From: Janthinobacterium rivuli
GTDB taxonomy: Bacteria; Pseudomonadota; Gammaproteobacteria; Burkholderiales; Burkholderiaceae_D
Reading direction: 5' to 3'
Length of the DNA: 64,000 nt
Assembly (NCBI RefSeq): GCF_029690045.1
Contig: NZ_CP121464.1
Location: forward strand, 992,001-1,056,000
The notes beneath the pieces are model-generated. The model searched no databases and was not told where the DNA came from. It saw nothing but the letters and a program-made list of their open reading frames with translations. Shown piece after piece: positions 1-64,000 of this stretch. Position 1 is the first letter of the stretch. Each line of letters starts with the position of its first letter. Made by a program: the position numbers and the translations under genes.

Positions 1-1
1 G

Positions 2-379
2 CTCGATTTTGTCACGGGAAAAGGGGCGTTGACGAAAGCGCAGCTGCATCATTGCTTGTTACCCGTTATCGACAAGGACGTGCTGCTGGTGACCGATGGC
101 CATGCCGCCTACCGGGCCTTTGCGAGGGAAGCGGGCATCAGCCACCAGGCCGTCAACTTGCGCGCCGGCATCCGCGTGCAGGGCGCCGCCCATGTGCAGA
201 ACGTCAATGCCTATCACAGCCGTTTGCGGCAATGGCTGGGTCCGTTTCATGGCGTGGCGACGCGCTACCTGCCGAACTACCTGGGATGGCGCTGGATACT
301 CGACGCCAGGCGTATCCGCTCACCGGAAACGTTATTGAAAGCAACGCTGGGCGCATTCCCACATTTGACGGTGACATAG
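2..379 (+). CDS. ISXO2-like (IS1595 family) transposase, C-terminal part
   Basis: Open reading frame already running at the left edge and ending in TAG at 377-379, so the N-terminal part lies outside the window. The visible 125 residues match the end of the ISXO2-like DDE transposase domain: a TDGHAAYRAF segment carrying a likely catalytic Asp, then VNAYHSRLRQWLGPFHGV and a YLPNYLGWRW segment typical of the family. It would act on the ends of its own insertion sequence. No clear terminal inverted repeat could be assigned between the stop and the hairpin at 388. Whether the element is intact or a remnant cannot be decided from this window. Confidence 0.8.
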   Translation, partial: LDFVTGKGALTKAQLHHCLLPVIDKDVLLVTDGHAAYRAFAREAGISHQAVNLRAGIRVQGAAHVQNVNAYHSRLRQWLGPFHGVATRYLPNYLGWRWILDARRIRSPETLLKATLGAFPHLTVT

Positions 380-383
380 CCAT

Positions 384-410
384 AAAAAACGCCAGCATGA
401 TGCTGGCGTT
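384..410 (-). terminator. Intrinsic terminator of the psiF-like gene
   Basis: Read on the minus strand, a stem with arms AACGCCAGCAT and ATGCTGGCGTT is followed directly by a run of T. It lies about 20 bases past the stop of the psiF-like gene. The plus strand has no T run after the hairpin, so it should serve the minus strand only. Confidence 0.75.
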
Positions 411-431
411 GTGGGGCAAGCAGCGAGGCGC

Positions 432-737
432 TTATTTCTTCGGCGCGCTCAGGCATTCCTTCATGAAGGCCTTGCGGGCATCGCCCTTCATGTCCTTGGC
501 GTCGACATTGCACGCTTTCATCTTGTTTTGCTGTGTCATGGCCGGTGCCGGCTTGGCGCTCAGGCATTCCTTCATGAAGGCCTTGCGCTCATCGCCTTTC
601 TTGCCGGCGGCATCCGCATTGCAGGTCGTCATTTTTGACTGTTGCGCCGTCTTGGCGACGGGCGCCGCTTCCGGTGCGGCGGCAAAGGCGGTGCTGGCAA
701 ACGCGGCGGCGATGCAGAGGGCGATTAATTGTTTCAT
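432..737 (-). CDS. psiF: PsiF-repeat family protein, exported
   Basis: 101-residue protein with an N-terminal signal peptide (MKQLIALCIAAAFASTAFA) and two copies of the PsiF repeat. Each repeat has a pattern of Cys, Asn/Asp-Ala, a Lys-Gly-Asp-x-Arg-Lys-Ala-Phe-Met block and a final Glu-Cys-Leu. The E. coli relative is induced by phosphate starvation; its molecular role is unknown. The start at 737 is chosen because it begins the signal peptide; an upstream in-frame ATG at 779 would only add an unlikely 14-residue prefix. No clear Pho box was found upstream. A terminator follows immediately, so it is probably a single-gene unit. Confidence 0.8.
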   Translation of the reverse strand: MKQLIALCIAAAFASTAFAAAPEAAPVAKTAQQSKMTTCNADAAGKKGDERKAFMKECLSAKPAPAMTQQNKMKACNVDAKDMKGDARKAFMKECLSAPKK

Positions 738-1002
738 GGTAAATCCTTGTAGGCGCAGTCGGTGGAAGGGGACGTGCAATCGGCAGGTAATGCCGATATG
801 CAGAACGTAACTAACTATAGGACATTTATCAACAAAATTTCCACTCGAGTGTGTCTTTTTGTTACTGGCAGGTACAAGGCGCTCCCTGGCTGGCCCGGGC
901 AGCCATGTTGCGGCGGCAGCGCCCCTGTTTTTTGCTATGCTAGCGTCTTTCCACCGGCCGATGCCGCTGCCTTGGCCGGCGCACCCTCAATACGGAGTAG
1001 TT

Positions 1003-1542
1003 ATGGTCTCGTTGCAAGAGCAGTTTTTAAAGGCCGGCCTGGTCGACAAGAAGAAGGTCAAGCTGGCCAACCAGGACAAGAGCAAGCAAAAAAAGGACGA
1101 GCGCAAGAGCGGCACGCAAAGCGTCGACGAAGTGCGCCTGGCCGCGCTCGAGACGCAGCGCAAGAACGCGGAACGCGCGCGCGAACTGAACGCCCAGCGC
1201 GACGCGGCCGCCAACCAGAAAGCCATCGTGGCGCAGATCGCGCAAATGGTGCAAAAAAACCGCCAGAGCAAGGGCAACAACGGCGACGTGCCGTATAACT
1301 TCACGTTCAACAACAAGATCGAGCGCATCTACGTGACGGCCGCCGTGCAGGCCCACCTGGTGGCGGGCCGCCTGGTGATCATCTGCCTGGGCGGCGCCGT
1401 GGAACTGGTGCCGCGCATCATCGCCGACAAGATCGCCGAACGCGACCCGGCCATCGTCGTGCGCGTCAAGCAGGCCAGCACGGAAGTGGATGAGGACGAT
1501 CCGTATGCGGCGTTCCAGATTCCCGATGATTTGATGTGGTAA
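1003..1542 (+). CDS. DUF2058 family protein (YaiL-like)
   Basis: 179 residues. The first half is highly charged, with many Lys and Gln, and likely helical: the segment around residues 10-90 is rich in KKVKLANQDK-like and Ala-Glu-Arg stretches. The C-terminal half has the conserved DUF2058 block (YNFTFNNKIERIYVT, then a hydrophobic ICLGGAVELVP segment). It should be cytoplasmic; relatives are described as nucleoprotein or polysaccharide associated, but the function is not established. The start at 1003 has a GGAG ribosome site about six bases upstream; an ATG at 859 would add a 48-residue prefix without family support. A strong bidirectional terminator follows 45 bases after the stop. Confidence 0.8.
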   Translation: MVSLQEQFLKAGLVDKKKVKLANQDKSKQKKDERKSGTQSVDEVRLAALETQRKNAERARELNAQRDAAANQKAIVAQIAQMVQKNRQSKGNNGDVPYNFTFNNKIERIYVTAAVQAHLVAGRLVIICLGGAVELVPRIIADKIAERDPAIVVRVKQASTEVDEDDPYAAFQIPDDLMW

Positions 1543-1586
1543 GAACGACGGGGCTGGCCGCAGCCGGCAGCCTTGCTCGATTCAAT

Positions 1587-1617
1587 AAAAACGCCAACCC
1601 GAAGGTTGGCGTTTTTA
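1587..1617. terminator. Bidirectional intrinsic terminator
   Basis: Perfect hairpin AAAAACGCCAACC / GGTTGGCGTTTTT with a four-base loop. It has A and T runs on both sides and lies between the convergent DUF2058 gene and the secreted-protein gene. Its flanks closely resemble the hairpins at 388-410 and 2919-2947. Confidence 0.85.
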
Positions 1618-1697
1618 TTGGCGCGGCAAATTCTGTTACCCGGCGCAAGCAAGGCACGGGGAGATGCAAGGCTAGGCCGGTATCTGGACAGTTGCCA

Positions 1698-2711
1698 TTA
1701 CTGCGCTGCGGGCGCGCTTCTCTCATTCGTGGCTTGCCTGGCAGCAGGCAGGCCAAATGACGCTGGTAATCGCCCCAGGATTTCGCCAGTGATGCCGGAG
1801 TAAAAAACGATGCCCAAGATATTCCCAGTAAGAAATACTCTATCTGTCGTAGTCACGTCGATTTGTTGTGGTGTTGAATCGGACGACTCGTAGTCGTAGG
1901 CAATGTAAGGCGATGCCAGCTGCATCACGATCATCGCCTTCAAGACCGGCAATTCTTTTGCCGCGACGGCATTTTCCAGCGTAAACTGGAATGCAGGTTT
2001 TATGTATTGGGTGTAGCCCCGGTCAATATCCAGGAATGGGATGCGATTGACGGCAACGCCCATCGTGGATGTGTACGTTTCTTCAATGGGATAGTAGCCG
2101 CGATAGTAGCCGCGATAGGTGCTGCGTCCTTTATAACGGCCTTTCGAGTTCAATTTGGAACTCAAGTCAAATTGGTCCAGTCCTTTATAGGAAGGCTTGT
2201 TGATGTCATAGTCAGGCGCGCCGATGCCATTCAAGTCTCGTGTGCGGGGAAAGACATACAGCTTCACCTTTCCCGTATCCGCATTGAAATCGTACCCAAT
2301 GCCAACGGAATATGCTCCGTCTTTTTTGACGGAAACAACAAAGGCCAGTGCATCATTCAAGCTCGAATCCGCCACCACTTTTTCGTTCAGCGCTGCCGCC
2401 ATTCTGCGCTTGTAGTCAGCCGTCGATTCAAACTCCCCCTTTTTCTCGCGCACAAATTTTTTGACTGCCTCGATGACCGCGCCCAGCGGCAAGCCTGGAT
2501 ACGCCGGATCGAGGCGGTCGCTGTCGAGCATCTCCATGGAAAATTTCTCCCCCTCCACCTTTCGTTCCCATGGCCTGTGGAGGACGGCACTCTTCTGTTC
2601 CTGAGGCGTTGCGCTCGATGGGCTTTTCACTTGCTCTGCCACTTGCGTGGCCTGTGCCGTGCCCATGCCTGCAAGTGCGCTGGTGGCAGCCAGCAAGAAC
2701 CATTTTTTCAT
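1698..2711 (-). CDS. Secreted protein of unknown function
   Basis: About 337 residues. The N-terminus is a clear signal peptide (MKKWFLLAATSALAGMGTAQA), so it is exported to the periplasm or envelope. The mature part holds a charged segment (AVKKFVREKKGEFESTADY) followed by a mixed beta-rich region with several Tyr-rich stretches, including a YRGYYRGYYP motif, and a C-terminal hydrophobic segment. I do not recognise the family. Three in-frame ATGs lie at 2720, 2717 and 2711. The last is chosen because an AAGG lies nine bases upstream of it. The gene stands alone between a terminator and tRNA-Phe on the same strand, so it could follow read-through from the tRNA. Confidence 0.65.
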   Translation of the reverse strand: MKKWFLLAATSALAGMGTAQATQVAEQVKSPSSATPQEQKSAVLHRPWERKVEGEKFSMEMLDSDRLDPAYPGLPLGAVIEAVKKFVREKKGEFESTADYKRRMAAALNEKVVADSSLNDALAFVVSVKKDGAYSVGIGYDFNADTGKVKLYVFPRTRDLNGIGAPDYDINKPSYKGLDQFDLSSKLNSKGRYKGRSTYRGYYRGYYPIEETYTSTMGVAVNRIPFLDIDRGYTQYIKPAFQFTLENAVAAKELPVLKAMIVMQLASPYIAYDYESSDSTPQQIDVTTTDRVFLTGNILGIVFYSGITGEILGRLPASFGLPAARQATNERSAPAAQ

Positions 2712-2918
2712 TTTCATCATCCTTGATGCCGGTGTTAATATTTATTTAATTTTAACATGTTTCCCATGGGGAATATCTGCCGGTATCGGGGTACTGGCGT
2801 CTCGCGTCAGGCCGCCGGGCCATGCGCTGGAGGGGAAATACCGTATCGGATGAGGGGAGGATGCCGGCATGCGGCCCGAAGAGGGGGATGCTGCGGTGAA
2901 TTGGCGCAGTCCACAAAC

Positions 2919-2947
2919 AAAAACGCCACCCGAAGGTGGCGTTTTTG
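2919..2947. terminator. Intrinsic terminator after tRNA-Phe
   Basis: Hairpin AAAAACGCCACC / GGTGGCGTTTTT with a four-base loop and runs of A and T on both sides. On the minus strand it lies 18 bases past the CCA end of tRNA-Phe. It is nearly the same sequence as the hairpin at 1587-1617. Confidence 0.8.
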
Positions 2948-2964
2948 AACGTATAACGAATTCT

Positions 2965-3040
2965 TGGTGGCCCGGGGCGGAATCGAACCACCGACACAAG
3001 GATTTTCAATCCTCTGCTCTACCGACTGAGCTACCAGGCC
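2965..3040 (-). tRNA. tRNA-Phe (GAA)
   Basis: 76 bases forming a full cloverleaf on the minus strand. The acceptor arms GGCCTGG and CCGGGCC pair with one G-U, the D-loop region reads TAGCTCAGTCGGTAGAGC, the anticodon loop is TTGAAAA with anticodon GAA, and the T-loop is GGTTCGATTCC. The 3' CCA is encoded in the DNA. Confidence 0.97.
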
Positions 3041-3050
3041 AAGGTGGCGA

Positions 3051-3078
3051 ATTATAGCAGACCAAAACGGGAATGCAA
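3051..3078 (-). promoter_or_regulatory. Promoter of tRNA-Phe
   Basis: On the minus strand, TTGCAT (3073-3078) and TATAAT (3051-3056) are separated by 16 bases. The predicted transcript starts a few bases before the mature tRNA. The discriminator reads TCGCC, the same as at the rRNA promoter and before the second 5S gene. Confidence 0.7.
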
Positions 3079-3226
3079 GAGCCGGCTGCGACTTTTCCTG
3101 TATTTCCCGGATCGGCATTGCGTTACTTGCGCGTGGGTCAAATATGATTTGATATAAACGGTATTTTTCTCAATAAAAGATGGGCGCATAGTGTGGTCAT
3201 CGAAATCTATTTGAGAGGACTGCCGC

Positions 3227-4051
3227 ATGAACACCAGCACCCAACACACCGCCATCCCTGAAATCGGCCTGGGCACTTTCCGCCTGCAGGGCCAGGTCGT
3301 CATCGATTCCGTCACCACGGGCCTGGACGTCGGCTACCGCCATATCGATACGGCGCAAATCTATGGCAATGAAGCCGAAGTGGGGCAGGCGATCGCCGCC
3401 AGCGCCGTCCCGCGCGACGAGTTGTTCGTCACCACCAAGATCTGGATCGAGAGCCTGCAGCGCGACAAGCTGATTCCAAGTTTGAAAGACAGCCTGCACA
3501 AGCTGCGGCTGGAACAGCTGGACCTAACCCTGATCCACTGGCCGTCGCCGCAAGACGCGATTCCCGTGGCCGAATACATGGCGGCGCTGGCGGATGCCAA
3601 GGCGCAGGGGCTGACCAGGGCCATCGGCGTGTCGAATTTTACCAACGCGCAGCTGCGGCAAGCCATCGATACGGTGGGCGCGGCAGAAATCGCCACGCAG
3701 CAGATCGAGATCCACCCGTTCCTGCAAAACCGCAAGGTCATCGACTTCGTGCGCAGCCAAGGCATCCACATCACGGCCTACATGCCGCTCGCGTATGGCA
3801 AGGTGATGGCGGATCCCGTGATCGCGGCCATCGCCGCCAGGCACGGCGTGACGCCGGCGCAAGTGGCCCTGAGCTGGTCGCTGCAGCAGGGCTTTGCCGT
3901 GATCCCGTCGTCGACCCGGCGCGCCAACCTGGAAGCGAACCTGCATTTCCAGCGCATCACCCTGTCGCCGGACGAGATGGCGCAGATGGCGACGCTGGAG
4001 CGTGGCGAGCGCCTGGCCAACCCGGACGGGCTGGCGCCGCAGTGGGATTGA
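3227..4051 (+). CDS. dkgB: Aldo/keto reductase (2,5-diketo-gluconate reductase B type)
   Basis: 274 residues, a full-length cytoplasmic NADPH-dependent carbonyl reductase of the AKR superfamily. The catalytic tetrad is visible: Asp41 and Tyr46 in [11 protein letters not shown], Lys71 in TTKIW and His104 in LIHWP. The IGVSNF motif and a C-terminal cofactor segment ([16 protein letters not shown]) are also present. DkgB-type enzymes reduce 2,5-diketo-D-gluconate and methylglyoxal; the true substrate here is not shown by sequence. The start has a GAGAGGA ribosome site. The next gene follows after 10 bases, so the two are probably co-transcribed. Confidence 0.88.
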
Positions 4052-4061
4052 GGTGAAGCCC

Positions 4062-4991
4062 ATGACTGCGATGCAAAAGCTGGGGCAGGGCGGTTTCAGT
4101 ATCGGCCTGGAACTGCCGCTCGATAATGACTGGTCGTCCACGGGGCGCCAGGCGAATGCGGCGTCCGGCCGGGTGCCGGGCGAGCCGGATCTGAAACAGC
4201 ATGCGGCGCTGGCGAAGCTGGCCGACCGCCTGGATTTTCGGGCCCTGTGGCTGCGCGACGTGCCCCTGTACGACCCGTCGTTCGGCGACGCGGCCCAGGT
4301 CTTCGAGGTGTTTACTTACCTCGGCTACCTGGCCGGTATCACGGACAACATCTTGCTGGGCACGGCCGCCGTGGTGCTGCCGCTGCGTGAGCCGGTGCTG
4401 ACGTTAAAAGCGGCGGCCAGCGTGGACCAGTTGAGCGGCGGGCGTTTGCTGCTGGGCGTGGCCAGCGGCGACCGGCCCGTCGAGTATCCCGTGTTTGGCC
4501 GCGATTTCGACCAGCGCGGCGCCGCCTTCCGCGAGCAGGTCGCCATGCTGCGCGACTGGGGCGAGATGCGCCTGCCGCCCGGCATCCGTCTGCTGCCCAA
4601 ACCCGCCGCGTCCTTGCCGCTGCTGGTGGCGGGGCTGGCGCAGCAGTCGCCCGCGTGGATCGGCGCGCAGATGGATGGCTGGCTCGCCTATCCGGGCACG
4701 CCGGACGACCATGCGCGGCGCTCGGCGCAATGGCGCGCCGTGGCTGGAGAGGACAAGCCGTATGTCAGCTTCATCCACCTGGATCTGGACGAAGATCCGA
4801 ACCTGCCGCTGCAGCGTTTTCGTTTCGGCGGCCGCACGGGGCGCCATGGCCTGATCGCGGAGCTGCACGCCATGCGCGCGGCCGGCGTGCGGCATATCGG
4901 CTTGCAGCTGCGGCAGAACCGCCGCCCGCTGGCCGAGACGATGCAGGAGATCGCGGACCATGTGCTGCCCGTCTTTCATGGCACCGCTTGA
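4062..4991 (+). CDS. Luciferase-like flavin monooxygenase family protein
   Basis: 309 residues of the bacterial luciferase-like (TIM-barrel, FMN/F420-type) superfamily. Recognisable blocks are DFRALWLRDVPLYDPSFGDA near the N-terminus, the ILLGTAAVVLPLREPVLTLK strand-helix region and LSGGRLLLGVASGDRPVEY. It resembles the subgroup named luciferase-type oxidoreductase BA3436 family. The reaction is unknown; a reduced-flavin monooxygenase or reductase role is inferred. The start at 4062 has GAGGTGA six bases upstream. It lies 10 bases after the aldo/keto reductase, so the pair may act together in detoxifying carbonyl compounds, which is a guess. Confidence 0.8.
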   Translation: MTAMQKLGQGGFSIGLELPLDNDWSSTGRQANAASGRVPGEPDLKQHAALAKLADRLDFRALWLRDVPLYDPSFGDAAQVFEVFTYLGYLAGITDNILLGTAAVVLPLREPVLTLKAAASVDQLSGGRLLLGVASGDRPVEYPVFGRDFDQRGAAFREQVAMLRDWGEMRLPPGIRLLPKPAASLPLLVAGLAQQSPAWIGAQMDGWLAYPGTPDDHARRSAQWRAVAGEDKPYVSFIHLDLDEDPNLPLQRFRFGGRTGRHGLIAELHAMRAAGVRHIGLQLRQNRRPLAETMQEIADHVLPVFHGTA

Positions 4992-5023
4992 TCTGGGGCA
5001 CGCGTTCTGTACTTCCGGACTAT

Positions 5024-5051
5024 CTGAAAAGGGTGGGGCAAACGCTATAAT
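5024..5051 (+). promoter_or_regulatory. Candidate promoter of the Ubi-type hydroxylase gene
   Basis: CTGAAA (5024-5029) and a consensus TATAAT (5046-5051) are separated by 16 bases. The expected start of transcription falls on or beside the ATG at 5058, which suggests either a leaderless message or an in-frame start downstream. Confidence 0.55.
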
Positions 5052-5057
5052 GGCCGC

Positions 5058-6296
5058 ATGAACAGTCCCACTCCCCCTACCATGCGGCGCTTCATGCACA
5101 GCCACAGCGACGTTTGCATCGTCGGCAATGGCGCCATCGCGAAAACCACGGCGCTGGCGTTTGCCCAGGCAGGACAAAGCGTCACCCTGCTATCGCCGGT
5201 GAGCCCGCCCGCCCCCGCTTCGGCTGCCAAGCCGGTCGAAGCCAGCTGGGACGTGCGCGTGTATGCGCTCAATCATACGGCGCACCAGTTGCTGTCGTCG
5301 CTGAAGGTATGGGGTGCTTTGGCGCCTGACAGGGTGGCGCCCGTTGACGCCATGCTGGTCAACGGCGACGGCGCGCAGGCGGGCGGACTCGGTTTCGACG
5401 CCTACGGCGCCCATGTGGGCACGCTGGCGTGGATCATCGAAGACCGCAACCTGGGCCAGGCGCTGGACGCCGCCCTCAAATTCGCGCCGAACGTCAGCGT
5501 GCTGCAGGGCCGGGCCAGCCGCCTGGAATGGACGAATGATTCGGCCATCGTGCACCTCGATGGCGGCGACACCATCACCTGTGCGCTGGTGGTGGGCGCG
5601 GACGGTGCCCAGTCGTGGGTGCGGGGCCAGTGCGATATCGGCCTCGATTACCGCTCGTATGGCCAGCGCGGCGTGGTCAGCAACTTCGCCTGCGAAAAGC
5701 CGCACCATGGCGCGGCCCACCAGTGGTTCACGGGCAGCGAAGGCATCGTCGCGCTGCTGCCGCTGCCGGGGGACCGCGTTTCGCTGGTCTGGTCGGCGCC
5801 CGATGCGCTGGCCGATACCTTGATGGCCGAATCGGCCGACGCCCTGGCCGCGCGCCTGGCCGCCTATTGCCACGACAAGTTGGGCAAGCTCACGCCGCTG
5901 CAGCCGGAGCTGGTGCGCGCATTTCCCCTGACCCTGATGCGCCCGCACGCCATGGTGGCGCCGCGCGTGGCCCTGGTCGGCGACGCCGCCCACGTGGTGC
6001 ACCCGATGGCGGGCCACGGCATGAACCTGGGTTTTGCCGACGTGGCGCAGCTGGTCAAGACGATCAGCGAACGCGAAGCGCACCGCGGCATCGGCGACGA
6101 GCGCATGCTGGCCCGCTATGCGCGCGCGCGCAAGGAAGACGTGCTGTTGATGCAGCTGGCGACCGATGGCCTGGCGCGATTATTTGGCGCCGATCTGGAA
6201 CCGTTGCGCGTGGTTCGCAATTTGGGATTAAACTTGCTGGATAAATTGCCGGCCCTGAAGCGAAAAATGATTGCGCACGCATTGGGACATCAGTAA
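5058..6296 (+). CDS. UbiH/UbiF/Coq6-family FAD-dependent hydroxylase
   Basis: 412 residues of the flavoprotein aromatic hydroxylase family that acts in ubiquinone ring hydroxylation. The FAD-binding Rossmann motif VCIVGNGAIAKTTA starts near residue 19, DG motif residues lie in LVVGADGAQSWVR, and the second FAD motif GDAAHVVHPMAGHGMNLGFAD is near residue 310. Which ring position it hydroxylates (UbiH, UbiF, UbiI or UbiM) cannot be told from motifs. No Shine-Dalgarno precedes ATG 5058; alternative in-frame ATGs are 5082 and 5094. dsbC lies 150 bases downstream, possibly in the same transcript. Confidence 0.85.
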   Translation: MNSPTPPTMRRFMHSHSDVCIVGNGAIAKTTALAFAQAGQSVTLLSPVSPPAPASAAKPVEASWDVRVYALNHTAHQLLSSLKVWGALAPDRVAPVDAMLVNGDGAQAGGLGFDAYGAHVGTLAWIIEDRNLGQALDAALKFAPNVSVLQGRASRLEWTNDSAIVHLDGGDTITCALVVGADGAQSWVRGQCDIGLDYRSYGQRGVVSNFACEKPHHGAAHQWFTGSEGIVALLPLPGDRVSLVWSAPDALADTLMAESADALAARLAAYCHDKLGKLTPLQPELVRAFPLTLMRPHAMVAPRVALVGDAAHVVHPMAGHGMNLGFADVAQLVKTISEREAHRGIGDERMLARYARARKEDVLLMQLATDGLARLFGADLEPLRVVRNLGLNLLDKLPALKRKMIAHALGHQ

Positions 6297-6446
6297 ATAT
6301 CAGCGAATCTTAAGATATCGCCGGATAATGGCAGGTGTGAAAATTCAAGGTCGCCGCAGCTGGTCTGCGGCGATCGTTTTGTCAAAGAGATCATGACGCC
6401 GGACCAGAGGCCAGTCCCGCCAGGCGTTTCAAGTGGAGAAGTGATA

Positions 6447-7172
6447 GTGATAAAAATGAGCAGAATCGCATTGGTACTGGCCTCGGGCCTGATGATGTCG
6501 TGCGCCGGCGCGGAAACGCCGACGGAAGCAAACATCAAAAAGCTGATCGAGCCGCGCCTGGGCGAAGGCGCCAAGGTCGATTCGGTCAAGGAAACCCCAT
6601 ACGGCGGCCTGTATGAAGTGCGCACGGGCGGCGACATCCTGTACACGGACAAAGCCGCGCAATACCTGTTCGTCGGCCACGTCTTCGACGCCAAGACGTC
6701 GCAAGACCTGACCAAGGTGCGCCTCGATGAAGTCAATCGCATCAAGTTCTCCGACTTGCCGCTCGATTCCGCCATGAAGACCGTCAAGGGCAATGGCAAG
6801 CGCGTGATCGCCGTGTTCGAAGATCCGAACTGCGGCTATTGCAAGCGTTTCCGCCAGAATGCGCTGAAGGAAATCGACAACGTCACCGTCTACACCTTCA
6901 TGTACAACATCCTGTCGCCGGACTCCATCGTCAAGTCGCGCAATGTCTGGTGCGCGCCGGACCGCAACAAGGCCTGGGATGACTGGATGTTGAACGGCAA
7001 GGCGCCGGCCACGGTGGCCGCCACTTGCGCCAACCCGCATGAAAAAATCCTGGCCCTGGGCCAGCAATTGCGCGTCTCGGGCACGCCAGCCATCTTCTTT
7101 GCCGACGGCAGCCGCATTCCGGGCGCGGTCGATGCGAAGACGCTGGAACAGAAATTCTCGACCATTAAGTAA
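6447..7172 (+). CDS. dsbC: Thiol:disulfide interchange protein DsbC
   Basis: About 241 residues, periplasmic disulfide isomerase. A signal peptide (MSRIALVLASGLMMSCAGA core) precedes the N-terminal dimerisation domain and a thioredoxin-fold domain with active-site CGYC in EDPNCGYCKRF and cis-Pro motif SGTPAIFF. A second Cys pair (NVWCAPD and AATCAN) is also conserved in DsbC. GGAG at 6434-6437 lies nine bases before GTG 6447, which is preferred; ATG 6456 in the same frame is the alternative and would give the same mature protein. A strong terminator ends the unit 29 bases past the stop. Confidence 0.92.
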   Translation: MIKMSRIALVLASGLMMSCAGAETPTEANIKKLIEPRLGEGAKVDSVKETPYGGLYEVRTGGDILYTDKAAQYLFVGHVFDAKTSQDLTKVRLDEVNRIKFSDLPLDSAMKTVKGNGKRVIAVFEDPNCGYCKRFRQNALKEIDNVTVYTFMYNILSPDSIVKSRNVWCAPDRNKAWDDWMLNGKAPATVAATCANPHEKILALGQQLRVSGTPAIFFADGSRIPGAVDAKTLEQKFSTIK

Positions 7173-7200
7173 TCCGGGCTGTCGCCAGGAAGGCTGGACG

Positions 7201-7229
7201 GCGCGCCCTCGCAAGGCGCGCTTTTTTTT
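7201..7229 (+). terminator. Intrinsic terminator after dsbC
   Basis: Stem GCGCGCC / GGCGCGC with a seven-base loop followed by eight T. Confidence 0.85.
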
Positions 7230-7304
7230 GCACTTTTTTCCGCTGTCGTATCATCAAGTGTTGTTCGTAGACGCCATAACAATCCAAAAAAGGGGAAGCA
7301 GCAG

Positions 7305-7763
7305 ATGATTACCTTGAATATCAACGGACGCGACACGCAGGTCGACGCCGATCCTTCCACGCCCATCCTGTGGGCGCTGCGCGATAACCTGAATATGACG
7401 GGCACCAAGTTCGGTTGCGGCGCGGCCCTGTGCGGGGCCTGCACGGTGCACCTCGACGGCCAGCCGATCCGCTCCTGCATCACGCCGATTTCCTCGGTGG
7501 GCGCGCAAAAGATCACCACCATCGAAGCGATGGAAAACGATCAGGTGGGCAAGGCCGTGCAGGCGGCATGGGTACGCCACGACGTGCCGCAATGCGGCTA
7601 CTGTCAAAGCGGCCAGGTGATGAGCGCCACGGCGCTGCTGCGCACCAACAAGGCGCCCAGCGATGCCGACATCGACGGCGCCATGAGCGGCAATATCTGC
7701 CGCTGCGGCACCTATCAACGGATCCGCGCAGCCATCAAGGACGCGGCCAAGACCCTGGCCTGA
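7305..7763 (+). CDS. (2Fe-2S) subunit of a molybdenum hydroxylase (IorA-like)
   Basis: 152 residues. It carries both [2Fe-2S] clusters of the xanthine-oxidase family small subunit: a plant-ferredoxin type site in FGCGAALCGACTVHLDG plus a later Cys, and an alpha-helical site in QCGYCQSGQVM and ICRCGTYQRIR. It would pass electrons from the molybdenum subunit encoded 10 bases downstream. The best family fit is isoquinoline 1-oxidoreductase alpha subunit and related aldehyde dehydrogenases; the substrate is unknown. No FAD subunit gene follows, as in other IorAB-type enzymes that pass electrons to a cytochrome or the membrane. Confidence 0.9.
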   Translation: MITLNINGRDTQVDADPSTPILWALRDNLNMTGTKFGCGAALCGACTVHLDGQPIRSCITPISSVGAQKITTIEAMENDQVGKAVQAAWVRHDVPQCGYCQSGQVMSATALLRTNKAPSDADIDGAMSGNICRCGTYQRIRAAIKDAAKTLA

Positions 7764-7773
7764 GGAGAGCGAC

Positions 7774-10038
7774 ATGCGTATCGAATGGTTGAATCAGGAA
7801 GCATTGCAGCATGGCGGGGTGACCCTGGGCGCGGCGCTGGCATCGGCGCCGGTGGCCGTTGCCGATGGCGTGTCGCGGCGCGGTTTCATGAAGGCCGGCG
7901 CGGCGGCCGGCGGCGGCTTGATGCTGGGCTTTTTCCTGCCCGGCGCAGGCAAGCTGGCGCAGGCGGCCGATGCCGCGCCCGCCAAGCCCGTGTATGCGCC
8001 GAACGCCTTCTTGCACATCGCTCCCGATAACTCGGTGACGGTGCAGGTGAACCGGCTGGAATTCGGCCAGGGCGTGCAAACGAGCTTGCCCATGCTGATC
8101 GCCGAGGAACTCGACGCCGACTGGAGCCTGGTGCACGGCGCCCTGGCGCCGGCCGGCGAGCAGTACAAGGATGCCGCCTACGGCATGCAGATGACGGGCG
8201 GTTCGGGCAGCATCGCCCACTCGTTTACGCAGTACCGCGAAATCGGCGCCAAGGCGCGCGCCATGCTGGTGGGCGCCGCTGCCGCGCAGTGGAAAGTCAG
8301 TCCCGACCAGGTGCGTGCCGCCAAGGGCGTGCTGTATGGCCCTGGCGGACAAAAGGCGACGTATGGCGAGTTTGCCGACGCGGCCATGCGCCAACCCGTG
8401 CCCGCCACCGTCAAGCTGAAAGACCCGCGCGAATTTGTCATCATCGGCAAACCCGTGAAACGCCTCGACGCGGCGGCCAAATCCACGGGAAAACAGCAGT
8501 TCGGCATCGACTTCAAGCCGCCTGGCGCGAAAGTGGCCATGGTGGCGCGTCCGCCCGTGTTTGGCGCCAAGGTGGCGACATTCGACGCCAGCAAGGCGAA
8601 AGCCATCAAGGGCGTGCTCGAGGTACTGGAAGTGAAGATCGACCGTGGCGGCAGCGGCGTGGCGGTGATTGCCGACGGTTACTGGCCTGCCAAGCAGGGA
8701 CGTGACGCTTTGGCCATCGAATGGGATACGAGCGCCGTGGAAAAGGTCAGCAGCGACAAGCAGCTGGCCGCTTTCAAGGCGCTGGCGAAAACGCCGGGCA
8801 CGGTGGCGCGCCCATTCGATGTCGCAGCGCTGGCCAAGGCGCCGAAAAAGATCGAAGCTGTGTACGAGTTCCCTTACCTGGCGCACGCGCCGATGGAGCC
8901 GCTCAACTGCGTCGTCGACCTGCAGGCCGACAAATGCACGATGTGGGTCGGTTCGCAATTCCAGACGGGTGACCAGGCGGCGATCGCGGCCACCTCCGGC
9001 CTGAAGCCGGAGCAGGTGACCTTGCACACGATGATGGCTGGCGGCGGCTTTGGCCGGCGCGCCGTGCCCTCGTCCGATTATGTGGTCGAAGCCGTCAACG
9101 TCGCCAAGGCATACCGGGCGGCAGGCAAGAGCGGCCCCTTAAAGCTGATGTGGAGCCGCGAGGATGACATCAAGGGCGGCTACTACCGGCCGTCGCATGT
9201 GCACCGCGCGCAGATCGGTCTCGACGCCAAAGGAAAAATCCTCGCCTGGGACCACACCATCGTGGGCCAGTCGATCATGGCCGGCACGCCATTCGAAGCC
9301 TTCATGGTGAAAAATGGCGTCGACGGCACCATGGTCGAAGGGATGGGCGAGCCGTACACCCTGCCGATGAAGCTGTCCGTGCACACGGCCAAGGCGAACG
9401 TGCCCGTGCTGTGGTGGCGCTCCGTCGGTTCGACGCATACGGCCTTTGTCATGGAAACTCTGATCGACGAGGCGGCGCACGTGGCGAAGATGGATCCCGT
9501 CGCCTACCGCAAGCAGCTGATCGACGCCAGGCACACGCGCCACATCGCCGCGCTGGACCTGGCCGTGGCCAAGTCCGGCTATGGCAAGAAGAAGCTGCCG
9601 AAAGGGCAGGCCTGGGGCGTGGCCATGCATGAATCGTTCAATTCTGTCGTCGCCTACGTGGTGACGGCTTCCGTGGTGGAAGGCGCGCCCAAGCTGCACC
9701 AGGTGTGGGCGGGCGTGCATTGCAACCTGGCCGTCAATCCCTTGACGATCGAGGCGCAAGTGCAGGGCGCCGCGCTGATGGCGCTGGGCATGACCATCCC
9801 CGGCGCGGCCATCACGCTCAAGGATGGCGTGGTGCAGCAGCAGAACTTCGGCGACTATCCGGTGCCGCGCATGCCCGACATGCCGGTGATCGAGGTGCAC
9901 CTGGTGCCGTCGGGCGACGCGCCGACGGGCATGGGCGAGCCGGGCGTGCCGCCATTGGCGCCTGCATTCGCCAATGCGCTGTTTGCCCTGACGGGCAAGC
10001 GCCTGCGCAAGCTGCCGTTCGACCTGGCGGCCGCATGA
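7774..10038 (+). CDS. Molybdopterin-binding subunit, aldehyde/xanthine dehydrogenase family (IorB-like), Tat-exported
   Basis: 754 residues, the large catalytic subunit paired with the upstream (2Fe-2S) protein. A twin-arginine signal (SRRGFMKAG followed by a hydrophobic stretch) begins near residue 33, which predicts periplasmic location. The C-terminal GMGEPGVPPLAPAFANAL motif contains the catalytic Glu expected beside the molybdenum. Repeated Gly-rich cofactor segments such as MTGGSGS and MAGGGFGRRAVPSSDY are present. The start at 7774 is supported by GAGGAG eight bases upstream, which makes the region before the twin arginines unusually long. A MocA-like cytidylyltransferase follows directly, consistent with a cytosine-dinucleotide form of the cofactor. 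Confidence 0.9.
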   Translation: MRIEWLNQEALQHGGVTLGAALASAPVAVADGVSRRGFMKAGAAAGGGLMLGFFLPGAGKLAQAADAAPAKPVYAPNAFLHIAPDNSVTVQVNRLEFGQGVQTSLPMLIAEELDADWSLVHGALAPAGEQYKDAAYGMQMTGGSGSIAHSFTQYREIGAKARAMLVGAAAAQWKVSPDQVRAAKGVLYGPGGQKATYGEFADAAMRQPVPATVKLKDPREFVIIGKPVKRLDAAAKSTGKQQFGIDFKPPGAKVAMVARPPVFGAKVATFDASKAKAIKGVLEVLEVKIDRGGSGVAVIADGYWPAKQGRDALAIEWDTSAVEKVSSDKQLAAFKALAKTPGTVARPFDVAALAKAPKKIEAVYEFPYLAHAPMEPLNCVVDLQADKCTMWVGSQFQTGDQAAIAATSGLKPEQVTLHTMMAGGGFGRRAVPSSDYVVEAVNVAKAYRAAGKSGPLKLMWSREDDIKGGYYRPSHVHRAQIGLDAKGKILAWDHTIVGQSIMAGTPFEAFMVKNGVDGTMVEGMGEPYTLPMKLSVHTAKANVPVLWWRSVGSTHTAFVMETLIDEAAHVAKMDPVAYRKQLIDARHTRHIAALDLAVAKSGYGKKKLPKGQAWGVAMHESFNSVVAYVVTASVVEGAPKLHQVWAGVHCNLAVNPLTIEAQVQGAALMALGMTIPGAAITLKDGVVQQQNFGDYPVPRMPDMPVIEVHLVPSGDAPTGMGEPGVPPLAPAFANALFALTGKRLRKLPFDLAAA

Positions 10039-10051
10039 CGGCAGTAGTTTT

Positions 10052-10630
10052 TTGAGTACGGTCGGCATCTTGCTGGCAGCCGGAAGGGGGCGCAGGTTCG
10101 ACCCTTCCGGCGTGCAGAACAAATTATTGCAGCCTTTGACGGAAGGCTCGCATGCGGGCTTGCCGGTCGTGGTGGCGGCGGCCAGGAACATGCTGGCGGC
10201 CCTGCCGCGCGTGCTGGCCGTGGTGCGCGCAGACGATACGCAAGTGGCGCGTGCGCTCGGTGCGCTGGGCTGCGAAGTGCGCGTCTGCCACGACGCCGAT
10301 ACTGGCATGGCCGCCTCGCTCACCTGCGCCATCGACTATGTGCGCGGCGCGCCGGGCTGGCTGATCGCCCTGGGCGACATGCCTTTCGTGGAAGCGGCTA
10401 CAATCGCCACCTTGTCGCAAGCCATCGGCGATGGCGCGCGCATCGCCGTGCCCGTGTTCCAGGGACGGCGCGGCAATCCTGTCGCGTTCAGCGCCTTTCA
10501 CTTGCCGCTGCTGCTGGCGCTCGATGGCGACCAGGGTGCGCGCAGCATCGTCAACAGCCATGCCGTGTGTGAAGTGACAGTGGACGACGGCGGCATCTTG
10601 CGCGATATTGATACACCTGACGATTTGTAA
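10052..10630 (+). CDS. MocA-like molybdenum cofactor nucleotidyltransferase
   Basis: 192 residues with the MobA/MocA nucleotidyltransferase fold: N-terminal GILLAAGRGRRFDPSG with Lys in NKLLQPL, an acidic LGDMPFV metal-binding motif near residue 105, and GRRGNPVAFS. It likely adds CMP to molybdopterin for the adjacent hydroxylase; this is inferred from context. The frame opens at TTG 10052 with only a weak ribosome site. An ATG at 10035 overlaps the stop of the upstream gene (ATGA) but is out of frame by one base across a run of six T at 10048-10053. See the finding on this point. Confidence 0.78.
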   Translation: MSTVGILLAAGRGRRFDPSGVQNKLLQPLTEGSHAGLPVVVAAARNMLAALPRVLAVVRADDTQVARALGALGCEVRVCHDADTGMAASLTCAIDYVRGAPGWLIALGDMPFVEAATIATLSQAIGDGARIAVPVFQGRRGNPVAFSAFHLPLLLALDGDQGARSIVNSHAVCEVTVDDGGILRDIDTPDDL

Positions 10631-10678
10631 GGCGGGGCAGTGGCGTTCCCGGGAAGACAGGCCAGACACGAGGAAAAC

Positions 10679-12559
10679 ATGAAGAAAGCACCGATTAAAA
10701 AAATCACCGCAAAAGCCTCCGGCAATGCCACAAGCAAAGCCGTTGCGAAAACCAGGGCGAAAACCGCACCGGCGGCCGGCATCATCTACAGCATCGCCGC
10801 AGCGGACCTGGCCGGTCACATGTTCAAGGTGACGTTGACGGTCAAGTCGCCGGCCGCCATCGGCCAGGTTCTGTCCTTGCCGGCCTGGATTCCGGGCAGC
10901 TATATGATCCGCGAATTTTCGCGCAACATCGTCAGCATCCGCGCCGAGTCCGAGGGCAAGGCCGTGGCGCTGACCAAATTGGACAAGCACTCGTGGCAAG
11001 CCGCGCCTTGCAAGGGCCCGTTGACGGTCGAATACGACGTGTATGCGTGGGATCTGTCCGTGCGGGCCGCCCACCTGGACCAGAATCACGGCTTCTTCAA
11101 CGGCACCAGCGTGTTCCTGCGCGTACTGGGCCAGGAATCCGACGCCCATGAAGTGCACATCGTGCAGCCGAAGGATGCGGCCTGCAAGACCTGGCGTGTC
11201 GCCACGACCCTGCCGGAACTCAAGGCCAAGCGCTATGGCTTCGGCAGCTACCAGGCGGCCAACTACGATGAGCTGATCGACCATCCGGTGGAGATGGGCG
11301 ACTTCGCGCTGGCCACCTTCACCGCGCATGGCGTGCCGCACGATATCGTCGTCACGGGCAAGGTGCCGAACCTGGACCTGGACCGTCTGTGCCGCGACCT
11401 GAAAGCCATTTGCGAAACGCAGATCGCTTTCTTCGAGCCGAAGACCAAGAAAGCGCCGATGGAGCGTTACGTGTTCATGACCATGGCCGTCGGCGACGGC
11501 TACGGCGGCCTCGAACACCGCGCCTCGACGGCGCTGATCTGCGCCCGCGCCGACTTGCCGACGACGGCGTCGACCAGCACGGAAATCGGCGACGGCTACC
11601 TGAAATTCCTCGGCCTGTGCAGCCACGAGTACTTCCACACCTGGAACGTCAAGCGCATCAAGCCGGCCGCTTTCGCGCCGTACAACCTGCAGGCGGAAAG
11701 CTATTCGCCGCTGCTGTGGCTATTCGAAGGCTTCACCAGCTATTACGACGACCTGATGCTGGTGCGCGCTGGCCTGATCGATGAAGCGGCCTATTTCAAA
11801 CTGCTGGGAAAAACCGTCAACAGCGTCTTGCGCGGCAGCGGCCGCAGCAAGCAAAGCGTGGCCGATTCCAGCTTCGACGCCTGGGGCAAGTACTACCGCC
11901 AGGATGAAAACGCGCCGAACGCCATCGTCAGCTACTACACCAAGGGTTCGCTGATCGCGCTGGCCTTCGACCTGACGATCCGCAGCAAGACGAATGGAGA
12001 GAAATCGCTGGACGACGTGATGCAGGCGCTGTGGCAGCGCTATGGCCGCGATTTCTACAAGGGTAAAGCGCGCGGCGTGACGCCGGCCGAAGTCGAAGCC
12101 CTGTTCGATGAGATTGCCGGCACGCGCATGAAGCCGTTCTTCGAGCGCTATATCCGCGGCACGGACGACGTGCCGCTGGCGCGCCTGCTGGCGCCGTTCG
12201 GTGTGAAATACAGCGACGCGCGCAAGGCGGAAAAAGCCAGCCTGGACGTTAACCTGGGCCGCGACGGCAACGACGCCAAACTGGCGCAGGTACACCAGGG
12301 TGGCGCCGCCCACACAGCCGGCCTGTCGGCGGGCGACGTGCTGGTGGCCGTCGACGGCTTGCGCGTGACGGGCAGCAACCTGGACACCTTGCTGGGCCGT
12401 TACGCCGTCGGCGCCAGAGTCGCCATCCACGCCTTCCGCCGCGACGAGCTGATGACGTTTGCGGCCGTGCTGCAGGGCGACCGCGTGCCTGGCGTCAGCC
12501 TGACCCTGCTGCCGACGCCAAAGAAAGCCACGGGGCCGAAGCGCCCTAGCGCTGTATAA
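10679..12559 (+). CDS. M61 family metallopeptidase with C-terminal PDZ domain
   Basis: 626 residues. The zinc motif HEYFH is in SHEYFHTWNVKRIKP near residue 320, and the third zinc ligand Glu is in LWLFEGFTSYY, both diagnostic of M61 (glycyl aminopeptidase-like). An N-terminal beta-rich domain (LPAWIPGSYMIREFSRNI) and a C-terminal PDZ domain (AGLSAGDVLVAVDGLRV) frame the catalytic part. The first 35 residues are Lys/Ala-rich with no signal peptide, so it is probably cytoplasmic. The start at 10679 has AGGAAA eight bases upstream. The physiological substrate is unknown. It follows the MocA-like gene by 48 bases. Confidence 0.88.
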   Translation: MKKAPIKKITAKASGNATSKAVAKTRAKTAPAAGIIYSIAAADLAGHMFKVTLTVKSPAAIGQVLSLPAWIPGSYMIREFSRNIVSIRAESEGKAVALTKLDKHSWQAAPCKGPLTVEYDVYAWDLSVRAAHLDQNHGFFNGTSVFLRVLGQESDAHEVHIVQPKDAACKTWRVATTLPELKAKRYGFGSYQAANYDELIDHPVEMGDFALATFTAHGVPHDIVVTGKVPNLDLDRLCRDLKAICETQIAFFEPKTKKAPMERYVFMTMAVGDGYGGLEHRASTALICARADLPTTASTSTEIGDGYLKFLGLCSHEYFHTWNVKRIKPAAFAPYNLQAESYSPLLWLFEGFTSYYDDLMLVRAGLIDEAAYFKLLGKTVNSVLRGSGRSKQSVADSSFDAWGKYYRQDENAPNAIVSYYTKGSLIALAFDLTIRSKTNGEKSLDDVMQALWQRYGRDFYKGKARGVTPAEVEALFDEIAGTRMKPFFERYIRGTDDVPLARLLAPFGVKYSDARKAEKASLDVNLGRDGNDAKLAQVHQGGAAHTAGLSAGDVLVAVDGLRVTGSNLDTLLGRYAVGARVAIHAFRRDELMTFAAVLQGDRVPGVSLTLLPTPKKATGPKRPSAV

Positions 12560-12581
12560 GCTGTTCGTCACGCGGTAAGAC

Positions 12582-12611
12582 AGAAAACCGGCCGTCACTG
12601 GCCGGTTTTCT
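12582..12611. terminator. Intrinsic terminator after the M61 peptidase
   Basis: Hairpin AGAAAACCGGCC / GGCCGGTTTTCT with a short loop and T residues on the 3' side. Confidence 0.75.
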
Positions 12612-12746
12612 ATTTCAGACTGCAATTTCTCAAATGCAACTCGTCCGCCGGCAGCTGCGGATAGCCATCATATTTACTGCAAATGAACTAATTTTTCTTT
12701 AACTAAACTAAAATTGCCGAACTGCTTATTTTAGATCGCGCCCAAC

Positions 12747-13949
12747 GTGGAAACCCTCGATCCCCGAACCATCATGCTGATGACGACCCTGATGTGCGGG
12801 GCCATGAGCATCGTCATGTTCTCGGTGTATCGCAGTTTCCGGCGCGAGGTGCATGGTCTGGGGCATTGGGCGGCCGGTTTGCTGCTGCTGGTATGCGCAT
12901 CCCTGCTGTTTGGCACCCGCGAGGTACTGCCGCCGGCCCTGTCGATGATCGCGGCCAATGCGGCGCTGGTGGCCGGCATCGGCCTGTCGATGCTGGGCAC
13001 GGAAAAATTCTTTGGCCTGGCGCCCAGCCGCCGCGCCTATCTGCTGATACTTGCCCTGGCCATCGCCGGCAATAGCTGGTGGCTGCTGGCGCGCCCGGAT
13101 TTCTCGGCGCGTGTGGCGGTCTTTTCCCTGCTGGTCTTCCTGTTTTATGCGCGCCAGGTGCAACTGGTGTGGCGTCATGGCGAACGCCATTTCTCGAGTT
13201 TTTTCTTTGGCGTGCTGATGCTGATGCAAGCCCTGGTGGTGCTGGTGCGCGGCATGTCGGCCTTGCTGCATGGCGGCGCCAGCGTGAACCTGACGGTGGC
13301 AGGCACGCCGGCCGGCATCTATCTGGCGGTCGCCAATTTCATGGCGTTGCTGCTGACGGTGGGCTTCATGACGGTGGCGACGCGCCGCCTGCAGCAGATA
13401 CTCGAGCGCCGCTCGACCCATGACCCGCTGACGCAGGTGCTGAACCGGCGCGGCTTTGGCGACGCCTATGCGCGCGAGACAGGTAATCTGCGGCGTCGCC
13501 GTTTGCCGCTGACACTGCTCAGCATCGACCTCGATTACTTCAAATTGATCAATGACCGCTACGGTCACGCGGTGGGCGACCAGGTGCTGGCGCACGTGGC
13601 CGCCGTCATCGGCAGCGCCTTGCGCGAATCGGATTGCGTGGCGCGTTTCGGCGGCGAGGAATTCGTCGTGCTGATGCCGGACATGCCGGCGCATAATGCG
13701 CTGGGCGTGGCCGAACGCATCCGCGCCTTGCTGCACGAACCCAGTCATGCGGGGCTGCCGCCGTGTACGGTCAGCATCGGCGTCGCTTGCCAGGCATCGG
13801 TGGTGGAAGGGCTGGAACAGCTGCTGTCGCGCGCCGATGCGGCCCTGTATCTGGCCAAGGAGCGGGGACGCGACCGCATCGAACTCGATACCGCCGCGGT
13901 TACTGCGGACCGGACAAGGTCCGCAGCTGGAACCGGTACTGGTCGTTGA
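12747..13949 (+). CDS. Membrane-bound diguanylate cyclase (GGDEF)
   Basis: 400 residues. The N-terminal half contains about six hydrophobic membrane segments up to residue 215, with no recognisable sensor family. A short linker (RRLQQILERRSTHDPLTQVLNRRGF) leads to a complete GGDEF domain with signature GGEEF near residue 300, metal-binding Asp in LSIDLDYFKLIND, and an RESD inhibitory I-site five residues before the signature. It should make cyclic di-GMP from GTP under product inhibition. The start is GTG 12747, chosen because it gives the METLDPRTIMLM start typical of such proteins. The 3' end overlaps the opposite-strand lipoprotein gene by 50 bases. Confidence 0.88.
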   Translation: METLDPRTIMLMTTLMCGAMSIVMFSVYRSFRREVHGLGHWAAGLLLLVCASLLFGTREVLPPALSMIAANAALVAGIGLSMLGTEKFFGLAPSRRAYLLILALAIAGNSWWLLARPDFSARVAVFSLLVFLFYARQVQLVWRHGERHFSSFFFGVLMLMQALVVLVRGMSALLHGGASVNLTVAGTPAGIYLAVANFMALLLTVGFMTVATRRLQQILERRSTHDPLTQVLNRRGFGDAYARETGNLRRRRLPLTLLSIDLDYFKLINDRYGHAVGDQVLAHVAAVIGSALRESDCVARFGGEEFVVLMPDMPAHNALGVAERIRALLHEPSHAGLPPCTVSIGVACQASVVEGLEQLLSRADAALYLAKERGRDRIELDTAAVTADRTRSAAGTGTGR

Positions 13950-14355
13950 ACAGAAAGGTTTCGGAAAAATCGAAGGTTTTGGCGTGGCGGCGCATCAGGT
14001 GTCCGGCCGGAGGAAACGCGTCTTGCACGCGCCGCACGGCGGCCAGCGCGGCGGCCGACGCTTCGCCGTCGCGCGAACGGTGCACGTGCACGTTTTTCAG
14101 TTCGCCGTCCGGCCCTACGCTCAGGTCAAGCACGACGATGGCCGGCAGCATGGGCGGCAGGCGCCCGCTGAACGTGTATGCACCGTTGGCGGCCATGATC
14201 TGCTGCGCCACCAGCGATTTGTAGGCGTCGATGCTGGCGGCCAGCTGTATCGCGGCTGGCGTGCGAGGGGGCGTGGTGTTCACCGCCGGCGGGGGCGCAG
14301 TCTGGCAAGCCGACAGCAGGACAGCGGCGGCAAGGACGGTGATCGCGTGTCTCAT
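13900..14355 (-). CDS. Lipoprotein with TonB-C-like domain
   Basis: 151 residues. The lipobox LSAC at residues 15-18 follows a short hydrophobic signal, so the mature protein is lipid-anchored at Cys18. The body contains VVLDLSVGPDGELKNVHVHRSRD, which resembles the beta-strand of TonB C-terminal domains, and ends in a Phe-rich segment. The specific role is unknown. It lies 20 bases upstream of trpC's stop on the same strand, after that operon, so it could be its last gene or a separate unit. Its last 50 bases overlap the end of the diguanylate cyclase gene head-on. Confidence 0.7.
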   Translation of the reverse strand: MRHAITVLAAAVLLSACQTAPPPAVNTTPPRTPAAIQLAASIDAYKSLVAQQIMAANGAYTFSGRLPPMLPAIVVLDLSVGPDGELKNVHVHRSRDGEASAAALAAVRRVQDAFPPAGHLMRRHAKTFDFSETFLFNDQYRFQLRTLSGPQ

Positions 14356-14375
14356 GCCTGCCAGACTACCATGCT

Positions 14376-15176
14376 TTAACTGAACAGGCGTTCCAGCTCC
14401 ACGCCCGGGTCTGGCGCGCGCATGAACGCTTCGCCCACGAGGAAGCTGTGGATGTGCGCGTCGCGCATGCGTTGCACGTCGGCCGTGCTGTGGATGCCCG
14501 ATTCCGTGATGATCAATTTGTCTTGCGGGATGCGCGGTAACAGGTTGATGGTCGTGTCGAGCGAGGTTTCGAAGGTGCGCAGGTTGCGGTTGTTGATGCC
14601 GATCAGCGCGCTCTTGAGTTTCAGAGCCGCCGTCAGTTCGTCACCGTCGTGGCTTTCGATCAGCACGCCCATGCCCAGTTCGTGAGCGCATGCTTCCATC
14701 TCCGCCATCAAGCCATGGTCGAGCGCCGCGACGATCAGGAGGATGCAGTCGGCGCCCATGGCCCGCGCTTCATAGATCTGGTACATGTCGACCATGAAAT
14801 CCTTGCGCAGCACGGGAATGGCGCAGGCGGCGCGCGCCTGCTGCAGGTATTCCACGGAGCCCTGGAAGAACTGCTCGTCCGTCAGCACGGACAGGCAGGC
14901 GGCGCCGTGTTGGGCATAGCTGGCGGCGATGTCGGCAGGGCGGAAGTCGGCGCGGATCACGCCTTTCGAGGGCGACGCTTTTTTGACTTCGGCGATGATG
15001 CCGGGCTTGCCGTCGGCGATGTGCTGGCGCAGGCTTGCTTCAAAACCGCGCAGGCCGGCGCGCAGTGCGCTGTCGCTTTCCACGTCGCCGCGCAGGCTGG
15101 CCAGGCTGCGGTGGGCTTTGGCCTTGGCCACTTCATCGGCTTTTACGGCCAGGATTTTATCGAGTATGTCGGACAT
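14376..15176 (-). CDS. trpC: Indole-3-glycerol phosphate synthase
   Basis: 266 residues, full length for the cytoplasmic TIM-barrel enzyme that closes the indole ring in tryptophan synthesis. Catalytic blocks are visible: [15 protein letters not shown] with the phosphate-side Lys, [13 protein letters not shown] with the catalytic Lys, [13 protein letters not shown] and the phosphate-binding [11 protein letters not shown] near the C-terminus. It is not fused to TrpF. It is the last of four trp genes in the order trpE-trpG-trpD-trpC, 33 bases after trpD. Confidence 0.96.
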
Positions 15177-15209
15177 GATGGTCGCTATTCTATAAGGAGG
15201 GCGGAGGGC

Positions 15210-16253
15210 TTACGCTTGCTTTGGTGTGCCCAGCTGCTGCGTGACCTGCACGAATTGATCGAGTTTTGCCAAGGCCGCGCCCGAGCTGACGGCGGTGCGC
15301 GCGCGCGCCAGGCCGTCTTCGATCGAGCTGGCCACGCCGGCCGCGTACAGCGCCGTGCCCGCGTTCAGGGCGACGATGTCGGCGGCGGCGCCGGGTTCAC
15401 CGCGCAGCGCTTCCATCATCTTCGCCTTCGATTCGACGGCATCGGCCACCTTCAGGTTGCGGCTGGCGATCATCTGCAAACCGAAATCTTCGGGATGAAT
15501 TTCATATTCGCGGATTTCACCGTTGACCAGCTCGCCCACGAGGGTAGAGGCGCCGAGCGACACTTCATCCATATTGTCGCGGCCATACACGACGATGGCA
15601 TGCTGCGCGCCCAGGCGCTGCAGCACGCGCACCTGGATGCCGACCAGGTCGGCGTGGAACACGCCCATCAGAATGTTCGGCGCACCGGCCGGATTCGTCA
15701 GCGGCCCGAGGATATTGAAAATCGTGCGCACGCCCAGCTCCTTGCGCACGGGCGCCGCATGCTTCATGGCCGCGTGGTGGTTCGGCGCATACATGAAGCC
15801 GATGCCCGTTTGCGCGATCGACTGGGCGATCTGCTCGGGCTGCAGGTTGATGTTGACGCCCAGGGAGTCCAGCACGTCGGCGCTGCCGGACGAGGACGAG
15901 ACGCTGCGCCCGCCATGCTTGGCCACGCGCGCGCCGGCCGCGGCCGCCACGAACATCGAGGCGGTGGAAATGTTGAAGGTGTGTGCGCCGTCGCCGCCCG
16001 TGCCGACGATGTCGAGCAGGTTGGTGGTGTCGGCCATGGGCACCTTGGTGGAAAACTCGCGCATCACTTGCGCGGCGGCGGCGATTTCGCCGATGGTTTC
16101 CTTTTTCACGCGCAAGCCCACGGTCAGGGCGGCGATCATGGTGGGCGACATTTCGCCGGACATGATCTGGCGGAACAGGTACAGCATTTCGTCGTGAAAA
16201 ATTTCGCGGTGTTCGATGCAGCGCAGCAGGGCTTCTTGTGGTGTGATCGGCAT
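15210..16253 (-). CDS. trpD: Anthranilate phosphoribosyltransferase
   Basis: 347 residues. It transfers the phosphoribosyl group of PRPP to anthranilate. The PRPP-binding motif [14 protein letters not shown] is near residue 80, and [21 protein letters not shown] and the second Asp-Glu metal site (MDEVSLG) are present. The start at 16253 has AAGGAAG upstream. The open frame extends farther upstream, to 16649, but that extension overlaps trpG and has no family support. It lies 65 bases after trpG. Confidence 0.96.
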
Positions 16254-16318
16254 GATGCTTCCTTCTTCAATGATGGCGCAGGAGGACACTGATGGCACGC
16301 CGTGGCGTGCGCGGAAAA

Positions 16319-16882
16319 TCAGCGCTCGAGAAAATTCTTCAGCAGGGCGTGGCCGTGTTCCGAGAGGATCGATTCGGGGTGGAACTGCACGCCCTCGATA
16401 TCGTATTCCCGGTGGCGCACGCCCATGATTTCGCCGTCGTCCGTCCACGCCGTCACTTCCAGGCAGGAAGGCAGCGAGGCGCGTTCGATCGCCAAAGAGT
16501 GGTAGCGGATCACTGTGAAGGGGCTGGGGATGTCCTTGAAGACACCCACGCCCGTATGCGCGATGAGGGAAGTCTTGCCATGCATGACTTGCTTGGCGCG
16601 GATGACCTTGCCGCCAAACGCTTCGCCGATGGCCTGGTGGCCCAGGCACACGCCGAGTATCGGCTTCTTGCCGGCGAAGTGCTTGAGCACTTCCACCGAA
16701 ATGCCCGCCTGTGCCGGCGCTTTTGGGCCGGGCGAGATGCAGATGCGGTCCGGGTTCAGCGCCTCGATCTGTTCGATCGTGATTTCATCGTTGCGGTAGA
16801 CCCGCACGTCTTCGCCCAATTCGCCGAAATACTGCACGATGTTGTAGGTGAAGGAGTCGTAGTTGTCGATCATGAGCAGCAT
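16319..16882 (-). CDS. trpG: Anthranilate synthase component II (glutamine amidotransferase)
   Basis: 187 residues, class I glutamine amidotransferase. Catalytic Cys is in [15 protein letters not shown] near residue 78, with His and Glu in [10 protein letters not shown] near the C-terminus; [11 protein letters not shown] is the usual N-terminus. It supplies ammonia to TrpE and may also serve p-aminobenzoate synthesis, as in many bacteria with one copy. The start ATG at 16882 is one base past the trpE stop and has GGAGGG in the trpE end, so translation is probably coupled. Confidence 0.95.
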
Positions 16883-16883
16883 C

Positions 16884-18380
16884 TTAAAACCCTCCATCCA
16901 GGCCATCTTGCACTTGTTCGGCGGCGCGCAGCACGGCGCGCGCCTTGTTTTCAGTTTCCTGCCATTCCATTTCGGGGATGGAGTCGGCCACGATGCCGGC
17001 CGCGGCCTGCACGTACAGCATGCCGTCCTTGACCACGCCCGTGCGGATGGCGATGGCCACATCCATTTCGCCGCCAAATGACAGGTAGCCGCAGGCGCCG
17101 CCGTAGATGCCGCGCTTGGTGATTTCCAGTTCGTCGATCACTTCCATGGCGCGCACTTTCGGCGCACCCGTCAGGGTGCCGGCGGGGAAGGTCGCGCGCA
17201 GCACGTCCAGGTTAGACAGACCCTTCTTGAGGGTGCCTTCCACGTTCGAGACGATGTGCTGCACATGCGAGTATTTTTCGATGACCATGCGGTCGGTGAC
17301 GTGCACGCTGCCCGTCTCGGCAATGCGGCCGATGTCGTTGCGCGCCAGGTCGATCAGCATCACGTGCTCGGCGATCTCTTTCGGGTCGGCCAGCAGCTCG
17401 GCCGACAATTCGGCGTCGCGCTCCGGCGTGGCGCCGCGCGGACGGGTGCCGGCGATGGGGCGCAAGGTGACTTTCTTACCGCCGTCCGCCGTCTTCTCGT
17501 TGCGCACCAGGATTTCCGGCGAGGCGCCGATGATTTGCATGTCGCCGAAATTATAGAAGTACATATACGGCGACGGGTTGAGCGAACGCAAGGCGCGGTA
17601 CAGGGTCAGCGGCGAATCGACGTATGGTTTGCGGATGCGCTGGCCGATCTGCACCTGCATCAGGTCGCCTGCCATCACGTATTCATGCGCCTTGGCGACG
17701 GCCTTCAGGTAGTCTTCCTTGGAAAAGTCGCGGATGGTTTCCGTGCGCACGGAAGCGCTGGTGACGGGCGCATCGACACCGCGGCGCAGCATCATGCGCA
17801 AGTCCTTCAGGCGCTGCTGCGCTTTCGAAAACGATTCGGGCTGCGTGGTGTCGGCGTAAACGATCAAATACAGCTTGCCGGACAGGTTGTCGATGACGGC
17901 CAGTTCTTCCGTCACCATCAGCTGGATGTCGGGCAGCTTCAAGTCATCTTTCGGCGCGCCGCCGGCCAGCTTTTTCTCGATGTGGCGCACGGTGTCGTAG
18001 CCGAAGTAGCCGGCCAGACCGCCGCAGAAGCGCGGCATGCCGGGGCGCAGGGCCACTTTGAAGCGCGACTGGAACTGCTCGATGAAGTCGAGCGGATTGC
18101 CTTCGTGCTCTTCGATCACGACGCCGTTCTTGACGATTTCGGTGCGCTTGCCATAGCTGCGCAATACGGTCGTGGCGGGCAAGCCGATGAAGGAATAGCG
18201 GCCGAAGCGTTCGCCGCCGACGACGGATTCGAGCAGGAAGGTGTTCTTGCCACCTTGTTGGGCCTGTGCCAGTTTCAGGTACAGGGTGAGCGGCGTTTCC
18301 AGGTCGGCGAACGCTTCCGCGATCAGGGGGATGCGGTTGTAGCCTTGCTGGGCCAGCGATTTGAATTCGAGTTCGGTCAT
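16884..18380 (-). CDS. trpE: Anthranilate synthase component I
   Basis: 498 residues. It converts chorismate and ammonia from TrpG to anthranilate, the committed step of tryptophan synthesis. The N-terminal allosteric motif [16 protein letters not shown] with the LLES core suggests feedback inhibition by tryptophan. The catalytic half contains [35 protein letters not shown] and [12 protein letters not shown]. The start at 18380 has GGAGAG seven bases upstream; an in-frame ATG at 18422 is less likely. A Trp-codon leader peptide and a terminator lie in the 250 bases before it. Confidence 0.96.
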
Positions 18381-18442
18381 GTTTCTCTCCATGCCGTCAG
18401 GGTATGAGTGTGCATAGTGCACAAACCCTGCGGTGGGTTATC

Positions 18443-18504
18443 AAAAAACTTGCCGGTACATGCAACATGCGCAAAATGCGCAAAGGACGCGTGTGCAACC
18501 GGCA
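18443..18504 (-). promoter_or_regulatory. Attenuator terminator before trpE
   Basis: On the minus strand, TGCCGGT (18498-18504) pairs with ACCGGCA (18451-18457); TGCA arms and a TGCGCA self-complementary inner hairpin lie within. AG and six T (18443-18448) follow, 63 bases before the trpE start. An alternative pairing is CTGGCAG (18532-18538), at the last Trp codon of the leader, with CTGCCGG (18499-18505). This would block the terminator stem. Confidence 0.7.
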
Positions 18505-18525
18505 GCAATCGTAACGGCTCGGCCC

Positions 18526-18618
18526 TTAGGCCTGCCAGGATTGCCAGCGTCGCCAAAGCCAGGCCTCAATCGAGCCGGTTTGGGTGACATTGTGTTTTTT
18601 GATGAGAAACTTGTTCAC
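18526..18618 (-). CDS. trpL: trp operon leader peptide with four Trp codons
   Basis: Thirty-codon frame starting with GTG at 18618 and ending TAA at 18526-18528. Its last twelve residues read AWLWRRWQSWQA, so four of eleven consecutive codons (residues 20-30) are TGG. It lies between gph and trpE and is followed by a terminator hairpin that overlaps a possible antiterminator. This is the classical arrangement for ribosome-mediated attenuation: shortage of charged tRNA-Trp stalls the ribosome and favours transcription into trpE. No good Shine-Dalgarno precedes the GTG, and no ATG exists upstream in frame. It is too short for standard gene callers. Confidence 0.72.
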   Translation of the reverse strand: MNKFLIKKHNVTQTGSIEAWLWRRWQSWQA

Positions 18619-18649
18619 GATATGGTGTTGGGTTTGGTCAGTATGCCGG

Positions 18650-19354
18650 TTAGTTTTGCATGCTAATACAACGGGCTGCTTCGAGCAGTGTCTTTACTAT
18701 ACCATCGGAATCGGTATCGTGTATAGAGTGTCCGTGATTGTAGCCATACGGTACCGTCAATACGGGGCAGGCCGCAGCCCTGGCCGCTTGCGCGTCATTC
18801 GAGGAGTCGCCGATGGCCACCACTTTGGATGGCGCCAGGTCGAAGTCCGCGCACACTTGCAGCAGCGGCATGGGGTGCGGTTTTTTCTGCGGCAGCGAAT
18901 CGCCGCCATAGACGATCTCGAAATACTGGTCGAGGTTTTTCAGTTTCAGCAGGGGCAGGGCGAAGGCGATGGGCTTGTTGGTGACGCAGGCCAGGCGCAA
19001 GCCCGCCGCCTTCATCGCCGCCAGTCCCGCTTCCACGTCCGGGTAGAGGGTACTGAACTGGCCGTTGATGGCCAGGTAGTGGCGCTGGTAGCCGTCCATC
19101 GCCTGCTCGAAATGCTGTTCCACGCCGGCCGCATCGAAGTCGAGCGCCAGCACGGTGCGGATCAGGTTTTCCGAGCCTTTGCCCACCATCAGCTTGATGG
19201 TGTCGGCGCTGATGGGCGCCAGGTCCAGTTCGGCGCGCATGCCGTTGATGGCGACATGGAAATCGGGCACGGTGTCGAGCATCGTGCCATCGAGGTCGAT
19301 GATGGCGGCGCGCACGCCGGCCAGTACGTGGTCTTTCACCGTGCCCGCTTGCAT
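18650..19354 (-). CDS. gph: Phosphoglycolate phosphatase
   Basis: 234 residues of the HAD superfamily. Nucleophile motif IDLDGTMLDT is near residue 18, motif II VTNKP near residue 124, a Lys in KKPHP, and the acidic motif GDSSNDAQAA near residue 178. It removes phosphate from 2-phosphoglycolate. Its start overlaps the rpe stop (TGATG), the common rpe-gph order, so the two are translationally coupled. The trp leader begins 32 bases after its stop. Confidence 0.93.
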   Translation of the reverse strand: MQAGTVKDHVLAGVRAAIIDLDGTMLDTVPDFHVAINGMRAELDLAPISADTIKLMVGKGSENLIRTVLALDFDAAGVEQHFEQAMDGYQRHYLAINGQFSTLYPDVEAGLAAMKAAGLRLACVTNKPIAFALPLLKLKNLDQYFEIVYGGDSLPQKKPHPMPLLQVCADFDLAPSKVVAIGDSSNDAQAARAAACPVLTVPYGYNHGHSIHDTDSDGIVKTLLEAARCISMQN

Positions 19355-20028
19355 CAGGCGCCCTTGACGGCTGCCAGTTCGGCGCGCATGGCGTCGATGA
19401 CGGCTTTGTAGTCGGGCTTGCCGAAGATGGCCGAGCCGGCGACGAAGGTGTCGGCGCCAGCGGCGGCGGCGGCGGCGATGTTGTCGATCTTGATGCCGCC
19501 ATCGACTTCGAGCATGATGTCACGGCCCGATTCGTCGATCATGCGGCGCGCTTCGGCGATTTTTTTCAAGGCTTGCGGAATGAAGGACTGGCCGCCGAAG
19601 CCGGGATTGACGGACATGATCAGGATGATGTCGATCTTGTCCATCACGTGTTCCAGGTAGTGCAGCGGCGTGCCCGGGTTGAATACCAGGCCCGATTTGC
19701 AACCATTGTCGCGGATCAGCTGCAAGGAGCGGTCGACGTGATCCGACGCTTCCGGGTGAAAGGTGATGATGTTCGCGCCAGCCTTGGCGAAATCCGGGAT
19801 AATGCGATCGACAGGCTTGACCATCAGGTGCACGTCGATGGGCACTTGCACGTGCGGGCGGATCGCTTCGCATACCAGCGGGCCGATGGTCAGGTTCGGC
19901 ACGTAGTGATTGTCCATCACGTCGAAGTGGATGATGTCGGCGCCGGCGGTAACGACGTTGCGCACTTCCTCGCCCAGGCGGGCAAAGTCGGCGGACAGGA
20001 TGCTGGGAGCGATACGGAATGTAGTCAT
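19354..20028 (-). CDS. rpe: Ribulose-phosphate 3-epimerase
   Basis: 224 residues, TIM-barrel epimerase that interconverts ribulose 5-phosphate and xylulose 5-phosphate in the pentose phosphate pathway. Metal and catalytic motifs are [16 protein letters not shown] near residue 34, [22 protein letters not shown] and the second Asp in EVDGGIK near residue 176. It is the first gene before gph and the trp operon. Confidence 0.96.
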
Positions 20029-20194
20029 GGTGGAGTAGCCAAAGGATAGAAAATGCGAAGATGCGCTATTTTACGCCTGACGCCGTTACCATGCCTCATT
20101 GAAGCATGGGGAAACACAGAATACGCATCGCGCGATGGCCTATGCGTCGCGCGCGACACACAATATGACTGGCAATGTCTGAATAGGAATGACG

Positions 20195-20569
20195 ATGGCG
20201 ACTTATGAATTTACGGTAACGGTCAAGACGCAATACCTGCCCGAGCAATCGGCACCGGACCAGGGGCGGCACGTGTTCAGCTACACGATCCGCGTCGTCA
20301 ACACGGGCACGGCTGGCGCGCAACTGATTTCGCGCCACTGGGTCATCACGGATGCGAACAACAAGGTGGAAGAGGTGCGCGGCCTGGGCGCCGTCGGCCA
20401 TCAGCCATTGCTGCAGCCGGGCGAGCAGTTCGAATACACGAGCGGCACCATGCTGGGCACGCCGCAAGGCTCGATGCATGGCGAATACTTTTGCGTGGCC
20501 GAAGATGGTCACCAGTTCGAAGCTTTGATTCCCGAATTCGTGCTGTCGGTGCCGCGCACCCTGCATTAA
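20195..20569 (+). CDS. apaG: ApaG protein
   Basis: 124 residues, a complete ApaG domain with a fibronectin type III-like fold. Characteristic segments are YTIRVVNTG, SRHWVITDANNKVEEVRGLGAVGHQP and FEYTSGTMLGTPQGSMHGEYFC. Relatives have been linked to Co2+ resistance and Mg2+ efflux, but the biochemical role is not settled. The start at 20195 has TAGGA six bases upstream; ATG 20189 is an in-frame alternative. It converges on a small membrane-protein gene. Confidence 0.93.
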   Translation: MATYEFTVTVKTQYLPEQSAPDQGRHVFSYTIRVVNTGTAGAQLISRHWVITDANNKVEEVRGLGAVGHQPLLQPGEQFEYTSGTMLGTPQGSMHGEYFCVAEDGHQFEALIPEFVLSVPRTLH

Positions 20570-20592
20570 GGAAACGCCGGGGGCTTGCCCCC

Positions 20593-20739
20593 TTACTTCA
20601 GTTTTTCAGTGGCGTCCTGTTCTTCACTGAGCTGCTTGCGCGCCGGCGGTGCGGGCTTTTTGCCCGAATACATGGTCCACCAGACTATAAATGCCAGCAA
20701 GAAGAACGCCACCAGCGCCTCTATCATCAAGATCCACAT
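20593..20739 (-). CDS. Small single-pass membrane protein, unknown
   Basis: 48 residues: a hydrophobic helix (ILMIEALVAFFLLAFIVWW) at residues 3-21 followed by a polar tail with KKPAPPARKQ and an acidic EEQD segment. A GGAG ribosome site precedes ATG 20739 by six bases. The frame is open farther upstream, but only this part has a start signal and a plausible fold. The start codon lies only 10 bases from that of mltA on the other strand, so each gene's leader must overlap the other. Function unknown. Confidence 0.6.
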   Translation of the reverse strand: MWILMIEALVAFFLLAFIVWWTMYSGKKPAPPARKQLSEEQDATEKLK

Positions 20740-20749
20740 ACGCACTCCT

Positions 20750-22015
20750 ATGTTATTTACCCGCAGCTTAGTATTTACCCGCCGTCTGTTGACACGCGGT
20801 AGTCTACCCGTTTCAATCGGCGCCGTCGCGCTTGCTCTCTCCGCCTGTACCACGCCGCCCGCGCCGCCCGCTGCCAGCGGCAAGGCGCCACCCATCGCGC
20901 CGACCGTCGTCAAGCCGGTTCCGGCCAAGCCGGCCGACGCCAAGGATGCCACGGATGTGGCGGCGCCCACCTTCGTGCCCGCCAAGTTTGCCGCCTTGCC
21001 TGGCTGGGCCCGCGACGACATGCGCGCCGCCTGGCCCGCGTTCATGGCATCGTGCGGCGTGCTGGTCAAGCGCCCGGACTGGAAGGAATCGTGCACGATC
21101 GCGCGCCAGGTGAATGCGGACAGCGACAAGGCCATCCGCCTGTTTTTCGAGACGTTCTTTGTGCCAAATCAAGTGGTGGCCGCCGATGGCGCCAATACTG
21201 GCTTGGTGACCGGCTACTACGAACCCTTGCTGCACGGCGCGCGCAAGCGCGGCGGCCCATACCAGACACCGCTGTACAAGGTGCCTGACGACCTGGTTTC
21301 GGTGGATTTGTCCGGCGTGTATCCGGAACTGAAAAACATGCGCTTGCGGGGCAAGCTGGTCGGCAAGAAGGTGGTGCCGTACGCCACCCGCGCCGACATC
21401 GAGCGCGCCACGTCCGTCACGGGCAAGGAATTGCTGTGGGTGGATGACGAAGTCGAGGCCTTCTTCCTGCAAGTGCAGGGTTCCGGGCGCGTGCAGCTGA
21501 CCGATACGCAGGAAACCGTGCGCGTGGCGTATGCGGATCAAAACGGCCACCCGTATAAATCGATCGGCCGCTACCTGGTCGACAAGGGCGAGCTGACCCT
21601 GAGCCAGGCGTCCGCGCAGGGCATCAAGGCGTGGATCGCCGGCCACCCCACGCGCAAGGATGAATTGTTCAACGCCAATCCCAGCTATGTGTTCTTCAAG
21701 GAGGAGCGCCTGCCCGACCCGAAAGTGGGGCCGAAGGGCGCGTTGGGCGTGCCGTTGACGCCGCAGCGCTCGGTAGCCATCGATTCGCGCTTCCTGCCGC
21801 TGGGCGCGCCCGTGTTCCTGTCCACCACGCAAGCCAATAGCGAGATTCCCATGCAGCGCCTGGTGATGGCGCAGGATACGGGCGGCGCCATTCGCGGGCC
21901 GATCCGGGTCGATTATTTCTTTGGCTTTGGCGCGGAAGCGGCCGAGAATGCGGGCCGCATGAAGCAGAGCGGCGCCGTGTGGGTGTTGTTGCCGAAGCAG
22001 GCACCGGCGCGCTGA
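20750..22015 (+). CDS. mltA: Membrane-bound lytic murein transglycosylase A
   Basis: 421 residues. A lipobox LSAC near residue 31 places it at the outer membrane, followed by a Pro/Ala-rich linker. The MltA domain has GLVTGYYEPLLHGARK, and the C-terminal 3D domain carries the catalytic Asp in MAQDTGGAIRGPIRVDYFFGFG. It cleaves peptidoglycan glycan strands to 1,6-anhydro products. The first ATG, 20750, has no ribosome site; an in-frame TTG about 15 codons later would still leave a lipoprotein signal. It follows apaG, as in many betaproteobacteria. Confidence 0.92.
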   Translation: MLFTRSLVFTRRLLTRGSLPVSIGAVALALSACTTPPAPPAASGKAPPIAPTVVKPVPAKPADAKDATDVAAPTFVPAKFAALPGWARDDMRAAWPAFMASCGVLVKRPDWKESCTIARQVNADSDKAIRLFFETFFVPNQVVAADGANTGLVTGYYEPLLHGARKRGGPYQTPLYKVPDDLVSVDLSGVYPELKNMRLRGKLVGKKVVPYATRADIERATSVTGKELLWVDDEVEAFFLQVQGSGRVQLTDTQETVRVAYADQNGHPYKSIGRYLVDKGELTLSQASAQGIKAWIAGHPTRKDELFNANPSYVFFKEERLPDPKVGPKGALGVPLTPQRSVAIDSRFLPLGAPVFLSTTQANSEIPMQRLVMAQDTGGAIRGPIRVDYFFGFGAEAAENAGRMKQSGAVWVLLPKQAPAR

Positions 22016-22049
22016 GTTTCTCGCGGCGCCGGGCAGTTCGTGGTGTCGC

Positions 22050-22487
22050 TTAGCGCAAGACCATGACGGGCAGATGGGTATGCGCCAGCACTTTTTGCGT
22101 TTCGCTGCCCACGAACAACTTGTTCAAGCCCTTGCGGCCATGCGAGGCCATCAGGATGATGTCGCAATGGTAGGTCTGCGCCGCATTGACGATTTCATCA
22201 TGCGGGCTCGGCGACACGGCCACCACGCCTTCGAAAGGCACGCCGGCGGCGCTTGCCGCTACGCCGATCTTGTCGATGGCGCGTTGCGAGGCTTCCTGCA
22301 TCTGCTGTTCATACAGGCTGGCGTCGAGCACGATGCCGCCGTCGGCCATCGGCGAGAACGGAAAAGGCTGCACCACGCTGATGGCGACCAGCTTGGCTTT
22401 GTTCAATTGGGCGAAGGCGAGGGCGGTCTCGGCGGCTTTGTCGGACAACGGAGAGCCGTCGGTGGGAAATAAGATGGTGTTAAACAT
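22050..22487 (-). CDS. Universal stress protein (UspA family)
   Basis: 145 residues, one Usp domain. The N-terminus is MFNTILFPTDGSPLSDKAA, and the nucleotide-binding motif is HGRKGLNKLFVGSETQKVL, which matches x2-G-x9-G-S; the first Gly of the motif is Ala (LMASHG). It is probably an ATP-binding cytoplasmic stress protein. Two FNR-type boxes lie 33-68 bases upstream of its start, suggesting induction at low oxygen. Confidence 0.9.
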   Translation of the reverse strand: MFNTILFPTDGSPLSDKAAETALAFAQLNKAKLVAISVVQPFPFSPMADGGIVLDASLYEQQMQEASQRAIDKIGVAASAAGVPFEGVVAVSPSPHDEIVNAAQTYHCDIILMASHGRKGLNKLFVGSETQKVLAHTHLPVMVLR

Positions 22488-22519
22488 AGCGTGCTCCTCA
22501 AGTGATGTAAGACAGCTTA

Positions 22520-22533
22520 TGGATTTACATCAA
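22520..22533 (-). promoter_or_regulatory. FNR/Anr-type box, imperfect
   Basis: On the minus strand TTGATGTAAATCCA matches TTGAT-N4-ATCAA except for one base. It lies 33 bases upstream of the universal stress protein start, nearer to the gene than the perfect site. Confidence 0.5.
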
Positions 22534-22541
22534 TTAAAACC

Positions 22542-22555
22542 TTGATGTAAATCAA
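22542..22555 (-). promoter_or_regulatory. FNR/Anr-type box, perfect
   Basis: TTGATGTAAATCAA matches the FNR/Anr consensus TTGAT-N4-ATCAA exactly. Its centre is 61 bases upstream of the universal stress protein start codon. A class II site at -41.5 would place transcription start about 20 bases before the ATG. The only other nearby gene ends here, so the stress protein is the natural target. Confidence 0.7.
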
Positions 22556-22624
22556 ACCTCACAGGCTTTGGCGTGAATAGTGTCGCCAAAGCAATCTTTT
22601 GCCAGTGTATGCCCGTTCACCGCT

Positions 22625-23926
22625 TCAGGTGCGCACGCTACGCAGCGGCGTGCCCCACACCATGGCGACCGTCAACACAATGCTGCCAGCCGCGATGCAG
22701 GCCAGGCCGTTGCGCACGCCAAAGTGTTCCGCTACCCAGCCGGCGGCCAGCGCGCCCAGCGGCGCCGTCGCAACCGTCAGGAAGCGCATGGTCGACGTCA
22801 TGCGGCCCAGCATGGGATCGGGCGTGACCTTTTGGCGCAAGCCCAGGTAGGGAATAAAGAACAGCATCACGCCGCAATCGAAAAAGAACATCAAGATGGC
22901 ATAGGCCACGGCGCTGGCGGCCGCGCTGCCGAACAGCGCGGCGGGTATCGTGGGTGTCAGGGCAAAGCAGAGCGAGGTTGATGCCAGGCCGATCAGGATG
23001 GTGCGGCCGGCGCCGTAGCGGCGCGTCAGCGGCTTGACGATGAAGGCGCTGAGCAGGACGCCGGCGCCACCGAGCATCTGCGTCATGCCCAGCACGCCAG
23101 GGCTCATGCCCAGGTCGCGCGTGGCGAACAGCACCGTCAAAGCCATGCTGGCGTAAAACAAAAAGTGCCAGATGCCGGCACCCCAGGCCAGCGCGCGCAG
23201 CAGCGGTTCGCGCCAGACAAACAGCAAGCCATCGGCGATGTCGCGCAAGGCGTGCTTGTCAGACGGCGCCGGCCGTGGATCGCGCACGCTCATGGCGCGC
23301 AAGTTGAAGACGGAAACCAGATAGCCGCAAGCCGTGCACAGGATGGCGACGGGCGCCGACAACACTTGCACCAGCACGCCGGCCAGGCCGGGGCCGATCA
23401 GGCGTGAAGCCGATTCGGTGGCGGCAAATTTCGATTGCGCATCGATCAAGCCATCGCGGCCCACCAGGAAAGTCAGAAACACCTGTTCGGCGCCGCCACC
23501 GACGACGAAGCCCGTGCCGATGATGAACCCCACTATATATAACCATGGCATCGACAGCACGCCGCACCAATAGGCCACGGCCACGCTGGCCAGGGCCAGG
23601 CCGGACATGCTTTCGCTGAACAGCATGATCGGGTGCTTGCTGCGCCGGTCCAGCAGTACGCCGACGGGCAAGCCGAAGAGGGCGAACGGCAGCGCCTGCA
23701 AGGCGACCAGCACGCCCATCTGTTCCGGTGTCGCATGTAGTAATAACACCGCGCACAGGGGCAGGGCCAGCGAGGTGATCTGGGCGCCGAAGCAATTGAG
23801 GCCGTTGCTGAACCACAGGCGGCGGAAATTGACGCTGGCGGCGCTGCCGTCGCCGCGCAGGTAACGGGCGCAGTACTGGAAGAGGGGAGAGAAAATATGC
23901 TGCTCGATAAAGATGATCGGACTCAC
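22625..23926 (-). CDS. MFS transporter (EntS/MFS_3-like)
   Basis: 433 residues with about twelve hydrophobic segments, an inner-membrane major facilitator. The loop GVLLDRRSKHPIM between helices 2 and 3 is the usual MFS motif A position, and FRRLWFSNGLNCFGAQITSLALPL before helix 1 is typical of the MFS_3 (enterobactin exporter-like) group. The substrate is unknown. It is divergent from the enoyl-CoA hydratase gene with 76 bases between. Confidence 0.83.
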   Translation of the reverse strand: MSPIIFIEQHIFSPLFQYCARYLRGDGSAASVNFRRLWFSNGLNCFGAQITSLALPLCAVLLLHATPEQMGVLVALQALPFALFGLPVGVLLDRRSKHPIMLFSESMSGLALASVAVAYWCGVLSMPWLYIVGFIIGTGFVVGGGAEQVFLTFLVGRDGLIDAQSKFAATESASRLIGPGLAGVLVQVLSAPVAILCTACGYLVSVFNLRAMSVRDPRPAPSDKHALRDIADGLLFVWREPLLRALAWGAGIWHFLFYASMALTVLFATRDLGMSPGVLGMTQMLGGAGVLLSAFIVKPLTRRYGAGRTILIGLASTSLCFALTPTIPAALFGSAAASAVAYAILMFFFDCGVMLFFIPYLGLRQKVTPDPMLGRMTSTMRFLTVATAPLGALAAGWVAEHFGVRNGLACIAAGSIVLTVAMVWGTPLRSVRT

Positions 23927-24002
23927 AATAATAGCAGCGCACCCGCCGCGCCGCTGCCGTTAGCCGCTACAATCGTTGCACCGTTCATCGAGAGGAGACA
24001 CT

Positions 24003-24779
24003 ATGCAATACGAAGACCTGATCATCGACATCCAGGACAAAGTGGCGGTCATCCGCCTGAACCGCCCCAAGGCGCTCAATGCCTTGAACGACAACATGAT
24101 GAATGAGCTGGGCGACGCCTTGCTGAAGTTTGATGCGGACGAGAATATCGGCTGTATCGTGCTCACTGGCAGCGAAAAAGCATTTGCCGCCGGCGCCGAT
24201 ATCGCGGCCATGGCCGATTACACCTATCCGGACACCTTTACCCAAGGCTACATCAGCCGCAACTGGGAGCATATCTTGCGCGTGCGCAAACCCGTGGTGG
24301 GCGCGGTGGCCGGCTATGCGCTTGGTGGCGGTTGCGAACTGGCCATGATGTGCGATTTCCTGATCGCCGCCGACAGCGCCAAATTCGGCCAGCCGGAAAT
24401 CAAGGTCGGCGTCACGCCAGGCGCGGGCGGCACGCAGCGTCTGCCGCGCGCCATCGGCAAGGCCAAGGCCATGGATCTGCTGCTGACGGCGCGCACCATT
24501 GACGCCGCCGAGGCGGAACGCATCGGCCTCGTGTCGCGCGTGGTGCCGGCCGATAAATTGCTGGAAGAAACCCTGGCTGCCGCCAGGACCATTGCCGCCA
24601 TGCCGACCTCGGTGGCCATGATGATCAAGGATTGCGTCAACCGTGCCTTTGAAACCACCTTGACCGATGGCGTCGCCTACGAGCGCCGTCTGTTCCAGGC
24701 CGCCTTCGGTACGCCTGCACAAAAAGAAGGCATGCACGCTTTCCTGGAAAAGCGCTTGCCAAACTTCGACGGTCTTTGA
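24003..24779 (+). CDS. Enoyl-CoA hydratase
   Basis: 258 residues of the crotonase family. Oxyanion-hole segments are [15 protein letters not shown] and [14 protein letters not shown]. The two catalytic glutamates are in GGGCELAM and [20 protein letters not shown], so it should be a true hydratase and not an isomerase. It adds water to trans-2-enoyl-CoA in fatty acid or related oxidation. GAGAGGAG precedes ATG 24003. The rRNA operon promoter overlaps its last codons: -35 lies inside the gene and -10 starts one base after the stop. Confidence 0.92.
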
Positions 24780-24785
24780 TATGAT
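24756..24785 (+). promoter_or_regulatory. rRNA operon promoter overlapping the hydratase stop codon
   Basis: TTGCCA (24756-24761), an 18-base spacer and TATGAT (24780-24785) are followed by a TCGCCTCCTCGC discriminator. The run TATGATTCGCCTCCTC matches the one before the second 5S gene (TATAATTCGCCTCCTC) at 15 of 16 bases. Confidence 0.65.
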
Positions 24786-25150
24786 TCGCCTCCTCGCAAA
24801 ACGACGCACACAAAACATGGTGTTGCAGAGTAAAAGCGGGGAGAAAAAGAAGGTTGACGAAATGCTGCAAACGCTTCATACTCTTCCTTCTTCGCAGCTG
24901 GCAAACACAACGCTTTGTCGATAGCGCGAAAGCAGTACCGAATACAGTTCTTTAACAATTAACAGTCGATAAGTGTGGGCATTTGATGTAAGTGCAGCGT
25001 CAATCTTCGGATTGGCGTAAAACTTAAAATATCAAATGTTCACAAGAAATAATGAAATAGGATACTTCTTCGGAAGTAGCCTGTCAGTTTTTTGAGTGAG
25101 CGACCCGTCAGCAATGACGGTGCCGGTAAGACGGCAAAGTAACAGAGATT
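24786..25150 (+). other. 16S rRNA leader with boxA and processing arm
   Basis: No protein gene is seen in these 365 bases. GTTCTTTAACAATT at 24947-24960 is a boxA-like antitermination element. The 28 bases at 24961-24988 pair fully, with three G-U pairs, with 26714-26741 beyond the 16S gene, forming the RNase III processing stem. A second partial copy of the 3' arm (ATCAAATGTTCACA, 25031-25044) sits inside the leader and could pair locally with the same 5' arm. Confidence 0.8.
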
Positions 25151-26684
<1,534 letters not shown>

Positions 26685-26779
26685 GAGTTTGCACGAATCA
26701 GAAATGATTCACGCATCAAATGTTCACACTTATCGGCTGTTAAATGAAGAAGAAACAGTAGTCGTAGTAGTTCCGCGTT

Positions 26780-26856
26780 GGGGCTGTAGCTCAGCTGGTT
26801 AGAGCACCGTGTTGATAACGCGGGGGTCGTTGGTTCGAGTCCAACCAGCCCTACCA
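26780..26856 (+). tRNA. tRNA-Ile (GAT)
   Basis: 77 bases with a full cloverleaf. The anticodon loop is TTGATAA with anticodon GAT, the T-loop is GGTTCGAGTCC, and CCA is encoded. It sits in the 16S-23S spacer, as is usual. Confidence 0.97.
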
Positions 26857-26875
26857 GCTAATTAGTAAAATCTCA

Positions 26876-26951
26876 GGGGGATTAGCTCAGCTGGGAGAGC
26901 ACCTGCTTTGCAAGCAGGGGGTCGTCGGTTCGATCCCGTCATCCTCCACCA
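26876..26951 (+). tRNA. tRNA-Ala (TGC)
   Basis: 76 bases with a full cloverleaf. The anticodon stem CCTGC/GCAGG encloses the loop TTTGCAA with anticodon TGC, and CCA is encoded. It is the second spacer tRNA, 19 bases after tRNA-Ile. Confidence 0.97.
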
Positions 26952-27190
26952 AAGTTTTACTCGAAAGTGCAAATGTAAGCCTCTGGGTTTAGATTTGATC
27001 TTTTAGCGATCAAAGCTGTTTCGTTCTTTAACAATCTGGAAGAAGTAAAGATTATTTATTGATCGGTTTGCCGTAAAAAGCGAATCGATGGGTAATGATT
27101 GTATGTATCAACAAACAAGCAACAACGTTGTACTTTCTTATCCCTGTAGCGCTCTTTTCGTTTGAAAGAATGAAGAGGCTAACGTTATAG
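26952..27190 (+). other. 23S leader with boxA and processing arm
   Basis: No gene is seen. GTTCTTTAACAAT at 27023-27035 is a second boxA-like element. TCTGGAAGAAGTAAAGATT (27035 onward), GGGTAATGATTGTATG and CAACGTTGTAC are arms that pair in order with the region after 23S (about 30098-30158), giving the 23S processing stem. Confidence 0.75.
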
Positions 27191-30066
<2,876 letters not shown>

Positions 30067-30202
30067 ATAACCTTAGCAGGTACAGAGGATAAGACGGTAC
30101 AACGTTGCGTGTGTGTTGATACTACTATTCATTACCCCAATCTTTGCTTCTTCCAGATTCAGGCTTTGTCGCTCCATTGAGGACAAATGCCAGTACAAGT
30201 TA

Positions 30203-30318
30203 TGCCTGATGACCATAGCAAGTTGGTCCCACCCCTTCCCATCCCGAACAGGACCGTGAAACAACTTTGCGCCGATGATAGTGCTGCAACCAGTGTGAAA
30301 GTAGGTTATCGTCAGGCT
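30203..30318 (+). rRNA. rrf: 5S ribosomal RNA, copy 1
   Basis: 116 bases. The terminal helix is formed by TGCCTGA and TCAGGCT. The body contains CCCATCCCGAACAGGACCGT and the loop E region. It is the normal distal gene of the operon, 136 bases after 23S, and is followed by a terminator at 30341. Confidence 0.95.
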
Positions 30319-30340
30319 TGTTATTCGCAGTAGAGAAAAA

Positions 30341-30368
30341 CCCCGCCAGCAATGGTGGGGTTTTTTTT
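30341..30368 (+). terminator. Intrinsic terminator after 5S copy 1
   Basis: Stem CCCCGCC / GGTGGGG with a six-base loop and eight T. It shares its flanks, AAAAACCCCGC and TTTTTTTTCGTCTG, with the terminator after 5S copy 2. Confidence 0.9.
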
Positions 30369-30402
30369 CGTCTGGTGGTTTTGTTTGACGCTGGTGGTGC
30401 TT

Positions 30403-30536
30403 GTCGGCTTACGCGCTGCGCGCTAAGCCGACCTACGGTCATGTAAAGTCCGGTAGGTCGGATTAGCGTAGCGTAATCCGACAACATTGTTGGCATTCAT
30501 GGTGATGCCGGCTTACGCGCTTGTGCGTCAAGCCGA
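30403..30536. repeat. Cluster of three REP-like palindromes
   Basis: Unit 1, 30403-30432: GTCGGCTTA pairs with TAAGCCGAC and is followed by CTACGG. Unit 2, 30457-30482, is preceded by CCGGTAG: GTCGGATTA pairs with TAATCCGAC. Unit 3, 30508-30536: CGGCTT pairs with AAGCCG. Units 1 and 2 face each other through GTAGGTCGG heads, the arrangement of a BIME. Such elements are mobilised by RAYT transposases; no such gene is in the window. No protein gene is seen in 30369-30608. Confidence 0.75.
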
Positions 30537-30549
30537 CCTGGGGTATAAT
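30521..30549 (+). promoter_or_regulatory. Candidate separate promoter for 5S copy 2
   Basis: TTGTGC (30521-30526), a 17-base spacer and consensus TATAAT (30544-30549) lie 60 bases upstream of the second 5S. The -35 lies inside REP unit 3. The -10 and discriminator TATAATTCGCCTCCTC match the main rRNA promoter at 15 of 16 bases. Confidence 0.65.
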
Positions 30550-30608
30550 TCGCCTCCTCAGATCAGATGGTTTGCTGCCCCGTTGGGAGCAGGCTGTTGA
30601 AAAAGTTA

Positions 30609-30724
30609 TGCCTGATGACCATAGCAAGTTGGTCCCACCCCTTCCCATCCCGAACAGGACCGTGAAACAACTTTGCGCCGATGATAGTGCTGCAACCAGT
30701 GTGAAAGTAGGTTATCGTCAGGCT
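30609..30724 (+). rRNA. rrf: 5S ribosomal RNA, copy 2
   Basis: 116 bases identical to copy 1, with the same AAGTTATG lead-in and TGTTAT tail. It lies beyond the terminator of copy 1, so it should depend on its own promoter at 30521-30549. A terminator follows at 30740. Confidence 0.95.
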
Positions 30725-30739
30725 TGTTATATAAAAAAA

Positions 30740-30764
30740 CCCCGCTAGGTGCGGGGTTTTTTTT
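30740..30764 (+). terminator. Intrinsic terminator after 5S copy 2
   Basis: Stem CCCCGC / GCGGGG with a five-base loop and eight T. A preceding run of A makes it also usable on the minus strand for the gene ending at 30785. Confidence 0.9.
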
Positions 30765-30784
30765 CGTCTGCAGCATTCATCGGA

Positions 30785-31129
30785 TCAGATGCCCCAGGTG
30801 ATGCTTTCATTTTCCGCCTTGGCCGAGCGCAGCATTTCCATCAAAGGGTAGGCGCGCTGCGAAAAATGCACTTTTTGCGCGCGCGCATGGGCACCCGTTT
30901 CGCCATCTTCCAGGGTTTCCGGGGTATGCACATCGTGTTCGATGTCATTTTCCGGATGCAATTTGCTTTCCGCGACTTCTTTTTCCAGCAGGGCCAGGGC
31001 ATCGCCCGCTTCGGCAGGCGTGATGACGCCGCGCGTGGGGTTTTTGTGCAGGATGTCGAGGATGCGCTGGGCATGTTCCTGGTACATCAGCACTTCTGGG
31101 GAGGATTTGGATTTGAATGAGATCAACAT
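30785..31129 (-). CDS. DUF1840 family protein
   Basis: 114 residues matching the DUF1840 family in length and pattern: MLISFKSKSSPEVLMYQEHAQRILDILHKNP at the start and AYPLMEMLRSAKAENESITWGI at the end. It is soluble and probably cytoplasmic, with a conserved central TPAEAGDALALLEKEV helix. The function is unknown; the family is frequent in betaproteobacteria. It ends facing the terminator of 5S copy 2. Confidence 0.85.
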   Translation of the reverse strand: MLISFKSKSSPEVLMYQEHAQRILDILHKNPTRGVITPAEAGDALALLEKEVAESKLHPENDIEHDVHTPETLEDGETGAHARAQKVHFSQRAYPLMEMLRSAKAENESITWGI

Positions 31130-31309
31130 AAGCGCTTTCTGAAACTTGTTGTTAGTGTCGAAACAATATCACGACTTGAAATGTCGCACAGGCCGTCCGA
31201 TTGCCCGGATTGCACATTTGCAAGCCGGATAGGTCCATCTGTTGGACAACGCACGCATTTACAAGAGCTTGCTTACCGCGACCACACCCGTTTAAGCGAG
31301 CGTTAAGTC

Positions 31310-31855
31310 TCAATCCAGTTTCACCGAGTCCATGAAGGTGTCGATGGTGTCACGCGACAGCTTGCTTTCTTCGCCGAGAATGATGATCTGGAAGATGCGT
31401 TTGTCCTGTGCCACAAAACGCCCGACCAGCAAGACGGGCTTGCCTTGCTGCATCCCCGTCGCTTCGATGCTCAGCGAGCTGCGCTGGTGTGTTCCGGCTG
31501 TCGTGCTGCTGGCCGCCGATGCCGATTTTTCGCTGCGCACGGTACCGTTGATGTTTTTCAACAGGGCCGTCTGCATGGCGGGCAGGGCCGCTTGCGCCTG
31601 TTCCGCACTGTCGAGCACGCCGCTGCCGATGGCGAAGGTATTGCCATCGACCTCGCTGGCCGTCATGGTCAGGCTGACTTTCTTGCCATCGAGATCGATC
31701 TCGCGTGTCAGCACGGCCGGCTTGCCTGGAAACAAGGCCGTGAACTGGGCGTCGGGGCTGCGATAGTCGCGCCAGTCGAATTTCGGACTGCAGGCGGACA
31801 GGATGCTGGCAGCCGCGAGCGTCGCCAGGAAGAGGGCAAGTGATGTTTTTTTCAT
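31310..31855 (-). CDS. Lipoprotein of unknown function
   Basis: 181 residues. The signal peptide MKKTSLALFLATLAAASILSAC ends in a lipobox with Cys22, so it is lipid-anchored. The mature part has a beta-rich pattern: an FTALFPGKP segment early on, and IFQIIILGEESKLS followed by a terminal DTFMDSVKLD helix. This general layout is seen in several envelope lipoproteins, but I do not recognise the function. The open frame extends upstream to 31966, overlapping comM; the start at 31855 is chosen because it begins the signal peptide. Confidence 0.7.
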   Translation of the reverse strand: MKKTSLALFLATLAAASILSACSPKFDWRDYRSPDAQFTALFPGKPAVLTREIDLDGKKVSLTMTASEVDGNTFAIGSGVLDSAEQAQAALPAMQTALLKNINGTVRSEKSASAASSTTAGTHQRSSLSIEATGMQQGKPVLLVGRFVAQDKRIFQIIILGEESKLSRDTIDTFMDSVKLD

Positions 31856-31919
31856 CAGCAGATGGTAGCAGCGCCGCCACTCACGCGCAATCGCGCACGT
31901 GTGGCGGGCACCGGCCGCC

Positions 31920-33440
31920 TTATATTTCACGCAGCACGCGCCGGTACTGGATCGCTTCGGCGACATGTGGCGGTGTGATGGCCGGGCTACCCGCCAGGTC
32001 CGCGATGCTGCGCGCCACGCGCAATACCCGGTGGTAAGTGCGCGCGGACCAGTGCAATCGCGTCATGGCGCCATGCAGCAACTGTTCGCCATGCGTTTCC
32101 AGCCGACAATGCTGTTCGATTTCCGTGTTGCTCAGCCGCTGGTTCGTTTTTCCCTGGCGTGCCAGCTGCAGGGCATAGGCTGCCGCTACCCGCGTGGCGA
32201 TGGCTTGCGTGCTTTCGCCGGCGCCGGCACGCCGCCCCAGCGCCGCGGGCGGCATGGCGGCCACTTCAATTTGCAGGTCGATACGGTCGAGCAGCGGGCC
32301 GGACAGGCGATTGTGATAACGGAGCACGGCGTCTGGCGTGCAGCGGCAACGGCCGGAAGCGTGGCCCAGATAGCCGCACGGGCAGGGATTCATGGCGGCG
32401 ATCAATTGAAAACGGGCGGGAAACTCGGCCTGGCGGGCCGCCCGTGAAATGCTGATCACACCCGATTCCATGGGCTGGCGCAAGACATCGAGCACCCGGC
32501 GCTGGAATTCGGCAATTTCGTCGAGAAACAGCACGCCGCAGTGGGCCAGCGAGATTTCGCCAGGCCGCGGCACGTTGCCGCCGCCCACCAGGGCTACGCC
32601 GGACGCCGTCTGATGCGGCGCGCGATAGGGGCGCCGTTTCCAGTGCTCCACCTTGAAGTGGCCGCCCAGCGAATGCACGGCAGCCGATTCCAGCGCCTCT
32701 TCATCGCTCATGGGCGGCAGCACGCCGGGGAAGCGGCTGGCCAGCATGGTCTTGCCTGCGCCTGGAGGGCCAATCATCAGGACGTTATGGCCGCCTGCCG
32801 CCGCCACTTCCAGCGCCCGTCGCGCTTGCTGCTGCCCTTGCACATCGGCAAAGTCGGGATAGGGAAAAGCGTGCGCCGCCAGCACGGGCTGGTGGCGTTG
32901 CAAGGCCGTCTGGCTGGCGTGCGCAGCAAAATGCGCGCAGACCTCGAGCAGGCTGTGGGCGGGATAGATGCAGGCATCGTTGACGAGAGCGGCCTCGTCC
33001 GCGTTTGCCCGCGGCAGGATGAAGGCGCGTGGTGCGCCCGACTGGCTGCGCTGCATGGCAAAGGTCATGGCCAGCGCGCCACGGATGGGACGTAGTTGTC
33101 CCGACAGCGACAGTTCACCCGCGAATTCATAGTGGTGTAATTGGTCGCCCGGCAACTGGCCGGAGGCGGCCAGGATGCCCAGCGCAATGGGCAGGTCGAA
33201 GCGGCCCGATTCCTTGGGCAGGTCGGCCGGCGCCAGATTGGCCGTGATGCGCCGCGCCGGCATCTCAAAGCCGCAGTTTTGCAACGCGGCACGCACGCGG
33301 TCGCGCGATTCTTTTACTTCCGTATCCGGCAGGCCGACAATCGTAAAGGACGGCAAACCATTGGCAAGGTGGACTTCGACACTTACCTCGGGCGCCTCCA
33401 TGCCGGACAGGGCGCGGCTTTTAAGGACTGCCAGACTCAT
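31920..33440 (-). CDS. comM: ComM/YifB family AAA+ ATPase (Mg-chelatase-like)
   Basis: 506 residues. The N-terminal S5-like/Lon-protease-like domain (VHLANGLPSFTIVGLPDTEVKESRDRVRAAL) precedes the ATPase core with Walker A GPPGAGKTMLASRFPG, Walker B VLFLDEIAEF, and a Cys-containing insert PCPCGYLG. ComM is a helicase-like branch-migration factor that extends integration of donor DNA during natural transformation in Vibrio and Haemophilus. The start at 33440 has GGGAG upstream. It lies 65 bases upstream of the lipoprotein on the same strand. Confidence 0.92.
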   Translation of the reverse strand: MSLAVLKSRALSGMEAPEVSVEVHLANGLPSFTIVGLPDTEVKESRDRVRAALQNCGFEMPARRITANLAPADLPKESGRFDLPIALGILAASGQLPGDQLHHYEFAGELSLSGQLRPIRGALAMTFAMQRSQSGAPRAFILPRANADEAALVNDACIYPAHSLLEVCAHFAAHASQTALQRHQPVLAAHAFPYPDFADVQGQQQARRALEVAAAGGHNVLMIGPPGAGKTMLASRFPGVLPPMSDEEALESAAVHSLGGHFKVEHWKRRPYRAPHQTASGVALVGGGNVPRPGEISLAHCGVLFLDEIAEFQRRVLDVLRQPMESGVISISRAARQAEFPARFQLIAAMNPCPCGYLGHASGRCRCTPDAVLRYHNRLSGPLLDRIDLQIEVAAMPPAALGRRAGAGESTQAIATRVAAAYALQLARQGKTNQRLSNTEIEQHCRLETHGEQLLHGAMTRLHWSARTYHRVLRVARSIADLAGSPAITPPHVAEAIQYRRVLREI

Positions 33441-33554
33441 CAGACTCCCCTGTAGCGCGGGCGCGGGCAGTATCAGTCTAGCGCTTGAAACGGCGTCAGG
33501 CTTGAGGTATGCCAGCAAGGCCGCCGATTACGGCGCCCTGCATGCAGCAGCGGT

Positions 33555-33803
33555 TCAGGCTTTGGGATCGTTCAGGCGCGTTTCCAGTTCGATCAGGCGC
33601 AATTCCAGTGCATCCAGCTTGGCGCGCGTCTTGGCCAGCACTTGCGCCTGGATATCGAATTCCTCGCGCGTGACCAGATCGAGGCGGGCGAAGCCCTGGG
33701 TCATCATCGATTTCACGTTTTTCTCGATATCCTTGGCCGGCGAGTTTTCGATGGCTTGATGGATCTTGCCTTGCAAGTCGTTAAAGAAGGTATTCATGTC
33801 CAT
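33555..33803 (-). CDS. ubiK: Ubiquinone biosynthesis accessory factor UbiK (BMFP domain)
   Basis: 82 residues. It is an amphipathic, coiled-coil prone protein: MNTFFNDLQGKIHQAIENSP, then LDLVTREEFDIQAQVLAKTRAKLDALELRLIELETRL. UbiK assists the Ubi complex in aerobic ubiquinone synthesis, and family members bind lipids or fuse membranes in vitro. The start at 33803 has AAGGA seven bases upstream. Its upstream region is shared with the NtrC-type site of the divergent porin-glnK-amtB operon. Confidence 0.88.
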   Translation of the reverse strand: MDMNTFFNDLQGKIHQAIENSPAKDIEKNVKSMMTQGFARLDLVTREEFDIQAQVLAKTRAKLDALELRLIELETRLNDPKA

Positions 33804-33835
33804 GGTCAGTCCTTTTATGGTGCGGCCTGTGCATC

Positions 33836-33850
33836 GCACCATTGCGGTGC
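33836..33850. promoter_or_regulatory. NtrC-type enhancer site
   Basis: GCACC-ATTGC-GGTGC is a perfect match to the NtrC palindrome GCACC-N5-GGTGC. It lies about 140 bases upstream of the sigma54 promoter, a normal enhancer distance. Confidence 0.7.
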
Positions 33851-33974
33851 ACAGCGGCGTTAATCTGGTGCGAAACTGGGCAAATTCACAATGCTTCAGC
33901 AGCCCGTACCCGCATGCCGACAGGCTTGCAGGGTATGTATGGCCGGAAACGCACCTGTCAAGGTGGCAAGTGAG

Positions 33975-33991
33975 CTGGCACGTATTCTGCT
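33975..33991 (+). promoter_or_regulatory. Sigma54 promoter of the porin-glnK-amtB operon
   Basis: CTGGCACGTATTCTGCT has the -24 GG and -12 GC exactly ten bases apart and differs from TGGCAC-N5-TTGC at one base. Expected transcription start is near 34002, about 70 bases before the porin ATG. Confidence 0.75.
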
Positions 33992-34073
33992 AAAGAAGGT
34001 ATGAACGCTTTGTGATCTCCAGCCAAGATTTTAAACCTCAACCGCTTTAAAAGTTCAATAAAAGGGAATCGCC

Positions 34074-35191
<1,118 letters not shown>

Positions 35192-35202
35192 GGGGAATAT
35201 TG

Positions 35203-36738
35203 ATGCATAAAAATATAACAAAATTGCTAGCCGGGATAGCCTGTCTGTGTGCGTTTGGCGTTGCCACGCCGAGCTTTGCCGATGCGCCCGCCAAGACGGA
35301 GGCGGCCACGACTACGGCCGTCGCGGCCCCTGCCGTCACGCCGGTGCCTGATGCAGCGCCTGCCGCCGCCGCGCCGGCTCCGGCCGCTGCCGCGCCAGCC
35401 GCCGCGCCCGTCGCCAACAAGGGCGACACCAGTTTCATGATGATCAGCACCTTGCTGGTGATCTTGATGACCATCCCCGGCCTGGCCCTGTTCTACGGCG
35501 GCCTGGTGCGCTCGAAAAACATGCTGTCGGTGCTGATGCAAGTGTTCATGGTGTTCGCGCTGGTCATCGTGCTGTGGTGTATTTACGGCTACTCGATCGC
35601 CTTCACGGAAAAAACCGCCTTCTTCGGTGGCTTCGACCGCCTGTTCCTGAACGGCATCTGGGATCCGGCCAAGGGCACGTTTGCCGCCGCCGCCACCTTC
35701 AGCAAGGGCGTCGTCATTCCCGAGTTCGTCTTCGTTGCTTTCCAGGGCACGTTTGCCGCCATCACCTGCGCACTGATCGTCGGCGCCTTTGCCGAGCGCG
35801 CCAAGTTTTCCGCCGTGCTGGCCTTCGTCGTGCTGTGGTTCACGTTCGCCTACCTGCCAGCGGCCCATATGGTGTGGTTCTGGACCGGTCCTGACCTGAT
35901 CACCAACGCCGCCACCTCGGCCAGCGAAGCCCTGAAGGCTGGCTGGATCTGGCAAAAAGGCGCGCTGGACTTCGCCGGCGGCACCGTGGTGCACATCAAC
36001 GCCGCTGTTGCCGGCCTGGCGGGCGCCATCATGATCGGCAAACGCGTCGGCTACGGCCGCGAATCGATGGCGCCGCACTCGCTGACGATGACCATGATAG
36101 GCGCATCGCTGCTGTGGGTGGGCTGGTTCGGCTTCAATGCCGGTTCCTCGCTGGAAGCGGGCGACGTGGCTGCCCTGGCCTTCGTCAACACCTTGCTGGC
36201 CACTGCCGCCGCCACCCTGTCGTGGGTGTTTGGCGAATGGATCAGCAAAGGCAAGCCTTCCATGCTCGGTGGCGCATCGGGCGCCGTGGCCGGCCTGGTG
36301 GCGATCACCCCGGCGGCCGGCTTTGTCGGCCCGATGGGCGGCCTGGTCATCGGCTTGCTGGCCGGTGTCGTCTGCCTGTGGGGCGTGAATGGCCTGAAAC
36401 GCCTGATCGGCGCCGACGATTCGCTCGACGTGTTCGGCGTGCATGGCGTGGGCGGCATCCTCGGCGCCCTGCTGACGGGTGTGTTTGCTGCGCCACAACT
36501 GGGCGGCCAGGGCGTTTTCGACTACGTCACCAACAAGATGTCGGCCGATCCGTACTCGATCGGCCACCAGGTGTGGGTGCAGGCGCAAGCGGTCGGCACC
36601 ACCATCCTCTGGTCGGCCGTGGTCTCCGTCATCGCCTATAAATTGGTCGACATCGTCATCGGCCTGCGCGTACCGGAAGAAGAAGAGCGCGAAGGCCTCG
36701 ATATCACGAGCCACGGCGAGCAAGCGTATCATGGTTAA
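35203..36738 (+). CDS. amtB: Ammonium transporter
   Basis: 511 residues. A cleavable signal peptide (MHKNITKLLAGIACLCAFG to near residue 27) is followed by an Ala/Pro-rich stretch of about 45 residues and then eleven hydrophobic segments of the Amt family. Family motifs include PGLALFYGGLVRSKNML, a pore His in YLPAAHMVWFW and the second in GVHGVGGILGALLTG. It carries ammonium across the inner membrane and is gated by GlnK. AGGGGAA lies seven bases before ATG 35203. A terminator follows at 36789. Confidence 0.95.
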   Translation: MHKNITKLLAGIACLCAFGVATPSFADAPAKTEAATTTAVAAPAVTPVPDAAPAAAAPAPAAAAPAAAPVANKGDTSFMMISTLLVILMTIPGLALFYGGLVRSKNMLSVLMQVFMVFALVIVLWCIYGYSIAFTEKTAFFGGFDRLFLNGIWDPAKGTFAAAATFSKGVVIPEFVFVAFQGTFAAITCALIVGAFAERAKFSAVLAFVVLWFTFAYLPAAHMVWFWTGPDLITNAATSASEALKAGWIWQKGALDFAGGTVVHINAAVAGLAGAIMIGKRVGYGRESMAPHSLTMTMIGASLLWVGWFGFNAGSSLEAGDVAALAFVNTLLATAAATLSWVFGEWISKGKPSMLGGASGAVAGLVAITPAAGFVGPMGGLVIGLLAGVVCLWGVNGLKRLIGADDSLDVFGVHGVGGILGALLTGVFAAPQLGGQGVFDYVTNKMSADPYSIGHQVWVQAQAVGTTILWSAVVSVIAYKLVDIVIGLRVPEEEEREGLDITSHGEQAYHG

Positions 36739-36788
36739 ATAGCAATCATCTGGCATGCCAGCGCCCCGGCGCGGCATGTCCGGTTGGA

Positions 36789-36817
36789 AAAGGCGCCTCA
36801 TTGAGGCGCCTTTTTTT
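36789..36817 (+). terminator. Intrinsic terminator after amtB
   Basis: Hairpin AAAAGGCGCCTCA / TGAGGCGCCTTTT with seven T at the 3' end. Confidence 0.9.
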
Positions 36818-36942
36818 CGTTGTGGGAATGTAAAAGGTCTTTAAAACAAGGCTTTTGCCCCGATTTGGGGTACTTACACGGTAATATAGTCGGCAGTTCT
36901 GTGTGCTTTTTTGAATACTGCACATAATTTAAGGATGTAACT

Positions 36943-38241
36943 ATGGTTCCCCATCTCGTCACGGCCCTGACCGGACCGCTGCTCGACCTCGAAAAAAAGA
37001 TTCTGGCCGCGACGCCGGCCATTGAGCGCTGGTTTCGCATGGAGTGGCAAGAGCACACGCCGCCCTTCTATTGCTCGGTAGACTTGCGCAACGCCGGCTA
37101 CAAGCTGGCGCCCGTCGATACCAATCTGTTCCCTGGCGGTTTTCATAATCTGGCCACGGAAATGCTGCCCCTGTCCGTGCAAGCGGCCATGGCCGCCATC
37201 GACAAGTATTGCCCGGACGCCCGCAACCTGCTGATCGTGCCGGAATTGCACAACACCACGCCGCAGTATCTGCAAAACGTGGCGCGCCTGATGCAGATCT
37301 TCCGCCAGACGGGACTGCACGTGCGCTTCGGCTCGTGGTCGCCCGAGATCACCCAGCCGACACCGTTGGCGTTGCCAGATGGCAACATGCTCGTCATCGA
37401 GCCGCTCGTGCGCCTGAACAATGGCCGCCGCCTGGGCTTGAAGGATTTCGACCCGTGCACGATCTTGCTGAATAACGACTTGTCGGACGGCATCCCCGAT
37501 ATCTTGCAAAATATTCATGAGCAAAGCCTGCTGCCGCCCTTGCACGCGGGCTGGGCCTTGCGTCGCAAGAGCAACCACTACACGGCCTACGATGAAGTGG
37601 TGAAAAAATTCGGCAAGATGATCGATGTCGATCCGTGGATGCTCAATCCCTTCCACGCCAAGTGCAGCGACGTCAACTTCCAGGAAGGCGAGGGCGAAGA
37701 TGCGCTGGCCGCCAGCGTCGACGTGCTGCTGGCCAAGATCCGCAAGAAATACAAGGAATACGGCATCAAGGAAAAGCCGTTCGTCATCGTCAAGCCCGAT
37801 GCGGGCACGTATGGCACCGGCATCATGACGGTGCGCGACGCCAGCGAAGTGCGCGACCTGTCGCGCAAGCAGCGCGAAAAAATGTCCATCGTCAAGGATG
37901 GCCAGCTGGTGACCGACGTGATCATCCAGGAAGGCGTGCCGACCTTTGAAAGCATCAAGGATGCCGTGGCCGAGCCCGTCGTCTACATGATCGACCGCTA
38001 TGTGGTGGGCGGCTTTTACCGCGTGCATGCGGAACGGGGCGTGGACCAGAACCTGAACGCGCCCGGTTCGCAGTACGTGCCGCTGGCGTTTGCCCAGCAG
38101 CATGCCGTGCCGGATTTGAAGGCCAAGCCGGGCACTGCCGCGCCGAACCGCTTCTATGTGTACGGCGTGGTGGCGCGCCTGGCTTTGCTGGCCGCGTCGC
38201 TGGAAATGGAGCGCACGGACCCGAATCCCGAGGTGTATTGA
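36943..38241 (+). CDS. gshA: Glutamate-cysteine ligase (betaproteobacterial type)
   Basis: 432 residues. It resembles the gshA family first defined in Acidithiobacillus (TIGR02049 type), which is unrelated in length to the E. coli enzyme. Segments such as PHLVTALTGPLLDLEKKIL at the N-terminus, LIVPELHNTTPQYLQNVARLM and FVIVKPDAGTYGTGIMTVRD with an ATP-grasp-like Lys-Pro-Asp-Ala-Gly pattern support this. It makes gamma-glutamylcysteine, the first step of glutathione synthesis. AAGGA precedes the ATG by eight bases. gshB follows after 97 bases. Confidence 0.9.
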   Translation: MVPHLVTALTGPLLDLEKKILAATPAIERWFRMEWQEHTPPFYCSVDLRNAGYKLAPVDTNLFPGGFHNLATEMLPLSVQAAMAAIDKYCPDARNLLIVPELHNTTPQYLQNVARLMQIFRQTGLHVRFGSWSPEITQPTPLALPDGNMLVIEPLVRLNNGRRLGLKDFDPCTILLNNDLSDGIPDILQNIHEQSLLPPLHAGWALRRKSNHYTAYDEVVKKFGKMIDVDPWMLNPFHAKCSDVNFQEGEGEDALAASVDVLLAKIRKKYKEYGIKEKPFVIVKPDAGTYGTGIMTVRDASEVRDLSRKQREKMSIVKDGQLVTDVIIQEGVPTFESIKDAVAEPVVYMIDRYVVGGFYRVHAERGVDQNLNAPGSQYVPLAFAQQHAVPDLKAKPGTAAPNRFYVYGVVARLALLAASLEMERTDPNPEVY

Positions 38242-38338
38242 TCCACCACGGAGGCTTGCCGGGCGCGGCGACTACCGCGCCTGGCGATCTCGGCTAGAAT
38301 CAAGCATTCCTTATCCAGGCTCCCCGATTGGACGCACC

Positions 38339-39295
38339 ATGAAAATTGCATTCCTTGCCGACCCGCTGGCAGGCTTCAAGACTTACAAAGATTCCACCTT
38401 CGCCATGATGCGCGAGGCGGCCAAACGCGGCCACGCCGTCTACGCCTTCGAACAGAAAGACATGGCGCTGGAAGAGGGCATCGTCACAGCATTGGTAAAA
38501 CATATCGAGCTGACCGGCGACGAACACGACTGGTACAAGGTGCTCTCCACCGAGGAAGTGCGCCTGTCGACTCTGGACGCCATCATCGAGCGCAAGGATC
38601 CGCCGTTCGACATGGAATACGTGTACGGCACGTATCTGCTGGAACTGGCGGAAAAGCAGGGCGCTTGCGTCTTCAACAAGCCGTCCGCCATCCGCGACAA
38701 CAATGAAAAGCTGGCCATTGCCCAGTTTTCCGAATTTACTTCGCCGACCCTGGTGACGTCGAACGAAGCGCGCCTGCGCGCCTTCCATGCCAAGCACCAG
38801 GACGTCATCTTCAAGCCGCTCGACGGCATGGGCGGCACGGGCATCTTCCGCGTCAAGGCCGATGGCCTGAACCTGGGCGCCATCATCGAGACGCTGACGG
38901 ACAACGGCGCGCAAACCATCATGGCGCAGCGCTTTATCGCCGACATCGACAAGGGCGACAAGCGCATCCTCGTCATCGGCGGCAAGCCGGTACCGTTTTC
39001 GCTGGCGCGCATTCCGCAGGCCGGCGAAGTACGCGGCAACCTGGCCGCCGGCGGCACGGGCGTGGCGCAGCCATTGACGGCGCGCGACCTGGAAATCGCA
39101 GAAAAGCTTGGGCCGATCCTGGCCGCGCGCGGCCTGATGCTGGTAGGATTGGACGTGATCGGCGACTATCTGACGGAAGTCAATGTCACCAGCCCGACCT
39201 GCTTCCAGGAAATCATGCAGCAGACGGGTTTTGACGTGGCGGCCATGTTTGTCGACGCCGTCGAGCATGGCGTTGCGCAAGCGCAGCAGCGCTAG
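38339..39295 (+). CDS. gshB: Glutathione synthetase
   Basis: 318 residues, ATP-grasp enzyme that adds glycine to gamma-glutamylcysteine. Motifs are MKIAFLADPLAGFKTYKDST at the N-terminus, VIFKPLDGMGGTGIFRV for ATP binding, KRILVIGGKPVPFSLARIP and DVIGDYLTEVNVTSPTCFQEI with the metal-binding Glu-Asn. The start at 38339 is the usual family N-terminus. The EIIA gene starts eight bases after the stop, so glutathione and PTS genes are probably one transcript. Confidence 0.95.
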   Translation: MKIAFLADPLAGFKTYKDSTFAMMREAAKRGHAVYAFEQKDMALEEGIVTALVKHIELTGDEHDWYKVLSTEEVRLSTLDAIIERKDPPFDMEYVYGTYLLELAEKQGACVFNKPSAIRDNNEKLAIAQFSEFTSPTLVTSNEARLRAFHAKHQDVIFKPLDGMGGTGIFRVKADGLNLGAIIETLTDNGAQTIMAQRFIADIDKGDKRILVIGGKPVPFSLARIPQAGEVRGNLAAGGTGVAQPLTARDLEIAEKLGPILAARGLMLVGLDVIGDYLTEVNVTSPTCFQEIMQQTGFDVAAMFVDAVEHGVAQAQQR

Positions 39296-39303
39296 AAGGT
39301 GAA

Positions 39304-39714
39304 ATGACTATGGTAGGGATTTTGCTCATGACACATGCACCGCTGGGACAGGCCTTCATCGCCGCCTGCGCGCATGTGTTTCGGGGGCCAACGGAACGGT
39401 TTGAAGCCATCGACGTCGTCGCTGACCAGGATCTGGCGGAAGTGCAAAAGCTGGCGTCGGACGCCATCTGCCGCCTCGACGACGGTTCCGGCGTGCTGGT
39501 GATTACCGACGTGAAGGGCGGCACGCCGTCGAACTGCTGCAACAAGCTGGCCGATGCGGGTCGCGTGGAAGTCATCGCCGGCATCAGCCTGCCGATGCTG
39601 CTGCGCGCCATCACGTATCGCCGCGACACGCTCGACGTGGTGGTGGAGATGGCGCTGGCCGGTGCGCAAAGCGGCGCCGTGCGCGTCGATAACCGCATTC
39701 GCGTGGGCGAGTAA
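39304..39714 (+). CDS. PTS EIIA component, mannose/fructose (ManX) type
   Basis: 136 residues with the EIIA-Man fold. The phosphorylated His is in VGILLMTHAPLGQAF near residue 11, and the VITDVKGGTPSNCC motif is near residue 62. It accepts phosphate from HPr, encoded 92 bases downstream. No EIIB or EIIC gene is nearby, so a regulatory role, as in other proteobacterial PTS sets without a permease, is likely. Confidence 0.9.
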   Translation: MTMVGILLMTHAPLGQAFIAACAHVFRGPTERFEAIDVVADQDLAEVQKLASDAICRLDDGSGVLVITDVKGGTPSNCCNKLADAGRVEVIAGISLPMLLRAITYRRDTLDVVVEMALAGAQSGAVRVDNRIRVGE

Positions 39715-39726
39715 AGAGTGACATGG

Positions 39727-39752
39727 CCGCCGCCCTGAAGGCGGCGGATTTT
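39727..39752 (+). terminator. Possible terminator or attenuator between EIIA and HPr
   Basis: Strong eight-base stem CCGCCGCC / GGCGGCGG with a five-base loop, then ATTTTAT. It could lower transcription into ptsH-ptsI or protect the upstream message; the short T run makes a full stop uncertain. Confidence 0.5.
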
Positions 39753-39806
39753 ATAGGCAATGGCTGGTAACAATGCAGTGCATTCAGGGATAGAGACCAT
39801 ACAAAA

Positions 39807-40076
39807 ATGATTCAAAAAGAACTCGAAATCATCAACAAGCTGGGACTGCACGCACGCGCCTCCGCCAAATTTACCCAGCTCGCCGCCAAGTTCAAGAGCG
39901 ACGTCTGGCTGACCCGCAACGCGCGCCGCATCAACGCCAAGTCCATCATGGGCGTGATGATGCTGGCCGCCGGCAAGGGCGCGAAAGTGACGCTGGAAGC
40001 CGAGGGCGATGATGAGCAGGTATGTGTCGATGCGCTCACCGCCCTGATTAATGACAGGTTTGGCGAAGGCGAGTAA
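39807..40076 (+). CDS. ptsH: Phosphocarrier protein HPr
   Basis: 89 residues. The active-site His is in LGLHARASAKF near residue 15, and the regulatory Ser in INAKSIMGVMMLAAG near residue 46, the site used by HPr kinase in other betaproteobacteria. It relays phosphate from EI to EIIA. Its stop TAA overlaps an ATG (TAATG) that is in frame with ptsI. Confidence 0.95.
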   Translation: MIQKELEIINKLGLHARASAKFTQLAAKFKSDVWLTRNARRINAKSIMGVMMLAAGKGAKVTLEAEGDDEQVCVDALTALINDRFGEGE

Positions 40077-40120
40077 TGCTCGCCGAACGCAGCCGCAGCC
40101 GCATTCCGACAGGTCACCCC

Positions 40121-41863
40121 ATGGCATCTTTCACGCTCCACGGCATCCCGGTCTCCCGCGGCATCGCCATTGGCCGCGCGCATCTGCTGGCGCCGGCCGC
40201 CCTTGACGTCAAACACTACCTGGTCGCCCAGGAACAGATCGAAGCCGAAGTCCAGCGTTTGCAAAACGCCATCGCCGCCGTCCACAAGGAACTGCAGACC
40301 CTGTGGAACGAGCTGCCGAAGGACGCCCCCACGGAACTGGGCGCCTTCATCGACGTGCATGCGCTGATCCTGTCGGATCCGCTGATCGCCGAAGCGCCGC
40401 TCGACATCATCCGCTCGCGCCACTACAACGCCGAATGGGCGCTGCTGACGCAAATCGATGAATTGTCGGCCCAGTTCGACGAAATCGAAGACCCGTATCT
40501 GCGCGAACGCAAGGCCGACATCCAGCAAGTGGCCGAACGCGTGCTGAAGGTCTTGCTGGGCACGGAACAGCTGCTGCCAAAAGCGGCCACGGCGGATGAG
40601 TTGGTGGCGCAGATGATCGTCGTCGCCCACGATATCTCGCCGGCCGACATGCTGCAGTTCCGCGACCGCTCCTTCATCGGCTTCATCACCGACGTGGGCG
40701 GGCAGAACTCGCACACGGCCATCGTCGCACGCAGCCTGGATATCCCGGCCGCCGTCGGCATGTCGCAGGCGTCGATGCTGATCGACCAGGACGACTGGCT
40801 GATCATCGATGGCGACGCCGGCGTCGTCATCGCCAACCCTAGCGCCCTGGTGCTGGAACAGTACCGCGAGCGCCAGACGGCCATGCAGCGCGCGCGCAAG
40901 AAGCTGGGCAAGCTGAAAAAGACGCCGGCCGTGACCAAATGCGGCACGCCCGTCACCCTGCTGGCGAATATCGAACTGCCCGAGGATTGCGCGTTTGCGC
41001 TGGAATCGGGCGCCAGCGGCGTGGGCCTGTTCCGCTCCGAATTCCTGTTCATGGGCCGCGCCCACAAGATTCCCACCGAGGACGAGCAATTCGAGGCTTA
41101 CCGCAACACGGTGCAGTCGATGAAAGGGCGCGTGGTGACCATCCGCACGCTCGACATCGGCGCCGACAAGCCGCTCGACCAGGCCGACCATACGGCCTTG
41201 AATCCCGCGCTGGGCCTGCGCGCCATCCGTTACTGCCTGGCTGAGCCGCAATTGTTCCTGACGCAGCTGCGGGCGATTTTGCGCGCCTCCGCCTTCGGCA
41301 AGGTGCGCATCCTGATCCCGATGCTGGCGCATGCCTTCGAGATCGACCAGTCGCTGGCCATGATCGCGCAAGCGAAGGCCAGCCTGCGCGAGGAGGGCGT
41401 CAAGTTCGACGACGAGGTCGAAGTGGGCGCCATGATCGAGATTCCCGCCGCCGCGCTGGCCTTGCCCATGTTCGTCAAGCGCATGGATTTCCTGTCGATC
41501 GGCACGAATGACCTGATCCAGTACACCCTGGCCATCGACCGGGTCGACTATGAGGTGGCGCATTTGTACAATCCGCTGCACCCGGCCGTGCTGCAACTGA
41601 TCTCCATGACGATCGCCGCCGGCCACAAGGCGGGCATCGACGTGGCCGTCTGTGGTGAAATGGCGGGTGACGTGAAGCTCACGCGCTTGCTGCTGGGCAT
41701 GGGGCTGCGCGAGTTTTCCATGCACCCGGCCCAACTGCTGGCGGTCAAACAAGAGATCCTCAACAGCGACCTGGGCCTGATTGCGCCACAAATGCGCAAA
41801 ATTATGCGTTCCATGGAACCAAATGTGATCGCGGAAGCCGTACAACAGTTGCAGCTCATGTAA
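40121..41863 (+). CDS. ptsI: PTS enzyme I (phosphoenolpyruvate-protein phosphotransferase)
   Basis: 580 residues. It starts the chain by taking phosphate from phosphoenolpyruvate. The active His is in [21 protein letters not shown] near residue 190. The PEP-binding barrel carries [29 protein letters not shown] and the active Cys in AVCGEMAGD near residue 503. The start at 40121 matches the family ([18 protein letters not shown]); an in-frame ATG at 40076 overlapping the ptsH stop would add 15 residues and would give direct coupling. Confidence 0.95.
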
Positions 41864-41883
41864 ACTGTCACCTATCAGCAGCA

Positions 41884-41983
41884 GGACACCTCGCGCGCGG
41901 CAAGAGGTGTCCTGATGCTAAAGTTGCAGCACCTATCATCGCGGTGCTGCATCGACCATGGCCCGTGGGGCCGCCCCCCTTTT
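41884..41983 (+). promoter_or_regulatory. Leader region of metX with three hairpins
   Basis: Hairpin 1 pairs GGACACCTC (41884-41892) with GAGGTGTCC (41904-41912). Hairpin 2 pairs GCAGCACC (41926-41933) with GGTGCTGC (41943-41950). Hairpin 3 is a short GGGG-CCG-CCCC (41967-41977) followed by TTTT. Hairpin 1 may terminate ptsI transcripts, though it has no T run. No known riboswitch could be assigned. Confidence 0.45.
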
Positions 41984-41997
41984 ATAAACCGACACAC

Positions 41998-43197
41998 ATG
42001 TCATCCATTGGAATCGTTTCGCCGCAAACCATGTATTTTGCGCAACCCTTGCAGCTGCAAAGCGGCGCATCGCTGCAAGACTATATGTTGATGTATGAAA
42101 CCTACGGCACCCTGAACGCCGACAAATCGAACGCGGTGCTGGTCTGCCACGCCCTGAACGCCTCGCACCACGTGGCCGGCGTCTACGCGGATGAACCGAA
42201 AAGCACGGGCTGGTGGGACAATATGGTCGGTCCCGGCAAGCCGCTCGACACGGACAAATTCTTCGTCATCGGCGTCAACAACCTCGGTTCCTGCTTCGGT
42301 TCGACGGGCCCTATGCACACCAATCCCGCCACCGGCAAGCCGTATGGCGCCGCTTTCCCCGTCGTCACGGTGGAAGACTGGGTCAGCGCGCAGGCGCGCC
42401 TGGCCGATGAACTGGGCATCACCCAGTTCGCCGCCGTGATGGGGGGGTCTTTGGGCGGCATGCAGGCGCTGGCGTGGAGCATCATGTTCCCCGAGCGCCT
42501 GCGCCACTGCGTGGTGATCGCCTCGACGGCCAAGCTGTCCGCGCAAAACATCGCCTTCAACGACGTGGCGCGCCAGGCCATCCTGTCCGACCCCGATTAC
42601 CATGGCGGCGACTTCTATGCGCACGGCGTGGTGCCGAAGAATGGCTTGCGCGTGGCGCGCATGGTGGGCCACATCACCTATCTGTCGAATGACGACATGG
42701 CGGAAAAATTCGGCCGCAAGCTGCGCGACGCGGCGCAGACGGGCGACTACAAATTCGGCTTCGGTATCGATTTCGAGATCGAATCGTATCTGCGCTACCA
42801 GGGCGACAAGTTCTCTGAATACTTCGACGCGAACACCTACCTGCTCATTACCAAGGCGCTCGATTACTTCGATCCGGCGCGCGCGCATGGCGGCGACCTG
42901 GCCAAGGCCCTGTCGGGCACCAAGGCCAAGTTCTTCCTCGCCTCGTTTTCCACCGACTGGCGCTTCTCGCCCGAGCGCAGCCGCGAAATCGTCGAGGCGC
43001 TCGTCTGCAACCGCCGCCAGGTGACCTATGCGGAAATCGACGCGCCGCACGGCCACGACGCCTTTTTGCTGGAAGACGCGCGCTACATGAATATGGTGCG
43101 CGCCTATTATGGCCAGGTATGGAACGACATCGGCGCGAGCTTGCCCGCCGCAGTAAAGAACATCGCCGTCCGCCAGGGCGCCAAGGAGACCGCATGA
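41998..43197 (+). CDS. metX: Homoserine O-acyltransferase (MetX)
   Basis: 399 residues of the alpha/beta hydrolase fold. The nucleophile Ser is in [16 protein letters not shown], the catalytic His in [12 protein letters not shown] near the C-terminus, and the substrate region in [29 protein letters not shown]. It acylates homoserine for methionine synthesis; acetyl- and succinyl-CoA users in this family are hard to tell apart by eye. ATG 41998 has no ribosome site. metW overlaps its stop (ATGA), the standard metX-metW pair. Confidence 0.93.
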
Positions 43198-43805
43198 CTT
43201 TTGACGAATTGAGCGCACTGCGCCCCGACCTGGCCTTCATCGCCCACTGGGTGCCGAACAACGCGCATGTGCTGGACGTGGGCTGCGGCGAAGGCGTGAT
43301 GCTGCAGTATCTGCAAAGCGACAAGGAATGCAGCGGTTACGGCATCGAGATCGCCGACGACAAGGTGTTGGCCAGCACCCGCCGTGGCGTGAACGTGATC
43401 CAGCAGGACATGGAAAAGGGTTTGTCGATTTTTGGCGACAACAGTTTTGATACGGTGCTGTGCCTGTCGTCCTTGCAGATGATGAAGCAGGTCGAGCCGC
43501 TGCTGCGCGACATCGTGCGCGTGGGCGCCGAAGCCATCGTCTCGTTCCCCAATTTCGCCTACTGGCCGCACCGCGTGGCATTGCTGAAAGGGCGCATGCC
43601 TGTGTCGAAATCGCTGCCCTACCAGTGGTACGACACGCCCAACGTGCGCTGCGCAACCATCAACGACTTCCGCGAACTGGCCGAGGAATGCGGCCTGGAA
43701 GTGATCGAATGCGTGGCCCTGGCCGAAGGCAAGATGGTCTCCGTGCTGCCGAACCTGCGCGGCGACCTGGCTGTCTTCCGCCTGCGTAAAAAAGCGGTGC
43801 ATTGA
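43194..43805 (+). CDS. metW: Methionine biosynthesis protein MetW
   Basis: 203 residues, class I methyltransferase fold with the SAM-binding motif [15 protein letters not shown] near residue 28 and [10 protein letters not shown] typical of MetW. It acts with MetX in proteobacteria, and binding to MetX is known to raise activity in some species. The start overlaps the metX stop by four bases and its stop overlaps the ampG start, showing tight coupling. Confidence 0.93.
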
Positions 43806-45064
43806 TGAGCAAAAGCCCGGCGCCAGGCTGGCGTTCCCATGCCAATGGCCGCATGCTGGCCGTGCTGGTGCTGGGCTTCAGTTCCGGCCTGCCCCTGTTC
43901 ATCCTGCTGTATCTGCTGCAGGCATGGCTGGCCAAGTCGGGCCTGAACGTCAAGGCGCTGGGGCTGTTCGCCCTGGTGCAGTTCCCCTACATCTGGAAGT
44001 TCCTGTGGGCGCCCCTGATGGACCGCTACCGCATCCTGGGACTGGGACGCCGGCGCGGCTGGATGGCGCTCACGCAAGTGGCGCTGTTCTTTGCCATCGG
44101 CGGCATGGGCATGCTGAACCCGCTCACGCAGATCGGCCTGATCGCGGCCGCCGCTGGCGGCGTGGCTTTTCTGTCGGCCAGCCAGGACATCGTCATCGAC
44201 GCCTACCGGCGCGAAATCCTCAGCGACAATGAGCAGGGCCTGGGCGCGGCCGTCATCGTCAACGCGTATAAAGTGGCGGGCATGGTGCCGGGCGCGCTGT
44301 CGCTGATCCTGGCCGACCGCATGCCGTGGCAGCCCGTCTTCTGGATCACGGCCGCCTTCATGCTGCCGGGTTTTGTCTGCACCCTGCTGATCAAGGAACC
44401 CACCGTGTACGGCTCGCCGCCGAAGACCATGCGCGAAGCGATCATTCTGCCGTTCCAGGAATTCATCGCGCGCGATGGTTGGCGTAACGCAATGTGGATC
44501 CTCGCCTTCGTATTACTCTACAAAATCGGCGACAGCATGGCCACGGCGCTGGCGACGAAGTTTTATCTCGACCTGGGTTTTAGCATGACGCAGATCGGCC
44601 TGGCCGCCAACACCACGGGTTTCTGGGCCAGTCTGGCCGGTGGCGTGGTGGGCGGTGTGTGGATGCTCAAGCTGGGCATCAACCGGGGCTTGTGGGTGTT
44701 TGGCGCATTGCAGGCGATCGCGATTCTGGGCTTCGCCTGGCTGGCGCAGGTGGGGGCGAACACCATGCTATTGAGCGCCGTGATCGGTTTTGAAGCTTTC
44801 GCCAGCCTGGGCCTGGGCGCGGCCGCCTTTGTCGCGTTCCTGTCGCGCAGCACGGACCCGCGCTACACTGCCACGCAATATGCCTTGTTTTCCAGCCTGA
44901 GCGCCGTGCCGCGCACCCTGATCAACGCCTCGGTGGGTTTTCTCGTCGCCGAGTTGGGCTGGTTCTCGTTTTTCATCGTGTGCTTCTTCCTGGCTTTCCC
45001 GGCCATGATGATGCTGCCTAAAATCGCTCCATGGAGGTCTGCCAATGGCACCAATATCCCTTAA
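43805..45064 (+). CDS. ampG: AmpG-family muropeptide MFS transporter
   Basis: About 419 residues with twelve or more hydrophobic segments. The N-terminal FSSGLPLFILLYLLQAWLAK and the FLWAPLMDRYRI loop are typical of AmpG, which imports anhydro-muropeptides for cell-wall recycling; SASQDIVIDAYRREIL is the other family block. The start at 43805 overlaps the metW stop. The M48 peptidase gene begins 20 bases before its end. Confidence 0.88.
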   Translation: MSKSPAPGWRSHANGRMLAVLVLGFSSGLPLFILLYLLQAWLAKSGLNVKALGLFALVQFPYIWKFLWAPLMDRYRILGLGRRRGWMALTQVALFFAIGGMGMLNPLTQIGLIAAAAGGVAFLSASQDIVIDAYRREILSDNEQGLGAAVIVNAYKVAGMVPGALSLILADRMPWQPVFWITAAFMLPGFVCTLLIKEPTVYGSPPKTMREAIILPFQEFIARDGWRNAMWILAFVLLYKIGDSMATALATKFYLDLGFSMTQIGLAANTTGFWASLAGGVVGGVWMLKLGINRGLWVFGALQAIAILGFAWLAQVGANTMLLSAVIGFEAFASLGLGAAAFVAFLSRSTDPRYTATQYALFSSLSAVPRTLINASVGFLVAELGWFSFFIVCFFLAFPAMMMLPKIAPWRSANGTNIP

Positions 45065-45947
45065 ACGTTACACCGTCCTGGCCAGCCTGTGCGCGGCCAC
45101 CGCGCTGGCGCCCCTGTCCGTCTTCGCCCAGCAGGCGACGGTACAGGATGGCATCAAGGTGCGTCCCTTGTCGACTACGCGCATCTTTGCCGGCGGCGCC
45201 GATTTCAATGCGGAATCGAAGCAGCAATATACGCAGCTGGTCAATGAAGCGAAGGAAAAAAATGCGCTGGTGCCGGACAGCGATCCGCAAGTAAAACGCC
45301 TGCGTGCCATCGCCCAGCGCATCATCCCGTTCGCCACGCGCTGGAACGAGGCGGCGGCCAACTGGAACTGGCAGATCAACCTGCTCAACTCGGACGAGGT
45401 CAATGCCTTTTGCATGCCGGGCGGGCAGATTGCTTTTTACAGCGGTATCATCACCAAACTGAACCTGACCGACGATGAAGTGGCCGTCGTCATGGGCCAT
45501 GAAATTTCGCACGCTTTGCGCGAACACTCGCAGGCGCAGGCTGGCAAGGGCAACCTGGCCGCCGTCGGCTCGAAGCTGGTGGGCGCGGGCCTGTCGGCCT
45601 GGCTCGGCGTCGACCCGAATCTGACCAGCACCGCCACGAACATGGCGGCCAAGGGCGTGATGCTGAAATTCTCGCGCGACGATGAACGCGAGGCAGATTT
45701 GATCGGCATGGACCTGGCCGCGCGCGCCGGTTTCGATCCGCGCGCCGGCGTGGTGCTGTGGCAGAAGATGGCGGCCGTGAGCGCGGGCGCGCCGCCGGAA
45801 TTCCTCTCGACCCACCCGTCGGGCAAGGACCGCATCTCGCAGATGAACAGCCATATGGCGCAAGTGCTGCCCCTGTACGCGCGCAGCAAGGGCGTCAGCG
45901 TGGATGCCTTGCCGCCATACCGCAGCAACGCCATCGCGCAGCGCTAG
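45045..45947 (+). CDS. M48 family periplasmic metallopeptidase
   Basis: 300 residues. The signal peptide ends near VFAQQ (residue 28). The zinc motif HEISH is in VMGHEISHALREH, and the third ligand Glu is in DDEREADLIGMDLAARAGFDP, both typical of LoiP/YggG-like periplasmic M48 peptidases. STHPSGKDRISQM follows, the usual end motif. It probably degrades misfolded envelope proteins. GGAGG precedes the ATG, which lies within the end of ampG. Confidence 0.9.
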   Translation: MAPISLKRYTVLASLCAATALAPLSVFAQQATVQDGIKVRPLSTTRIFAGGADFNAESKQQYTQLVNEAKEKNALVPDSDPQVKRLRAIAQRIIPFATRWNEAAANWNWQINLLNSDEVNAFCMPGGQIAFYSGIITKLNLTDDEVAVVMGHEISHALREHSQAQAGKGNLAAVGSKLVGAGLSAWLGVDPNLTSTATNMAAKGVMLKFSRDDEREADLIGMDLAARAGFDPRAGVVLWQKMAAVSAGAPPEFLSTHPSGKDRISQMNSHMAQVLPLYARSKGVSVDALPPYRSNAIAQR

Positions 45948-45948
45948 G

Positions 45949-46848
45949 ATGTGCAGCCGCCACACCGCCGCACCCTTGCCCATGCGCGATGGCGTGGCGC
46001 CCAGCTACCTGTGGCTGCCGGACGGGCAGTGGCCCGACATGCTGTCGTTTCTGCTCGAGCGCTATCCGCAGATCAGCGCGGCGCAATGGCGGGACCGCAT
46101 GGCGCGCGGTGAGGTGGTCAATGGCGACGGCGCCGTGCTGGCGCCCGATAGTCCATACCGGCGCGGCATGCGCATTTTTTACTACCGCGAGCTGGAACGG
46201 GAAACACCGATCCCCTTCCAGGAAGCTATCCTGTTCCAGGACGAGCATTTGATCGTGGTCGACAAGCCGCACTTCCTGCCCATGACGCCGGCCGGGCGCT
46301 TCGTGCAGGAGACCCTGCTGACGCGGCTGAAGAAAAACCTGGACTGCGCCGAGCTGACGCCGATCCACCGCCTCGACCGCGAGACGGCCGGCGTGGTGAT
46401 TTTTTCGCGCCAGGTGGCCAGCCGTGGCGCCTATCAATCGCTGTTCCAGCGCCGCGAAGTGCGCAAGACGTACGAGGCGCTGGCGCCCGTGCTGGCGGGG
46501 CGCGATTTTCCATTTATCTACCGCAGCCGCATGGTCGAGGGCGAGCAGTTTTTCCTCATGCGCGAGGAAGCGGGCGAGCCGAATTCGGAAACCATCATCG
46601 AGGTGATCGAAGAGCGCGGCGACGTCAACCTGTACCGGCTGCAGCCGCACACGGGGCGCAAGCACCAGCTGCGCGTGCACCTGGCATCGCTGGGCATCCC
46701 CATCGTCAACGATGCGTTTTACCCGGTGGCCCTGCCGTGCAAGGAAGACGACATGTCGCAGCCCTTGCAGCTGCTGGCGCGGGCCATCGATTTCACGGAT
46801 CCGTTGAGCGGCGAGCCGCGCCACTTTGAAAGCCGGCGCAGCCTGTAG
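45949..46848 (+). CDS. RluA-family pseudouridine synthase
   Basis: About 299 residues. The catalytic Asp is in the PIHRLDRETAGVVIFSR motif, with LIVVDKPHFLPMTP before it and YRLQPHTGRKHQLRVHLASLG after it, all typical of RluA/TruC-like enzymes that modify rRNA or tRNA. The N-terminal segment with LLERYPQISAAQWRDRMARGEV resembles an S4-like RNA-binding part. The target RNA is unknown. ATG 45949 starts right after the M48 stop; ATG 45982 is an alternative. Confidence 0.88.
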   Translation: MCSRHTAAPLPMRDGVAPSYLWLPDGQWPDMLSFLLERYPQISAAQWRDRMARGEVVNGDGAVLAPDSPYRRGMRIFYYRELERETPIPFQEAILFQDEHLIVVDKPHFLPMTPAGRFVQETLLTRLKKNLDCAELTPIHRLDRETAGVVIFSRQVASRGAYQSLFQRREVRKTYEALAPVLAGRDFPFIYRSRMVEGEQFFLMREEAGEPNSETIIEVIEERGDVNLYRLQPHTGRKHQLRVHLASLGIPIVNDAFYPVALPCKEDDMSQPLQLLARAIDFTDPLSGEPRHFESRRSL

Positions 46849-46854
46849 CGGTGC

Positions 46855-47631
46855 TTAGGCCTTGATCGTGTAATCGATGATCAACGGCGCATGGTCGGAA
46901 AAACGCTCGTCCTTGTAGACGCTGACCGTATGCGCCTGGGCTGCGATGCCTGGCGTGGCGACGTGGTAATCGATGCGCCAGCCCACGTTTTTCGCATAGG
47001 CTTGTCCGCGGTTGCTCCACCACGTGTACTGGTCTTCGCGCTTGTCCAGGCCGCGGTGCACGTCGACAAAGCCCACTTCGTCGAAGACGCGCGTCAGCCA
47101 GGCCCGTTCCTCAGGCAGGAAGCCGGAATTTTTCTTGTTGCCCTTCCAGTTTTTCAGGTCGATTTCATGGTGGGCGATGTTCCAGTCGCCGCAGATGACC
47201 ACTTCGCGGCCCAGCGCCTTCAATGCCAGCAAATGCGGCAGGAACAGTTCCATGAAGCGGAACTTGGCTTCCTGGCGCTCCGGGCCGGACGAACCGGACG
47301 GGCAATACACGGAAATGACGGACAGGTTGCCAAAATCGCAGCGCACGTAGCGGCCTTCGGCATCGAATTCAGGGCTGCCGAAACCGATATGCACGGCGTC
47401 CGGTTCGACCTTGCTGTACACGCCCGTGCCGGAATATCCCTTTTTCTCGGCGTAGTGGAAGTGGCCATGGTAGCCATGCGGGTTGAGGAATTCCGGCGTC
47501 ATGTCGGGCAGTTGCGCCTTCAATTCCTGCACGCAGATGAAATCGGCCGTCTGCGTGCCCATCCAGTTGAAAAAGCCTTTTTTGGCGGCGGAACGGATAC
47601 CGTTCAGGTTGGCGGAGATAATTTTTGGCAT
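46855..47631 (-). CDS. xth: Exodeoxyribonuclease III
   Basis: 258 residues of the EEP nuclease family. Motifs are the metal-binding Asn and Glu in [11 protein letters not shown] and [21 protein letters not shown], and the final [10 protein letters not shown] with the catalytic His. [26 protein letters not shown] is the DNA-binding block. It degrades DNA 3' to 5' and cuts at abasic sites in base excision repair. It converges with the pseudouridine synthase with only six bases between, and diverges from pyrE. Confidence 0.93.
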
Positions 47632-47739
47632 AGGCTGAGAGTGAAAGGGCGTTGTACGGGGCCGGCGGGCGCGGCATGGCGATTGTCTCGCCGGTGCGCG
47701 CGGATTAAAATACAGGCACTTTTAAAAAATGAGGCTAAT

Positions 47740-48402
47740 GTGAATAATTTACGCCAGCAGTTTATCGCGTTTTCAGTATCCAAGGGAGTCTTGCGGTTCG
47801 GCGAGTTCACCACCAAGGCCGGGCGCCAGTCGCCGTACTTCTTCAATGCGGGCCTGTTCCACGACGGCGCCACCCTGGCCGAGCTGGCGCAGTTCTACGC
47901 GCAGACCCTGCTCGACTCGGGCGTGGAGTTCGACATGCTGTTCGGTCCCGCCTACAAGGGAATCACCCTGGCGTCGGCCACCGCCGTGGCGCTGGCCGGC
48001 AAGGGCCGCAACACTTCGTTTGCCTTCAACCGCAAGGAAGCCAAGGACCACGGCGAAGGCGGCACCATCGTCGGCGCCAAGCTGCATGGCAAAGTCGTCA
48101 TCATTGACGATGTGATCTCGGCCGGCACCTCGGTGCGCGAATCGGTGGACATGATACGCGCCGCCGGCGCCGAGCCATGCGCCGTGCTGATCGCCCTGGA
48201 CCGCATGGAGCGTTCCGGCCCGGACGGCCAGCTGTCGCCAAGTTCGGCCGTGCAGGAAGTGTCGAAACAGTATGGCATCCCCGTCATCTCGATCGGTAAC
48301 CTGGATGACTTGTTCGGCTACCTGAATGGCGCGGGCGCCGATCCGGAATTGCTCAAGCATAAAGAGGCTGTTTCCGCCTACCGCACCAGGTATGGCATTT
48401 AA
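47740..48402 (+). CDS. pyrE: Orotate phosphoribosyltransferase
   Basis: 220 residues. It converts orotate and PRPP to OMP in pyrimidine synthesis. The PRPP motif [21 protein letters not shown] is near residue 122, with [15 protein letters not shown] and the flexible loop Lys region [13 protein letters not shown]. The start is GTG 47740, with GAGG five bases upstream; the ATG at 47738 is out of frame. The stop shares the TTAA with the opposite-strand GNAT gene. Confidence 0.95.
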
Positions 48403-48641
48403 GTAGTCTTGTCCAGCAGCGCCCGCAGCCGCGGGTCGCTGCAGGCGGCGGCAGCTTGCGGGTGGCGTTGCAACAGCCGCCGCAACAGCGCCCCGCCGAT
48501 GCCACGCCGGCGGAACGGCGGTTTCACGAACAGCATGTTCACCGTCACTTCATCGGCGCGTTTGCTGATGTCGAGCATGGCCACCTGCTGGCCGTCGATC
48601 CACGCGCACAGCGCGCTGTCCCCTTGCCAGTCGATGTGCAT
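48399..48641 (-). CDS. Very short GNAT-like acetyltransferase domain protein
   Basis: 80 residues. The acetyl-CoA site pattern [24 protein letters not shown] (first part [10 protein letters not shown], then RRRGIG) marks motif A of the GNAT fold, but the protein is about half the usual GNAT length and ends soon after. The start at 48641 overlaps the TauE gene stop (TGATG); an in-frame ATG at 48653 is possible. Activity is uncertain. Its stop codon overlaps that of pyrE head-on. Confidence 0.65.
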
Positions 48642-49384
48642 CACGCCAGCCATGGTTTCAACGCCGCGTGCAAGCCCAGGGCGAACAGGCCGATAAAAAA
48701 ACACCGTTTGAATACCTGCTGCGCGATGCGCCCGCGCAGCCATTGACCGGCCAGCATGCCGGCCAGCGCTGGCAGCAGCGCATACGCGGAGGCGCCGGCC
48801 GCGCCGAGGCTGAAGTCGCCGTGCAGGGCCAGGCTGGCCGCCAGCGCCACGGTCGACGCCGTAAACGCCAGGCCCAGCGCCTGCACCAGCGCATCGCGCG
48901 CCAGCCCCAGTCCCTGCAGATACGGCACGGCGGGGATGACGAACACGCCCGTGGCGGCCGTCACCAGTCCCGTCACCGCGCCCGCCAGAGGCCCCAGCCA
49001 CGTTTCGCGCCGCGCCGGCACGCGCAGCTGCAGCGAGAATAATCCCGCCAGCGCATACAGCATCAGCGCCACGCCCAGCGCGGCGACGGCCCAGGCCCCG
49101 CTGTCCTTCGGCAGCAGGGCGCCGCCCGCCAGGGTACCCACCATGACGGCGGCCAGCAAGGGCCACAAACGGCGCAGCAGGGCGTGCAGGCCGGGGCCGG
49201 CCGCCAGTTGCCAGACATTCGTCACCATCGATGGCACGATCAGCAGGGCGGCCGCCTGCACGGGCGGCATGACGAGGCTGAGCGTGCCCATGGCCACCGT
49301 CGGCAAGCCCAGGCCGACTACGCCCTTGACGAAGCCAGCGACGAGGAAACTGGCGCCGACGGCCAGCAGGAATGACGTCTCCAT
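48641..49384 (-). CDS. TauE/SafE family membrane permease
   Basis: 247 residues with eight or so hydrophobic segments. The N-terminal FLVAGFVKGVVGLGLPTVAMGTL segment, repeated in diverged form around residue 135 (LAGAVTGLVTAATGVFVIPAVPYL), is the signature of the sulfite/organosulfonate exporter family. The substrate is unknown. It is divergent from a LysR gene 124 bases away, a common regulator-target layout, and is coupled to the small GNAT gene. Confidence 0.88.
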   Translation of the reverse strand: METSFLLAVGASFLVAGFVKGVVGLGLPTVAMGTLSLVMPPVQAAALLIVPSMVTNVWQLAAGPGLHALLRRLWPLLAAVMVGTLAGGALLPKDSGAWAVAALGVALMLYALAGLFSLQLRVPARRETWLGPLAGAVTGLVTAATGVFVIPAVPYLQGLGLARDALVQALGLAFTASTVALAASLALHGDFSLGAAGASAYALLPALAGMLAGQWLRGRIAQQVFKRCFFIGLFALGLHAALKPWLA

Positions 49385-49508
49385 CTTTTTTATCCACAGT
49401 GAATTGCGTGGATTCTGCGCTTGTCAGGAACTTTCGCCAAGGTGGATTATTTTGAGTCAGCCTTAGTCAAATACGAAGGCTGATAAGATGGCGAAAAGGA
49501 GGGCCGCC

Positions 49509-50402
49509 ATGCGCTTTGATCTGGTCGATTTGCAGCTGTTTGTCAACGTGGTGGAGGCGGGCAGCCTGACGGCGGGCGCCGCGCGCAGCCATCTCGCATT
49601 GGCTTCCAGCAGTGCGCGCGTGCGCGGCATGGAAGAGATGCTGGGCATGCCCCTGCTGCTGCGTGGCCGGCGCGGCGTGGAACCGACGCCAGTGGGCCAG
49701 ACCTTGCTGCATCACGCGCGCCTGGTGCTGCTGCAAATGGAGAAAATGCGCGGCGAGCTCGGTGAATTTGCGCGCGGCTTGAAAGGGCAGTTGCGGCTGC
49801 TGTGCAATACGGCCGCGCTCAGCGAATTTTTGCCCGAGGCGCTAGGCGCTTTTCTCGACCGCCATCCGAACCTGACCATCGACCTGGAAGAGCGCCTCAG
49901 TTACGATATCGTCAAGGCCGTATCGGAAGGACTGGCCGACATGGGCATCGTGTCCGACTCGGTCGACATGCGCGGCTTGCAGACGTTTTTGTTCCGCCCC
50001 GACCGGCTGGTGGTGATCGCCGCGGCCGACGGCGTGCATCACCGTGCCCTGGGCCAGGATGGCGTCGTCGACTTTGCCAGCGTGCTGGATCACGATTTCA
50101 TCGGCCTGGCCGACGACAGCGCGATGCAGCAGTACCTGGGCATGCATGCGGCGCGCCTGGGGCGTCCGTTGAAGGTGCGCGTGCGCCTGCGCAGTTTCGA
50201 TGCAGTGTGCCGCATGGTGGCCAGCGGCGTGGGCATCAGCGTGGTGCCGCTGGCGGCTGCCAGCCGCTGCCAGCAGACGATGGCGCTGCGCTGCCTGGAA
50301 TTATCCGATCCCTGGTCGGTACGCAATCTGACGATCTGCGTGCGCCAGTTCAGTGAATTACCCCTGTATGCGCGCCAGTTGATCGATCATCTGAAGGCGT
50401 GA
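49509..50402 (+). CDS. LysR-type transcriptional regulator
   Basis: 297 residues. The N-terminal winged helix-turn-helix (FDLVDLQLFVNVVEAGSLTAGAARSHLALASSSARVRGMEEMLG) is complete, and the C-terminal part is the two-lobed ligand domain. AGGAGG lies six bases before ATG 49509. It probably controls the divergent TauE permease gene and may also regulate itself; the ligand is unknown. The alpha/beta hydrolase gene follows after 21 bases and may be co-transcribed. Confidence 0.88.
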   Translation: MRFDLVDLQLFVNVVEAGSLTAGAARSHLALASSSARVRGMEEMLGMPLLLRGRRGVEPTPVGQTLLHHARLVLLQMEKMRGELGEFARGLKGQLRLLCNTAALSEFLPEALGAFLDRHPNLTIDLEERLSYDIVKAVSEGLADMGIVSDSVDMRGLQTFLFRPDRLVVIAAADGVHHRALGQDGVVDFASVLDHDFIGLADDSAMQQYLGMHAARLGRPLKVRVRLRSFDAVCRMVASGVGISVVPLAAASRCQQTMALRCLELSDPWSVRNLTICVRQFSELPLYARQLIDHLKA

Positions 50403-50423
50403 CAGGGCATGACAGGAGCAGCG

Positions 50424-51293
50424 ATGCGTTTTTCAGAAGACAAGATGGCCAGCCTGCGGTGCAGCGACCAGGTTGAGCGGCCGATCCACATCTGGCAGCC
50501 AGCAGCGCCACCACGCGCCGTGATCCTGGCGATCCACGGCGGCATGGCGCATGCGGGCGACTACGTCACGCCGGCGCTGTATTTCCGCCAGCACGGCATC
50601 GCCACCGTCAGCTTCGACATGGTGGGCCACGATGGCCAGCGCAAGGTCGATATCCCTTCGTTCGACGCCTTCCTCGACGACGAGGAACTGTTCCTTGCGT
50701 GGGTCAAGGCCACGTATCCGGGCGTGCCGATTTTCGTCATGGGCCACTCCATGGGCGGCCTGATCGCCACGCACCTGGGCTTGCGGTGCTTTGCGGGCGA
50801 CCCGGCGATCAAAGGCTTCATCATCTCGTCGCCGTATTATGTGAATGCGATTCCCGTGCCGAAGGTGTTGCAGATGCTGTCCGGATGGCTGGCGCAGCGT
50901 TTCCCCACGATGAAGGTACCGCTGGGGAACCTGACCATGCTGCTGACGCACGATCAGACCATCACCGCGCGCCATTTCCAGGATGAGCGTGACGGCATCC
51001 GCGCCAGTGCCGCATCGGTGCGCTTTGCCCATGCCTTGACGTCGGCGCAAAAGGAGCTGGCGGGCGGCTTGTCCGGCTGGCGCTTCCCCCTGTTCGCCGT
51101 GGTGGCCGGCGACGACAAGCTGGCCGACAGCCGCGCCACGGAAAGCATGCTGCGCAGCGTGCCCGATGGCCTGCTCGACTATCACTACTATCCAGCCAAT
51201 TATCACGAGAATTTCAATGAAGTAAACCGCGACGTGATCTTTGCCGCCATCCTGGCGTGGATGGAGAAACTCCTGGCACCCGTAGCGCCGTGA
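50424..51293 (+). CDS. Alpha/beta hydrolase (lysophospholipase-like)
   Basis: 289 residues. The nucleophile elbow is GHSMGG near residue 116, the acid Asp is in VAGDDKLADSRATE and the likely His in ANYHENFNE. LAIHGGMAHAGDY forms the oxyanion segment. It belongs to the serine aminopeptidase S33 / monoacylglycerol-lipase-like group, so an ester or lipid substrate is likely. The start at 50424 has AGGAG six bases upstream; ATG 50409 is an alternative. It follows the LysR gene closely. Confidence 0.85.
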   Translation: MRFSEDKMASLRCSDQVERPIHIWQPAAPPRAVILAIHGGMAHAGDYVTPALYFRQHGIATVSFDMVGHDGQRKVDIPSFDAFLDDEELFLAWVKATYPGVPIFVMGHSMGGLIATHLGLRCFAGDPAIKGFIISSPYYVNAIPVPKVLQMLSGWLAQRFPTMKVPLGNLTMLLTHDQTITARHFQDERDGIRASAASVRFAHALTSAQKELAGGLSGWRFPLFAVVAGDDKLADSRATESMLRSVPDGLLDYHYYPANYHENFNEVNRDVIFAAILAWMEKLLAPVAP

Positions 51294-51388
51294 GGCGCCA
51301 GTATCGTTATAATCGGATTCACTGAATTGACCGCCGGCGCATGCCGGCCCGGTCCCCGCGGCACAGGGGAATACTCAAGGAATGAACG

Positions 51389-51580
51389 ATGCGCTTGCTG
51401 ATTGCCCTGATACTCCCGTGGCTGACCTTTTTCACGATCGGCCGTCCGATCGCCGGCATCATTTGCCTGATCCTGCAAATCACCCTGATCGGCTGGCTGC
51501 CGGCGGCGATCTGGGCCGTGTATTCGCTGAGCCAGTACAAGACGGACCAGAAGATCGCCGAGGCCATGCGCCGGCGCTGA
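51389..51580 (+). CDS. YqaE/Pmp3-family small membrane protein
   Basis: 63 residues with two membrane helices (LIALILPWLTFFTIG and IAGIICLILQITLIGWLPAAIWAVY), the typical Pmp3 layout, and a charged tail ending in MRRR. In other organisms relatives help with membrane potential and salt stress. AAGGA precedes the ATG. The gene stands alone, 95 bases after the hydrolase. Confidence 0.85.
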   Translation: MRLLIALILPWLTFFTIGRPIAGIICLILQITLIGWLPAAIWAVYSLSQYKTDQKIAEAMRRR

Positions 51581-51645
51581 TGCGGGGCTAAGTCTTGTTT
51601 AAGCTGCGCTTCCTATCTTGATTCAACCGACATGAGGAGAGTGAG

Positions 51646-52110
51646 ATGGCACCAGACAGACGCGGTACCCTGACCCTGGCGGCGGCAATGCTGGCCGCCG
51701 GGCTGTTGCTGGGAAGTGCGGCGCAGGCGCAAAGCGACAGCGCACTGCCGCCCGTGCAGAAAAGCGGGGCGGTGGAATACCTGAGCGGCGGCATCGGCCT
51801 CGATGAATCGACGGCCATCAAGAGCGCCAGCCGGCACTGGCCCTTGAGCCTCGTGTTTTCCGTGCAGGCGGCGGGCAAGGCGGAATTTGCCTCCGACGTG
51901 AAGCTGACCATACGCGACGCCAAGGGCGCGCCAGTGCTGGAAACGACGGCCAGCGGACCGTTCCTGCTGGCGAAACTGGCGCCGGGCAGCTACAGCCTGA
52001 GCGCCACCCTGGCCGGCAAGACACTGGAGCGCAAGGTGCAGGTCAAGGCGGGCAGTTCCGCGCGCGTGGAACTGGTCTGGCCGGCGGGAACGAACCAAGG
52101 TAAATCCTGA
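51646..52110 (+). CDS. Secreted protein with carboxypeptidase-regulatory-like domain
   Basis: 154 residues. A signal peptide ends near AQAQS (residues 26-30). The rest resembles a beta-sandwich of the carboxypeptidase-regulatory type: VKLTIRDAKGAPVLETTASGPFLLAKLAPGSYSLSATLAGK is the core strand set. It is probably periplasmic, with an unknown partner. Its stop overlaps the start of the next membrane-protein gene (TGATG), so the two are coupled. Confidence 0.72.
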   Translation: MAPDRRGTLTLAAAMLAAGLLLGSAAQAQSDSALPPVQKSGAVEYLSGGIGLDESTAIKSASRHWPLSLVFSVQAAGKAEFASDVKLTIRDAKGAPVLETTASGPFLLAKLAPGSYSLSATLAGKTLERKVQVKAGSSARVELVWPAGTNQGKS

Positions 52111-52439
52111 TGGCTGGCGACGGCAAGGCACCTGAACAGGGCTTGTCGGCGCGGGGCTTGTCGGCACATATCCTGCCCACGTCGGCGACGATGGTCGGCG
52201 TGTGCATGACGGTGCTGTCGATCGGCCACCTGGCGCCGCGCGGCGAGGTGCGCGTGGCCATCGACAAGCTGCTCGCTATCGATGCCATCGTATTTCTCGT
52301 CAGCGCCGTGCTCTCGTTCATGTCGCTGCGCCCCGGCCAGTCGCGCCTGCGCTACGAATGGTGGGGCGAGCTGCTGTTCATCTGCGGGCTGGCCCTGCTG
52401 GCGCTGGGCGCCGTGGTGCTGGCCTTTGTCATCAACTGA
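52110..52439 (+). CDS. Small multi-pass membrane protein, unknown
   Basis: 109 residues with three predicted membrane helices (about residues 27-42, 54-70 and 84-107). The loops are short and basic, and the first 20 residues are polar. I do not recognise a family. It overlaps the upstream secreted-protein gene and probably works with it. It converges on the Gfo/Idh/MocA gene, whose stop lies six bases away. Confidence 0.65.
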   Translation: MAGDGKAPEQGLSARGLSAHILPTSATMVGVCMTVLSIGHLAPRGEVRVAIDKLLAIDAIVFLVSAVLSFMSLRPGQSRLRYEWWGELLFICGLALLALGAVVLAFVIN

Positions 52440-52445
52440 ACCCGA

Positions 52446-53483
52446 TCAGCTGACCGCGAGCACGCGCCCTTCGGCGGCGCTTTGCAGTGCCAGTTCGATC
52501 AGGCGTATCGTTGCCGCCGCATCTTCGGCCGCCACGGGCGCCGCTGCGCCATGGCGGATGGCGTCGGCCATGCCCTGGTAAAAGTCCTGGTAGCGGCCCG
52601 CCTGCATCTCCAGGTGTTCACAATGCCCGTCCGGCTGCGCGCCCAAATGCAGCGCGCCGCGCACGGGATCCGTGCCCCAGCCGGGCTGTCCCGGCCTGCC
52701 GCCCGCCTTCAGGGCGTCTTCCTGCGGGTCGAGGCCAAACTTCACGAAACTGCCTTTATCGCCATGCACGGCGAAGCGCGCCGTCGGCGCTTTTACAAGG
52801 CAGCCCGCTTGCAGCACCACGCGCAGCCGGTCGTAGTACAACACAATGTGCATGTAGTCGACGGCTTGCGCGCCATCGCGCTGCAGGGCGATATCGGCGT
52901 ACAGCTTTTCCGGCATGCCGAACAGCTGCATGGCCTGGTCCAGCATGTGCGGACCCAGGTCGTACAGCAAGCCGCCGCCCGGTGCGCCGGACTCGCGCCA
53001 GCGCTGGCGGATCTCGGGGCGGAAACGGTCGAAATGCGATTCGACGCTGGCGATGCGGCCCAGGGTGCCCTGTGCCAGCAGCGCTTTCAGTGTCAGGAAA
53101 TCGCCATCCCAGCGCCGGTTGTGGTACACGCTGAGCACCAGCTTGCGCTCTTTCGCCAGCGCGATCAGGCTCTGCGCCTCGGCACTGGAAATGGTAAATG
53201 GCTTGTCGACCACCACGTGCTTGCCCGCCTGCAGGGCCGCTTGCGCCAGGCTGAAATGCGCCTCGTTGGGCGCCGCGATGACGACCAGTTCGATGGACGG
53301 ATCGGCAAACAGCTGCGCGGGCTGCGCATACACGGTGGCGTGCGGCCAATCCTTGTGCACAAGCTCCGGCTTGCTGGAGGCGACGGCCGTCAGTTCCAGG
53401 GCCTCGATGGCGGACAGCACGGGAGCGTGGAAGGTGGAGCCGGCAAAGCCGTAGCCGACCAGGCCGGTTTTGATCTTGTTCAT
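52446..53483 (-). CDS. Gfo/Idh/MocA family oxidoreductase
   Basis: 345 residues. The N-terminal Rossmann motif TGLVGYGFAGSTFHAPVL binds NAD(P), AAPNEAHFSLAQAALQAGKHVVVDKPF is the family's central motif with the catalytic Lys, and the second domain contains GGLLYDLGPHMLDQAM with the conserved Asp-x3-His. It probably oxidises or reduces a sugar or polyol; the substrate is unknown. It stands alone on the minus strand. Confidence 0.9.
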   Translation of the reverse strand: MNKIKTGLVGYGFAGSTFHAPVLSAIEALELTAVASSKPELVHKDWPHATVYAQPAQLFADPSIELVVIAAPNEAHFSLAQAALQAGKHVVVDKPFTISSAEAQSLIALAKERKLVLSVYHNRRWDGDFLTLKALLAQGTLGRIASVESHFDRFRPEIRQRWRESGAPGGGLLYDLGPHMLDQAMQLFGMPEKLYADIALQRDGAQAVDYMHIVLYYDRLRVVLQAGCLVKAPTARFAVHGDKGSFVKFGLDPQEDALKAGGRPGQPGWGTDPVRGALHLGAQPDGHCEHLEMQAGRYQDFYQGMADAIRHGAAAPVAAEDAAATIRLIELALQSAAEGRVLAVS

Positions 53484-53577
53484 GGCGTGTTCACAGGTGT
53501 GTGGAAGAATCCATGATCATACCCGCAAGCGGGCGGCGGCAGCGCTGCAGCAATGTTGCAACGCCGCCGCTCCTGCC

Positions 53578-54825
53578 TTAGTTCAGGCGCCAGACGTATT
53601 GCACCTTGACGCTGGCGCTGACAGGCTTGCCGCCAGCGAGGGCCGGCTTGAACGTGCACTTGGCGATGCCGCTGCGCGCCGCCTCGTCGAGGGCCGGGTG
53701 GCCGCTGCTTTTGACCACGCTCGACCCCGTTACCTTGCCGGCCGCATCCACGTCGAAGGACATGTTGACCGTGCCCTCTTCCTTCGCCTGCCGTGATGCT
53801 GCTGGCCAGACCGGCTTGTTGCAGACGCCAAAGTCGATGACGGGGCGGCGCTCCAGTACGGGCGCGCTGTCGGCGGCGACGGCCTGACCGTAGATGCCGA
53901 GGCAGGCGCCTGCCAGGGCCAGCAGCGGCACGGCCGCCTTCCAGTTCAGGGTGTGTGGTGCGGGGCGCAGCAATCGTTTGATACGTGACATAAGATCTCC
54001 TCCGTTGGCCGCCTGGGCCAGGTGGTGGGTTGAGAACTGGAGACGTTCCAGTTCCGAGAGTGCAAGAGCCAGACGCCGCGGTTCGCCCAGTTGTCTTGCT
54101 GCGAAATCATCTGCAATGTGTTCGCGCTCCAGGCGCACGCCGCGTGAAATCCACCAGACGGCAGGGTGGAAGAACAGCAGCGCCTCGATGGCGTTTTGCA
54201 GCAGGTTGATCAGATAATCGTGGCGCCGGATGTGCGCCAGTTCGTGCGCCAGCAGCGCGTCGAGCAGGTGCGGCGGCATGCCGGTCAACAGTGCGGCGGG
54301 CACCAGCACCATGGGGCGCCAGATGCCGGCAGTGAGCGGGCTGGTGATGTTGTCGAGCACGCGCAGCCGCACGGGCCGCGTCACGCCCGCGTCGTGCGCC
54401 ATGTGCGACAGCCTTGCCTGCAGTGGTCCATGCGTGGCGCCCGTGTTCCTTGCGCTGCGCTCTATCCACAGCATGCCCAGCGCCATGCGCACGGCCAGCA
54501 CGGCGGCGCACAGGGCCCACACGCCGACGATGGCGCGCAGCAGCAAGTCCAGGTCGGGCAGGCTGTCAGGTGCCAGCAGGGCGGGCGGCAGCAAGGCGCT
54601 GGAGTACAGGGCGCTCGTGGCGTCGCCGCCGGCCAGGCGCAGAGACAGGCCCGCCGCCGGCCATGCCAGGCAGGCCAGCAGGGCGCCGCAACCGACGGCG
54701 TAGCGCGCTTCCGGACGCGCATTGCGCAGGGCCGCCCACGCCAGCGCCGTGGCGCAACCGATCAGCAAGCCTTGCCACAGGAAGTGCAGCAGGGTCCAGC
54801 CCAGCGCTGGCACGAAGCCGCTCAT
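53578..54825 (-). CDS. M56 (BlaR1-like) membrane metallopeptidase with TonB C-terminal domain
   Basis: 415 residues. Four or so membrane helices surround the M56 zinc motif HELAH (LLAHELAHIRRHDYLINLLQNAIEALLFFHPAVWWIS) near residue 195. There is no penicillin-binding sensor domain; instead the C-terminal 90 residues (KPVWPAASRQAKEEGTVNMSFDVDAAGKVTGSSVV to VQYVWRLN) form a TonB C-terminal-type domain. It probably cleaves the BlaI-type repressor or another target after an envelope signal. Its start overlaps the repressor gene stop (ATGA). Confidence 0.86.
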   Translation of the reverse strand: MSGFVPALGWTLLHFLWQGLLIGCATALAWAALRNARPEARYAVGCGALLACLAWPAAGLSLRLAGGDATSALYSSALLPPALLAPDSLPDLDLLLRAIVGVWALCAAVLAVRMALGMLWIERSARNTGATHGPLQARLSHMAHDAGVTRPVRLRVLDNITSPLTAGIWRPMVLVPAALLTGMPPHLLDALLAHELAHIRRHDYLINLLQNAIEALLFFHPAVWWISRGVRLEREHIADDFAARQLGEPRRLALALSELERLQFSTHHLAQAANGGDLMSRIKRLLRPAPHTLNWKAAVPLLALAGACLGIYGQAVAADSAPVLERRPVIDFGVCNKPVWPAASRQAKEEGTVNMSFDVDAAGKVTGSSVVKSSGHPALDEAARSGIAKCTFKPALAGGKPVSASVKVQYVWRLN

Positions 54826-55205
54826 GACTGATCGTCCTTGAGCATTTTTTCGATTTCTTCGCGTTCGGCGCGCGACACGCCCGTGCGCAGCGCCGCCAGC
54901 ACCAACGCCTTGGCCGAACCGGCAAAGGCTTTCTGCATCAATTCCTTGAGCAGGTTCGTCTGCAGGCTGTCCTGCGCCTGCGCCGGCGCATACACGTGCG
55001 AGCGCTGGCTTTCGTCGCGGATCAGCAAGCCCTTGCTGTGCATGATCTGCATCAGGCGCAGCACAGTGCCGTACGTGATGGCTGGCTTGGCCAGCGCCAT
55101 CGCCTCATGCACCTGCTTGGCCGTGGCGGCGCCCAGCGGCCACAGCGCCTGCAGCAGATCGAGTTCGGCTGCCGTCGGTTTCGGAATGTCGTGCGTCTTG
55201 GCCAT
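54822..55205 (-). CDS. BlaI/MecI/CopY family repressor
   Basis: 127 residues. A winged helix-turn-helix (TAAELDLLQALWPLGAATAKQVHEAMALAKPAITYGTVLRLMQIMHSKGLL) is followed by a C-terminal dimerisation region. It should repress its own operon until the M56 peptidase encoded downstream inactivates it. A palindrome that could be its operator lies 47 bases upstream. The resistance or stress function of this pair is not shown, as no beta-lactamase gene is nearby. Confidence 0.88.
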   Translation of the reverse strand: MAKTHDIPKPTAAELDLLQALWPLGAATAKQVHEAMALAKPAITYGTVLRLMQIMHSKGLLIRDESQRSHVYAPAQAQDSLQTNLLKELMQKAFAGSAKALVLAALRTGVSRAEREEIEKMLKDDQS

Positions 55206-55514
55206 GCGGTTTCCTCTTGCCTGAAATTCAATAGGGCTAGAGTAAACCTTGTAGACAAAAATGTATACTTTAATTTTCAGACTGGCGAAAAGTGCCGTTT
55301 TTAAAGCTGATATGAACTAGACATACCGATATACTTCATGTCCGGCAGCGGCGTGGGCGCAAGTCATTGGATAGAATGACAGAAATTAGTTGCGTTTGAG
55401 AAATTACTATATAATCATTGCCAATTTCGCCAGGAGTACAGTTTGGCCTGTCTGGCCGCTGCCTGTTAATCCATCTATTTATTAAGCCTCGCTGAGCCAG
55501 GCCCAACTCTCCCC
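55206..55514. promoter_or_regulatory. Divergent control region with candidate BlaI operator
   Basis: No gene is seen in these 309 bases between the repressor and the lipoprotein. TAGACA-AAAA-TGTATA at 55252-55267 is a near-perfect palindrome and a candidate BlaI-type operator. A consensus-like TATAAT at 55410-55415 could serve the lipoprotein gene, but no convincing -35 was found at normal distance. Confidence 0.45.
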
Positions 55515-56069
55515 ATGACAATGAAAGCAGCAATCCTGTCGACAAGCTGTGCCTTGCTTCTGGCAGGATGCATTAATACGGCGCCGCACCCCCGATATAT
55601 ATTGCCGAATCCGGCGCAACCTTCGACTACCCTGACCATCAAGCCCATTTTCACGGGGTCGAGGAAAGTGGCTGTCGTGTGGCGTAACGAGGTCGATTTT
55701 GCTGCGGATGGAAAATGGGCGGCCCAGCGCAGTTTTACGCTGGCCAGTTTCAATAAGGATTACCAATCCAATCCAGTAGTGACGAGGCTGCCGGCTGGCG
55801 TATCGCATTTTTTCGTGAATTATCCTTTGGGGTCCTCCCACGAGTGTTCGATTTCCTTTGCTGCCCAGCTGCAGGAAGGGCGCAAATACACCTTGCGGAC
55901 GGATGACAAAGCAGGCGGGTTCTTCTCTCTGGGAGGCTGCGGTGTCAGTGTGCATGACGACGATACGCAGCAAGCCTTGCCACTCATGGTGTGCCGGGAC
56001 GTCGCCACGGTGTTCAGTTCATTCTTCTGTCGCAAGCCCGCTGACGCGGCTGCAGCCGGCGTCCCGTAA
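55515..56069 (+). CDS. Lipoprotein of unknown function
   Basis: 184 residues. The lipobox LAGC at residues 16-19 follows MTMKAAILSTSCALLL, so it is lipid-anchored. The mature part has a beta-rich pattern with two conserved-looking Cys pairs (SHECSIS and LGGCGVSV; MVCRDV and SSFFCRKP), which may form disulfides. I do not recognise the family. No good ribosome site is seen; ATG 55521 is an alternative start. It converges on gatB with a shared bidirectional terminator. Confidence 0.65.
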   Translation: MTMKAAILSTSCALLLAGCINTAPHPRYILPNPAQPSTTLTIKPIFTGSRKVAVVWRNEVDFAADGKWAAQRSFTLASFNKDYQSNPVVTRLPAGVSHFFVNYPLGSSHECSISFAAQLQEGRKYTLRTDDKAGGFFSLGGCGVSVHDDDTQQALPLMVCRDVATVFSSFFCRKPADAAAAGVP

Positions 56070-56094
56070 AGACGAAAAACATGCCTGTTGCGCA

Positions 56095-56127
56095 TAAAAA
56101 AAGGACGCCGTGGCGTCCTTTTTTTTT
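56095..56127. terminator. Bidirectional terminator between lipoprotein and gatB
   Basis: Hairpin AAGGACGCC / GGCGTCCTT with A run before and T run after. Confidence 0.88.
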
Positions 56128-56138
56128 CAAGCGGACGG

Positions 56139-57599
56139 TCAGCCCGCCAGCTTGGCCTTCAGCAGTTCCGTCAGCTGGGCCGGGTTGGCCTTGCCTTTGG
56201 AGGCTTTCATGGCCTGGCCGATCAGCGCGTTGATGGCCGCTTCCTTGCCAGCGCGGTACTGCTCCACCGACTTGGCGTTTGCCGCCAGCACTTCATCGAC
56301 GATGGCTTCCAACGCGCCCGAGTCCGAGATTTGCTTCAGGCCCTTGGCGTCGATGATGGCGTCGACCAGGTTCTCGTCGCTGGACTTCGCTTCCCACATG
56401 CCGGCGAAGACTTCCTTTGCCGCCTTGTTCGAGATGGTGCCGTCGGCGATGCGCTTGAGCATGGCGGCCAGCTGCGCGGCGGAGACGGGGGCGTCGTCCA
56501 GGTCCACGCCTTCGCGGTTCAGGGTAGACGAGACGTCGCCCATCAGCCAGTTGGCGGCGGCCTTGGCGTTTTCCTTGCCGGCCTTGTCGACGACGGCGAC
56601 GAAATAGGTGGCCATGGCTTTCGACTGCGTCAGCACCAGCGCATCGTAGTCCGGCAGCGCATATTCGCTGATGAAGCGGGCGCGCATGGCGGCCGGCAGT
56701 TCCGGCATCGACGCCTTGACCGTGTCGATCCACTCCTGCGAGATGACCAGCGGCGGCAGATCAGGGTCCGGGAAGTAGCGGTAATCCTGGGCGTCTTCCT
56801 TGCTGCGCATTTCGCGCGTTTCTTTGCGGTCTGGATCGTACAAACGCGTCGCCTGCACGACCTTGCCGCCGTCTTCGATCAGTTCGATCTGGCGGCGCAC
56901 TTCGACGTGCACGGCTTCTTCGATGAAGCGGAAGGAGTTCAGGTTCTTGATTTCGCAGCGGGTGCCGAATTCCTTCTGGCCGACGGGGCGCACGGACACG
57001 TTGACGTCGCAGCGGAACGAACCTTCCTGCATGTTGCCGTCGCAAACGCCCAGCCACATGACCAGCGAGTGCAGTGCCTTGGCGTAGGCCACGGCTTCGG
57101 CGGCGCTGCGTATCTCCGGTTCCGAGACGATTTCCAGCAGCGGCGTGCCGGCGCGGTTCAAGTCGATGCCGCTCATGCCCGCGTAGTCTTCGTGCAGGGA
57201 TTTACCGGCGTCTTCTTCCAGGTGGGCGCGCGTCAGGTTGACCGTCTTGGTGACGAATTCGCCATCCTTTTCATAGCCGAAGGTCAGGGCGCCGCCGATG
57301 ACGACAGGGTCTTCGAACTGGCTGATCTGGTAACCCTTGGGTGAATCAGGGTAAAAATAGTTTTTGCGTGCGAAGACCGAGTGCGGCGCCACGGTGGCGC
57401 CCACGGCCAAACCGAAGCGGATCGCGCGGTCGACGGCTTGCTTGTTCATCACCGGCAGCACGCCTGGCAGCGCCAGGTCGACGGGACTCGCTTGCGTGTT
57501 GGCGTCGGCGCCGTACTTGATCGGCGAACCGCTGAAAATTTTGGATTCGGTCGTGAGCTGCACGTGGTTCTCAAGACCGATGACGACTTCCCATTGCAT
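56139..57599 (-). CDS. gatB: Aspartyl/glutamyl-tRNA amidotransferase subunit B
   Basis: 486 residues. It activates misacylated Glu-tRNA-Gln and Asp-tRNA-Asn with ATP for amidation. Family segments are [20 protein letters not shown] at the N-terminus, [33 protein letters not shown] and the C-terminal YqeY-like tRNA-binding domain. The start at 57599 gives the family N-terminus. It is the last gene of gatC-gatA-gatB, 53 bases after gatA. Confidence 0.95.
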
Positions 57600-57652
57600 A
57601 GTGTTCTCGCTTATTTTTTGGTGGCGCCGCCTGGGCGGCGCGTCTGTTCTTA

Positions 57653-59137
57653 TTAAATACCGGCAGGGCTGCGCGTATGCCAGTCCGTCACTTGCTGGAA
57701 CTGGTGGGCCACGTTCAGCAGCCTGGCTTCGCCAAAGTAATTGCCAATGATTTGCAGGCCGACGGGGCGCTTGCCGTTTTTCTCGCCTTCGCCAAAGCCG
57801 CAAGGGATCGACATGCCGGGCAGGCCGGCCAGGCTGGTCGACAGGGTGTAGATGTCGGCCAGGTAGTTCGCCACCGGGTCGTCCGTCTTGTCGCCCAGGT
57901 CCCAGGCGACGGTCGGCGCGACCGGTCCCATGATGACGTCGCAGACGGCGTTCGGGCCATTCAGGACGGCGTCGAAATCCTGCGCGATCAGGCGGCGGAT
58001 CTTTTGCGCCTTCAGGTAGTAGGCGTCGTAGTAGCCGTGGCACAGCACATAGGTGCCGACCATGATGCGGCGCTGCACTTCCGGGCCGAAGCCCTGCGCG
58101 CGCGACTTTTTGTACATGTCCTGCAAGTCCTTGTACTCGGTGGCGCGGTGGCCGTAGCGCACGCCGTCGTAGCGCGACAGGTTCGACGACGCTTCGGCCG
58201 GGGCGATCATGTAATAGGCGGGAATCGACAGGGCGGTGTTTGGCAGCGAGATGTCGACCAGGGTGGCGCCCAGCTTTTCATACTGCGCCAGCGCGCCGCG
58301 CACGGCCGCTTCCACGTCCTTGGCCAGGCCCTCGCCGAAGTATTCGCGCGGCACGCCGATGCGCAGGCCCGTGAGGGGTTGTCCCAGTTCGCGCGAAAAA
58401 TCTTCCGCCACGCCGCCCTGTTCCGGCGACAGGCTGGTCGAGTCGCGCTCATCGAACCCGGCCATGGCCGTGAGCAGCAGGGCGCAGTCTTCGGCCGAGC
58501 GGGCCATTGGGCCGCCCTGGTCGAGCGACGAGGCAAAGGCGATCATGCCGAAGCGCGAGACGCGGCCATACGTCGGCTTGATGCCGGTGATGCCGCAAAA
58601 AGCGGCAGGCTGGCGGATCGAACCGCCCGTGTCGGTGCCGGTGGCCGCCGGTGTCAGGCCAGCCGCCACGGCCGCCGCCGAGCCGCCGGACGAGCCGCCC
58701 GGTACGGCGTTTTTGTCCCACGGGTTCTGTACGGCGCCGAAGGCCGAATTCTCGTTGCCGGAGCCCATGGCGAATTCATCGCAGTTAACTTTACCCAGGG
58801 TGACCATGCCGGCCGCCTGGAATTTCTCCACCACGGTGGCGTCAAACGGGCTGGCGTAGTCGGCCAGCATTTTCGAGCCGGCCGTCGTGCGCCAGCCTTT
58901 CGTGACGAACAAGTCCTTGTGCGCGATCGGCACGCCCGTCAATGGCGTGGCCGTGCCGGCGGCGATGCGCGCATCCGCTTCGGCAGCTTGCGCCAGGGTC
59001 AGGGCACGGTCGACGTGCAAAAAGGCGTTCGAGTTGTCCGCTGCGATGCGGTCGAGGAAATGCGTCGCCAGCGCAACGGCGGAAATTTCCTTGTTCTGCA
59101 AGAGCGTGGACAGCTGTTTGATGGATTTTGTATGCAT
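57653..59137 (-). CDS. gatA: Aspartyl/glutamyl-tRNA amidotransferase subunit A
   Basis: 494 residues, amidase signature family. The Ser-cisSer-Lys triad is visible: Lys in [14 protein letters not shown], cis-Ser in [14 protein letters not shown] and nucleophile Ser in [16 protein letters not shown]. It releases ammonia from glutamine for GatB. It lies 52 bases after gatC. Confidence 0.96.
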
Positions 59138-59189
59138 GGCGTTTCTATTTTGATATTCGACGGGAAGGCAACAGCATGGAGCGGCGCAG

Positions 59190-59492
59190 TTACTCGATCA
59201 CTTTTGGCACGAGATACAGGCCATCCTGTACCTTTGGCGCCACGGCCTGGTAGGCGTCGCGGCGGTTTTGTTCCGTGGCGATGTCTTCGCGCAGGCGCAG
59301 GGCGATATTGTCCATGTGGGCGGCCAGCGGGTGGCTCAGGGGCGCCACGCCATCGGTATTGACAGCTTGCATTTGTTCCGCGAGTGCAAAAATCTTGTTC
59401 AATTGGGCCAAAGACGTGACGGCCTGGTCGTCGGCCATTTCAAGTTGGGCCAGGTGGGCGATGCGTTTTACGTCGGAGAGTGTCAGGGACAT
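59190..59492 (-). CDS. gatC: Aspartyl/glutamyl-tRNA amidotransferase subunit C
   Basis: 100 residues, the small scaffold subunit that links GatA and Gat[20 protein letters not shown] at the N-terminus and [34 protein letters not shown] at the C-terminus are typical. The start at 59492 is the family N-terminus; the frame is open upstream to 59639. It is divergent from mreB. Confidence 0.93.
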
Positions 59493-60886
<1,394 letters not shown>

Positions 60887-60896
60887 TCTGACAGAA

Positions 60897-60924
60897 GGGC
60901 CGGAAACCAATCCGGCCTTTTTTT
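60897..60924 (+). terminator. Intrinsic terminator between mreB and mreC
   Basis: Stem GGCCGG / CCGGCC with an eight-base loop and seven T, 11 bases after the mreB stop. It should separate most mreB transcription from mreC-mreD-mrdA. Confidence 0.85.
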
Positions 60925-60994
60925 GGTTTTGGCGCCGGCGTCTGACCGGGGCCTGCACGTTGGCGCACTGCGCCTGGCCTGATCATTGGAAGTC

Positions 60995-62050
60995 ATGGAA
61001 TACAGTCCTCCGCCACTTTTCAAACAAGGCGCCTCCGCCCGCGTCAAGATGATGGTGTTCGCCGGCATTTCTATCGCCCTGCTACTGGTCGATTCGCGCA
61101 TGCACGCGCTGACGGCCGTGCGCCAGGCAGTCGGCACCGTGCTGTATCCGGTGCAGATGGCGGCCCTGGTGCCGCGCGACGTGGCGCTTGGCGTCGGCAA
61201 TTACTTTTCTTCGCTGTCCGCCCTGGAAAAACAGGTGCGCGACCTGAAACACGAACAGATCGCCTCGGCGCAGATCCTGCAGCAGGCGCAGCTCAACATC
61301 GTTGAAAACAACCACTTGCGCAAATTGATGGAAGCGCGCGAGCGCGTGCCCGTCAAGACCATGATGGCTGAAGTGCTGTACGACACGCGCGATTCGGCCA
61401 CGCGCAAGATCGTGCTCGATCGCGGTATCCAGCATGGCGTGGAACTGGGCCGCCCCGTGATCGACAACCTCGGTGTGGTGGGGCAGGTCACGCGCGTGTT
61501 CCCGTTCACCTCCGAAGTGACCTTGCTGACGGATGAAGAGCAGGCCATTCCCGTGCAGCTGCTGCGCAATGGCGTGCGCAGCGTGGCCATCGGGCGCGGC
61601 AAGTCCGGCACCATGGAGCTGCGCTTCACGGCCCCCAGCGCCGACATCCAGATCGGCGACATCGTCATTACCTCGGGCCTCGACGGCCTGTATCCTGCCG
61701 GCCTGGCCGTGGCGCGCGTGACCCTGGTCGAGCGCAATGCACATGGCCCGTTCGGCCGCGTCGTGTGTCAGCCGCTGGCCGGCATCGAACGCAACACCCA
61801 GCTGCTCATCCTGATGACGTCGCCGGAAATTCCACCGCGTCCGCCCGCTGAAGATATCAAGACGGGCCGCAAGATCGCCGGCAAGATGGCGCCGATCAAG
61901 GACCCGGCCAAGGAGGCCGCCGCTGCGGTGCCGGCCGCCGCGCCTGCCGCCAAGCCGCCTGCCGCCAACACGGCTGCGCCCGCACCCGCAAAACCTGCGA
62001 CGCCAGCGCCTGCACCTGCCGCCGTGCCACCGAAGGAAGCGACACGATGA
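60995..62050 (+). CDS. mreC: Rod shape-determining protein MreC
   Basis: 351 residues. A membrane helix lies at about residues 20-38, a periplasmic coiled coil follows (LEKQVRDLKHEQIASAQILQ and the next 25 residues), then two beta domains with DRGIQHGVELGRPVIDNLGVVGQV. The last 45 residues are Ala/Pro-rich and probably disordered. It links MreB to wall enzymes. ATG 60995 is preferred; TTG 60986 is in frame. mreD overlaps its stop. Confidence 0.93.
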   Translation: MEYSPPPLFKQGASARVKMMVFAGISIALLLVDSRMHALTAVRQAVGTVLYPVQMAALVPRDVALGVGNYFSSLSALEKQVRDLKHEQIASAQILQQAQLNIVENNHLRKLMEARERVPVKTMMAEVLYDTRDSATRKIVLDRGIQHGVELGRPVIDNLGVVGQVTRVFPFTSEVTLLTDEEQAIPVQLLRNGVRSVAIGRGKSGTMELRFTAPSADIQIGDIVITSGLDGLYPAGLAVARVTLVERNAHGPFGRVVCQPLAGIERNTQLLILMTSPEIPPRPPAEDIKTGRKIAGKMAPIKDPAKEAAAAVPAAAPAAKPPAANTAAPAPAKPATPAPAPAAVPPKEATR

Positions 62051-62559
62051 ACCGCCCGCATTACATCCTGCTGCCGGTCAGCCCCCTGTTCATCGGGTTT
62101 TCCCTGCTGTGCGCTTTCCTGCTGAACCTGCTTCCATGGGGTCAGTTCGTCGGCGTGCCCGATTTCGTCGCCCTGGTGCTGGTCTTCTGGGGCATCCACC
62201 AGCCGCGCAAGGTCGGTATCGGCGTGGCGTTTTTCATGGGCCTGATGATGGACGTGCACGACTCGACCCTGCTGGGCGAGAATGCGCTGGCCTATACCTT
62301 GCTGTCGTACTTCGCCATCATGATGCACCGCCGCGTGCTGTGGTTCCCCATCATGACGCAGGCGCTGCACGTGCTGCCGCTGCTGCTGCTGACGCAGGCG
62401 CTGCAATTGCTGACGCGTCTGATCGTCTCGGGCCGCTTCCCCGGCTGGCTCAATTTCATCGAGAGCTTCGTCGCCGTCGCCCTGTGGCCCATCGTCACGT
62501 GGATCTTGCTGGCACCGCAGCGCCGCGCCGTGGACCGCGACCATAACCGGCCGATTTGA
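62047..62559 (+). CDS. mreD: Rod shape-determining protein MreD
   Basis: 170 residues with five or six membrane helices, full length for MreD. The segment VALVLVFWGIHQPRKVGIGVAFFMGLMMDV and the following DSTLLGENALAYTLLSYF are family-typical. It works in the elongasome with MreC and penicillin-binding protein 2. It overlaps mreC by four bases (ATGA), and mrdA follows after 12 bases. Confidence 0.92.
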   Translation: MNRPHYILLPVSPLFIGFSLLCAFLLNLLPWGQFVGVPDFVALVLVFWGIHQPRKVGIGVAFFMGLMMDVHDSTLLGENALAYTLLSYFAIMMHRRVLWFPIMTQALHVLPLLLLTQALQLLTRLIVSGRFPGWLNFIESFVAVALWPIVTWILLAPQRRAVDRDHNRPI

Positions 62560-62571
62560 CGGGCGCCTGCA

Positions 62572-64000
62572 ATGACTGAACTTAAGAACACCGAGCGCGA
62601 ACTGCATTTTTTCCGCATGCGCCTGACCATCCTGGGCGCGCTCGTCTTCGTCTGCTTTTCGCTGCTGCTGGCGCGCTTCATCTGGCTGCAGGTGATCAAG
62701 CACGAGGACTACGCGACCAAGGCCGAGGACAACCGTATCGCCGTGGTGCCCATCGTGCCCACGCGCGGCCTGATCCTCGACCGCAACGGCGTGGTCCTGG
62801 CGCGCAATTACTCGGCCTATACGCTGGAAATCACGCCATCGAAATTGAGCGCCAGCCTCGATTCCGTGATCGACGAGCTGTCGACCCTGGTGCAGATCGA
62901 CATCAAGGACCGCCGCCGCTTCAAGAAGCTGCTGGAAGAATCCAAGAATTTCGTCAGCGTGCCGCTGCGCACGCGATTGACGGACGAGGAAGTGGCGCGC
63001 TTCACGGCGCAGCGTTTCCGCTTCCCTGGCGTCGAGGTGCAGGCGCGCCTGTTCCGCCAGTATCCGATGGGCGAGGTGGCGTCGCACGTGGTGGGCTTCA
63101 TCGGCCGCATCAACCGCAATGAAGCGAAGGCGCTGGAAGAGGGCGAGGACGCGGCCAATTACAACGGCACCGACCATATCGGCAAGGAAGGCCTGGAAAA
63201 AAGCTACGAAAAGCAGCTGCATGGCACCACCGGCTATGAAGAGGTGGAAGTGTCGGCCGGCGGGCGCGCCATGCGCACCCTGTCGCGCACGGCCGCCACC
63301 CCTGGCAACAATCTGATCCTGTCGATCGACATCGAGCTGCAGAAGGTGGTCGAGGAAGCGTTCGGCGAATGGCGCGGCGCAGCCGTGGCCATCGACCCGG
63401 CCACGGGCGACATCCTCGCTTACGTGTCCAAGCCAGGCTACGACCCGAACCTGTTCGTCGACGGCATCGACCAGCAAAGCTGGAACGAACTCAATACCTC
63501 GCTGGACCGGCCGATGGTCAACCGTCCCCTGTCCGGCACCTACGCGCCCGGCTCGACCTTCAAGCCCTTCATGGCGCTGGCCGCACTCGAATTGGGCAAG
63601 CGCACGCCGAGCCAGTCGATTTCCGATCCCGGTTTCTTCATCCTCGGCGGCCATACCTTCCGCGATGACAAGGTGGGCGGCCATGGCACGGTGGACATGC
63701 ACAAGTCGATCGTCGTTTCGTGCAACACCTATTACTACCAGCTGGGTCGCGACATGGGCATCGATGCTATCCACGACTTCATGAAACCGTTCGGTTTCGG
63801 CCAGCTGACGGGCATCGACCTGAATAACGAAAAGACGGGTGTGCTGCCGTCGACGGAATGGAAGCGCAACCGCTTCAAGACGCCGCAGCAGAAAAAATGG
63901 GTGGGCGGCGACACGATTTCGGTGAGTAACGGCTCCGGCTACAACTCGTATACACCGCTGCAGATCGCCCACGCGACGGCCAACCTGGCCAATAACGGCG
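62572..64000 (+). CDS. mrdA: Penicillin-binding protein 2 (MrdA), cut by window end
   Basis: Frame starts at ATG 62572 and is still open at 64000, giving 476 residues of an expected 620 or so. A membrane helix lies at about residues 20-40, the N-terminal pedestal has PTRGLILDRNGVVLARN, and the transpeptidase domain begins near residue 240. The active Ser is in APGSTFKPF (SxxK), and the second motif SxN is in VVSCNTYYY. The KTG motif lies beyond the window. It builds lateral peptidoglycan with MreBCD and RodA. Confidence 0.95.
   Translation, partial: MTELKNTERELHFFRMRLTILGALVFVCFSLLLARFIWLQVIKHEDYATKAEDNRIAVVPIVPTRGLILDRNGVVLARNYSAYTLEITPSKLSASLDSVIDELSTLVQIDIKDRRRFKKLLEESKNFVSVPLRTRLTDEEVARFTAQRFRFPGVEVQARLFRQYPMGEVASHVVGFIGRINRNEAKALEEGEDAANYNGTDHIGKEGLEKSYEKQLHGTTGYEEVEVSAGGRAMRTLSRTAATPGNNLILSIDIELQKVVEEAFGEWRGAAVAIDPATGDILAYVSKPGYDPNLFVDGIDQQSWNELNTSLDRPMVNRPLSGTYAPGSTFKPFMALAALELGKRTPSQSISDPGFFILGGHTFRDDKVGGHGTVDMHKSIVVSCNTYYYQLGRDMGIDAIHDFMKPFGFGQLTGIDLNNEKTGVLPSTEWKRNRFKTPQQKKWVGGDTISVSNGSGYNSYTPLQIAHATANLANNG

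Follow-up and report, generated by a model that had tools for sequence, protein, structure and literature searches.

Does the short stretch of DNA between gph and trpE in Janthinobacterium rivuli sense the supply of tryptophan, and if it does, does it act on the transcription of trpE, on its translation, or on both? The window, meaning the whole stretch of 64,000 nucleotides that was analysed, carries here a Trp-rich reading frame followed by a hairpin and a run of T, which an initial annotation made from the letters alone took to be a trp attenuator. All the elements it named are present between gph and trpE at the coordinates it gave; the strand, which it left out, is the minus strand. Profile matches bear out both flanking genes, gph upstream and trpE downstream, and the order on the minus strand is gph, leader, trpE, and then trpG, trpD and trpC. 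Elsewhere in the window, an rRNA operon holds two tandem 5S rRNA genes of equal score (30205-30317 and 30611-30723). The identity of the site as a trp attenuator is well supported by comparison with relatives, and the leader probably turns on the tryptophan-synthesis genes when tryptophan runs out. The site includes the following features:

18650 to 19354, minus strand: gph (phosphoglycolate phosphatase), the upstream gene; NCBIfam NF009695/TIGR01449 above cut-off
18696 to 18704, minus strand: promoter-like extended -10 box TGGTATAGT within the 3' end of gph, with a candidate start at about 18690
18526 to 18618, minus strand: leader ORF with a GTG start and 30 codons, without a Shine-Dalgarno (SD) sequence; ORF reading and comparison
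16884 to 18380, minus strand: trpE (ATG at 18380), first gene of trpEGDC; TIGR00564 above cut-off

The leader frame (18618-18526) encodes VNKFLIKKHNVTQTGSIEAWLWRRWQSWQA. As first described, it is a GTG-started frame of 30 codons with four Trp among its last eleven, the TGG codons being numbers 20, 22, 25 and 28 (18561-18559, 18555-18553, 18546-18544 and 18537-18535). The initial annotation had proposed aligning the leader across relatives to look for these codons. The best 80 of 578 TrpE relatives were kept as named loci, from Janthinobacterium, Massilia, Duganella, Collimonas, Undibacterium, Herbaspirillum and other genera, and also from Cupriavidus, Pandoraea and Burkholderia latens. A neutral scan for a short frame with at least two Trp in its last 16 residues finds a leader upstream of trpE in 80/80 of these best relatives. 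A motif scan finds it in 110/110 loci (the 80 named and 30 whole-genome loci); this motif includes the first two Trp and the next Arg, whose invariance is thus by construction. The typical peptide among relatives reads MFL.KKR/H...EAWLWRRWQSW. A predicted leader peptide with clustered Trp stands directly upstream of the trp operon. Three of the leader peptides, searched against Pfam and NCBIfam, matched no family.

The leader starts lack an SD, only 1 of 110 having one at -4 kcal/mol or better; 105 of 110 trpE starts have an SD. Janthinobacterium no longer has the ATG at which its relatives start: it is AAG in the window (18612-18610) and ACG in most of the genus, which leaves the GTG two codons before it as the start. 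The Arg codon that follows the second Trp (codon 23, 18552-18550 in the window) is CGA in 71 and CGT in 5 of 76 distinct ORFs, whereas CGA is rare in trpE, at 38 of 2528 Arg codons (78 loci). This rare codon adjoining the Trp codons is kept across families. Leader codons 2-10 use TTT and AAA at 73% and 93%, against 18% and 41% in trpE, a bias that reads as a sign of constraint at the RNA level. The Leu between Trp codons is kept as a residue and varies in its third base (66/76); Pro takes its place, as W-P-W, in 10 of the 76 distinct ORFs (loci L030, L035, L067, L069-L075, L077, L079 and L080). Selection on the peptide itself was considered and set aside as not separable from codon constraint.

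Upstream of the leader, TGGTATA, the core of the extended -10 box, lies within 260 nt in 109/110 loci, with 0.005 expected in shuffles. In the window this box is inside gph, and gph coding may contribute to its conservation. It is confined to the window's relatives, as only 1/29 of the compact loci described below carries TGGTATA. A different box, TACAAT, is found just before the trpE SD, in the last 45 nt, in 20/110 loci (L026-L028, L041, L047, L053 and others), in places within a small CGCTG..TACAATAGCG hairpin, and may serve as another promoter, independent of the leader.

Between the leader and trpE stands a predicted intrinsic terminator, with two arms:

18498 to 18504, minus strand: terminator 5' arm TGCCGGT; hairpin scan, folding and covariation
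18451 to 18457, minus strand: terminator 3' arm ACCGGCA; hairpin scan, folding and covariation

The hairpin and its six T are as first described, except that T6 (18448-18443) ends 62 bases before the trpE ATG at 18380, and not 63. A hairpin with a T-rich tail follows the leader in 98 of 106 distinct regions, and the terminator has a dG of -8 or lower in 88% of the 106 regions, against 28% of 147 shuffled regions. In addition to the window, the 69-row alignment (A1) includes 68 of the 80 named loci; Cupriavidus, Pandoraea, Burkholderia, L044 and L045 were excluded. In it the stem pairs in 77.2% of cells vs 61.4% when shuffled, and its covariation score of 0.445 vs 0.199 is reached by 0/500 shuffles, which makes the terminator the best-supported part of the model first put forward. 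The U-tract is interrupted in some lineages, namely Herbaspirillum, several Undibacterium and Pandoraea.

The two further pairings of the initial annotation both exist in the window but fare less well among relatives. CTGGCAG (18538-18532) with CTGCCGG (18505-18499), its antiterminator, is weakly conserved, at 58.5% of cells paired vs 55.7 shuffled (5/500); its last pair forms in just 10/68 sequences, and it is the best leader:spacer complement in 5/93 relatives. CGGCTCG (18577-18571) with CGAGCCG (18521-18515) was rejected, its covariation score lying below all 500 shuffles. What comparison upholds of the attenuator interpretation is the leader and the terminator. A commoner pairing uses these strands:

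18539 to 18546, minus strand: 5' strand TGGCAATC of the conserved antiterminator; best complement in 26/93 relatives
18503 to 18510, minus strand: 3' strand GATTGCTG of the conserved antiterminator; overlaps the terminator 5' arm

This candidate, which sequence comparison presents as a conserved alternative antiterminator, pairs in 84.0% of cells (82.5% shuffled). Its leader strand is nearly invariant among relatives, and GAT[TC]GC occurs in 63/98 spacers, with 5.8 expected. Slid by 3 columns, the pairing falls to 66.4% and its covariation score is slightly higher, so that covariation says little for it. The complementarity of the antiterminator barely exceeds what shuffled spacers give (mean z -0.39; mean empirical p 0.29).

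The structure model of the initial annotation is also incomplete, having missed two long-range helices, P1 and P2, that tie the first leader codons to the trpE ribosome-binding site (RBS) and the U-tract:

18604 to 18610, minus strand: P1 5' strand GTTTCTC (leader codons 3-5); minimum free energy (MFE) fold, own partner beats swapped in 61/85
18381 to 18387, minus strand: P1 3' strand GAGAAAC, within the trpE SD and up to the ATG; MFE and comparison
18594 to 18603, minus strand: P2 5' strand ATCAAAAAAC (leader codons 6-9); own beats swapped in 95/105
18440 to 18449, minus strand: P2 3' strand GTTTTTTGAT, the terminator U-tract; MFE and comparison
18389 to 18436, minus strand: hairpin just before the trpE start, taking the first two G of the SD; MFE only

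Both helices are contained in the MFE structure of the 250-nt region, which has a z of -5.14 with 0/200 shuffles as low; the exact 176-base stretch first described, folded alone, is less striking (z -2.04, 6/200 shuffles as low). The trpE SD, GGAGAG (18390-18385, minus strand), is paired in the MFE structure except for one base, and the modelled default fold has the trpE RBS sequestered. For P1, compared on short segments around both starts, the own partner is better than the swapped one at p 6e-5. Relatives carry paired changes such as TTTCTC:GAGAAA to TTCCTC:GAGGAA, and the helix is weak in several Undibacterium and Cupriavidus rows. In an ungapped register P1 is 76.9% paired, with shuffled partners at 74.1% and the maximum of 500 at 76.1%. 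With long segments, the own-vs-swapped comparison within the window's family yields nearly nothing (-22.6 vs -21.7, median rank 0.43).

For P2, where the entire spacer was searched for its best complement, the own spacer wins at p 3e-17. A6-type leaders have GTTTTTTG in 60/70 spacers. The variants are ACAACAAACG:CGTTTGTTGT in Herbaspirillum, ATAACAAACG:TGTTTGTTAT in Undibacterium and CAAGAAACGG:CCGTTTCTTG in Pandoraea, and compensatory change keeps P2 also in lineages whose U-tract is broken up (TTTGTT, TTTCTT). Taken together, P1 and P2 are paired in 80.5% of cells vs 77.2 +/- 0.4 and have 47 double-changed cells vs 20.3, each reached by 0/500 shuffles; two of the five measures lie within the shuffles (145/500 and 24/500). 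The effect of relatedness among the sequences is still present in all these controls. Helix 4 pairs in 86.7% of cells; helix 3, the two outermost P2 pairs, does so in 33.6% and is not conserved. The pairing predicted to hide the trpE RBS appears, in these comparisons, to be conserved by compensatory change, and P1, P2, the terminator stem, the leader and the promoter-like box are all supported at the level of sequence. That the leader start region is complementary to the trpE start site hints at a second, translational switch.

How a ribosome on the leader might alter these structures was modelled by folding with and without ribosome cover, a check proposed by the initial annotation, and the outcome is divided: a ribosome at the stop codon frees the terminator 5' arm, but the arm also pairs when no ribosome is present. 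In the window, before the terminator 3' arm is made, upstream pairing of the 5' arm is 0.67, 0.75, 0.70 and 0.84 with the ribosome at W20, W22, W25 and W28, 0.69 without a ribosome, and 0.01 with the ribosome at the stop. Because the pairing is also high without a ribosome and at W25 and W28, there is no clean switch. Once the 3' arm is present, the terminator wins in every modelled state (0.86-0.92), so antitermination would have to be kinetic. Over 93 relatives, mean upstream pairing of the 5' arm is 0.57 at W1, 0.40 at W2 and 0.20 at the stop, and pre-terminator pairing at W1 exceeds the stop state in 80 of them.

The weakest step of the proposal, judged from the models, is the opening of the trpE RBS. 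In 96 distinct regions of the window's family (longer ones skipped), RBS openness is 0.29 free and 0.29 with one ribosome at the first Trp codon, a single stalled ribosome opening the site in 1/96 regions. With a queued ribosome openness is 0.50, above the stop state in 85/96 regions; the values for the window itself are 0.24, and 0.52 with a queued ribosome. Since one stalled ribosome leaves the RBS unchanged, translational control would depend on a further ribosome behind it on the leader. The lack of an SD on the leader speaks against heavy ribosome loading. Alternatively, P1/P2 would close the transcript only once the leader has been translated for the first time.

The explanation that we regard as best, and as moderately probable, is a sensor of Trp starvation for trpEGDC, in which attenuation at Trp codons has two outputs, termination and RBS occlusion. 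The progress of a ribosome through TGG codons 20 and 22 of the short leader would set the RNA fold. With Trp plentiful, the ribosome would reach the stop codon and cover the antiterminator strand, the hairpin and six U would form, and transcription would end. In transcripts that read through, P1 and P2 would shut both start sites, of the leader and of trpE, by pairing the first leader codons to the U-tract and to the trpE SD and start region. With Trp short, the ribosome would stall at the first Trp codons, TGGCAATC would pair with GATTGCTG before the terminator 3' arm is made, and the polymerase would continue; ribosomes queued or starting on the leader would hold P1/P2 open, and trpE would be translated. 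We infer the Trp response from the codons; a kinetic mode of antitermination and everything proposed for translation are likewise inferred.

Evidence bearing on the translational output comes from compact relatives without a clear terminator, which the initial annotation had missed. The region upstream of trpE was surveyed in 47 families of the order (92 regions, drawn from 186 matching genomes). Of the 92, 42 have a frame in which ten residues include three or more Trp, vs 4 on the reverse strand, and beyond the window's family there are candidates in 40/87 regions. Eleven of the 40 were dropped by judgement, for the most part because the spacer was long or the frame lay within gph (L121, L122, L125, L133, L140, L157, L169, L170, L177, L182 and L193); of these, L140, L170 and L193 may be genuine leaders with a long spacer. 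The 29 loci kept, from 18 families, often have a leader ending in ...WRWR(R), and their leaders stop 40-101 nt upstream of trpE. Between two Trp stands CGA in 50/63 cases from 12 families; in trpE of 38 such loci CGA makes up 67 of 1172 Arg codons. Beyond the order, but within the class, a Trp-rich frame was found in 31/60 loci, 13 with W-R-W, under a lax rule with no control.

From leader to trpE, the compact regions have a mean fold z of -3.35 (21/29 at -2 or lower) vs two upstream controls with -0.32 and -0.04 (p 8.5e-12); where no leader was detected (47 loci), the mean is -1.04, with 11 at -2 or lower. In the MFE structures, 9-17 of the 19 RBS bases are paired to the leader in 25/29 loci; two further loci have 7 such bases and two have none. 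When the compact families were aligned with MAFFT, RNAalifold recovered almost none of the long hairpin, whose arms fail to align by sequence, so own and swapped partners were compared instead. The leader:RBS duplex scores -34.0 with its own vs -24.8 with a swapped partner (34 of 40 loci used), the own partner being better in 13/13 of family f22 (p 2e-4) and 16/21 of family f5 (p 0.005). Family f22 has 24 loci (20 scripted, 6 not anchored, 14 with a leader), and f5 has 30, of which 21 carry a W-x-W leader and 9 do not (L206, L208, L209, L213-L216, L219 and L229). By eye, some of these nine appear to keep a one-Trp frame and an ACTCC:GGAGT pairing. Locus L130 has an inverted repeat of ~27 bases across the leader and the trpE RBS (z -9.5), perhaps an inserted repeat element with the same sequestering role. 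Terminator-like T-tailed hairpins (-6 or below) occur in 17/40 compact loci vs 22.5% of shuffles, which is not convincing. Modelled RBS openness in compact leaders goes from 0.27 free to 0.38 when stalled at the first Trp (33/59 loci). A queued ribosome raises it to 0.50, and a ribosome at the stop (59 loci) or at the last Trp codon leaves it at 0.27.

A broader history is plausible, though we lean slightly against it. The leaders may form a large, apparently undescribed family with a TGG-CGA-TGG core, across Betaproteobacteria into other Gammaproteobacteria (in the GTDB sense), in which the leader ORF is the strand hiding the trpE RBS. Translational attenuation would be the older form, to which the window's Oxalobacteraceae version added a terminator, its U-tract still being one strand of the old helix.

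Simpler accounts must be weighed against a switch with two outputs. The site could be a classical transcription attenuator only, made of Trp codons, antiterminator and terminator, with P1 and P2 as non-regulatory by-products of start-codon and A/T-rich sequence. The strong conservation of the terminator stem and U6, the correct order of leader and antiterminator, and the folding model in which the RBS does not respond to a single stalled ribosome agree with this account. It is nevertheless rather unlikely, given that P2 is retained by compensatory change where the U-tract is broken by TTTGTT or TTTCTT, that P1 covaries, and that compact relatives keep the leader:RBS pairing mostly without a convincing terminator. 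The opposite simplification, by which translation alone is attenuated and the hairpin and U-tract belong to the RBS-hiding fold, ending little or no transcription, draws on the same persistence of P2 in Herbaspirillum, several Undibacterium and Pandoraea and on the compact relatives. Its difficulty is that GTTTTTTG, in 60/70 A6-type leaders, sits beside a strongly covarying GC-rich stem and so has the look of an intrinsic terminator, and that one stalled ribosome fails to open the RBS in the folding model; we consider it improbable.

Action by the leader peptide or the terminated leader RNA in trans, as reported for peTrpL of Sinorhizobium meliloti, or arrest of the ribosome by a nascent W-R-W-R chain, would fit the conserved non-Trp residues (WRRW, WRWR) and the Leu kept with a varying third base in 66/76. 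The flanking codons CGA, CGC, GCC and CAA are fixed as well, however, so that RNA or codon constraint suffices, and the peptides matched no family, which leaves this account very unlikely. The peTrpL peptide differs from the leader peptide of the window. Scarcely credible is a chance frame or relic, untranslated, with only RNA structure or gph/trpE constraint conserved: it would explain the missing SD and the altered start codon in Janthinobacterium, but Trp codons, frame and stop are kept over 110 loci, with other forms across families.

Amino-acid attenuation itself is textbook knowledge. If the preferred explanation and the compact family both hold, trpE in a sizeable part of Betaproteobacteria would be controlled by a leader whose coding strand occludes the gene it regulates. 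The natural series from terminator-poor to terminator-bearing switches would then be a place to examine how translational and transcriptional attenuation interconvert. A warning also follows, that conservation of a U-tract may reflect pairing and not termination alone.

At this site, the Rfam model Trp_leader (RF00513) had no match at gathering or among matches up to E 10, where only two chance-level hits to Rfam appeared, and none of 20 loci of both kinds, window-type and compact, matched any Rfam family at gathering. No description of this leader was found in the literature searched, a search that had most subscription papers outside its coverage. In the trp leader of E. coli, a leader peptide with Trp codons is followed by a hairpin and U-tract and by an alternative pairing that overlaps a terminator arm, and the ribosome mediates transcription attenuation. 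The present leader resembles the enterobacterial one (RF00513) in its Trp codons before trpE, its hairpin and U-tract, and its candidate pairing over the terminator arm. It differs in that the leader covaries with the trpE RBS and U-tract, and in its Trp codons, which are spaced as W-x-W-R-R-W and accompanied by a rare CGA codon that hardly varies.

Outside the enteric bacteria, attenuation of Pseudomonas putida trpE and trpGDC is reported in the title of Olekhnovich and Gussin 2001, as cited in PMC8297930, and the likeness, a trpE of a non-enteric proteobacterium under attenuation, extends as far as that title. PMC8297930 also describes premature 3' ends beside a uORF with a GTG start in the leader of P. 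aeruginosa trpGDC. The 2013 survey PMC3766115 places amino-acid leader motifs mainly in gammaproteobacteria, with four Rfam leader models at that time. The peptide peTrpL, with a function in trans reported in an excerpt of PMC7298713, shares with the present one that it is the leader peptide of a trp attenuator. The erm-type translational attenuators, which sense a drug-stalled ribosome according to an excerpt of PMC5118997, are similar in that the state of leader translation decides the opening of an inhibitory stem-loop over the downstream gene; here, by contrast, Trp starvation is the probable signal and a terminator is also present. In the actinobacterial LEU element, as described in part of Seliverstov et al. 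2005 (PMC1262725), leader Leu codons pair with the leuA SD in a pseudoknot, so that it is the regulatory codon run that pairs with the SD, whereas here it is the leader start region. By analogy, enterobacterial trp attenuation, P. putida trpE attenuation and the LEU element appear closest in logic, and what we judge to be new beside them is that a Trp attenuator also carries a proposed lock, formed by covarying pairing between leader and RBS.
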